A stretch of 36,073 bases of DNA, taken from the NCBI GenBank assembly GCA_002731115.1, contig PBZO01000001.1, forward strand, positions 39,023-75,095. The letters run 5' to 3'. This document shows, piece after piece, positions 1 through 36,073 of the stretch. Numbering within the stretch: the first letter of the stretch is position 1; the number at the start of each line of letters is the position of its first letter. Both the position numbers and the translations under genes were made by a program. Below the pieces are notes generated by a model, which saw only the letters and a program-made list of their open reading frames with translations, was not told the DNA's origin and ran no database searches. This DNA is from Candidatus Pacearchaeota archaeon. GTDB taxonomy: Archaea; Nanobdellota; Nanobdellia; Pacearchaeales; GW2011-AR1.

Positions 1-2
1 AT

Positions 3-2426
3 TTCTTATCAATTTTCTCAAAAGAAATTACAGTTACTTATTCTGCAATTTTATTTCCTGCAGTGATGTTTGCATTAACAACAATTGCTTTTTTCCTCTT
101 TGCAAGAATTATATTTTACAAAGAAAATAAAAAAACAAGAAATATAATTGCATTAATTGCAACTAGCTTTTTTGTGCTTATTCCTTCATTATTGCCAAGA
201 ACAATTGCAGGAATCCCTGAGAAAGAATCAGCTGCTTTCTTTTTTATGTTTATTGCCTTCTATTTTTTCATGAAAGCATTTACTTCAAATAATTTGAGAA
301 AGGGCATGATTTTTGGAATTCTTGCAGGAATCTCTACTGCAGGAATGGCCTTAATTTGGGGAGGTGTTCTTTTTATATTCTTTACAATTTCAACTTCTGT
401 CTTGCTCGCATTTATTCTAGGGAAGATCAAGAAAAATGAACTAATTATTTATGCTACCTGGATGATTACTTCTTTTATTGTAATGATGCCCTTCTCCACA
501 AGATATATTTTAAAAAACTTAGTTATGTCAATATCTACTGGATCTGCTATTAGTGTTTTTGTAATTATTAGTCTGAGTTTATTAATCATGAAAACAAATA
601 AACTAGAAAAAATAAGAAAGAAAACAAAACTTCCAGATGAGTTATCTTCTGTAATTATTTCCATCTTTATCTTAATCTTAATTGTCTCAATTAGTCTTGG
701 CCCTAGTTTTATTTTTGAACAAGTACATAATGTAAAAAGTTCACTAATTCAACCAATAGAGAATAGATTTAGTCTAACAGTTGCAGAAAATAAACAACCT
801 TATTTCTTAAACGATTGGAGAAATAATTTTGGACCAATTGTATTTAATATACCTCTATTTTTTTGGTTATTCTTTATTGGGTCTGTTCTTTTATTTAATA
901 ATATGATAAAAAAACTAAAGAAAAAAGAAAAGATAATCTTGACATCTAGCTATCTTATCTTTTTAATTTGTTTAATATTTAGTAGATATGCATCAGGGCA
1001 TATCTTAAATGGGACAAGTAGATTTAGTCTACTAGTTTATTTTGGAGGGTGGTTATTTTTTCTAGGAACTTTTGGATATTTCTATTACAAAATATACAAT
1101 GATGGAGATTTCTCCTTATTTAAAGCCTTTAATTTTAATTATATACTCTACTCGCTAATTTTAACCTTAGGCATTATTGGGGCAAGAGGGGGAATAAGAT
1201 TAATTATGGTTCTTGGAGCAGTAAGTCCTGTTGTTATTGGTTTTTTAATTGTTAAAATATCTAAAAAATATTTTGAGGAAAAAGATGAAGCAATGAAACT
1301 TTTTGTAGGAATTACTGCTGTATTAATTTTAATTGCAGCTGTATTAATTTTAATTGGAAATCCTCTTTTAATGCTTAAGGGAGATAGTTTTTGGGGTTGG
1401 GGGGGATATTTTCAACAAGATAAAATTACTGCAGATTATTTTGCTCCAGGTCCATATCAATGGCAATGGCAAAAAGCAATGAGTTGGGTAAGGAATAATA
1501 CATCTGAAGAGGCTGTTTTTGCACATTGGTGGGACTATGGTTATTGGTTGCAATCAATTGGAAAAAGATCCACTATTCTTGATGGAGGGAATGCAATAGC
1601 ATATTGGAATCACTTAATGGGAAGACATGTTTTAACAGGAGATGATGAAAATAAAGCCTTAGAATTTCTATATACTCATAATGGAACCCATCTTTTAATT
1701 GATTCAACAGAAATTGGAAAATATACTGCATTTTCTAGTATTGGTTCAGATGAAGACTATGATAGAATCTCCTGGATTACTGTTTTCTTAATGGACGAAA
1801 AACAAACACAAGAAACTAAAAATGAAACTATTTATGTCTATACAGGGGGAACTTTGTTAGATGAAGATATAATCTGGGAACAAGACGGAAAAGAGATCTT
1901 TTTACCTAAAAGAAGAGCAGGAGTTGGAGCAATTATTCTAAAGAGAGATAAAGATGAAAAGATAACCAAGGTAGAAGCAATTTTTGTGGATAATGGACGA
2001 CAGTATAGAATCCCTTTAAGATTTGCCTATTTTGATAATGAATTGCATGATTTTAAAGAGGGATTAGATGCAGGAGTTTTCTTATTCCCCAGATTAGATG
2101 CTTTGTCTGGTGGAAGAACTAGTCTTAATGAAATAGGTGCATCAATGTATTTAAGTAGAAGGACTATTCATTCTCAATTAGCTAGCCTGTACTTATTTGA
2201 TCAAAAAACAGATTATTTTAATCTTGTTCACACTGAGAATAGTTTGGTTATTGAAGATATACTGAAACAGGGATTTGATATAGGGGACTTTGTATATTAT
2301 CAGGGATTTCAAGGACCAATTAAAATCTGGGAGATTAAATATCCTTCATATATAAAATTAAATCCGGCTTATTTAGAAACAGATTATCCTGAAAAATTAC
2401 AAGAGTTAAAACAAGGAGAATATTAA
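3..2426 (+). CDS. aglB: Oligosaccharyltransferase STT3/AglB, 5'-truncated by window edge
   Basis: This is the catalytic subunit of archaeal N-glycosylation, an integral membrane enzyme that moves a glycan from a dolichyl-(pyro)phosphate carrier to Asn in N-X-S/T on the outer face of the membrane. The frame is open from base 3, and the tracked start (GTG at 63) lies inside a continuing membrane segment, so the true start is outside the window. About ten hydrophobic segments fill the first ~430 residues. A TVAE motif (ORF residues ~239-242) matches the TIXE-type motif of external loop 5, and WWDYGYW at ~489-495 is the family signature that binds the acceptor sequon. The soluble C-terminal domain follows. 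The N-terminal loop with the catalytic Asp is off-window. The gene heads an operon with the lipid-carrier genes. Family call is certain; glycan identity unknown. Confidence 0.95.
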   Translation, partial: FLSIFSKEITVTYSAILFPAVMFALTTIAFFLFARIIFYKENKKTRNIIALIATSFFVLIPSLLPRTIAGIPEKESAAFFFMFIAFYFFMKAFTSNNLRKGMIFGILAGISTAGMALIWGGVLFIFFTISTSVLLAFILGKIKKNELIIYATWMITSFIVMMPFSTRYILKNLVMSISTGSAISVFVIISLSLLIMKTNKLEKIRKKTKLPDELSSVIISIFILILIVSISLGPSFIFEQVHNVKSSLIQPIENRFSLTVAENKQPYFLNDWRNNFGPIVFNIPLFFWLFFIGSVLLFNNMIKKLKKKEKIILTSSYLIFLICLIFSRYASGHILNGTSRFSLLVYFGGWLFFLGTFGYFYYKIYNDGDFSLFKAFNFNYILYSLILTLGIIGARGGIRLIMVLGAVSPVVIGFLIVKISKKYFEEKDEAMKLFVGITAVLILIAAVLILIGNPLLMLKGDSFWGWGGYFQQDKITADYFAPGPYQWQWQKAMSWVRNNTSEEAVFAHWWDYGYWLQSIGKRSTILDGGNAIAYWNHLMGRHVLTGDDENKALEFLYTHNGTHLLIDSTEIGKYTAFSSIGSDEDYDRISWITVFLMDEKQTQETKNETIYVYTGGTLLDEDIIWEQDGKEIFLPKRRAGVGAIILKRDKDEKITKVEAIFVDNGRQYRIPLRFAYFDNELHDFKEGLDAGVFLFPRLDALSGGRTSLNEIGASMYLSRRTIHSQLASLYLFDQKTDYFNLVHTENSLVIEDILKQGFDIGDFVYYQGFQGPIKIWEIKYPSYIKLNPAYLETDYPEKLQELKQGEY
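1317..1358 (+). repeat. 21-bp in-frame tandem duplication inside aglB
   Basis: Two adjacent copies of a 21-bp unit beginning gctgtattaattttaattg differ by one base near the end. In the reading frame they encode AVLILIA followed by AVLILIG, two heptads in the last transmembrane segment before the soluble domain. This looks like a replication-slippage duplication that lengthens a membrane helix without breaking the frame. Confidence 0.85.
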
Positions 2427-2427
2427 G

Positions 2428-3423
2428 ATGGAACCATTATTAATTATCCCACTAATTTTAAGTTTTTTAATTACTTTATTTTTCATACCTGTCTGGATTA
2501 AAAAAGCAAAACAAATTAAACTTGTTTGGGAAGATATGAATAAAAAAAATAAGACTAAAAAAATTGCGGGATCGGGAGGGATTGTTGTTGTTTTTGGATT
2601 TATTCTAGGTGTTTTAATTTATGTCGCATTAAAAACATTTTATTTTAACTCAACAGAAAATTTAATTGAAGTATTTGCTATTTTAACATCAATCTTAATA
2701 ATATCTGTTGTGGGCTTAATTGATGATCTTTTTGGATGGCAAAAAGGAGGATTATCTAAAAAATCAAGGATAATCTTATTCTTATTTGCAGCAATCCCAC
2801 TAATAGTTATAAATGCTGGAGAATCTAGGATGATTGGAATTGAATTTGGATTATTATATCCTCTATTTTTAGTTCCATTGGGAATTATTGGAGCATCAGC
2901 AACATATAATTTTCTTGCAGGATATAATGGGCTTGAAGCAAGTCAGGGAATCTTAATCTTATCCTCCTTATCATTGATTACTTTTCTTACGGGGAATAGT
3001 TGGCTAAGTTTAATCTCTCTAACAATGGCTATTTGTTTAATTGCATTTTATATACATAACAAATATCCTGCAAAAATCTTCCCTGGAGATGTTTTAACTT
3101 ATTCGATTGGGGCAATGATTGCAATTATTGCTATCTTGGGAAATATTGAAAAAATTGTAGTATTTCTTTTTATTCCATATATTCTTGAAACTATATTAAA
3201 AGTAAGAGGAAAATTAAAGAAGTATAGCTTTGCTAAATTAAACAAGGATGGTGGTTTAGATGTTCCTTATAAAAAATTCTATGGATTAGAACATATATCT
3301 ATTTATTTATTAAAAAAATTCAAAAATAAAGTTTATGAAAAAGATGTTGTTTATCTAATCAATTTATTCCAGATATTAATAATTATTTTGGCATTTATTT
3401 TATTTGGAGGAGAAATATTTTAA
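2428..3423 (+). CDS. Alg7/AglH-type UDP-GlcNAc:polyprenyl-phosphate GlcNAc-1-P transferase
   Basis: A polytopic membrane enzyme of the MraY/WecA/Alg7 (GT4-like PNPT) superfamily that loads the first sugar-1-phosphate onto the polyprenyl-phosphate carrier. Visible landmarks are the GSGG stretch at ~48-51, the LIDDLFGW motif with the paired Asp at 99-100, the NFLAGYNGLE block at 161-170 (the eukaryal/archaeal Alg7 version, FAGxNGLE) and the PGD motif at 219-221. About ten hydrophobic helices span 331 residues, normal for archaeal members. The start has AAGGAG (2413-2418) nine bases upstream and lies one base after the aglB stop, so the two are co-transcribed. The sugar is probably GlcNAc or a derivative by family; that is not provable here. 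Confidence 0.9.
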   Translation: MEPLLIIPLILSFLITLFFIPVWIKKAKQIKLVWEDMNKKNKTKKIAGSGGIVVVFGFILGVLIYVALKTFYFNSTENLIEVFAILTSILIISVVGLIDDLFGWQKGGLSKKSRIILFLFAAIPLIVINAGESRMIGIEFGLLYPLFLVPLGIIGASATYNFLAGYNGLEASQGILILSSLSLITFLTGNSWLSLISLTMAICLIAFYIHNKYPAKIFPGDVLTYSIGAMIAIIAILGNIEKIVVFLFIPYILETILKVRGKLKKYSFAKLNKDGGLDVPYKKFYGLEHISIYLLKKFKNKVYEKDVVYLINLFQILIIILAFILFGGEIF

Positions 3424-4355
3424 TGAAGATAAAAAAATATCTTCCAATAATAGGAATTATTATTTTCTTATATATATTATTTAAATTAGATATATCAAAT
3501 ATATTAAGAGAAATCAGTAATTCAGATATAAATTTTTTATTGATTGCAATACTTCTTATATTTATTTCATTTATAACTCAAACATTAAAGTGGTTTACAA
3601 TTACCAAAATTCAATTAACAAACATTTCATTTATTGAAGCATTTAAAGTCAATATAATGAGTATGTTTTATGGTTTTATTACCCCCTCAAGAATAGGAGG
3701 AATTATCAGAGCAGAATACCTAAGAAAATATAACAATAATAATCTTGGGAAAGGCGTTAGTAATTATGTCTTAGACAAAGTTTTAGATTTAGGTTCTCTT
3801 GCTTTTCTTGCAGGATTATTCTCACTTATGTTTAAAGATTTAGTATCAATTAATTACTTTTATTATTCTCTTTCTGGTTTTATATTAATTGTAATTCTCT
3901 TGATGATATTTAGGGATGAAAAAAGAAGTAGATCTACACTAAGAATAATTTATGTAAAATTGGTTCCGGAGAAGATGAAAGAGAAAGTAAAAAATGGATT
4001 TAATTCATTTTACCAAGATATGCCTAAAAAGAGGTATTTTATTTTATTCTTCTTATTAAATGTCTTAAATTGGGTTGTTTTATATGCATCAACTTTCTTT
4101 ATCGGAATTTCACTCGGAATAGATATTTCTTTTTATTACTTCCTTGCAATTCTACCAATTGCTACCCTTATTGGACAGATACCCATAACTATAAGCGGAT
4201 TGGGAACAAGAGAGGCTGTTATGATTAGTTTATTTGGGGTGATTGGCATAAGTGCTACAAAAGTATTTTCAATGTCATTAATTAGTATATTCCTTGCAGG
4301 AGTAATTCCTGCCTTAATAGGAAGTTTTTTAATTTTCAAAAATAAAGAAAAATAG
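3423..4355 (+). CDS. Flippase-like membrane protein (LPG_synthase_TM / UPF0104 family)
   Basis: A multi-spanning membrane protein of 310 residues resembling the transmembrane domain of lysylphosphatidylglycerol synthase (PF03706/UPF0104). The diagnostic region is YGFITPSRIGGIIRAEYLRK at ~82-101, matching the family's P-x-R-x-G-E/G-x-x-R-x pattern, followed later by a G-x-G-x-R-E element (SGLGTREA). Related archaeal proteins are often encoded beside glycosyltransferases and are suspected of helping lipid-linked sugars cross the membrane; that role is inference. The start overlaps the previous stop by one base (TAATG) with a strong GGAGGAG ten bases upstream, so translation is coupled within the aglB operon. 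Confidence 0.82.
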   Translation: MKIKKYLPIIGIIIFLYILFKLDISNILREISNSDINFLLIAILLIFISFITQTLKWFTITKIQLTNISFIEAFKVNIMSMFYGFITPSRIGGIIRAEYLRKYNNNNLGKGVSNYVLDKVLDLGSLAFLAGLFSLMFKDLVSINYFYYSLSGFILIVILLMIFRDEKRSRSTLRIIYVKLVPEKMKEKVKNGFNSFYQDMPKKRYFILFFLLNVLNWVVLYASTFFIGISLGIDISFYYFLAILPIATLIGQIPITISGLGTREAVMISLFGVIGISATKVFSMSLISIFLAGVIPALIGSFLIFKNKEK

Positions 4356-5117
4356 ATGGAAAAAGTAAGCATAATAATTCCTGCGCATAATGAAGAAAAA
4401 AGAATAGGAAAGACTCTAAAAGAATATATTTCTTATTTCAAAAAGAAATCGCTTGATTTTAAGATAATTGTTGTCTTAAATGCCTGTTCAGATAATACTA
4501 TTGGGATCGTTAAAAAACATAAAGTTAAGGAATTAGAAATCTTAAATTTCAAGCAAGGCGGGAAGGGATTTGCAATTATTGAAGGATTTAAGAAATCCTT
4601 AAAAGGAGATAGTAATTTAATTGGTTTTGTTGATGCAGATATGGCTACTCCTCCTAAAGCATTTTATGATTTAATTAGGAATATTGGAGATAATGATGGA
4701 GTTATAGCAAATAGGTGGGATAAAAATAGTATTGTAAAAGTACCTCAGACAATCTTTAGGAGAATTATTGGAAGAGGCTTTAATTTAATTGTTAGGATGT
4801 TGTTTATTCTGCCTCATCAGGATACTCAATGCGGGGCAAAATTATTCAAACGAGAATTATTAGAAAAGATTATACCAAAATTAGGATCAAGTGAATGGAG
4901 TTTTGATGTTGACTTATTGTTTTATGCAAGAAGAGAGAAAGCTAAAGTAGAATCAATTCCAACTATCTGGAATGATAAAAAAGATTCAAAGATAAATATC
5001 AAGAAAAATATCTTAACAATGTTTTTATCTGTTGTTAGACTAAGACTTGTTCATTCTCATTTTAACTTTATTGTGAGAATTTATAGAAAATTGCCTAATT
5101 GGATGAGAGTTCATTAA
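4356..5117 (+). CDS. GT2 dolichyl-phosphate sugar synthase (Alg5/DPM1-like)
   Basis: A GT-A fold glycosyltransferase that should charge dolichyl phosphate with a sugar from a nucleotide sugar on the cytoplasmic face. It opens with SIIIPAHNEEKRIGKTL, has the nucleotide-binding stretch VVLNACSDNT, the metal-binding FVDAD (Asp93 and Asp95), and QDTQCGAKLFK at 155-165, the signature that separates Alg5/DPM-type enzymes from other GT2s. At 253 residues with no C-terminal membrane domain it resembles the soluble or monotopic DPM type. The ATG directly follows the stop of the flippase-like gene, making it the last gene of the aglB operon. The donor sugar is not determined; the 12342-13931 GT-C enzyme is a plausible user of its product. 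Confidence 0.88.
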   Translation: MEKVSIIIPAHNEEKRIGKTLKEYISYFKKKSLDFKIIVVLNACSDNTIGIVKKHKVKELEILNFKQGGKGFAIIEGFKKSLKGDSNLIGFVDADMATPPKAFYDLIRNIGDNDGVIANRWDKNSIVKVPQTIFRRIIGRGFNLIVRMLFILPHQDTQCGAKLFKRELLEKIIPKLGSSEWSFDVDLLFYARREKAKVESIPTIWNDKKDSKINIKKNILTMFLSVVRLRLVHSHFNFIVRIYRKLPNWMRVH

Positions 5118-5142
5118 AAGTGTAGAAAGGATTGCAGAAATC

Positions 5143-5150
5143 TTTATAAT
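5143..5150 (+). promoter_or_regulatory. TATA box for the 5172 glycosyltransferase
   Basis: TTTATAAT lies 22-29 bases before the ATG at 5172. That spacing places initiation at or next to the start codon, so the mRNA should be leaderless. No Shine-Dalgarno sequence is present. Confidence 0.7.
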
Positions 5151-5171
5151 ACCTTTAATTTACCTTAAATT

Positions 5172-6149
5172 ATGAAATTTTCGCTAATAATCCCTCTTGC
5201 TCCTGAAAGAGATGCCGAGATAATAGAGTCTATTAGGAAATTAGATTACCCTAAATCTGATTTCAGTGTAATTATTGTAAAAGGCAAAAACCCTTCCGAT
5301 AATAGGAATAAGGGAGCAATGAATGCGAAAGGGGAGATAATTGGTTTTTTAGATGACGATGCACTAGTTGATGAAGATTTATTAAAAAATGTTGAAGAAT
5401 TCTTTGAAGAACATCCTGATATCGATATTGTCGGTGGACCTCAATTAACCCCTTATGATGAAGTTGGTTTTGCAAAAACTTCAGGTTATGCTTTAAGTTC
5501 TAAATTTGGTGCTTGGAATTTATCTCAAAGATATTCAAGAAAAAAACTAAATTTAAATGCTGATGAAGGATCCCTTACTTCTGCAAATCTTTTTGTTAAG
5601 AGGGCTGTTATGGATAAGATAAAATTTGATTCAAATTTATTCCCTGGAGAAGACCCCAAATTTATTGATGATGCAAAAAAATATGGATTTAATGTTGCAT
5701 ATTCTCCTGATTTAATTATCTATCACAGAAGACGGCCTAAAATTAAGAGTCTTATAAAACAAATATTTAATTATGGTAAAGTTAGGCCTGCAAAGGAATC
5801 TTTTATTAGTACTCTTAAAAAACCATTTTTTCTTATTCCAAGTCTTTTTCTAATTTATTTATTCATATTAGCAATCTCTATCTTAGTGAATCCAACAATA
5901 ATTAGGGGAGCTATAGGAATTGGGAATAATCTTAATTATCTAACCTTAAATTTTTTATTATTTGTCCCTTTGTTTCTGTATATTTTTATTGATTTAGGAT
6001 TCTCTGTATATGATTCAATAAGAAATAAAGCTTATAGCGCGATTTTCCTCCTGCCTTTTATTTACCCTACAATCCATATCAGTTATGGTATTGGAATGAT
6101 TTATGGTTACCTTAAAAAACTGAAGAAAATAGTCTTACTTTCTAAATAA
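5172..6149 (+). CDS. GT2 glycosyltransferase with C-terminal membrane segments
   Basis: A family 2 glycosyltransferase, likely acting at the inner face of the membrane. The N-terminal GT-A domain starts FSLIIPLAPERDAEII and carries the metal-binding DDD at 61-63 (GFLDDDALVDEDLL), an aromatic mid-section and an FPGEDPKF stretch that probably supplies the catalytic acid (GED in place of EDxxx). After ~residue 215 there are three to four hydrophobic helices ending in a basic tail. The layout resembles ExoA/succinoglycan-type enzymes. It has its own leaderless promoter and its last 15 bases overlap the converging phosphodiesterase gene. Sugar specificity unknown. Confidence 0.85.
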   Translation: MKFSLIIPLAPERDAEIIESIRKLDYPKSDFSVIIVKGKNPSDNRNKGAMNAKGEIIGFLDDDALVDEDLLKNVEEFFEEHPDIDIVGGPQLTPYDEVGFAKTSGYALSSKFGAWNLSQRYSRKKLNLNADEGSLTSANLFVKRAVMDKIKFDSNLFPGEDPKFIDDAKKYGFNVAYSPDLIIYHRRRPKIKSLIKQIFNYGKVRPAKESFISTLKKPFFLIPSLFLIYLFILAISILVNPTIIRGAIGIGNNLNYLTLNFLLFVPLFLYIFIDLGFSVYDSIRNKAYSAIFLLPFIYPTIHISYGIGMIYGYLKKLKKIVLLSK

Positions 6150-7307
6150 GGATTTTCCATCTATCTTTGATTGAAACTTTAATTGCATTAATTGCAAAAG
6201 TGTTGGAAATAAATCCTCCATTTTTGCCTGTTTTCTAAATTTTCTATTTATTATTAAAAAAGTTGTTTCATTTCTATCAGAAAGATCATATCCATGCATT
6301 CCCTTAACCGGAACATTATTAAAAAAATTTGGGTATAGAAGTGTTCCTGAATTTAATAAAAAAATTTCATCCCCATAAAGATTATTATTAAAATCAATTT
6401 TTAGACTCTTTTTATCTTGTTTTGACAATATTTTTCCTTTATCCTTATGTTTTTCTAGAATAGACAAAACTTGTTTTTTTATTTTTTTATTAAAAAACCA
6501 AAATCTAGCCATCGTAGATTCTAAGAAATATATATAATCTTTTCCAAATCCCGGAAGTTTTGATTGTAAATCAAATATTTTATTTATTGGAACCATCCCA
6601 TGATCAGACCATATTAGAATATTATCTTTTTCTAAATCAAAATTAGATAAAATCTCCTTAACTAGCCCATCTGTTTTTCTCAAAGTTCTCTTTATCTCAC
6701 TCGACTTTGGTCCAAACTTATGCCCTATTGAATCAAGATCTGTTAAATGAATATAATAAAAAGAATGTTTATTAATAAGTTTTAGGAATTTTTTTGCCCT
6801 AGCCTCATCATTATTTCTAAAGGTATAATGAATTCTTGACTTTCCGTTTTCAATAATAAAGGGGAAATCATAAAAAAGATATCCTATTTCATTTCTTTTA
6901 AATACACTAAATAATGTCTCTATAGAATCTTGTTGAAAAAAATGCTTTTTTTGTTTTAATTTAAAATATTTAAAATAATCCATATTTATTGATGGATAAG
7001 ACATATCATTACCCTGTAAATGATTAAAAAAATTTATTAAATGAAATTTTAATTTTCCTGGAAAGGGGGATAATAATATCGAATATGGAAACGCCCTTAT
7101 TTTCTTATCATAGATATAATTAGTAAATAAACCCAATTTCCTTGGATGAACTCCTGTATAAAAACCAACAGTATTTTTGAATCCAAAATGTTGTTTTAAT
7201 TGCCCAAGCCCATATTTCCTAGTCAAACCATATAAAAAAGGGGTGTTTCTAGATGTGATATAATCTCTTCTAAAAGCATCAAGCATTAAAACAATTGTCT
7301 TAACCAT
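6135..7307 (-). CDS. Alkaline-phosphatase-superfamily phosphodiesterase (PF01663-type)
   Basis: A 390-residue protein of the type I phosphodiesterase/nucleotide pyrophosphatase branch of the alkaline phosphatase superfamily, which also includes PigN-type phosphoethanolamine transferases. Metal-site residues can be traced: Asp10 in VLMLDAF, a probable nucleophile Thr46 in NTVGFYTG, the D-x3-H of DSIGHKFGP (Asp192, His196), SDHG at 234-237 and a last His in GMHGYD. No signal peptide or membrane helix is obvious, so it is likely cytoplasmic. It converges on the upstream GT2 with a 15-base overlap and faces the next gene divergently. Beside glycosylation genes it could hydrolyse a nucleotide-sugar or lipid-phosphate bond, or transfer a phospho-group; substrate unknown. 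Confidence 0.82.
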   Translation of the reverse strand: MVKTIVLMLDAFRRDYITSRNTPFLYGLTRKYGLGQLKQHFGFKNTVGFYTGVHPRKLGLFTNYIYDKKIRAFPYSILLSPFPGKLKFHLINFFNHLQGNDMSYPSINMDYFKYFKLKQKKHFFQQDSIETLFSVFKRNEIGYLFYDFPFIIENGKSRIHYTFRNNDEARAKKFLKLINKHSFYYIHLTDLDSIGHKFGPKSSEIKRTLRKTDGLVKEILSNFDLEKDNILIWSDHGMVPINKIFDLQSKLPGFGKDYIYFLESTMARFWFFNKKIKKQVLSILEKHKDKGKILSKQDKKSLKIDFNNNLYGDEIFLLNSGTLLYPNFFNNVPVKGMHGYDLSDRNETTFLIINRKFRKQAKMEDLFPTLLQLMQLKFQSKIDGKSLFRK

Positions 7308-7327
7308 TATTCCCTAAGAAAATTTAG

Positions 7328-7335
7328 TTTTAAAA
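7328..7335 (-). promoter_or_regulatory. TATA box for the phosphodiesterase gene
   Basis: TTTTAAAA, 21-28 bases upstream of the ATG at 7307 on the minus strand. It occupies the space just before the tracked plus-strand start at 7340, which argues that the plus gene begins further in. Confidence 0.55.
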
Positions 7336-7361
7336 AATTATGTTTTTGGAGATGATAAACA

Positions 7362-7369
7362 TTATAAAG
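7362..7369 (+). promoter_or_regulatory. Probable TATA box for the 7400 gene
   Basis: TTATAAAG, 31-38 bases before the ATG at 7400, predicting a very short leader of around 9 nt. It lies inside the tracked ORF, supporting the internal start. Confidence 0.45.
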
Positions 7370-7399
7370 GCCATTAATTTTTTAAAAATTACATTGAAT

Positions 7400-8734
7400 A
7401 TGAGATATACAAAAAATAAGAGTAAACGGGTAGAAGATTATCTAAATGAAAAAATTGAGATAATTACTGATATAATTCGCAAAAGAATTCCTGATACAAT
7501 AGGCATTATAATGGGAGGGGGATTTGGAAAAGGAGAGGGGAGTGTAGTTGTAGAAAACAAGGAAGTTATACTAATAAATGATTTTGATATGTATGTTGTT
7601 GCAAAAAAAGAATATGATGAAGACATAATAAATGATATTGCACAGGAAGCTTCAAGAAAAATTGGAAAAAAAGGGATTAGTTCTTTTGTAAAATTCAATA
7701 AAAATAGGCCTCTTTTAAAAGATTTTTTTTATATTGATTTAAAAGTTATTCCTATTGATTATCTAAAAAAATTACCTCCAATGGTAAAATTTTATGATTT
7801 AAGAAATTCAAGTAAGATAGTTTATGGAAAGAATACTTTAAATAAAATCCCTGATTTTAAACCAGATGATCTTCCAATAGCCGAGGGTGCAAGACTTTTA
7901 TTAAATAGGATGAGTCATCTAGTTCAGCATTTTTACTCTTCATTTCTTACAAAAAATGTAAAAGAGAATGATCATCAAATATTTTTATTACATACTATTA
8001 AGACCTATACCGATGCTTGTGGTGCTTTACTAATATTATCCAAGAAATATGAAGCAACTTATAGTAAAAGACTTAATATCTTTAAGAAAAGATATTCGGA
8101 AGATTTTCCTGAATTAAAAAAACTTATTCCAGAGTATGTTGAAAAATTAAAAGAATTTACCGAACTTAAACTTAATTTTAATTTAAATGCATATAAGGGA
8201 AAAGACTTGGAATTATGGAAGCAATCAAGAAATTATATCGGTATTGCAACTAAATATTTCTTTAAGAAATTCCTAAATAAAGAAGTAAATAATTATTATG
8301 ATTTATCAAAAGCTATTGAAGAATCTGCAGTAAAATATTATAATCCTTATATTAGATATATTCTCAAAAGAAAGTTTAAACTAGATACTAATAATAAATA
8401 TATTCTTAGTTTGGGTTCAATTGCAGCGCATATCTACATGAATTTTCTATATTTTAATCGTATGAGAGAATGCCATAATAAACTCTATATTCGAGGATTA
8501 TTTAGAATAAAACCTCCTGAATTAACATTCTTTTCAGCATTACCTTTAATATTATACAGCTTAAATGATGATGGCAGGGTTAATTTAAAGATGTTAGAAG
8601 AGGGGAAAAGAAAATTACAAAAAGTATATCCTGTGAATGTAAAACATAATGGAAGTGATTTAAGATATTGGGAGGATATTGCTAATGTTTATTCTAATGC
8701 TTATGTTTTATTTGCATTTTTAAAACTGAAATAA
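7400..8734 (+). CDS. Orphan nucleotidyltransferase-fold protein
   Basis: The N-terminal domain has a polymerase-beta-type nucleotidyltransferase active site: GGGFGKGEGS at 39-48, then NDFDMYVV with the metal-binding pair Asp61/Asp63, and a third Asp in YIDLKVIPID (~113). The remaining ~300 residues are mostly helical and lysine-rich and match no family I can name; there is no membrane segment. The ORF is open back to 7340, but the ATG at 7400 (residue 21) is preferred because a TATA-like box sits upstream of it and the first 20 tracked residues are not typical. It stands alone between a divergent phosphodiesterase and a converging radical SAM gene (1-base gap). It may transfer a nucleotide to a sugar, lipid or RNA; this is open. 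Confidence 0.65.
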   Translation: MRYTKNKSKRVEDYLNEKIEIITDIIRKRIPDTIGIIMGGGFGKGEGSVVVENKEVILINDFDMYVVAKKEYDEDIINDIAQEASRKIGKKGISSFVKFNKNRPLLKDFFYIDLKVIPIDYLKKLPPMVKFYDLRNSSKIVYGKNTLNKIPDFKPDDLPIAEGARLLLNRMSHLVQHFYSSFLTKNVKENDHQIFLLHTIKTYTDACGALLILSKKYEATYSKRLNIFKKRYSEDFPELKKLIPEYVEKLKEFTELKLNFNLNAYKGKDLELWKQSRNYIGIATKYFFKKFLNKEVNNYYDLSKAIEESAVKYYNPYIRYILKRKFKLDTNNKYILSLGSIAAHIYMNFLYFNRMRECHNKLYIRGLFRIKPPELTFFSALPLILYSLNDDGRVNLKMLEEGKRKLQKVYPVNVKHNGSDLRYWEDIANVYSNAYVLFAFLKLK

Positions 8735-8735
8735 A

Positions 8736-10211
8736 TCAATCTACCAACTTCTTATAAAGAGAAAGAACATAATGCTCTATCATTAAATTAAAAAAATTAA
8801 ATTTAAACCTTGCTCTAGCAATTGGTTCATAAAGTTTACTTAAAATTTTAATCACTCTTTTTATATCCAACAAATTTGATCCTTTTTGATTAAGAAAATA
8901 AGATGCAAACTGAATATTAGATAACCTTTTTTTCTCCTTAGAATCTACCCAGGGGGTCCTTATTTTATCCCCTGTATATTCTATCCATCCTTCTATTGAT
9001 TTTGGAGACACAAATCCAAATTTTCCTAAATTATTGTATAAGGGAGTCCCTGGATAAGGAGTATAACAATAAACCCCATTTATTTCTGCATGGGGATTTT
9101 CTTTTAATAATCTTAAGGCACTATTTAAGGTTAATTTTACATCTTCTTTAGTTTCTGTTGGAAATCCAACTACAAAATTATATCCCGGAGTAATTTTGAA
9201 TTTTGATATTTTCCTATTTAACTCGAATACATCTTCAATCTTTTGGGGTTTATTAACAAGCTTTAAAATTCTGTTTGACCCACTTTCTACTCCTACTTCT
9301 AATCTCTCTAGTCCCGCTTTACTCATCTTCTTAAAATACATATCACTCATTCTTTTTGAAGAAGGTATTTCCAAAGTTCCTTTCCAAATAATATCCATTT
9401 TATTTTTGATAATATCATCTGCAATTTTCTCCATCCTATCGAGATTAACAAATAAGTTATCATCCAGAAAATCAAAATACCTTATATTATGTTTATGATA
9501 TAATGTAGATATAATTTTAAATGCATTTTCTGCTGTTAACGTTCTCCAACGACTTTTATTAAAAATTGAATTATAACAATAAGTGCAAGCAAAGGGGCAA
9601 CCACGAGATAATTGAACATGTAAACTTCTTCTTCCTTTATATTTCCCAGTATATTTCTCTAAATCAATTAAATTATAAGGAATCTCTGGTAATTTATTCA
9701 AATCAATAAAACCTCTTTCAGGATTACTAATTATTTTCCCCTCCTTACTCTTAAATGAGATTCCTTTTATTGATTTTATATTCTTATTTTTTTCTAAATG
9801 ATTAATTAATTCTTTAAAGGTCTCTTCACCTTCTCCCCTAACAACAATATCTATATTTTTATTTTTTAAGACATTATGAGAATCCAGGGTTGGATGTATT
9901 CCTCCCCAAATAACTGGATAATTACCTTTACTTTTAATTCTTTTACTAATTTCTAGGGCATAATAAAGTTGTTCGCCAGTCATAGAAGTTAAACCAATAC
10001 ATACTGGATTTTTCTCAAGTAATCTATCAATTTTCTTCTCCCAATCAGAATGAATTCTTTGATCAAAAATGATAACTTCATAATCCTTATGAATCATCGA
10101 TGCAACAGATAATAAAGCTAAAGGAATTGCATAATTAGTTTTAACACTATCTAGATAACCTACTTTGGGCTGTATTAATATTACTATATTTTTCTTTGTT
10201 TTTTTAACCAT
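8736..10211 (-). CDS. Cobalamin-binding-type radical SAM enzyme
   Basis: A 491-residue class B-type radical SAM protein. The first ~190 residues have the fold seen in B12-binding domains (PxLALLSVASMI, then VIWGGIHPTL and the VRGEGEETF strand-turn). The radical SAM core follows with SRGCPFACTYCYN supplying the [4Fe-4S] cysteines C205, C209 and C212, and a GVESGSNRILKLVNK segment late in the barrel. The C-terminal ~90 residues are helical. The DxHxxG cobalamin-ligand motif is absent. It is third in a unit with SPASM radical SAM and SDR genes: its start lies 28 bases inside the upstream SDR. Proteins of this shape methylate unactivated carbons or rearrange substrates; substrate unknown. Confidence 0.87.
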   Translation of the reverse strand: MVKKTKKNIVILIQPKVGYLDSVKTNYAIPLALLSVASMIHKDYEVIIFDQRIHSDWEKKIDRLLEKNPVCIGLTSMTGEQLYYALEISKRIKSKGNYPVIWGGIHPTLDSHNVLKNKNIDIVVRGEGEETFKELINHLEKNKNIKSIKGISFKSKEGKIISNPERGFIDLNKLPEIPYNLIDLEKYTGKYKGRRSLHVQLSRGCPFACTYCYNSIFNKSRWRTLTAENAFKIISTLYHKHNIRYFDFLDDNLFVNLDRMEKIADDIIKNKMDIIWKGTLEIPSSKRMSDMYFKKMSKAGLERLEVGVESGSNRILKLVNKPQKIEDVFELNRKISKFKITPGYNFVVGFPTETKEDVKLTLNSALRLLKENPHAEINGVYCYTPYPGTPLYNNLGKFGFVSPKSIEGWIEYTGDKIRTPWVDSKEKKRLSNIQFASYFLNQKGSNLLDIKRVIKILSKLYEPIARARFKFNFFNLMIEHYVLSLYKKLVD

Positions 10212-11194
10212 TTTATTTCGTCGTCAATACTTAATTTTACGGGTTTTGGAGAAAAACCAAGTTCTTTTTTTGCACGAGATATTGAATAATTCCTATCTTG
10301 AGACATTGAATAAACTCTTTTTCTTGAGATAAAAGGTTGTGTTTTGAAAATTTTTGCAAGATACTCAAATATATCACCCATAACTAACATTAAAGGTTCG
10401 GGTATGGGTATAATAATTGGTTTTCTTGAGATGATATTATTCTTAATTAAAGAATTAGCTATCATATTAACTAATTCTCTTTGTTTATATGATTTCTTAT
10501 CAGAAATAATATATGTCCCAAATATCTTGGTATTTTTATTTAGACAACAAATTATTGCATCAGAAACACTATCAACTGATACAAGTATTGTATGAAATTT
10601 TCCTCCACTCAATAATGGAACAAATCCTTTTTTAATCATGTTTACAAGTCTTATAATATCTTTTTTCCGGTCCCCCTTCCCTATTACCCAGGTGGGTCTC
10701 AAAATAAAAACTTTGAGTTTAGATTTACTTGAAGTTTCATGAAGAGCTAATTCAGACTCCCATTTACTTTTCTCATAAGGGATTACTGGATTAGGTTTAC
10801 TATTCTCATCCATTATCCCATTACAATAAGAGCCCATTGCAGCAACACTGCTTAAATATATAAATTTTTTGACTTTTGCCTTTATGCTTGCTTCTGCAAT
10901 AGTTTTTGTTCCTTCTACATTTATTTTCTGATATAATTTGTATGCTTCATCTGAATTTTCAGAAACATTTCCAATACCAACTAAATGTATAACCACATCT
11001 ATTCTTTTTAGACTCTTAACTAACTTATTATAATCTGAGAGTTCACCAATAACAACCTTGCATCCTTTCTTTTCTAATTCTGATTTATATTTAGAATTCC
11101 TAATATAACAGGTTAGATTATTATTCTTTTTTAGTAATTTACCTAATAAATTCAATCCGATAAATCCTGTAATTCCTGTTATAAAAACTTTCAT
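10184..11194 (-). CDS. Extended SDR: NAD-dependent sugar epimerase/dehydratase
   Basis: A 336-residue extended short-chain dehydrogenase/reductase, probably acting on a nucleotide sugar. The Rossmann motif TGITGFIG is at 6-13, the catalytic Ser is in YLSSVAAM (115-116), and the catalytic Tyr140-x3-Lys144 is in PYEKSKWE. RPTWVIGKGDRKKD is the usual substrate-loop region. Its ATG overlaps the stop of the upstream SPASM radical SAM (ATGA) and its 3' end overlaps the cobalamin-type radical SAM by 28 bases, so all three are translated as a coupled set. Substrate could also be a non-sugar, as in the broader atypical SDR group. Confidence 0.85.
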   Translation of the reverse strand: MKVFITGITGFIGLNLLGKLLKKNNNLTCYIRNSKYKSELEKKGCKVVIGELSDYNKLVKSLKRIDVVIHLVGIGNVSENSDEAYKLYQKINVEGTKTIAEASIKAKVKKFIYLSSVAAMGSYCNGIMDENSKPNPVIPYEKSKWESELALHETSSKSKLKVFILRPTWVIGKGDRKKDIIRLVNMIKKGFVPLLSGGKFHTILVSVDSVSDAIICCLNKNTKIFGTYIISDKKSYKQRELVNMIANSLIKNNIISRKPIIIPIPEPLMLVMGDIFEYLAKIFKTQPFISRKRVYSMSQDRNYSISRAKKELGFSPKPVKLSIDDEIKWLKKQRKI

Positions 11195-12294
11195 TTAATT
11201 AATCCCCCCAGCCCATATAACAATGTTAGATGTAAATTCTGGGGAATACTTGTATTTGCAGCAACAGCAAGATAACATCCCTTGCAAGTTGGGAATGATT
11301 TATTTTTCACCTTCTTTCTTATTTCATCTGCTTTCTTAGAGAACCATATTTTCTTAAAATCAAAATCCACATTATGTAAATTTCCTAGAGGAGATTTATC
11401 GGCCATCATACAGCAAGCCCATACATTTCCATTAGTTGTTATCTGGACATGGTTAAATGTTGCATAACATGGCAATCCCTTACCTTTAATATATTTATCA
11501 ATATATATCTTTCTTACAAGATTTGTTAATTTTGTTACATTTTTATTAGTGCTATAGACTCTAAAGACTTTAGCAAGATCTTCTTTTTTAGGCAAAATAT
11601 CCGTCTTAATTGTGCCTAGTTCATATCTCAATTCAGAAGGCTCCATTATGTAAACATCGGGTTTTAATTTATTCACAACATAATCATAAATTTTAGGAAC
11701 ATCGTGAACATTCCATTTGCTTACAACAGTATGATAACATAAATTAGGATGTCCATATTTTTTCTGTAGTCTTCTTATAACTTTAGTTGTTTCAAGTAAT
11801 TTTTTCCAATTACCAGGGATCCCTCTTATTTCATCATGCTTTTCTTCAATATGGTCTAGAGAAATATTTACTGTGAGATTTATATCTTTGTTCATTTGCC
11901 TAATAAATTTATCTAAAACTTTTTCTATTCTCTCAGGAAAAGTTGCATTTGTACAAATAGTTAATATTTTTGGTTTTTTATATTTTTGAATTCCTAAAAG
12001 TAATTCATAGGCATCTTTTCTTAGAAATGGCTCTCCTCCAGTAAATACACAAAAAGTAGAAGGGCCCATTGTTTTCCATGTTTTAATCCATTGCTTTGTT
12101 GTCATCTCTTCTTTTGCAAGTTTGGAATTTTTCCTATATTTCTCCCATATATGGCAAGTCTTGCATCTACTATTACATGCATTGGTTACTGAAAAAACAG
12201 AATTTGAAGGCATCATTTTAGGAAATCCAAATGCTCTAAATCCCTTATAACCCATAATCTGAAAAGAATATTTCAAATAATCTATTGTTTTCAT
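11191..12294 (-). CDS. Radical SAM/SPASM enzyme
   Basis: A 367-residue radical SAM enzyme. NACNSRCKTCHIW gives the cluster cysteines C40, C44 and C47, and VFTGGEPFLR is the GGEP SAM-binding motif. The C-terminal region holds a SPASM-like cysteine set (CYATF, ACCMMADKSPLGNL, CKGC), expected to bind one or two auxiliary Fe-S clusters. A basic N-terminal segment and a hydrophobic C-terminus may help membrane association. It is the promoter-proximal gene of a three-gene unit with an SDR (ATGA overlap) and a cobalamin-type radical SAM. SPASM proteins modify peptides, sugars or cofactors; the neighbours favour a sugar or lipid-linked sugar. Confidence 0.87.
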   Translation of the reverse strand: MKTIDYLKYSFQIMGYKGFRAFGFPKMMPSNSVFSVTNACNSRCKTCHIWEKYRKNSKLAKEEMTTKQWIKTWKTMGPSTFCVFTGGEPFLRKDAYELLLGIQKYKKPKILTICTNATFPERIEKVLDKFIRQMNKDINLTVNISLDHIEEKHDEIRGIPGNWKKLLETTKVIRRLQKKYGHPNLCYHTVVSKWNVHDVPKIYDYVVNKLKPDVYIMEPSELRYELGTIKTDILPKKEDLAKVFRVYSTNKNVTKLTNLVRKIYIDKYIKGKGLPCYATFNHVQITTNGNVWACCMMADKSPLGNLHNVDFDFKKIWFSKKADEIRKKVKNKSFPTCKGCYLAVAANTSIPQNLHLTLLYGLGGLIK

Positions 12295-12317
12295 TTTAAT
12301 ATTTAATTTAGATTCCC

Positions 12318-12325
12318 TTTAATAA
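12318..12325 (-). promoter_or_regulatory. TATA box for the 12294 radical SAM operon
   Basis: TTATTAAA, 24-31 bases upstream of the ATG at 12294. The spacing agrees with near-leaderless initiation. Confidence 0.5.
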
Positions 12326-12341
12326 ACTTTTGTTAGGAATA

Positions 12342-13931
12342 CTATTGTCTTATATTAGATTCATAGATAATTAAAACTGGTTGATTATCCTTTTCATAAA
12401 CTTTGGCTGGAATCCACTTGTCTGCATTTTCCTGGGGATAATTATATGTCCATTGAGGATAAGGCTCAAATATAGATATCATCAAAAATCTTGGATTTAA
12501 CTCCTGTATTTGTTGTTCAAAATCAGATAAATTTCTAGAAAAAGTATATGTATCTCTTTCTGAATAATATTGTACTTGGGGTTGAGAATCACTCATGATT
12601 ATATCTTCTGGGTTTGAATTCTCTTTTAACCATACTCCTGCTTGTTTAACTTCTAAATAAGATGTTTTTTTAACCTCAATTAAACTATTTCCAAATTTAA
12701 TATTTGGAATTAATAAAAGGCTTAGGATTATCAATATTATTAAAATTATAGTAAACTCCTTTAATTTATATTTCTTAATTAAAAAAGATTCTAAAATCAC
12801 AAAAGGAGAAAATGCAATTAAAAATAAAAAGGGTAATGTCTGCATCATATATCTTTGTTCTAAATGGGGGGCAATATACCCTAAAAACATGAGTGCAAAA
12901 GCAACCCATAAAAAAACAAAAAATTTCTTTTGTACAATCTCGTCCTTAAAAATCTTATCAAATCCTAAAAATAGATCAATGAAAAAATAAAAAAACCCGA
13001 TTATAAATAGAAAATAAATTGGACTTAAAACAAATAGTGAACTATAACCTGCTTGATTTCCATCTAATATATAAGGGATATTTTTAATATAAACAAAAAT
13101 AGTTTTAAATCCCCCAACACCTGCAACTTCTCCTGTTTCCGATACACCGGATAATTGTTCAATTCCAAGATGATAGGTTAAAAGATCTATTAATGGATTT
13201 CCATAATGTTGAGCGTGAAGGATAACTTGAGGGGTTATAATTAAACCAAATATTCCAAGAGTTATCCATAGTTGCTTATTTCTTATAAATCTAAATTTTT
13301 CCTTTACAAAGAAAAATATTAAAAAAACTGGTACAAACATTAGATATTGCATTCTTGTCAAGATTGCAAGTGCAAAAAATGCTCCAAAAAGATAAATGAA
13401 TTTATTCCCCTTTTTAAGAACATACCCCTTCCAGAAAAATAGTAATGAAGTTAAGAGAAAAAAAGTTGCTGGAATTGAAGTTAAGGGTCTTGCTGTGAAA
13501 AATAAAAATATCCATGATAAACTTAAGCCCAAACTTGTTAAAAGAGCTAGTTTTTTATTAAACATATCTTTTATTAAAAAATAAGAAGCAGCTATAATCC
13601 CTGTTGAAAATAAGACTTCTGACAATCTTAAACCTACTTCCCCTAATCCTATTTTGAAAAATATTGCACTAAAAAATGGCCAAAAAAATCCTCTTCTATA
13701 ATACCAGGTATCTCTTATATCAAGTCCTAAACCAAATCTTTTTGCAGTTGACAAATAATCTCCCGCATCCCACCAAATAGGCTGATTCATTGTCTTAAAA
13801 AATATCCAAAGCCTTATTAGAAAAGCTGCTGTTAAAATCATTAAAAAAGTTTTATCATAATTATCTGTTATCCAATTAAATAAAACTCCTCTTACTTTTT
13901 CTTCTCTTTTCCCTATATCCGGATTTTCCAT
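12342..13931 (-). CDS. GT-C membrane glycosyltransferase (PMT/ArnT-like, GT39/GT83 type)
   Basis: A 529-residue polytopic glycosyltransferase that would use a polyprenyl-phosphate-linked sugar at the outer membrane face. After the first helix comes WWDAGDYLSTAKRFG, the loop-1 acidic motif of PMT_2-type enzymes (Asp55 and Asp58). About eleven hydrophobic segments follow, with HLEQRYMMQTLPF in the usual late loop and a ~90-residue soluble tail containing VKQAGVWLKENSNPEDIIMSD-like sequence (shown only in part here) as found in archaeal and bacterial homologues. It has its own TATA promoter. The likely donor source is a dolichyl-phosphate sugar synthase such as the 4356 gene; that link is inference. 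Confidence 0.87.
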   Translation of the reverse strand: MENPDIGKREEKVRGVLFNWITDNYDKTFLMILTAAFLIRLWIFFKTMNQPIWWDAGDYLSTAKRFGLGLDIRDTWYYRRGFFWPFFSAIFFKIGLGEVGLRLSEVLFSTGIIAASYFLIKDMFNKKLALLTSLGLSLSWIFLFFTARPLTSIPATFFLLTSLLFFWKGYVLKKGNKFIYLFGAFFALAILTRMQYLMFVPVFLIFFFVKEKFRFIRNKQLWITLGIFGLIITPQVILHAQHYGNPLIDLLTYHLGIEQLSGVSETGEVAGVGGFKTIFVYIKNIPYILDGNQAGYSSLFVLSPIYFLFIIGFFYFFIDLFLGFDKIFKDEIVQKKFFVFLWVAFALMFLGYIAPHLEQRYMMQTLPFLFLIAFSPFVILESFLIKKYKLKEFTIILIILIILSLLLIPNIKFGNSLIEVKKTSYLEVKQAGVWLKENSNPEDIIMSDSQPQVQYYSERDTYTFSRNLSDFEQQIQELNPRFLMISIFEPYPQWTYNYPQENADKWIPAKVYEKDNQPVLIIYESNIRQ

Positions 13932-13950
13932 AAATAAACTGGGATTAATT

Positions 13951-13970
13951 AGTTTTTATTAGTTTTTATT
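13951..13970 (-). promoter_or_regulatory. Promoter of the GT-C gene with duplicated TATA-like decamer
   Basis: On the minus strand AATAAAAACT occurs twice in tandem. The proximal copy covers the octamer AATAAAAA, 22-29 bases upstream of the ATG at 13931, exactly the spacing of other boxes in the window. The distal copy could be a second TATA or simple slippage. Confidence 0.5.
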
Positions 13971-13975
13971 TGTTA

Positions 13976-14854
13976 TTATTTTGTTGATTCTATTCTTTTC
14001 CAAGCATCTGAATATTTCCTATCTTTTACCTTACTATTATAAAATAAATTTAACCAAATATAAAATCTCGCAGGAAAAAGAAGTAATGTAAAAATAAATT
14101 CTTTTAAATCTTTAGGATAGTAGAATAATCTAAAACCATCAAAGATCTCATTTGCAAAAGTTTTCATTCTAGGAATTTTTCGTGGATTTACATATCTACT
14201 AAGTGTGTCATGCGATGCTGCTGCCCTTATCTTTTGTTTGATAAAATCATTAAATTTATTCGGATATCTAACATAAACTTCTGAATTTGGAGCATATCCT
14301 ATTTTATAACCCTTTAAGTAAAACATTATTGGAACAATTGTATCTTCAGCAGTATCTATTGGAAATTTTTTAATTATATAATTCCTAAATGCCCATAAAT
14401 ACCCTGAACATTCTAAGAATTCACCTTTTTTTGCTCTCTTTTTTCTTAATTCATGCGCCCCTGCATCAACTAAAACATGTGACCAATAACCCAGGATAGT
14501 ATTTCTCGGTTCAATTGATCTAGGTCTTCCACTAACACAGCCAACTGTCTTATCTTTGAAATACTTTAAGATTTCATCTACAGAATTTTGGGATACAAAT
14601 ACATCACCATCAGTTAGAATTATTATCTCGCCTTTTAATTTTGGCAAAATAGAATTGAGTGCATAAGATTTCCCTTTACCCTTATCCTTAAAAAGTTTAA
14701 CTTCTTTATATTTTCTAACAACATCATGTGTTTTTTTATCTGGAGCCGATACAATTAATTCATATTTCTCCTTAATATTTTGTTGTAAAAAAGATTCTAT
14801 TGCTTTGCCAATTGTCCTTGGCTCATTAAATGAAGTAATTATTATTGATATCAT
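13976..14854 (-). CDS. Processive-type membrane GT2 glycosyltransferase
   Basis: A family 2 glycosyltransferase: ISIIITSFNEPRTIGKAI at the start, the metal-binding TDGDVFVS, an acceptor-site segment around GAHELRKKRAKKGEF, catalytic-acid AEDTIVP and QKIRAAAS in the position of the Q-x-x-R-W motif. One hydrophobic stretch near the C-terminus (FTLLLFPARFYIWL) probably anchors it. The tracked start is 14881, but the ATG at 14854 gives the standard GT2 N-terminus and forms TAAAATG with the stop of the upstream radical SAM gene, the same junction used twice in the 34228 operon. It is therefore the second gene of a two-gene unit. Sugar unknown. Confidence 0.85.
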   Translation of the reverse strand: MISIIITSFNEPRTIGKAIESFLQQNIKEKYELIVSAPDKKTHDVVRKYKEVKLFKDKGKGKSYALNSILPKLKGEIIILTDGDVFVSQNSVDEILKYFKDKTVGCVSGRPRSIEPRNTILGYWSHVLVDAGAHELRKKRAKKGEFLECSGYLWAFRNYIIKKFPIDTAEDTIVPIMFYLKGYKIGYAPNSEVYVRYPNKFNDFIKQKIRAAASHDTLSRYVNPRKIPRMKTFANEIFDGFRLFYYPKDLKEFIFTLLLFPARFYIWLNLFYNSKVKDRKYSDAWKRIESTK

Positions 14855-14855
14855 T

Positions 14856-16391
14856 TTAAGCTTTATATCTAACTTTATCATACCAAACCTTAAAACTAGA
14901 GGGAAAAGAATGATAAATTGGTTTTAAAACTCTTTCTCTAAAGGAATCATAAATTTCTACAAAGTATAATATGAAATAAGTAAATCTAATATATCTAATA
15001 TTTTTTCTAACTCTTTTAGGAATTAATAACCAATTAATTAAAAAATTAGGCATAGGTCCAAATCTTGTCTTTGTAACAGACCCCCTCATTAAATTAAGAA
15101 TTAAAATTGGATAGGCATTTTTACTTTTAAGTTTAATATGTTTTGCCCTATCCCAATAATTAAGTTGATATGCTGCATCTGATTCTTTCTTTATTAATCC
15201 GTCTATTTTTGCTCTAGTATAAAGTTTGGTTCCTGGAAAAAATACTAAATTGTTTACTGATAAAAAATAGGGTTTTCTTAATTTCTGTAAGAGTTTTATT
15301 AGATTGATTATATCTTCAGTAGACTCATAAGGGTTGCATGTTATAACATCATACATTACTGCAAGTTTATTCTTATATTTATTGATAATTTTACTTGCTC
15401 TAATTATTGCTTCATCTGATTGTGCACGGTGATAAATCTCCTTATTTGTTCTCTCTGTACCTTGTATTCCAATAATTATATCTGTACATCCTGCATCTAC
15501 AAGTAATTTAACTTTTTCATCAGTTATTGTTTTTGGATCTGCCAAGCATTTAAATCTCATATTAACCTTTTCCTTGTATAATCTACAGAATTTTTTTATG
15601 TCTTCTAAACTTCTTAATGAAAAAGTATCATCTCTTATATCAAAATAACCTAGTGTCGGAAATTTCTTTTTAATCTCAAGTATTCCATTTATTATATATT
15701 CAGGAGAATGCCATCTTAAAACTTTTTTTCTCTTTCCTTTGTAAAGTTCATTAAAAAGGCTATTGCTACAATAGTCACATCCATAAGGGCAACCTCTGCC
15801 TGTTAAAAAAAAAATTTGTCCATCTAAATCATTTTCCTTAAATTTTCTAATTATTCCATTATCTAAAATATAGTGGTCTTTGATGTCATAATCTGGAAGA
15901 GGGAGAATATCTAAATTATCTACTAAATTTCTTACAGGATTCTTAATTATCTTATCTTGTTTTTTTATCCAAAGATTTTTTATTTTGTCTATTTTTTTGT
16001 TTTTATTTATTGCATCTGCTAGCTCTAAAATCGCCTCTTCTGCTTCTCCAACACAAATAATATCTGCATATTCTATGCAGTCTTGGGGGGAAATTGTTGT
16101 ATGAACTCCTCCATAGATTATTGGTATATTTAGTCGCTTTTTTAGAAAATTTATTATTCTTGAAGCCCTATTGGCCGTTGATGCAAAAGAATTTATTCCA
16201 ATTAAATCACTTCCATTACAGATTCTTTCTAATTGCAATAATTCTTGTTTCGTATAATTCTTTGAATAATCTTCACTTAATCTCATAAAAACTATTTCTA
16301 CATCATATCCTTTATCTTTTAAAACCGCTGAAATAGTTCTTATTCCCTGGTCAGAGGGGTATGTTGCAGGGGATATTAAGGTTATTTTCAT
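14856..16391 (-). CDS. Cobalamin-binding-type radical SAM enzyme
   Basis: A class B-type radical SAM protein of 511 residues. The N-terminal domain has the B12-domain pattern (LIGINSFASTANRA, IIYGGVHTTISP, CVGEAEEAIL) and the core carries TGRGCPYGCDYCSN, cysteines C201, C205 and C208. DIIIGIQGTERTNKEIYHR sits where related enzymes have G-x-E-S. There is no DxHxxG motif. The basic C-terminus ends in an amphipathic region. The tracked ORF starts at a TTG (16400), but the ATG at 16391 has a TATA box at the standard distance and is preferred. It leads a unit with the GT2 at 13976-14854, suggesting that the two act on the same glycan or lipid. Confidence 0.86.
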   Translation of the reverse strand: MKITLISPATYPSDQGIRTISAVLKDKGYDVEIVFMRLSEDYSKNYTKQELLQLERICNGSDLIGINSFASTANRASRIINFLKKRLNIPIIYGGVHTTISPQDCIEYADIICVGEAEEAILELADAINKNKKIDKIKNLWIKKQDKIIKNPVRNLVDNLDILPLPDYDIKDHYILDNGIIRKFKENDLDGQIFFLTGRGCPYGCDYCSNSLFNELYKGKRKKVLRWHSPEYIINGILEIKKKFPTLGYFDIRDDTFSLRSLEDIKKFCRLYKEKVNMRFKCLADPKTITDEKVKLLVDAGCTDIIIGIQGTERTNKEIYHRAQSDEAIIRASKIINKYKNKLAVMYDVITCNPYESTEDIINLIKLLQKLRKPYFLSVNNLVFFPGTKLYTRAKIDGLIKKESDAAYQLNYWDRAKHIKLKSKNAYPILILNLMRGSVTKTRFGPMPNFLINWLLIPKRVRKNIRYIRFTYFILYFVEIYDSFRERVLKPIYHSFPSSFKVWYDKVRYKA

Positions 16392-16411
16392 ATTTAACAA
16401 GAATAAATGGG

Positions 16412-16419
16412 TTTTATAA
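16412..16419 (-). promoter_or_regulatory. TATA box for the 16391 radical SAM gene
   Basis: TTATAAAA, 21-28 bases upstream of the ATG at 16391, supporting that start over the TTG at 16400. Confidence 0.68.
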
Positions 16420-16425
16420 GGATTA

Positions 16426-16464
16426 CTTATATGAGATATTCTCTCAAATCTATTCTTATATAAG
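16426..16464. promoter_or_regulatory. Possible operator: clustered palindromes between divergent promoters
   Basis: The space between two divergent TATA boxes holds a perfect 10-base palindrome CTTATATAAG (16455-16464), a related CTTATATGAG (16426-16435), and a 5-base inverted repeat TGAGA-N5-TCTCA (16432-16446). The position would suit a regulator of either gene. AT-rich sequence gives short palindromes by chance, so this is weak. Confidence 0.25.
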
Positions 16465-16474
16465 ATAGATAAAA

Positions 16475-16482
16475 CTTAAATA
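16475..16482 (+). promoter_or_regulatory. TATA box for the 16507 fusion gene
   Basis: CTTAAATA, 25-32 bases before the ATG at 16507. Slightly further than the norm in this window but the only candidate. Confidence 0.5.
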
Positions 16483-16506
16483 GGCATCACTTAAGAATTA
16501 ATTACA

Positions 16507-18381
16507 ATGAAAGCATTAATTTTGGCAGGCGGGAGAGGTTCTAGATTAAATGAATTAACAAAAAATAAGAGTAAAAGTTTAGTAAAAATATTTGAGAAAT
16601 CTCTAATAGAATATAATTTAGACCGCGCAGTTGAACTTGATGTAAATGAAATAGTAATTGTTGTAGGATATAAAAAAGAGGAAATAATAACTTATATTGG
16701 TAAGGAATATAGAGGAATTAAAGTTAGATATGCTTTCCAGAAAAAACAAGAAGGAGTTGTTCATGCAATTGAATGTGCAAAAGATTCAATTGGTAATTCT
16801 GATTTTATCCTAATGCTTGCAGATGAAATTGTTTTAGATGCAAAAATCAAAGATATGATGAAGAAATTTAAAGAACAAAACCTATTTGCAATTTGCGGGA
16901 TTGTTAATGAAAAAGATAAATATAGTATTGGAAAGACTTACACTGCAATGTCAAATGAAGAAGGACGCGCTTTTAGATTAATAGAAAAACCAAAAGTAAA
17001 AATAAATAACACTAAGGGAACAGGACACATTATCTTTAAAAATGAAATTTTAAATTATATTGAAAGAACCCCTATAAATGCATTTAGAAATCAAAAGGAA
17101 TTAGTTGATATGATCCAGGTTGCAATAGATGATAATCGAAAAGTTTACATTTACCCTATCACAAAAAATTACATTAATATCAATACAAAAGAAGATTACA
17201 ATTTAGCAAAAAAAAGTATTAAAGAAAATAATCCCAAGGTCTTAATTATTCATAATCAGATGAAATATTATGGAGGCGCAGAATTATTAATTGTAGAACT
17301 AGCGAACTGGATGACTAAAATGGGAATTAAAAATGATATCCTAACACTTTCCAAATCAAAAAAAGTTGAAGATTTATTAATTGACACAGATATAATCATA
17401 CCCTCAAATAATATAGATTTAAGACCTCCAGGATATAAGAATATTAAAGATATTTTTAAAGCAATAAGAGTTTTTAGAAAAAAATTAATTGAAATAAAGG
17501 ATAATTACAATATAATAAATTTCCATGATTTTCCGGTTACTTGGAGTTTGTGGCCAAGAAAAAAATCTGCAGTTTGGTTTATGAATCAACCACCTAATTT
17601 ATGGAGCAAACCTAACGCTGGATGGTTTTACAAATTACTTAATAAAATAAGGATATGGTCTGATCGATTTATTGTAAGACATGGAATAAATGAGATATGT
17701 GTTCTAGATAACTCATTTCACAAGCAAGCATATAAGCGATATGGAATTAACTCGAATATTGTTTATTGCGGTGTTAATCATGATTTCTTCTCTTATGGAA
17801 ATAGAGAAAAAGCAATTAGAGAATATAATCTAAAAGGGAAATTTATTATTATGTATTCTGGCCAAATTGCAGAAGGGAAAAATACTCTTGATTGTGTAAA
17901 AGCGATTGAAAAAATAAAAGATAAAATCCCAAATATTCTTTTAATCTTAATTGGAAAAGAAGATCTAAAATATAAAACTGAGATGGATTCTTATATTAAA
18001 GAAAGAAAGCTTGAAAAATATGTCAAATTTATAGGAATGATTAATAAAAAAGAAAAATTGCAAGATTTATATAAGGCAGCGAATGTTGGATTATTCCCTG
18101 TTGGAAAACAAGGAGGATGGATTGCGCCATTTGAAATGGTATCATCAGGAATTCCGACAGTGATGTCAAGCGATATGGGAAGTTCTACTATTGCTAAGGA
18201 ACATAATCTTTGTATTGTTACAAAGGAATATGATAAGGCAATACTTGAGATTTATAACAATTATAATAAATATAAAGAAAACACAAAAAAAGCAGCGATT
18301 TATATAAAAGACAATTTTTCATGGAAACAATATGCTGAAAGGATGATCTACATCTTTAGAAAAACATGGAAAATACCTTAA
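16507..18381 (+). CDS. Fusion: sugar-phosphate nucleotidyltransferase + GT4 glycosyltransferase
   Basis: Two enzymes in one 624-residue chain. Residues 1-~240 form a nucleotidyltransferase (PF00483-type) making an NDP-sugar: LAGGRGSRL at 6-14, a KSKSLVKI segment in place of the usual PKxLxP, metal Asp in MLADE (106), LIEKPK at 158-163 and the closing NININTKEDYNLA. Residues ~245-624 form a GT-B family 4 glycosyltransferase: YYGGAELLIVELA near its N-terminus, MYSGQIAEGKNTLDCV, and QGGWIAPFEMVSSG, in which the first Glu of the E-x7-E motif is Gln. The pairing suggests that the activated sugar is passed directly to transfer. It is a single gene with its own promoter. Sugar and acceptor unknown. 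Confidence 0.88.
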   Translation: MKALILAGGRGSRLNELTKNKSKSLVKIFEKSLIEYNLDRAVELDVNEIVIVVGYKKEEIITYIGKEYRGIKVRYAFQKKQEGVVHAIECAKDSIGNSDFILMLADEIVLDAKIKDMMKKFKEQNLFAICGIVNEKDKYSIGKTYTAMSNEEGRAFRLIEKPKVKINNTKGTGHIIFKNEILNYIERTPINAFRNQKELVDMIQVAIDDNRKVYIYPITKNYININTKEDYNLAKKSIKENNPKVLIIHNQMKYYGGAELLIVELANWMTKMGIKNDILTLSKSKKVEDLLIDTDIIIPSNNIDLRPPGYKNIKDIFKAIRVFRKKLIEIKDNYNIINFHDFPVTWSLWPRKKSAVWFMNQPPNLWSKPNAGWFYKLLNKIRIWSDRFIVRHGINEICVLDNSFHKQAYKRYGINSNIVYCGVNHDFFSYGNREKAIREYNLKGKFIIMYSGQIAEGKNTLDCVKAIEKIKDKIPNILLILIGKEDLKYKTEMDSYIKERKLEKYVKFIGMINKKEKLQDLYKAANVGLFPVGKQGGWIAPFEMVSSGIPTVMSSDMGSSTIAKEHNLCIVTKEYDKAILEIYNNYNKYKENTKKAAIYIKDNFSWKQYAERMIYIFRKTWKIP

Positions 18382-18385
18382 TTAA

Positions 18386-18393
18386 ATATATAA
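18386..18393 (+). promoter_or_regulatory. TATA box for the 18416 radical SAM gene
   Basis: ATATATAA, 23-30 bases before the ATG at 18416; leaderless spacing. Confidence 0.62.
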
Positions 18394-18415
18394 ACTGGTT
18401 ATTTTAGGATATCTC

Positions 18416-19777
18416 ATGGCAAAATTAGTACTTGTAAACTCTGGAAAAGATTATGAATATGGTGTTCATGAACCATTACACTTACTTGTTCTTGCAGCAT
18501 ATGCTAGAAAACATGGCCATCAAGTTGCAATTGCAGACCAAATAGCAGGTGAAGATATATTTAAAAAAATAAAGAAATTAAACCCTGATTTTGTTGGAAT
18601 AACCGGGACAACTGCAGTTATTAATGAAGCATATGAAATATCTGATTGGTGCAGAAAAAATGGATTTAGAACAATTCTCGGAGGAGTTCATGTTAGTGTT
18701 AGGCCCGAGGAAGGTTTAGAACATGCAGACTATGTTGTCAAGGGAGAGGGCGAAGAAGCACTAATCAAAATTCTAGAAGGATCAAAAGAGAAGATTGTTA
18801 CAGGAAATCCTATAACAGATTTGGATAGACTCCCAAAGATAAATAGAGACTTAATAAATACCAAATATTATCAAAAAGGAAAAGATAGAAATCCCGGAAC
18901 CCATTTACATTTTGTCCCTCCAAACACCAAGCTAAACTCGGTTTTATTCACTAGAGGTTGCCCATTTAATTGTATCTTCTGTCATAACAGCTGGAGAGGG
19001 TTAAAAGTTAGATTTCATAGTGCAAAAAGGATGATAGAAGAATTAAAGGAATTAGAAACAAAATATGGAACAGAAGCAGTATTTTTTATGGATGATGATT
19101 TATTATGCCATAAACAAAGAATAGTAGAATTTTGTGAATTATTTATTAAAGAAAAACTAAAAATTTTTTGGGGATGCCAATCAAGAGTAGCTATGGTTAA
19201 TAAAGATCTACTAAAATTATTGAAGAAAGCTAATTGTAGACAAATTACTTTTGGATTAGAAGCAGGAAGTCAAAGAATATTAAGTATGTTAAAAAACGAT
19301 ACAACAACAATTGAACAAAATAAAAGAGCAATTAAAATGGTAAAGGATGCAAAAATTCTTGCTTGTGGCTCATTTATGATTGGAAGTCCCGGAGAAACTG
19401 AAGACGAAATAATGCAGACAAAAGAGTTCATAATTAAAAATGATTTAGACGGATTTGGAGCAACTGTAACAACTCCATTCCCTGGAACAAAATTATGGCA
19501 AATGTGTGAAGAAAAAAAGATTATCCCTCAAAAGATAAACTGGAAAAATTTTAATTTAAATAAACTAACATTTGGCTTAACTGAAATTTCCCAAGAGAGA
19601 ATGGAAGATATAAAAAAAGAATTTATAAATTTGGCACTAAAAAGAAATCCTGGAATGACCCCAAAAGATATGCTAAAAATTTCAATAAAACATCCAAAAA
19701 AAGCAATTACAAGAGTTGTTAAAAATCCAGGATCACTTATTACAATCCTTAAACGATTAACAAATTCTAAAAATTAA
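18416..19777 (+). CDS. Cobalamin-binding-type radical SAM enzyme
   Basis: A 453-residue class B-type radical SAM protein. N-terminal B12-domain pattern: HEPLHLLVLAAYARKHG, FVGITGTTAVINEAYE, ILGGVHVSVRPEE, VVKGEGEEALI. The core cysteines are C182, C186 and C189 in TRGCPFNCIFCHNSW, followed by FFMDDDLL and FGLEAGSQRILSML. The DQIAGED segment stands where DxHxxG would be, so the classical cobalamin ligand is missing. The basic C-terminal ~60 residues could contact membrane or a polyanionic substrate. It is transcribed alone and converges on a SPASM radical SAM gene. Substrate unknown. Confidence 0.87.
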   Translation: MAKLVLVNSGKDYEYGVHEPLHLLVLAAYARKHGHQVAIADQIAGEDIFKKIKKLNPDFVGITGTTAVINEAYEISDWCRKNGFRTILGGVHVSVRPEEGLEHADYVVKGEGEEALIKILEGSKEKIVTGNPITDLDRLPKINRDLINTKYYQKGKDRNPGTHLHFVPPNTKLNSVLFTRGCPFNCIFCHNSWRGLKVRFHSAKRMIEELKELETKYGTEAVFFMDDDLLCHKQRIVEFCELFIKEKLKIFWGCQSRVAMVNKDLLKLLKKANCRQITFGLEAGSQRILSMLKNDTTTIEQNKRAIKMVKDAKILACGSFMIGSPGETEDEIMQTKEFIIKNDLDGFGATVTTPFPGTKLWQMCEEKKIIPQKINWKNFNLNKLTFGLTEISQERMEDIKKEFINLALKRNPGMTPKDMLKISIKHPKKAITRVVKNPGSLITILKRLTNSKN

Positions 19778-19787
19778 GATAAAATAT

Positions 19788-20891
19788 CTATCCTTTCCCG
19801 ATATATACCGGACAATTAATACATTCTTTTGGACATTTATTTTGCCTTATTTGTTTTCTTAGATTAACATATCTCTCTGAATACCAAATTTTTCTAAAAG
19901 GAGTTTTTAATGCATCTCCTAGAGAATTTTCATGCTGCCATGTTCTTTGATTGTTCTCATTTTGACCACAACAAGGAGTTACGCCTCCTCCAACAAAAAT
20001 AAACGGCATAATATATTGTTTACAATTAGTAATATCTGTTTTATCTTCTTCTGAACACTGATTAAAAGTTACTGGCAATCCCTTACTACGAGCATAATTA
20101 ACTATTTTCTTTCTATAAGCTTCATCCACCTTTACTTGAAAACCTCTTGCATGTTTAAACCCATGTAAAAGAGGGGTAATTAATACTTCTCCAATTTCTG
20201 TATTTAGACTTTTAATAAAATCGATAAACTCAAATAATTCATCTTTTGATTGCTTGGTTACAATAAAATGAAAACTAAGAATTGGAAATCTTTTTTTCAT
20301 CTGTTTTTTTAGTCTTACAAAAGTTCTTATGTTTTTGACAACATTATCAAAATTAGATCCTTTACATATATATTCAGATGTTTTCTTTGTCCCGCCATAA
20401 ATAGAAACAAACTGAAAATCAGGTCCAATCTCAATTAATTCCTTAATTTGATTATCATCTTTAAAATTTCCAAAATGATCAAATACTTCAATTATTGTTC
20501 CTCTTGATTTTATATAAGCCATCATTTTATGATAATCTTTATTTAAATATCCTGAACCAATTCCTGTAAGACCTATCCATTTTGGTCGCCCAAAATCATC
20601 AAATACTTTTTTAAAATCCCTGAAAGACATGCTTTCTGAAGGTTCCTTCCAATATGTCCTCTCACAAATCTTACACCTAAAATTACAAACAGTTGTTGGT
20701 TCTATTTCTAAGAAAGGAGGGAATAGATCAATTCCTAATTTTGGAAAAAGCCTATTTAATAGAAATGAACTCATCTTATGATTCCACCACAGAGGATAAA
20801 CCCAAAACATATTGTAGATCTCCCTAAATCTTCTAGCTTTAATAAAATTAGAAAACAATTTCAATTTGTGATTTAATGACATTGAGGGCAT
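19788..20891 (-). CDS. Radical SAM/SPASM enzyme
   Basis: A 367-residue radical SAM enzyme. TTVCNFRCKICERTYW carries C69, C73 and C76. In place of GGEP there is LTGIGSG. The C-terminal part has auxiliary-cluster cysteines (FNQCSEED, CKQYIMPF, TPCCGQNE, CPKECINCP). A positively charged N-terminal ~55 residues with aromatic clusters precedes the core. A TATA box 22-29 bases before the first ATG supports the tracked start and a leaderless mRNA. It is divergent from the 20975 operon across 83 bases that contain both promoters, so the two may be co-regulated. Target not identifiable. Confidence 0.86.
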   Translation of the reverse strand: MPSMSLNHKLKLFSNFIKARRFREIYNMFWVYPLWWNHKMSSFLLNRLFPKLGIDLFPPFLEIEPTTVCNFRCKICERTYWKEPSESMSFRDFKKVFDDFGRPKWIGLTGIGSGYLNKDYHKMMAYIKSRGTIIEVFDHFGNFKDDNQIKELIEIGPDFQFVSIYGGTKKTSEYICKGSNFDNVVKNIRTFVRLKKQMKKRFPILSFHFIVTKQSKDELFEFIDFIKSLNTEIGEVLITPLLHGFKHARGFQVKVDEAYRKKIVNYARSKGLPVTFNQCSEEDKTDITNCKQYIMPFIFVGGGVTPCCGQNENNQRTWQHENSLGDALKTPFRKIWYSERYVNLRKQIRQNKCPKECINCPVYIGKG

Positions 20892-20912
20892 ATAATTCTT
20901 AAAAAAATAGGG

Positions 20913-20920
20913 TTTATAAA
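20913..20920 (-). promoter_or_regulatory. TATA box for the 20891 radical SAM gene
   Basis: TTTATAAA, 22-29 bases upstream of the ATG at 20891. It is read on the minus strand and is itself palindromic. Confidence 0.65.
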
Positions 20921-20945
20921 AATGGTGTAAGAAAACTACAAAACC

Positions 20946-20953
20946 TATTTAAA
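20946..20953 (+). promoter_or_regulatory. TATA box for the 20975 operon
   Basis: TATTTAAA, 22-29 bases before the ATG at 20975. It abuts the TTG at 20954 used by the ORF track, so that TTG cannot be the start of a transcript made from this promoter. Confidence 0.65.
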
Positions 20954-20974
20954 TTGAAAAAATCCAATTATTCA

Positions 20975-22486
20975 ATGAAGAAAATATTGTTTTTAAGAGC
21001 AAATAGTGGATGGAAAGATCCTTCTCCTCCCCTGGCTTTTAGCTATTTAGGGAAAATTGCAAAAGACAATGGATTTGAAGTTTTAGTTGAAAATTTAAAT
21101 GCTCAATATAATAATAAAACTACTGAAGATATTATTAATTTAATAAAAGAAGAAAAGCCATCTATTGTTGGAATAAGCATCTTTACAAATTATGCTATAG
21201 ATTCATATGAATTATTAAAGAAAATTAGGAAATATTGTGAATTAATTATTGTGGGAGGGCCTCATGTTACTATTTATCCTGAAGAATGTCTTGAAATGGG
21301 AGCAGATATAGCTTTTATTGGAGAAGCAGAAAATTCTTTCCAAAAATTATTAAAAGTATTGAACTCTGATGGTAAACTGGAAAAAGTTGAAGGAATTGTT
21401 TATAAAAAAGGGGATAAAATAAATAAGACAGAAATTCCTAAACCAATAGATATAAATCATCTTCCCATTCCCGATAAAGAAATTCATAGAAAAAATGATT
21501 ATATAAAAGTAAGAGGGGAAATAAATAATTTTGGGGGAATTCTATCTAGCAGAGGATGTCCTGGAAGATGTACTTACTGCTACCATTCTCTATTTGGCAG
21601 AGGTTTTAGATATAGGTCTACTGAGAAAATATTTAAGGAGATTGAATATCTTTACAAAAACTATGGTATCAAACATATTAACTTTATAGATGATGCTTTT
21701 ACAATTAATAAGCAGAGATTAGTTGAATTATGTAATATGTTCATTGAATCAAAACTCCCCATAGAATGGGTATGTGCAACTAGAATAGATTTTTTAGATG
21801 GAGAAATTATCTTAAAGATGAAAAAGGCAGGGTGTGTTATGATAAGTCTCGGTGTTGAAAATTGTATTCCAGAAACTTTAATAAAAATAAAAAAAACAGG
21901 AGACCCAAAATGGTATATTGAACATGTAGGAAACATCTTAAAATGGTGCAAGGAAGCAAAAATAAGGGTAGGTGTAAACATACTTACAGGTTTTCCATGG
22001 GATACTGTTAAAGATATTAAAAAATTACAAGAATATGTAAAGAGAATCAGTCCTTATGTTACCCAAGGTTTTTGTGGAGGAATCTTACAGCCATTGCCTA
22101 ATACCGAGATTTATGATAAATATGCAAAAGAATATAGATTTGAAAAATGGTGGTTATATAAAAAACCATTATTTACAGAGAACTATCATCCATTTTTTAT
22201 GCTCTACTACCATCCATTTTGGGAACAATTAAATAATAATTTTTTTAATCTAGATAAAAATGTTTTTGGAGAGATTGATAAGCTTTATAGGATAATGGGA
22301 AAATGGAACTTGAAGATATTAGTTAAAAGACGTTTTAAAAATCCCTTAATAAGGCCAATATTATATAATGGATTATTAATATCAAGTAATATCTCTCTTT
22401 TTCTATATAAAATTTCACCTAATTTAGAAAAAAGTATTATGAGAACCTTATCCAATTTTAGTTATAAATTTAAATATAAGAAATAA
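20975..22486 (+). CDS. Cobalamin-binding-type radical SAM enzyme
   Basis: A class B-type radical SAM protein of 503 residues. B12-domain pattern: PPLAFSYLGKIAKDNG, IVGISIFTNYAIDSYE, IIVGGPHVTIYPEE, FIGEAENSF. Core cysteines C195, C199 and C202 lie in SSRGCPGRCTYCYHS, followed by FIDDAF and LGVENCIPETLIKIK. No DxHxxG motif. The tracked ORF begins at TTG 20954; the ATG at 20975 is chosen because the TATA box sits at the standard leaderless distance from it. The gene opens a four-gene unit with a GT4 (1-base TAATG overlap), a methyltransferase and a SPASM radical SAM, pointing to one shared modified glycan or lipid. Confidence 0.87.
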   Translation: MKKILFLRANSGWKDPSPPLAFSYLGKIAKDNGFEVLVENLNAQYNNKTTEDIINLIKEEKPSIVGISIFTNYAIDSYELLKKIRKYCELIIVGGPHVTIYPEECLEMGADIAFIGEAENSFQKLLKVLNSDGKLEKVEGIVYKKGDKINKTEIPKPIDINHLPIPDKEIHRKNDYIKVRGEINNFGGILSSRGCPGRCTYCYHSLFGRGFRYRSTEKIFKEIEYLYKNYGIKHINFIDDAFTINKQRLVELCNMFIESKLPIEWVCATRIDFLDGEIILKMKKAGCVMISLGVENCIPETLIKIKKTGDPKWYIEHVGNILKWCKEAKIRVGVNILTGFPWDTVKDIKKLQEYVKRISPYVTQGFCGGILQPLPNTEIYDKYAKEYRFEKWWLYKKPLFTENYHPFFMLYYHPFWEQLNNNFFNLDKNVFGEIDKLYRIMGKWNLKILVKRRFKNPLIRPILYNGLLISSNISLFLYKISPNLEKSIMRTLSNFSYKFKYKK

Positions 22487-23661
22487 TGAAACAAAAATTA
22501 AAAGTAATTCATATTGAACATTGTTCCCATTCCTACTTTGTATCTGATAATAAAAATCTTGATGAAGTTGTTAAAGGAAGTTGGGGAACACAAGTTGGAA
22601 GAGAAGTTAAAAGATTTTACCCAAATATAGAAGTTGAATGCTGGTTTCCTGAGAAAATTGAGAAAGAAAAAAGAGTATTTAATTATCTTAATATGAAAAT
22701 GAAGATATTCCCTACAACATTCTCGCCAATGTACGCTCTTGATTTTTCCTTACAGATGATAAGAGAATTAAAGGAAGAAATAAATAACTGTAAAATAAAC
22801 AATATAAAATTAATAATACATATACATGAGTACCATAATCTCCATGGATTATTAATTGCCGGATTATTTAAAAGACAAAAAATGATTGCCCAGCATCATG
22901 GAGGTAGTTGGCCATTAAAACACTTAAAACAAACAAAAAAGTATCTTTTATTTTTCCCCTTTTTCTTAATTGGACAAATATTAGAAAAAATAGTCTTAAA
23001 AAATATTGAATGTTTTTTTGCCTTAAGTCAAGAAGAAATAACTTATTTAAAAAAGATTTCTCCTCATTCAAAAGTAAAATTTCAAACAATGGGAATTGAA
23101 GAAGAATATTTTGAAAATATAAATAAAAAATTAGCAAGAAAAAAATTAAAACTACCTGTGAACAAAAAAATATTTATCTTTATAGGAAGAATTAACAAGG
23201 AAAAAGGGATAAAATATTTATTAGATTCTATGGAAAATTCAAAAAATATAGATTTAAAAATAATTGGTTATACTCAAAGTATTGATTATTTTAAAGAATA
23301 TTCAAGAAAACTTAAACTAAAAAATGTTGAATTTTTAGGAGGAGTTTTTGGTAAGAAAAAGCTGTTGTATCTAAGTGCTGCAGATGCCTTAATCCTCCCA
23401 TCATCTAAAGAAGGTGCTCCTGTGACAATAATGGAGGCATTTGCAAGAAATCTCCCTGTAATTACGACGAATGTTGGAGGGATTCCTTTAATGGTAAAGG
23501 ATAAAAAGAATAGCTTAATTATAAAAGAGAAAAATTCAAAAGATATTATTAGAGCAATTAATCAATTTATAGAAAAACCAATAAAAAATGTCAAAAAATA
23601 TAGTGAGAAATATAAATGGAGAAACATAATTAAAGATACTATTAAGGAATATGAAAATTAA
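22486..23661 (+). CDS. GT4 glycosyltransferase
   Basis: A GT-B fold, family 4 retaining glycosyltransferase of 391 residues. The C-terminal donor domain is clear: FIFIGRINKEKGIKYLLDSM, then a canonical E-x7-E in EGAPVTIMEAFA (around residues 308-316) and PVITTNVGGIP. The N-terminal half has IHIHEYHNLHGLL and QHHGGSWPLK, the acceptor-side histidine region of the family. It overlaps the radical SAM stop by one base (TAATG) and the next gene by 11 bases, so it is translationally coupled on both sides. Donor and acceptor unknown. Confidence 0.88.
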   Translation: MKQKLKVIHIEHCSHSYFVSDNKNLDEVVKGSWGTQVGREVKRFYPNIEVECWFPEKIEKEKRVFNYLNMKMKIFPTTFSPMYALDFSLQMIRELKEEINNCKINNIKLIIHIHEYHNLHGLLIAGLFKRQKMIAQHHGGSWPLKHLKQTKKYLLFFPFFLIGQILEKIVLKNIECFFALSQEEITYLKKISPHSKVKFQTMGIEEEYFENINKKLARKKLKLPVNKKIFIFIGRINKEKGIKYLLDSMENSKNIDLKIIGYTQSIDYFKEYSRKLKLKNVEFLGGVFGKKKLLYLSAADALILPSSKEGAPVTIMEAFARNLPVITTNVGGIPLMVKDKKNSLIIKEKNSKDIIRAINQFIEKPIKNVKKYSEKYKWRNIIKDTIKEYEN

Positions 23662-24382
23662 TGAAAAACGATGGAATCTCGCACAGAGCTCCGAAGAGAA
23701 ATACTGGGAACAATTTACAACAAAATCTCTTTTAGAATATCTTGAAAAAGAATATAAAAAGGACTTAGATAAACTTTTAAAGAGATTGAGGAAATTTATA
23801 ACTATAAATAAGAATACTAAAATTCTTCAAATTGGATGCGGCCCACTAGACATAATAAATTATTTTAGAAAAGGAAAAACATATTCTATAGATCCTTTAG
23901 CAGAGTTTTATAAGAAAAGATTTAAAATAAATTATAAGTCAACTCACTTAAAAAAAGCTTCAGGAGAACAAATTCCCTATGAAGATAACTATTTTGATTT
24001 AGTTATCCTAAATAATGTCCTGGACCATACTAAAAATCCTGAAAAAGTACTCTCTGAAATTTTCAGAGTTTTAAAAAAAGAAGGTATACTTCACCTAGAA
24101 ATTCAAATTTATCAAGAAATATTCTTAATACTCTCAAAAATATGGGGTCCTCTTAAAAAATTATTTACTAAGGAAATGTTTAATATACATCACCCCCATA
24201 TGTTTCTTTCAAAAGATGTGGAGAAAATAATATCCCAGAAATTTATAATCCTGGATAAAGAATATGAAGATATAGAAAAATTAAAAGAAGAAAGAAAAAA
24301 ACAAAGATTTACCTTAAGATTTTTAGCTTTATTTAAAATCTGGGGAAATATAAATTACAGATTTATTTGCAAGAAAAAATAA
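23651..24382 (+). CDS. Class I SAM-dependent methyltransferase
   Basis: A 243-residue Methyltransf_11-type protein. Motif I is ILQIGCGPLDI (58-68), the acidic residue that binds the SAM ribose is Asp81 (SIDPLAE), SGEQIPYEDNYFDLVILNNVLDH covers motifs II to post-II, and LKKEGILHLEI is motif III. The C-terminal region is lysine-rich. It begins 11 bases before the stop of the GT4 gene and ends two bases before the next radical SAM gene, placing it firmly in the operon. It may O- or N-methylate a sugar or glycan end; the target is not visible. Confidence 0.85.
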   Translation: MKINEKRWNLAQSSEEKYWEQFTTKSLLEYLEKEYKKDLDKLLKRLRKFITINKNTKILQIGCGPLDIINYFRKGKTYSIDPLAEFYKKRFKINYKSTHLKKASGEQIPYEDNYFDLVILNNVLDHTKNPEKVLSEIFRVLKKEGILHLEIQIYQEIFLILSKIWGPLKKLFTKEMFNIHHPHMFLSKDVEKIISQKFIILDKEYEDIEKLKEERKKQRFTLRFLALFKIWGNINYRFICKKK

Positions 24383-24383
24383 T

Positions 24384-25445
24384 ATGTCCTATAAAACTAT
24401 GAAACTAAAGAAGTATTATGATTTCCTAAAAAGTAATAATTCATTTTTAAAAACCAAATCTAATCAGAAGCTAAAAATTCTCCTTAATATCACAAAATAT
24501 CTAAAATCAAAAAAGAAATTAATTGTTAGAAATAAACCAATAATTGCCCAAATAGAGCCTACTTCTCATTGTAATCTTAAATGTGAAATGTGTATTAGAG
24601 AAAAAATAGATGTTCCTATTGGAACGATGACTTTTAAAGATTTCGAGAAAATTCTAGAAGAATTAGATTCTTTATCAAAAATACATCTTTCAGGACAAGG
24701 AGAACCTCTTCTTAATAAGGAATTATTTGATATGATAAAATATGCAAATAATCGTGGCATAACCATCTTTTTTACAACAAATGGAACAATGTTAACAAAA
24801 GAGATAATCAATAAAATCTGCAAAGTAGATATAGGAGAGATAGGGATATCTATTGATTCTACAATTAGAAAAAAATATGAGAGAATAAGAAAAGGTGCTA
24901 ATTTTAATAAGGTTAAAATAAATATAAAAAATTTAGTTTTAGAATTAAAAAAGAATAAAAAGAAAACTATTGTAAGTACTAGTGCAGTTATTTTGAAAGA
25001 TAATCTTAATGAAATGCCTGAATTTATTAAATTAGCAAATAGTCTTGGTATAAAAAAAGTAGGATTCCAAACAGTCCAAGAAAAAAAAGATTATTTGGAT
25101 AAATATAATCCAAGAACAAAAACTCAAGTAGTCTCAAATTTTAATGGAAAATTAAAAGAGAAAATTAAAGAAGCCAAGAAAATTGCAAAAAAATATAATA
25201 TAACAATTATATTTGATGAAGAAGAAAGTGTTGGATGTATCTGGCCTTGGAGAAGTATTTATATTACATGGAATGGAAATATTACTCCTTGTTGCAAAAT
25301 ACTTGATTATAAAAAACCTTACTTTGGAAATATTTTAAAAAAAGATTTCTGGGAAATCTGGAATGGAAAAGAATACCAATTAACTAGAAAATTATTAAGA
25401 AAAAGAAAAGCCCCTCTAGAATGCAAGGGATGTAATATGGTTTAA
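24384..25445 (+). CDS. Radical SAM/SPASM enzyme
   Basis: A 353-residue radical SAM enzyme. PTSHCNLKCEMCIRE holds C63, C67 and C70; LSGQGEPLLNKE is the GGEP-equivalent and FFTTNGTML the following strand. The C-terminal SPASM-type cysteines are in VGCIWPW, ITPCCKILDY and ECKGCNMV. It is the last gene of the 20975 operon, starting one base after the methyltransferase stop, and its stop codon overlaps that of the converging methyltransferase gene. Its N-terminal ~50 residues are very basic. Substrate unknown; an operon with GT4 and methyltransferase suggests sugar modification. Confidence 0.87.
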   Translation: MSYKTMKLKKYYDFLKSNNSFLKTKSNQKLKILLNITKYLKSKKKLIVRNKPIIAQIEPTSHCNLKCEMCIREKIDVPIGTMTFKDFEKILEELDSLSKIHLSGQGEPLLNKELFDMIKYANNRGITIFFTTNGTMLTKEIINKICKVDIGEIGISIDSTIRKKYERIRKGANFNKVKINIKNLVLELKKNKKKTIVSTSAVILKDNLNEMPEFIKLANSLGIKKVGFQTVQEKKDYLDKYNPRTKTQVVSNFNGKLKEKIKEAKKIAKKYNITIIFDEEESVGCIWPWRSIYITWNGNITPCCKILDYKKPYFGNILKKDFWEIWNGKEYQLTRKLLRKRKAPLECKGCNMV

Positions 25446-26056
25446 GAAAGAATATATAAAATATCTCTTGCAAAACTTTGAGGGAATATCTTTGCTAAAA
25501 AATTCTTAAAAACTTGTGGTAAAAAAGAAGGATTGGTTGAGGCAATATAATCTTTCTTTAAAACTTTAAATCCACTATTAATTAAAAATCTTTCTCCTGT
25601 TTTTATTGAAAAATAATGCAAATGTCCATAAGGATCAAAGGGATTTTCTGTTATAGACCTATTAAAGAGAAATCTAACCTTATTTAGAAGATGATAATCA
25701 TTAGGAAGAGTTATAATAATCTTCCCCGATTCATTTAATCTTTTTTTTGATTCAATAAGAAGCTTTTTTGAATCTATTACATGTTCTAAGATATCTAATA
25801 GAAGAATATAATCAAACTTTTGATTTTTAAATGGAATTTCATCTTTATTTAAATCAGCTTGTTTAGCTTTTATATTCTTTTTAATTAGTTTATTAACTAG
25901 ATTTTTATCGATATCTACCCCATAATATTTACAATTTGGGATAAACCTCCTGAACATCCCATTATTACATCCAATATCCAATACTTTAGAATTCTCTCTA
26001 ATTAATTCTGCAACTTTCTTAAACTTATTCTCCAAAAAAATTTGATGATTGCCCAT
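25442..26056 (-). CDS. Class I SAM-dependent methyltransferase
   Basis: A compact 204-residue methyltransferase. Motif I is VLDIGCNNGMF (25-35); YYGVDID (45-51) supplies the ribose-binding acid; FDYILLLDILEHV and ESGKIIITLPN follow as the later motifs. HLHYFSIKTGERFLINSGF is typical of Methyltransf_11/23 enzymes near glycosyltransferases. It converges on the 24384 radical SAM gene with overlapping stop codons and has a TATA-like box in the 30-base gap behind the radical SAM gene at 26087. Target unknown. Confidence 0.84.
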   Translation of the reverse strand: MGNHQIFLENKFKKVAELIRENSKVLDIGCNNGMFRRFIPNCKYYGVDIDKNLVNKLIKKNIKAKQADLNKDEIPFKNQKFDYILLLDILEHVIDSKKLLIESKKRLNESGKIIITLPNDYHLLNKVRFLFNRSITENPFDPYGHLHYFSIKTGERFLINSGFKVLKKDYIASTNPSFLPQVFKNFLAKIFPQSFARDILYILS

Positions 26057-26077
26057 CTGATAATTAGTAAAACTCTC

Positions 26078-26085
26078 CTTAAAAA
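26078..26085 (-). promoter_or_regulatory. TATA box for the 26056 methyltransferase
   Basis: TTTTTAAG, 22-29 bases upstream of the ATG at 26056. It falls in the 30-base gap after the preceding gene, so independent transcription is likely. Confidence 0.5.
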
Positions 26086-26086
26086 T

Positions 26087-27010
26087 TTAAGTAGATTGTA
26101 TTTCTTTTATCTCCACACTAGTATGTTTTAGTTCTTGTTTATAATTTGTTTTAAGTTTAACATCGCAAGGATTACATTGTCCATATTGATTACATCGTCT
26201 AAAAATGTCTTCTATCTGGAAATTAAGATTAGTTATATCGCCAATACTATTTTCTTTTGCATAAAGATCTCTATGACACTTATATATATCTCCTTTTGGT
26301 CCGATTAATAATTCAGAGGTTTTACACATACAATTCTTAGTATTCTCTTCTAGAATTGAATTAGGGTATTTTGAATAATCTCCATGAGTAATAGAGAAAG
26401 GTCTATCAATATCATCAAATCCCTCATATTTTCCTGTAAAATCTTTTTCTCTATAATTTATCCCAGAATCTATACACCTAAATTGCATCTGAGTGTTTGC
26501 AGCAGATAGCATTGGATCTGGGTGTTTTAATCCGTAGATTCCTATATCAAATCCAGCATCCTTAAATTTCCTTACATTTTCAACTAGTTTCTTTCCATCT
26601 TCCATCTGTTCTGGATGATAACTGACTCTAATTGAGGCATATTTAGACTTTCTATTAATCTTTTTTGGATCGACTTCTGAAATAAATCTCTCTAATCCTT
26701 TATCTCCAATATAAAGATTTGTTAATATATCAATATTAAGTTCTGGTTTTAAATTATTAATTATATATATAAAATCCTTATGTAAGAATGGTTCACCTCC
26801 ACAAAAAGTAATTGGAAGATTTTCTCTTGATTCAATTCTATTTAATGCTTTAACCCACTCTTCTCCCGAGAGTTCATGAAATCCTTTTCGATTTAATATC
26901 TCTCCAAAATCATTTAGACAAAAACTACAACTAAGATTACAATTCATAGTTAAAAATGCTGCAATATATTTATATGAATCCGGAATTTCAATGGTTTTCT
27001 GTTTACTCAT
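26087..27010 (-). CDS. Radical SAM enzyme with C-terminal auxiliary cysteines
   Basis: A 307-residue radical SAM protein. TMNCNLSCSFCLNDF gives C24, C28 and C31, very close to the N-terminus, and ITFCGGEPFLHKD is the SAM-binding GGEP. Late cysteines (NCMCKTSE, IYKCHRD, RRCNQYGQCNPC) suggest an auxiliary Fe-S site. It lacks the N-terminal extension of the other SPASM-like proteins in the window, so it is a different subfamily. It has its own leaderless promoter. Function unknown. Confidence 0.85.
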   Translation of the reverse strand: MSKQKTIEIPDSYKYIAAFLTMNCNLSCSFCLNDFGEILNRKGFHELSGEEWVKALNRIESRENLPITFCGGEPFLHKDFIYIINNLKPELNIDILTNLYIGDKGLERFISEVDPKKINRKSKYASIRVSYHPEQMEDGKKLVENVRKFKDAGFDIGIYGLKHPDPMLSAANTQMQFRCIDSGINYREKDFTGKYEGFDDIDRPFSITHGDYSKYPNSILEENTKNCMCKTSELLIGPKGDIYKCHRDLYAKENSIGDITNLNFQIEDIFRRCNQYGQCNPCDVKLKTNYKQELKHTSVEIKEIQST

Positions 27011-27030
27011 AAACTGGAACTAAAAAGAAG

Positions 27031-27038
27031 GTTTAAAA
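27031..27038 (-). promoter_or_regulatory. TATA box for the 27010 radical SAM gene
   Basis: TTTTAAAC, 21-28 bases upstream of the ATG at 27010. Confidence 0.58.
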
Positions 27039-27067
27039 GAATTATTATAGATAAATATATACAGAAA

Positions 27068-27159
27068 CTATAGTCCTAATTTTTCCTTATTTTGCACAAT
27101 AAAATTTAGGTAGTACTGAGCAAGTTTTATTTTAAATAATTCCTTAAATTTAAAATAAT
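27068..27159 (-). other. Out-of-frame C-terminal tail of the Nudix gene
   Basis: Directly after the Nudix ORF's stop the minus strand stays open in another frame, reading TLNYFKFKELFKIKLAQYY and further to a TAG at 27070-27068. This is the expected Nudix C-terminal strand and helix (NEGQ followed by x-x-x-F-F-x-x-E-L) and would bring the protein to ~132 residues, normal for the family. A one-base deletion near 27160-27170, or an assembly error there, explains the break. Confidence 0.65.
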
Positions 27160-27465
27160 TTAATGTTGACCCTCATTTAATTTTATTTTATTTAAGGGTG
27201 TATCTACTTTGCCAACAAAGATGGAATTACTGCAATTATCACTTGCAAAAATCTCTCCAAGAAACTCTATTTTATTTATATTAACATTTTCTATCTCCTC
27301 GTTTATTTCTCTTTTAATTGCTTCTAAATCTGTTTCATCTCCCTCTATTCTCCCTCCAATAAAATCCCAATATCCTGGAAAAGGTATATCCAATTTATTG
27401 TCTCTTAAAAATAACAAGAATTCTTTCTTAGAATTTAATAATATTATTTTTGATGCTCTCTCCAT
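27160..27465 (-). CDS. Nudix hydrolase, frameshifted near its C-terminus
   Basis: A Nudix-family hydrolase of nucleoside diphosphate derivatives. The Nudix box is complete at 38-60: GRIEGDE (G-x5-E), then E-x7-R-E and the metal-binding EE pair (Glu56/57), read in G-x5-E-x7-R-E-x2-E-E. PFPGYWDFIGGRIE is the usual approach to the box. The ORF stops at residue 101 right after KLNEGQH, where homologues continue for ~30 residues. That tail is present in another frame (see the next entry downstream on this strand). The gene has its own TATA box, TTTATAAT on the plus strand. It may be decaying, or the base sequence may be wrong; the catalytic part is intact. Confidence 0.8.
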   Translation of the reverse strand: MERASKIILLNSKKEFLLFLRDNKLDIPFPGYWDFIGGRIEGDETDLEAIKREINEEIENVNINKIEFLGEIFASDNCSNSIFVGKVDTPLNKIKLNEGQH

Positions 27466-27485
27466 TTTAATAAACTTGTGTAAAC

Positions 27486-27493
27486 TTTATAAT
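27486..27493 (-). promoter_or_regulatory. TATA box for the Nudix gene
   Basis: ATTATAAA, 21-28 bases upstream of the ATG at 27465. Confidence 0.6.
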
Positions 27494-27509
27494 TTTTAAT
27501 TCTTTTGGA

Positions 27510-27542
27510 GGAATTATTTTTTTTATAAAAAAGAATTATTCC
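27510..27542 (-). terminator. Possible poly-T terminator with imperfect hairpin
   Basis: Immediately after the stop of the SDR gene the minus strand reads TTCTTTTTT, flanked by an imperfect inverted repeat GGAATAATTC...TAATTCC. Oligo-T runs serve as intrinsic terminators in archaea. Base composition alone could produce this. Confidence 0.35.
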
Positions 27543-28516
27543 TTATGAATATATTCTAAGGGGAGTGTTTTAATTACATCCCAATTTTTATCTACCCACT
27601 TAACACATTGTTCAATTCCTTTATCAAAATCTACTTTGGGTCTCCAATTAAATCTTTCTCTTGCTTTACTTGAATTTAGAATATATTCCTTATCTTGCCC
27701 TTTTCTTTCATCAACTATCTCAGAAAAATCATCAAAATCTTTTCCTATTTTATTAGAGATCTTCCTAACTAGATTATTAATACTAATTCCTGAATCTGGA
27801 GATAAATGATATACTTCCCCCTTATTAGTATCCTCTAATATCTTTAATATACCACTACAATCATCTTTAACATGAAGGTAAGATTTTATTGCTTTTCCTC
27901 CTCCTTGAAGTTGTAATTTCTTTCCTAATTTAGCATAAATTATTGTGCGAGGGATAATCCTAAATAATTGTTGGCAAGGGCCATATACATTAGTAGATCT
28001 TACAAAATTTGCAGGAAAATTAAATTGTTTTACCAAATTTTGTATAAACATATCTCCTGCTGCTTTCGATGATGCATAAGGAGTACTGGGATTATAAGAT
28101 GTATTTTCATCAATTTCATTGCATGAACCATAAACTTCCGGAGTAGAAATCTGAACATATTTCTCAAAGGATTTTATCTTTCTTAATTTATTTGTTAAAT
28201 TAGCAATTCCTAAACAATTAGTACGAAACCAATGTTCTGGATTATCCCAACTTTGTCCAACCATCCCCTGAGCAGCAAAATTAACTACTTTTTTTACATC
28301 TTCTTTTCTAAGAATATTAACTATATTGCTTAAATCATCATTTATATTTTCTTGAAAAAATTTAAATCCTTCTTTACCTTTGTATGGAAGAAAGATCGAA
28401 TTAGATTCTGGAGATCTGCTAATTCCGATTACTTTATAATCAGTATTTTCCAAAAGGTGGTCAACAAAATGAGCTCCTGAAAATGAATTACTTCCAATAA
28501 CTGCAACTTTCTCCAT
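27536..28516 (-). CDS. Nucleotide-sugar 4,6-dehydratase/epimerase (extended SDR)
   Basis: A 326-residue extended SDR close to dTDP-glucose/GDP-mannose 4,6-dehydratases. The NAD site is GSNSFSGAHF (8-17), a variant of GxxGFxG in which the third Gly is Ser. Further landmarks are VNFAAQGMV, QISTPEVYG (122-130), the catalytic Tyr147-x3-Lys151 in PYASSKAAGD, VRSTNVYGP and SYLHVKDDC. These match the nucleotide-sugar dehydratase branch better than the SDR at 10184. It would make a 4-keto-6-deoxy intermediate that the DegT aminotransferase at 30769 could aminate; this link is inference. It is transcribed separately from a TATA box 22-29 bases upstream. Confidence 0.86.
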   Translation of the reverse strand: MEKVAVIGSNSFSGAHFVDHLLENTDYKVIGISRSPESNSIFLPYKGKEGFKFFQENINDDLSNIVNILRKEDVKKVVNFAAQGMVGQSWDNPEHWFRTNCLGIANLTNKLRKIKSFEKYVQISTPEVYGSCNEIDENTSYNPSTPYASSKAAGDMFIQNLVKQFNFPANFVRSTNVYGPCQQLFRIIPRTIIYAKLGKKLQLQGGGKAIKSYLHVKDDCSGILKILEDTNKGEVYHLSPDSGISINNLVRKISNKIGKDFDDFSEIVDERKGQDKEYILNSSKARERFNWRPKVDFDKGIEQCVKWVDKNWDVIKTLPLEYIHKE

Positions 28517-28537
28517 TTTATAAATTAAATAGGTTTA

Positions 28538-28545
28538 TTTTTAAA
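28538..28545 (-). promoter_or_regulatory. TATA box for the 28516 SDR gene
   Basis: TTTAAAAA, 22-29 bases upstream of the ATG at 28516. Confidence 0.55.
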
Positions 28546-28555
28546 GATTTATATG

Positions 28556-29689
28556 TTAAATAAAATTAATATGTAGCGGACGTTTTCCTTTTGGTTCTTC
28601 TAATTTAATTTTCCCTTGTTTTAAATCCCATAAATACTCGTTAATTCTATCTTGGCAGCACATGACTCCGCAATCAGTATGAACATTATGTTTATTAGAT
28701 GCTAGATGATTTACAACTTCCCAATATTTATCACTTTTTAAGATATCTTTAAAAGGTTCTTCTGTGATATTTCCTATATGGTGTTTTTGGTATTTTGAAT
28801 TAAAAAGTTGGCCACATGGAGCAACTAATCCTGAACCGGATAATTGCATAAGAAAAGGGGTTCCATAACATTTAGAATATTTCTTTCTCCCTCCACTTAG
28901 AATTTTAGACCATTTAGCCTTAACAAAATAATTTTCATCAGAATATGTTTCAGCTTCTTTTAAAATATTAATTAAATCAGATTCAAGATATTCTTGATAA
29001 TCTGATCCAAGCTTTCTTTTTTCATCATCACTACAATGTTTTATGACTAAGTAATCTACTCCAAGGTTTTTTCCTAATTTTGTAAGAGGAATAACATCTT
29101 CCTTAAACTTTGGCATAAATACCATTTGCATTCCAATTGTTACATCTAATTTTTTTTCTTTTTTAATTTTAACACTCTTTTTAATATTCTCTATAACTTT
29201 ATAGAACTCTTCTTCCTTACAACCATGAATTTCCGAATATCTTTTTGGGATCCCTGCAGAAATATTAAATCTGAACCAGGTGGAAGAAGATAATATGCTT
29301 CCCAATTCTTCTTCCTTTAAAAGAGCACCATTTGTTGCAACAGCCATGTCTATTCCATTCTTTTTTCCATAAACTAAAGTCTCTGCAAAATGAGGGGAAA
29401 CCGTGCTTTCGCCATCTCCCATAAGAATTACTCCTTTAACACCCATTTCTGCACAATCATCTAGAAATCTAAAGGTGTGTTTCTTAGACATCTTAGTATT
29501 ATCATTTTCTTGCAATTGACTATAACAATAAGTGCATTTGTAATTACAAGCTCTTGTTAAAGCATAATCTATTGTAATGGGGACAATTCTTTCACCCCTT
29601 AACCATGCTTCAACTCTATCTTTATGCCAAGCTAATTTATGCCCATCCAAAATTATTGGTTCTTCTCTCTTTTTTCCTTCTTTGTTCAT
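28556..29689 (-). CDS. Radical SAM/SPASM enzyme, paralogue A
   Basis: A 377-residue radical SAM enzyme with TRACNYKCTYCYSQ (C48, C52, C55), a GDGEST segment in place of GGEP and a C-terminal SPASM-like cysteine group (KCYGTPF, APCGQLF, DCGVMCC). It is clearly paralogous to the next gene upstream: both start with a WHKDRVEAW / YHPERVSEW element before the core, share a YSEIHG / YSEVHG segment and a D-x-TIG-x-Q strand, and end in NFI. It has its own leaderless promoter. The shared architecture with divergent active-site loops suggests two related reactions on the same or similar sugars. Exact chemistry unknown. Confidence 0.87.
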   Translation of the reverse strand: MNKEGKKREEPIILDGHKLAWHKDRVEAWLRGERIVPITIDYALTRACNYKCTYCYSQLQENDNTKMSKKHTFRFLDDCAEMGVKGVILMGDGESTVSPHFAETLVYGKKNGIDMAVATNGALLKEEELGSILSSSTWFRFNISAGIPKRYSEIHGCKEEEFYKVIENIKKSVKIKKEKKLDVTIGMQMVFMPKFKEDVIPLTKLGKNLGVDYLVIKHCSDDEKRKLGSDYQEYLESDLINILKEAETYSDENYFVKAKWSKILSGGRKKYSKCYGTPFLMQLSGSGLVAPCGQLFNSKYQKHHIGNITEEPFKDILKSDKYWEVVNHLASNKHNVHTDCGVMCCQDRINEYLWDLKQGKIKLEEPKGKRPLHINFI

Positions 29690-29710
29690 TTTTTTGATTG
29701 AATAGATTTG

Positions 29711-29718
29711 TTTATAAA
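29711..29718 (-). promoter_or_regulatory. TATA box for the 29689 radical SAM gene
   Basis: TTTATAAA, 22-29 bases upstream of the ATG at 29689. Confidence 0.65.
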
Positions 29719-29731
29719 TTTTATGTATTTT

Positions 29732-30772
29732 TTATATAAAGTTATCATGAGATCTTGGATTCTTTACCCTATGGAGATATCTATTAAGAGGATCTAATCT
29801 ACACCCTTCCCTGCATCCTTCAATATTTATCTTTTTGCTAATCTCTTTCCTTTTTTTCCCTTCCCAAATTTCTGAAAAAGAATTTTTATATAAATTCCCG
29901 TAAGTAAATTTTCCCTCTTTATAAAATAAATTGCAGGGGATAATATTCCCTTTTGAATCTATTAATGTAAAAAAAGGAAGTCCATGACATTCAGAATAAT
30001 TAATTCCTTCATTAATTCTTTTTGCTGTTTGTCTTCTAAATAAAATCTTAAAATTATCTGAATTAAATCCTGCTAATTTTCCTTCAAGTTTATTAAATTC
30101 ACTAATTCCTATTGCATAATTATTATTACTATTTGGGTGTTTAGAATAAGGTTTAATTTGAAGATTATCTACTCCAATATCTCTTAATATCCTTGCAAGT
30201 TTTGGGGCCTCATCTATATTTTGGGATATTGCTAAAAATTGGATTCCTATTGTTGTATCTAAATTATTCCTTATCTTATACTCAGTACATCTTTCTATAT
30301 TTCCTATGACTCTAGAGAAATCTTTCTCACTTGTTCCATGAACCTCTGAATAATTTTTAGAGCTACCTGAATTAACACTAAATCTTAACCATGAAAGATG
30401 GGGTAAAATTTGACTTATCTTTTTATCATTAAAAGGAACGCCATTTGTGGTTATAGAAACATCCATCCCTTCTTGTTTTGCAGTTTTTACAAATAGACTT
30501 ATCTCCTTATGTAATAAAGGTTCTCCTTCTCCTGCAAACATTACTGATTTTATCCCTTGTTCCCCCATATCTTTTAATGTTTGCAACATAACATCCTTAT
30601 CAATAAAATCTTTTCCATATTCTAAATAAGAAAGCGCACAAAATCCACATCGATGATTACAAGTATTTGTGGGTCCTATTTCTGCATAAATTGGAGCGCA
30701 ATCTCCTTTTTCTTCCCATTCAGAAACTCTTTCAGGGTGATACATTAGTTTATGATTATCTACATCAGTCAT
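29732..30772 (-). CDS. Radical SAM/SPASM enzyme, paralogue B
   Basis: A 346-residue radical SAM enzyme with TNTCNHRCGFCALSY (C38, C42, C45), FAGEGEPLLHKE as the GGEP-equivalent and SPASM-like cysteines in ECHGLPF, IPCNLFY and GCREGCRLDP. It shares its N-terminal H-x-x-RV-x-x-W element, the YSEVHG segment and the C-terminal NFI with paralogue A. Its ATG overlaps the stop of the DegT aminotransferase gene (ATGA), so the two are translated together with the GT9 upstream. That coupling suggests it works on a sugar handled by the aminotransferase. Function inferred from context only. Confidence 0.87.
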   Translation of the reverse strand: MTDVDNHKLMYHPERVSEWEEKGDCAPIYAEIGPTNTCNHRCGFCALSYLEYGKDFIDKDVMLQTLKDMGEQGIKSVMFAGEGEPLLHKEISLFVKTAKQEGMDVSITTNGVPFNDKKISQILPHLSWLRFSVNSGSSKNYSEVHGTSEKDFSRVIGNIERCTEYKIRNNLDTTIGIQFLAISQNIDEAPKLARILRDIGVDNLQIKPYSKHPNSNNNYAIGISEFNKLEGKLAGFNSDNFKILFRRQTAKRINEGINYSECHGLPFFTLIDSKGNIIPCNLFYKEGKFTYGNLYKNSFSEIWEGKKRKEISKKINIEGCREGCRLDPLNRYLHRVKNPRSHDNFI

Positions 30773-31878
30773 TTTTTATTTTTAAAGAATTTATGAATAG
30801 TCTCTATTACATATTCTACTTGTTCATTAGTTAACTCTGGATAAATTGGGAGAGATAAAATCTCTTTACATATCTTCTCTTGCAGGGGAAGATGATAATT
30901 AAGGAGGTTTAACTTTTGATTATGGTATAATGGTTTTGAAAAATGAGAAAATATCTCTATTCCATTTAGTTTTAGAAAATCAATAAGTTCTTGATGATAA
31001 GATGTACGAATAACATAGGAGTTATATGTATCAAAAAAATCTTGTGGTGATGGGGAAGGTGGAAGTATCAAGGGCAAATCTGCTAATCTTTTAGAATAAA
31101 TAGATGCTATTTCTCTTCTTCTTTTTATCCAATTATCAAGTAGTTTAAATTTTATATTTAATAAAGCTGCATGAAGATTATCTAATCTACTATTATAACC
31201 AAAATCAAAGATATCTCCTCTTGTTTTTTGGCCATGGTTTCTCAAATATCTTATTTTTTCAGCTATTTCATCATTATTTGTAGAAATAAATCCACCGTCT
31301 CCAGCACAACTAAGAGTTTTTAATGGATGTGTGGAAAAACATCCTGCAAGTCCAAAACTCCCTGCTTTCTTACCTTTATATAACGAGCCAAGAGATTGAC
31401 AGGCATCTTCTATGATTATTAAATTATGTTTTTGTGCTAGCTCCATTAATTTACCCATATCACATATTCTTCCATTTAAATGAACAGGAATTATTGCTTT
31501 TGTCTTAGAGGTTATTGCTTTCTCAACTTCTTCCATGTCCATATTAAAGTCATCCTTAATATCAACTAAAATTGGTTTAGCTTTTCTATGAACTATTGCT
31601 GCAATTGTTGCAATAAAAGTATGTGCAACAGTAATAACTTCATCTCCTTCTTTTATCCCTGCAACTTCTACAGAAAGGGATAAAGCATCTGTTCCAGAAT
31701 TAACTCCTATAACATGTTTTACTCCAAGGTATAATGCCATATTATTCTCAAATTTTTCAACATCATTTCTAAGAATAAAACTTCCTTCATTCATAACTCT
31801 CTTAAATTCTTCTGTAATTTCCTGCTCTGAATTCTTAAATTGCAAAGAAAGATCAATAAAGGGAACTTTCCACTTCAT
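30769..31878 (-). CDS. DegT/DnrJ/EryC1/StrS-family PLP sugar aminotransferase
   Basis: A 369-residue PLP-dependent aminotransferase that typically adds an amino group to a keto nucleotide sugar. VPFIDLSLQF at the N-terminus, GVNSGTDAL at 58-66, IIEDACQSLGS with the cofactor-contacting Asp158, and FSTHPLKTL with the PLP lysine Lys187 are all present, as is the YNSRLDNLHAALL element after it. Length is normal. It overlaps the upstream GT9 by 26 bases and the downstream radical SAM by four, so the three genes form a tight unit. The dehydratase at 27536 is a plausible supplier of its keto-sugar. The exact sugar is unknown. Confidence 0.92.
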   Translation of the reverse strand: MKWKVPFIDLSLQFKNSEQEITEEFKRVMNEGSFILRNDVEKFENNMALYLGVKHVIGVNSGTDALSLSVEVAGIKEGDEVITVAHTFIATIAAIVHRKAKPILVDIKDDFNMDMEEVEKAITSKTKAIIPVHLNGRICDMGKLMELAQKHNLIIIEDACQSLGSLYKGKKAGSFGLAGCFSTHPLKTLSCAGDGGFISTNNDEIAEKIRYLRNHGQKTRGDIFDFGYNSRLDNLHAALLNIKFKLLDNWIKRRREIASIYSKRLADLPLILPPSPSPQDFFDTYNSYVIRTSYHQELIDFLKLNGIEIFSHFSKPLYHNQKLNLLNYHLPLQEKICKEILSLPIYPELTNEQVEYVIETIHKFFKNKK

Positions 31879-32827
31879 TTTTTAATAAATTTTTTACCTC
31901 CTTATAAACAGTTTTTGGAGAAATAGATTCCATACACAATTCTTCTTCATTACATCTTACATCAAAACAGGGAATACACTTTTTATATCCTTCTGGCAAA
32001 ATTGCTTTTCCTCTGCCATAAAAATGAACTTCTTTATGAGGTGTTGGTCCAAAAAGCCCCAATACTTTCTTCTTAAGAGCTATTCCTAGATGCATACCTA
32101 AACTATCATTTGTGGCAACTAACCTACAAGAATCAATCCAATCAATATATTTATTTAGATTTGTAAGGATTTCATCAGATTGCTTATCTTGCCTACTTAC
32201 TTTAAGTCCATCTTTGACTAAAATTGATTCTAATTCATCCCAATTTTTTTTAGACCAGCTTTTTATGGGCCACTTAGGGCCAATTTGAGTATTCAACCCT
32301 ACATCATAAATTTCCTTATTATTTGGTTTATAACCTAAGACATATTCCTCCTCTTCCCATTTCTTACCAACAATTTCAAACAAAAGTTTTTGAGCAGTTT
32401 GCAAATTATTTTTTTTAAGATGCGGGCTAATACTCAAGGATAATATATCAAAGGCATTATCAAATGCCCCTGTTTTTCCCAACTTCCGATCAAATCTAAA
32501 TCCTTTTTTATTCCAAGCATCTATTTTATTTGCAAATCTACAAATATCCTTATCCTTTTCTAGATTAATTAAAGTATCGAATTCTTCATCTAATAAATGT
32601 ATTGCATTTTCAAAATCAAGATATAATAATCTATCAATATATTTATTTTGTTTTAATAAAGGAAATGCAGATTTATCTGTTAACCATGTAACATTACTTT
32701 TTTTATAAAGATTTAATAATGCTGTTGATCTTAAAATATCTCCTAAACTAACTTTCTTTAGATGATTTTCCACATCTAAAATCTCAGAATAACCTGTTTT
32801 AATAATTAATACTCTCTCCTTTTCCAT
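31853..32827 (-). CDS. GT9 (heptosyltransferase-family) glycosyltransferase
   Basis: A GT-B glycosyltransferase of family 9, the family of bacterial LPS heptosyltransferases. The pattern includes SLGDILRSTALL near the N-terminus, NTQIGPKWPIKSWS in the linker, ATNDSLGMHLGIAL and VLGLFGPTPHKEV in the donor domain, and the cysteine-rich tail KKCIPCFDVRC...LCM common in this family. The tracked start is a TTG at 32878; the ATG at 32827 is preferred because a TATA box lies at the standard distance and the protein then begins KERVLIIKTGYSE, the expected first strand. It leads the DegT / radical SAM unit. In an archaeon the sugar need not be heptose. Confidence 0.88.
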   Translation of the reverse strand: MEKERVLIIKTGYSEILDVENHLKKVSLGDILRSTALLNLYKKSNVTWLTDKSAFPLLKQNKYIDRLLYLDFENAIHLLDEEFDTLINLEKDKDICRFANKIDAWNKKGFRFDRKLGKTGAFDNAFDILSLSISPHLKKNNLQTAQKLLFEIVGKKWEEEEYVLGYKPNNKEIYDVGLNTQIGPKWPIKSWSKKNWDELESILVKDGLKVSRQDKQSDEILTNLNKYIDWIDSCRLVATNDSLGMHLGIALKKKVLGLFGPTPHKEVHFYGRGKAILPEGYKKCIPCFDVRCNEEELCMESISPKTVYKEVKNLLKNEVESSLY

Positions 32828-32849
32828 GTAAATGCAAGATAAAGATGAA

Positions 32850-32857
32850 TTTAAAAA
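32850..32857 (-). promoter_or_regulatory. TATA box for the GT9-DegT-radical SAM operon
   Basis: TTTTTAAA, 23-30 bases upstream of the ATG at 32827, and inside the N-terminal extension of the tracked ORF, which it argues against. Confidence 0.6.
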
Positions 32858-32880
32858 GATTATGTATCTAAAATTCAATC

Positions 32881-34143
32881 TTATTTATCTTTAACAACAT
32901 TCTTAACAAACTTCTCTAATCTTGGAAAATTCTTATTCATATCAAAATCTTTTCTTGCTTTTTTGACATTTTCTATAAGTTTTGAATAATTTAGTTTATT
33001 TAGTCTCTTTTTTAATGTCTTTAGATTTTGAATTTTATAGGGTATATTAATCTTATAATTAGTTAACAATTCTCCTGTAAAAATAGCATCATCCTCATAG
33101 ATAAGTGGAAGTCCTGCTTCTAAATAAGAAGCTATCTTATTCCCTGTTGAAAATTTTAATTCTAAATCATACTCTGATAATTCTGTTTTTGGTCCTGAAG
33201 GATAAAGTCCGTAATCATAATTAGATATCTCTGCTGCAATTTTATCTGGTTCTAAGGGGGAATGGAGATGGAAATAATTTGATTTTAAAAGACTTCCATA
33301 CGATTTTGTGAATTCAGATTCTTCTTTAAAGAATTTCATTAATTGCTCTTTTGAAATAGAATTAGGTCTTGAATATATGTGTATATGAATTTTTTGATTT
33401 ACTAAATCTTTTAAGGTATTATAAACATATCTTGCCCCAATAGGTCCAACACTTCCCATAGAATCTATATGAACTATATGAATCTCTTTATCTTTTCTTG
33501 AAAGTTTATTTTTATTAATAGGAACATTGAATTCTTTTGAACAATAAGGAAGAAAACTTAAAGTAAGGGGGGATAATTTTATTTTATCCCCTAACATTCT
33601 TCCATTTAAGAATTCTAATTCTCTTGGATAACCCTTATGAATTATTCCATCTGCATTTTCAAAACAAAACCTCTCTGCCTTGAGCTCAAATTTTGACATT
33701 CCTCCAAATTTTATTGCATGTTCTACACTCTTATAATATTGGCAACGAATATCGTAAGGAAAATAAATAATTGGAATTTTTTTAAATAACTTCATAGTTA
33801 ATGCACAAGGCCAACTTGGAGAGCCTCTAGTAAAAATAACATAAGGTTTTAATTTTAAAATTGAGATAATTGACTCTATTAATCCCTTTAATTTCTTAAC
33901 AAGAGACATTAAGATTAAATGAACATTTTTTAAATTTATCTTGAAAAAACTAAGATCAAAAAAGATTATCTTATCAAAAGCTCCTTTATGAAATTCCTTT
34001 GAAGCTCCTTTTGATTCCAAAAGAATTATCAAAATTGTTTTATAGCCTTTCTTTCTAAATAGTCTTGCTATTTTATAAACCATAACTGTTGGAAAGGGTT
34101 CTAAAAAAACTATTTGTTTTTTATTTTTCTGTTTAAATTTCAT
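32881..34143 (-). CDS. GT-B (GT4-like) glycosyltransferase
   Basis: A ~420-residue protein with two Rossmann-like halves. The N-terminal half begins QIVFLEPFPTVMVYKIARLF and includes YVIFTRGSPSWPCAL and IIYFPYDIRCQYY; the C-terminal half has IHIVHIDSMGSVGPIG and a donor-site-like STGNKIASYLEAGLPLIYED. The pattern fits GT4-like enzymes, but the E-x7-E motif is not obvious (K-x-A-S-Y-L-E-A-G-L-P stands in its place), so the family call is moderate. The tracked start has two adjacent ATGs; the second (34143) lies at the exact leaderless distance from the TATA box and is used here. It is divergent from the ThDP operon. Confidence 0.75.
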   Translation of the reverse strand: MKFKQKNKKQIVFLEPFPTVMVYKIARLFRKKGYKTILIILLESKGASKEFHKGAFDKIIFFDLSFFKINLKNVHLILMSLVKKLKGLIESIISILKLKPYVIFTRGSPSWPCALTMKLFKKIPIIYFPYDIRCQYYKSVEHAIKFGGMSKFELKAERFCFENADGIIHKGYPRELEFLNGRMLGDKIKLSPLTLSFLPYCSKEFNVPINKNKLSRKDKEIHIVHIDSMGSVGPIGARYVYNTLKDLVNQKIHIHIYSRPNSISKEQLMKFFKEESEFTKSYGSLLKSNYFHLHSPLEPDKIAAEISNYDYGLYPSGPKTELSEYDLELKFSTGNKIASYLEAGLPLIYEDDAIFTGELLTNYKINIPYKIQNLKTLKKRLNKLNYSKLIENVKKARKDFDMNKNFPRLEKFVKNVVKDK

Positions 34144-34160
34144 CATATCTCATAATTTAG

Positions 34161-34176
34161 TTGTTTTATAAAACAA
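34161..34176. promoter_or_regulatory. 16-base perfect palindrome centred on the TATA box of the 34143 gene
   Basis: TTGTTTTATAAAACAA reads the same on both strands and contains TTTATAAA (34165-34172), 22-29 bases upstream of the ATG at 34143. A dimeric regulator bound here would block TBP, so it is a candidate operator as well as the promoter. It lies in the 84-base gap that also drives the ThDP operon. Confidence 0.5.
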
Positions 34177-34197
34177 TACTATCCCAAATACATAAAT

Positions 34198-34205
34198 CTT
34201 TAAAA
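34198..34205 (+). promoter_or_regulatory. TATA box for the ThDP enzyme operon
   Basis: CTTTAAAA, 23-30 bases before the ATG at 34228. Confidence 0.6.
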
Positions 34206-34227
34206 AGACAGCCATTTAGAAAAATTT

Positions 34228-34818
34228 ATGAGTATTACAAAAGAATATCTTATTAATTTTGAAGAAGAGATAAAAAATTTATTTTTAAATAGAAAAATAA
34301 AAGGACCAATTCATTTGAGTGTTGGTAGTGAAGATTATCTAATTAAAATTTTTAAAAAAATAAAAGAACAAGATTGGGTATTTTCTACGCATAGGCCCCA
34401 TTACCATGCATTATTAAAAGGCATACCTAGAGAAAAAGTAAAAGAAGAAATACTTGCAAAAAGAAGTATGCATATCAGTAGTAAAGAGTATAAATTTTTT
34501 ACTTCAGCAATTGTTGGAGGGAATTTGCCTATAGCTGTTGGAACTGCAATGGGGATTAAAAGAAAAGGCCTTGATGAAAAAGTATGGTGTTTTACAGGTG
34601 ATATGGCTGCAGAAACAGGAATTTTTCATGAATGTGTAAAATACTCTAAAGGACATAATTTACCCATAACTTTTGTAGTTGAAGATAATGGATTGGGAGT
34701 TGCAACCCCTACAAGAGAGGTATGGGGAATTACAGATAACGCTAAATCTAATATTACAAAATTTAAATATTCTAGAAAATATCCCCATGTAGGTTGTGGG
34801 AAATCTATAACTTTCTAA
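34228..34818 (+). CDS. Miniature ThDP-binding subunit (E1-alpha/transketolase-N-like)
   Basis: A 196-residue protein matching the ThDP-diphosphate-binding half of 2-oxoacid dehydrogenase E1-alpha or transketolase. GPIHLSVGSE at ~26-35, FSTHRPHYHALLKGI at ~52-66, the GGNLPIAVGTAMG strand-turn and the metal/ThDP motif GDMAAETG...VEDNGLG (GDG is GDM here, with the closing Asn kept) are in the right order. Family members are usually 300-370 residues, so this is a stripped-down form without the long C-terminal part. It starts a three-gene operon; the next gene begins TAAAATG and supplies the partner half. It probably makes or breaks a carbon-carbon bond next to a carbonyl; substrate unknown. Confidence 0.8.
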   Translation: MSITKEYLINFEEEIKNLFLNRKIKGPIHLSVGSEDYLIKIFKKIKEQDWVFSTHRPHYHALLKGIPREKVKEEILAKRSMHISSKEYKFFTSAIVGGNLPIAVGTAMGIKRKGLDEKVWCFTGDMAAETGIFHECVKYSKGHNLPITFVVEDNGLGVATPTREVWGITDNAKSNITKFKYSRKYPHVGCGKSITF

Positions 34819-34819
34819 A

Positions 34820-35347
34820 ATGATTTATAAAGATGAATTAACAAAAGCTATGAAAATTCTTGCAAAAGATAAAAAAGTTTTATTTTTAGGTCAAACAGTG
34901 GGATATAAAGGAAGTGCCCTGCATGAGAGTCTAGAAAAGATATCTAAATCAAAAAGAATAGAACTCCCTGTAATGGAAGATACTCAAATAGGAATCTCTA
35001 CTGGATTAAGTTTACAAGGATATATCCCTGTTTCTGTTTTTCCAAGATTTGATTTCTTAATTTGTGCTACAAATCAATTAGTTAATCATCTAGAAAAAAT
35101 AAGTGAAATGACTAATAATGAATTTAATCCAAAAGTAATAATACGGACTGCTGTTGGTGCAACATCTCCTTTATATCCAGGAGTTCAACACTGTTCAGAT
35201 TATACAGAAGCATATAAATTAATGTTAAAAAATATTGAAGTAGTAAAACTAGAAAATAAAGAAGATATAGTCCCTGCATATAAAAAAGCATTAAAAAATA
35301 AAAAATCTAGTTTATTAGTTGAATTTTCTAATAAATATAATACCTAA
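34820..35347 (+). CDS. Miniature ThDP partner subunit (E1-beta/transketolase-pyrimidine-like)
   Basis: A 175-residue protein matching the pyrimidine-binding half of E1-beta (PF02779). KKVLFLGQTVGYKGS near the start, ELPVMEDTQIGISTGLSLQGYIPV with the conserved catalytic Glu that activates ThDP, and PKVIIRTAVGA...GVQHCSDYTEAY correspond to the known beta-subunit blocks. The C-terminal transketolase_C domain is absent; full beta subunits are about 325 residues. It is coupled on both sides by TAAAATG junctions to the alpha-like gene and the following cobalamin-type radical SAM gene. The pair should form an alpha2beta2-type carboligase or decarboxylase without lipoyl E2; no E2/E3 gene is in the window. 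Confidence 0.82.
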   Translation: MIYKDELTKAMKILAKDKKVLFLGQTVGYKGSALHESLEKISKSKRIELPVMEDTQIGISTGLSLQGYIPVSVFPRFDFLICATNQLVNHLEKISEMTNNEFNPKVIIRTAVGATSPLYPGVQHCSDYTEAYKLMLKNIEVVKLENKEDIVPAYKKALKNKKSSLLVEFSNKYNT

Positions 35348-35348
35348 A

Positions 35349-36073
35349 ATGTCATCAAATTTAGACTTACTTTTAATTAATGTTGGAGGAACAAAAAAGA
35401 AAGTATATCAAGATTTAAGCAAAGATTTTTCTGCAATAGAACCTCCATTTTGGGCTGCATTAACAGCCGGGTTTATCAGAAATAAGGGCTATAATGTAAA
35501 AATAATAGATGCAAATGCAGAAAACTTAACTCATAAGGAAACAGCAAGAATTGTAAAAGAAGATAATCCAAAATTAACTAATATTGTTGTTTATGGTCAA
35601 CATCCTTCAGCATCAACACAATTAATGACAGGTGTTGGAGAATTATCTAATGAAATAAAAAAAATAGAACCAAATAGAAAAATAATCTTAACAGGACTTC
35701 ACCCATCTGCACTGCCTAGAAGAACCTTAAAAGAAGAAAATTGTGATTTTGTCTGTCAAGGAGAAGGATTTTACACTCTACAAGGATTGTTAGAAAACTC
35801 TAAACCGAATAATATCCCTGGATTATGGTGGAAAGAAAATGGAAATATAAGAAATACTCCAAGAGAAAAAAATATGCAAAATCTCTCTAAAGAATTAGAT
35901 AGTGTTGCATGGGATTTATTGCCAATGGATAAATATAAAGCTCATAACTGGCAGTGTCTAGATAACTTGGATTCAAGATTTGGATATGCATCTATCTCGA
36001 CAAGTCTTGGTTGTCCTTTTACATGTGATTTTTGTTCTATTCATGAAACTTTTGGAGAAAAAAGAATAAGAAC
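35349..36073 (+). CDS. Cobalamin-binding-type radical SAM enzyme, 3'-truncated by window edge
   Basis: This gene is missing from the ORF track because it runs off the window: 241 codons are visible with no stop. The ATG follows the preceding stop as TAAAATG. The B12-domain pattern is PPFWAALTAGFIRNKG, IVVYGQHPSASTQLM, IILTGLHPSALP and FVCQGEGFYTL, and the radical SAM cysteines C222, C226 and C229 lie in TSLGCPFTCDFCSIHE. No DxHxxG motif is present. It is co-transcribed with the miniature ThDP pair, so it likely acts on the same metabolite. About half the protein is outside the window. Confidence 0.85.
   Translation, partial: MSSNLDLLLINVGGTKKKVYQDLSKDFSAIEPPFWAALTAGFIRNKGYNVKIIDANAENLTHKETARIVKEDNPKLTNIVVYGQHPSASTQLMTGVGELSNEIKKIEPNRKIILTGLHPSALPRRTLKEENCDFVCQGEGFYTLQGLLENSKPNNIPGLWWKENGNIRNTPREKNMQNLSKELDSVAWDLLPMDKYKAHNWQCLDNLDSRFGYASISTSLGCPFTCDFCSIHETFGEKRIR

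Follow-up and report, generated by a model that had tools for sequence, protein, structure and literature searches.

ThDP enzymes that add a pyruvate-derived unit to keto sugars have been described in single-protein and two-subunit forms. YerE, a single protein of the decarboxylase family, adds such a unit to a 3,6-dideoxy-4-keto sugar in yersiniose (PMC12247030). Among E1-type pairs, KbDH-alpha/beta have been shown to do equivalent chemistry in vitro with pyruvate and ketones, and AviB1/B2 and Pau11/12 have been shown or proposed on genetic grounds to carry out equivalent branching (PMC12247030, PMC4425429). Together with Plm8/Plm9 and EvdU5/EvdS3, these pairs make up the alphaKADH2 group, in which a split E1-type alpha and beta are encoded with nucleotide-sugar genes and the pair has been proposed or shown to branch a keto sugar with two carbons derived from pyruvate. 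The known members lie in antibiotic clusters, and those with a readable length are full-length (325 and 345 aa for Pau11 and Pau12, PMC4425429). Placement of the PP (diphosphate-binding) and Pyr (pyrimidine-binding) domains on separate small proteins is known from the decarboxylase-family pairs ComDE and RhiEF (AzcB/AzcC as deposited) (PMC12141560).

Here we analyzed a window of 36,073 nt (positions 39023-75095 of contig C1) from a 485-kb archaeal bin that is 80.5% complete. Near its end lies an E1-type alpha and beta pair encoded in a nucleotide-sugar cluster, as in the alphaKADH2 systems, to which we liken it by architecture and context, not by sequence. In contrast with those systems, it lacks the C-terminal parts, and its relatives occupy surface-glycan-type loci with radical SAM enzymes and His-type DegT proteins. 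We found no prior description of such a minimal pair in the open-access literature. The features of the window that bear on the pair are collected in Table 1.

Table 1. Features of the alpha/beta locus and of the neighboring sugar genes (window coordinates).
Feature	Position	Strand	Evidence
SDR, nucleotide-sugar 4,6-dehydratase-like, motif TPEVYG...YASSK	27536..28516	-	TIGR01181 1.8e-65 (sub-threshold)
Radical SAM/SPASM protein of the family flanking the second clade of alpha/beta pairs	28556..29689	-	438 bits, family HMM
Radical SAM/SPASM protein, same family as the 28556..29689 protein	29732..30772	-	481 bits, family HMM
DegT/DnrJ aminotransferase, Lys type, not His-type dehydratase	30769..31878	-	PF01041 1e-106; motif STHPLKTLSCAGDGG
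Family 9 glycosyltransferase	31853..32878	-	PF01075; similar proteins (cluster c20) also near pairs in other archaea
Divergent 81-bp intergenic spacer preceding alpha, presumed to hold the promoter	34147..34227	.	sequence; inference
Alpha subunit, PP (diphosphate) half of E1-type ThDP enzyme, 196 aa	34228..34818	+	PF00676, AF2 model, Mg/ThDP motif
Alpha/beta junction, TAA-A-ATG	34819..34819	+	sequence
Beta subunit, Pyr (pyrimidine) half, catalytic Glu53, 175 aa, without transketolase C-domain	34820..35347	+	PF02779, AF2 model, E53
Beta/radical SAM junction, TAA-A-ATG	35348..35348	+	sequence
B12-binding radical SAM protein, N-terminal 241 aa in window	35349..36073	+	PF02310 2.7e-15; family found beside alpha/beta pairs elsewhere

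The initial annotation had described a three-gene operon with TAAAATG at both junctions. Both junctions read as described and the three genes are joined, but the proposed length of the operon did not hold: the B12-binding radical SAM gene, which starts at the ATG at 35349 and carries the PF02310 domain and the beginning of PF04055 within the window, continues past the window end to 488 aa (L002:2472-3938), and is followed on the same strand by a Nudix gene, a second radical SAM/SPASM gene and a split transketolase with N (282 aa) and C (314 aa) parts.

As had been claimed from the open reading frames, the two small proteins correspond to the PP and Pyr halves without other domains. The alpha chain matched PF00676 (E1_dh, 8e-24) and, weakly, PF02775, while the beta chain matched PF02779 (Transket_pyr, 2.5e-7); the transketolase C-domain PF02780 was absent from beta, and its only copy in the genome belongs to the separate split transketolase. 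AF2 models of each chain taken singly matched the alpha and beta chains of PDH and BCKDH E1, with the alpha model (pLDDT 90.4) finding human PDH E1 alpha as its best PDB match (TM 0.84 to query) and the beta model (pLDDT 95.4) superimposing on PDH E1 beta with a TM of 0.89 (to query) and an rmsd of 2.1. AzcB/AzcC structures were also among the structural matches to the beta model.

The residues needed to hold the cofactor are conserved across phyla. Beta E53 aligns with the catalytic Glu of E1 beta and is present in 54 of 54 relatives, and the Mg/ThDP motif of alpha retains Gly124 (54/54), an acidic residue at position 125 (54/54) and Asn154 (53/54). The motif on alpha has the form GDM rather than GDG, as it does in most of the aligned alphas, and Asp125 is replaced by Glu (GEM for GDM) in 9 of 54 sequences (L063, L090, L126, L059, L074, L117, L089, L061 and L119). 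While these departures at the Mg site could be taken to mean that the pair is catalytically dead or regulatory, the conservation of the acidic residue, of Asn154 and of the catalytic Glu argues against this reading, which we regard as very improbable. Near its C-terminus, alpha also carries a conserved YPHxGxG motif, for which MAFFT alignment against full-length E1 alpha gave no settled mapping position; we suspect that this motif replaces the catalytic-loop His of E1 alpha after an internal deletion. The catalytic Glu, the retained cofactor motif and the E1-like single-chain models support the view that the pair is a genuine minimal two-part ThDP enzyme.

We assessed how widely the pair recurs. 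A single-sequence scan of the named genomes returned no relatives, while a family-alignment scan found 144, and the short alpha occurred in 15 places in 14 of the 378 genomes of the class. Relatives were found in Pelagibacter, Verrucomicrobia, Chloroflexi, Burkholderiales, one cyanobacterium, CPR bacteria, Methanophagales and DPANN archaea. Among 92 non-redundant alphas, the small beta was adjacent in 86 and fused in 2, with median lengths of the homologous parts of 199 aa for alpha and 178 aa for beta; of the four exceptions, one lies at a contig end and three (L082, L096 and L115) form a single clade with no recognizable small beta alongside. This recurrence is far above chance, and the gene order is likewise repeated elsewhere. 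In contrast, the suggestion of a chemistry particular to archaeal glycans was not supported: most of the relatives found are bacterial and some are from phages, so the pair is not specific to archaea.

In the tree, the alpha family stood apart from full-length E1 alphas (support 0.93) and fell into two main clades, one with SPASM partners (GDG; DPANN archaea and phages) and a larger one containing the window's protein (GDM or GEM). Fused alpha-beta chains occur in archaea and cyanophages, and their alphas group together. In cyanophages S-SM2 (SSM2_198) and P-TIM68, these family members lie in a sugar cluster (L138 7983-9191 and L139 8049-9194), near a phosphoheptose isomerase, and are annotated as "transketolase central region-containing protein", a name given by weak homology in records that report no function. 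A 735-kb uncultured phage encodes adjacent beta, SPASM radical SAM and alpha genes (L140 6376-8609).

These data bear on whether the two chains are a remnant or subunits of an ordinary pyruvate or branched-chain dehydrogenase complex, whose E1 alpha and beta are their nearest named models. The scores lie far under the cut-offs of those models (106 bits against 394 for TIGR03182 and 54 against 321 for NF006667), and PF00198, the E2 domain, was absent from the genome at its 80.5% completeness, while it was detected in 10 of 14 controls. The separation from full-length E1 alphas, a truncation common to about 90 loci and the sugar context likewise argue against this explanation, which we consider extremely unlikely. 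The same shared truncation and the near-constant pairing exclude gene decay, as well as halves of an ordinary pyruvate dehydrogenase in misassembled contigs.

We next considered the genes around the pair. Within 8 kb at 91 loci, and with family names taken from curated models whose cut-offs most of the scores did not reach, we counted an HddA-like GHMP kinase at 56 loci, DegT at 54, a B12-binding radical SAM protein at 47, an HddC-like NTP (nucleotidyl)transferase at 43, SDR5 at 42, and GmhA-like, Fcl-like SDR and Gmd-like SDR proteins at 23, 20 and 18, respectively. Nucleotide-sugar genes surround the pair across many bacteria, and likewise in the archaeal Methanophagales, where almost all of these genes follow one another in a single run at one locus (L051). 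This supports the earlier placement of the pair in sugar loci. In 50 of the 52 loci in which it could be read, the neighboring DegT carried His in place of the PLP-binding Lys (motif SF/YY-x-AH...GG-type), a substitution that sets nucleotide-sugar 3-dehydratases, ColD and E1 among them, apart from aminotransferases (PMC8987622). The presence of these 3-dehydratases and of 4,6-dehydratase-like SDRs near pairs fits the proposed carboligation onto a keto sugar. His-type DegT is mostly missing from the second clade, with its SPASM partners in archaea and phages, and the acceptors there may therefore differ. In a Verrucomicrobiia bin (L079, about 1909-3468), the cluster adjoins genes that read as FliW-, CsrA- and flagellin-like, which suggests that it makes a flagellin glycan.

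The nearby GmhA, HddA, GmhB and HddC-like genes, and the phosphoheptose isomerase near the fused cyanophage enzyme, would also be consistent with a transketolase-like activity, in which the pair transfers a two-carbon ketol among sugar phosphates, yielding for example heptulose or octulose phosphates for a neighboring heptose-type pathway. However, its sequence is closer to E1 than to transketolase, and at several loci, the window's operon among them, there is a split transketolase besides the pair; this is likewise a two-gene ThDP enzyme but larger and with the C-domain kept. We judge this activity quite unlikely. In four marine loci (L064, L067, L121 and L125), a separate split transketolase accompanies the pair, joined in most of these loci by an acetolactate-synthase-like gene, such that two or three different ThDP enzymes occur per sugar cluster.

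Alternatively, the pair could be a plain 2-oxo-acid decarboxylase that resembles ComDE and RhiEF in function and supplies an aldehyde to another enzyme of the locus. The minimal PP plus Pyr architecture that it shares with them and the AzcB/AzcC matches of the beta model point in this direction, but sequence and fold are those of E1, profile searches returned E1, DXS and transketolase with no match to RhiEF, ComDE or AzcBC, and the neighboring genes resemble makers of keto sugars rather than users of aldehydes. We therefore think a plain decarboxylase unlikely.

The association of the pair with radical SAM enzymes was upheld, since B12 and SPASM radical SAM genes recur beside pairs. The window's B12-binding protein scored 719 bits against the HMM of the pair-neighboring family, compared to at most 129 bits for the other B12-binding radical SAM proteins in the stretch examined. 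Among the 378 genomes of the class, this family was present in 8 and the alpha in 14, with both in 6 where 0.3 would be expected (hypergeometric P 2e-8, a significance that the kinship of the genomes inflates). Because the association reaches into bacteria, with 47 of 91 loci across the whole set, the data support a functional tie between the B12-binding radical SAM protein and the pair despite the kinship of the class genomes. The protein is homologous to the HpnJ and BchE models, a homology that does not fix its role. The 485-kb bin was found to contain 15 radical SAM genes, and 14 of them lie in one 37-kb glycan island (window about 9100-36073 plus L002 to about 13650; G000:C1:48145-84930), where B12 and SPASM types are intermixed with glycosyltransferases.

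The window's own locus departs from the common pattern, in that its DegT is of the Lys type and contig C1 yielded no His-type DegT. The SDR at 27536-28516 is a candidate source of a 4-keto sugar within the window. The sole His-type DegT of the bin sits on a foreign-looking contig, and the deviant tetranucleotide make-up of contigs C14 (L135) and C2 (L137) (correlations to C1 of 0.65-0.79 and 0.54-0.61, respectively, compared to about 0.92 within C1) led us to discount their His-type DegT and GHMP genes as parts of the pathway. Both contigs are probably foreign to the bin, and C14 was judged phage-like by gene content.

We consider it rather likely that the pair is a minimal E1-type keto-sugar carboligase whose product, a branched sugar with a tertiary alcohol, would go into a surface glycan. 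This reading follows from the His-type DegT 3-dehydratases, from the known E1-type branching pairs and from the pathway logic of YerE-like systems (yersiniose, erwiniose), in which a 3-dehydratase yields a 3-deoxy-4-keto sugar that a ThDP enzyme then branches for a surface polysaccharide; YerE differs from the present pair in not being a two-subunit enzyme of the E1 family. We infer that the chains form an alpha2beta2-type ThDP enzyme cut down to its two cofactor-holding domains, descended from the 2-oxo-acid dehydrogenase E1 family (alphaKADH2) and operating without an E2 partner. The pair would decarboxylate a 2-oxo acid, probably pyruvate, and attach the acyl carbanion to a nucleotide-linked (deoxy)keto sugar at its ketone; in most relatives this sugar would be supplied by a 4,6-dehydratase-like SDR, a His-type DegT 3-dehydratase or both; further SDRs and the radical SAM enzyme may then modify the branched product. 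Counting against this carboligase reading are the lack of a His-type DegT in the window's locus and the separate transketolase and acetolactate-synthase-like genes in some loci, as another ThDP enzyme of such loci could do the branching.

E1-type pairs that branch sugars are already known, and on our best reading it is the minimal form without C-terminal parts that is new. More broadly, the chance seems to us even that a so far undescribed clade of E1-type carboligases that retain just the PP and Pyr domains, and that occur in archaea, many bacterial phyla, giant phages and cyanophages, acts along a conserved route with His-type 3-dehydratases and dedicated B12 or SPASM radical SAM enzymes to make branched surface sugars. 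If so, the pair would show the minimum of an E1 enzyme that ThDP carbon-carbon chemistry needs, and would offer a compact catalyst type, encoded by two genes or naturally fused, for making tertiary alcohols. Branched sugars would then be predicted for the sugar clusters of phages, whose copies of the gene bear only a transketolase label, and for surface or flagellar glycans in abundant organisms, namely Pelagibacter, Verrucomicrobia, Burkholderiales and DPANN archaea.
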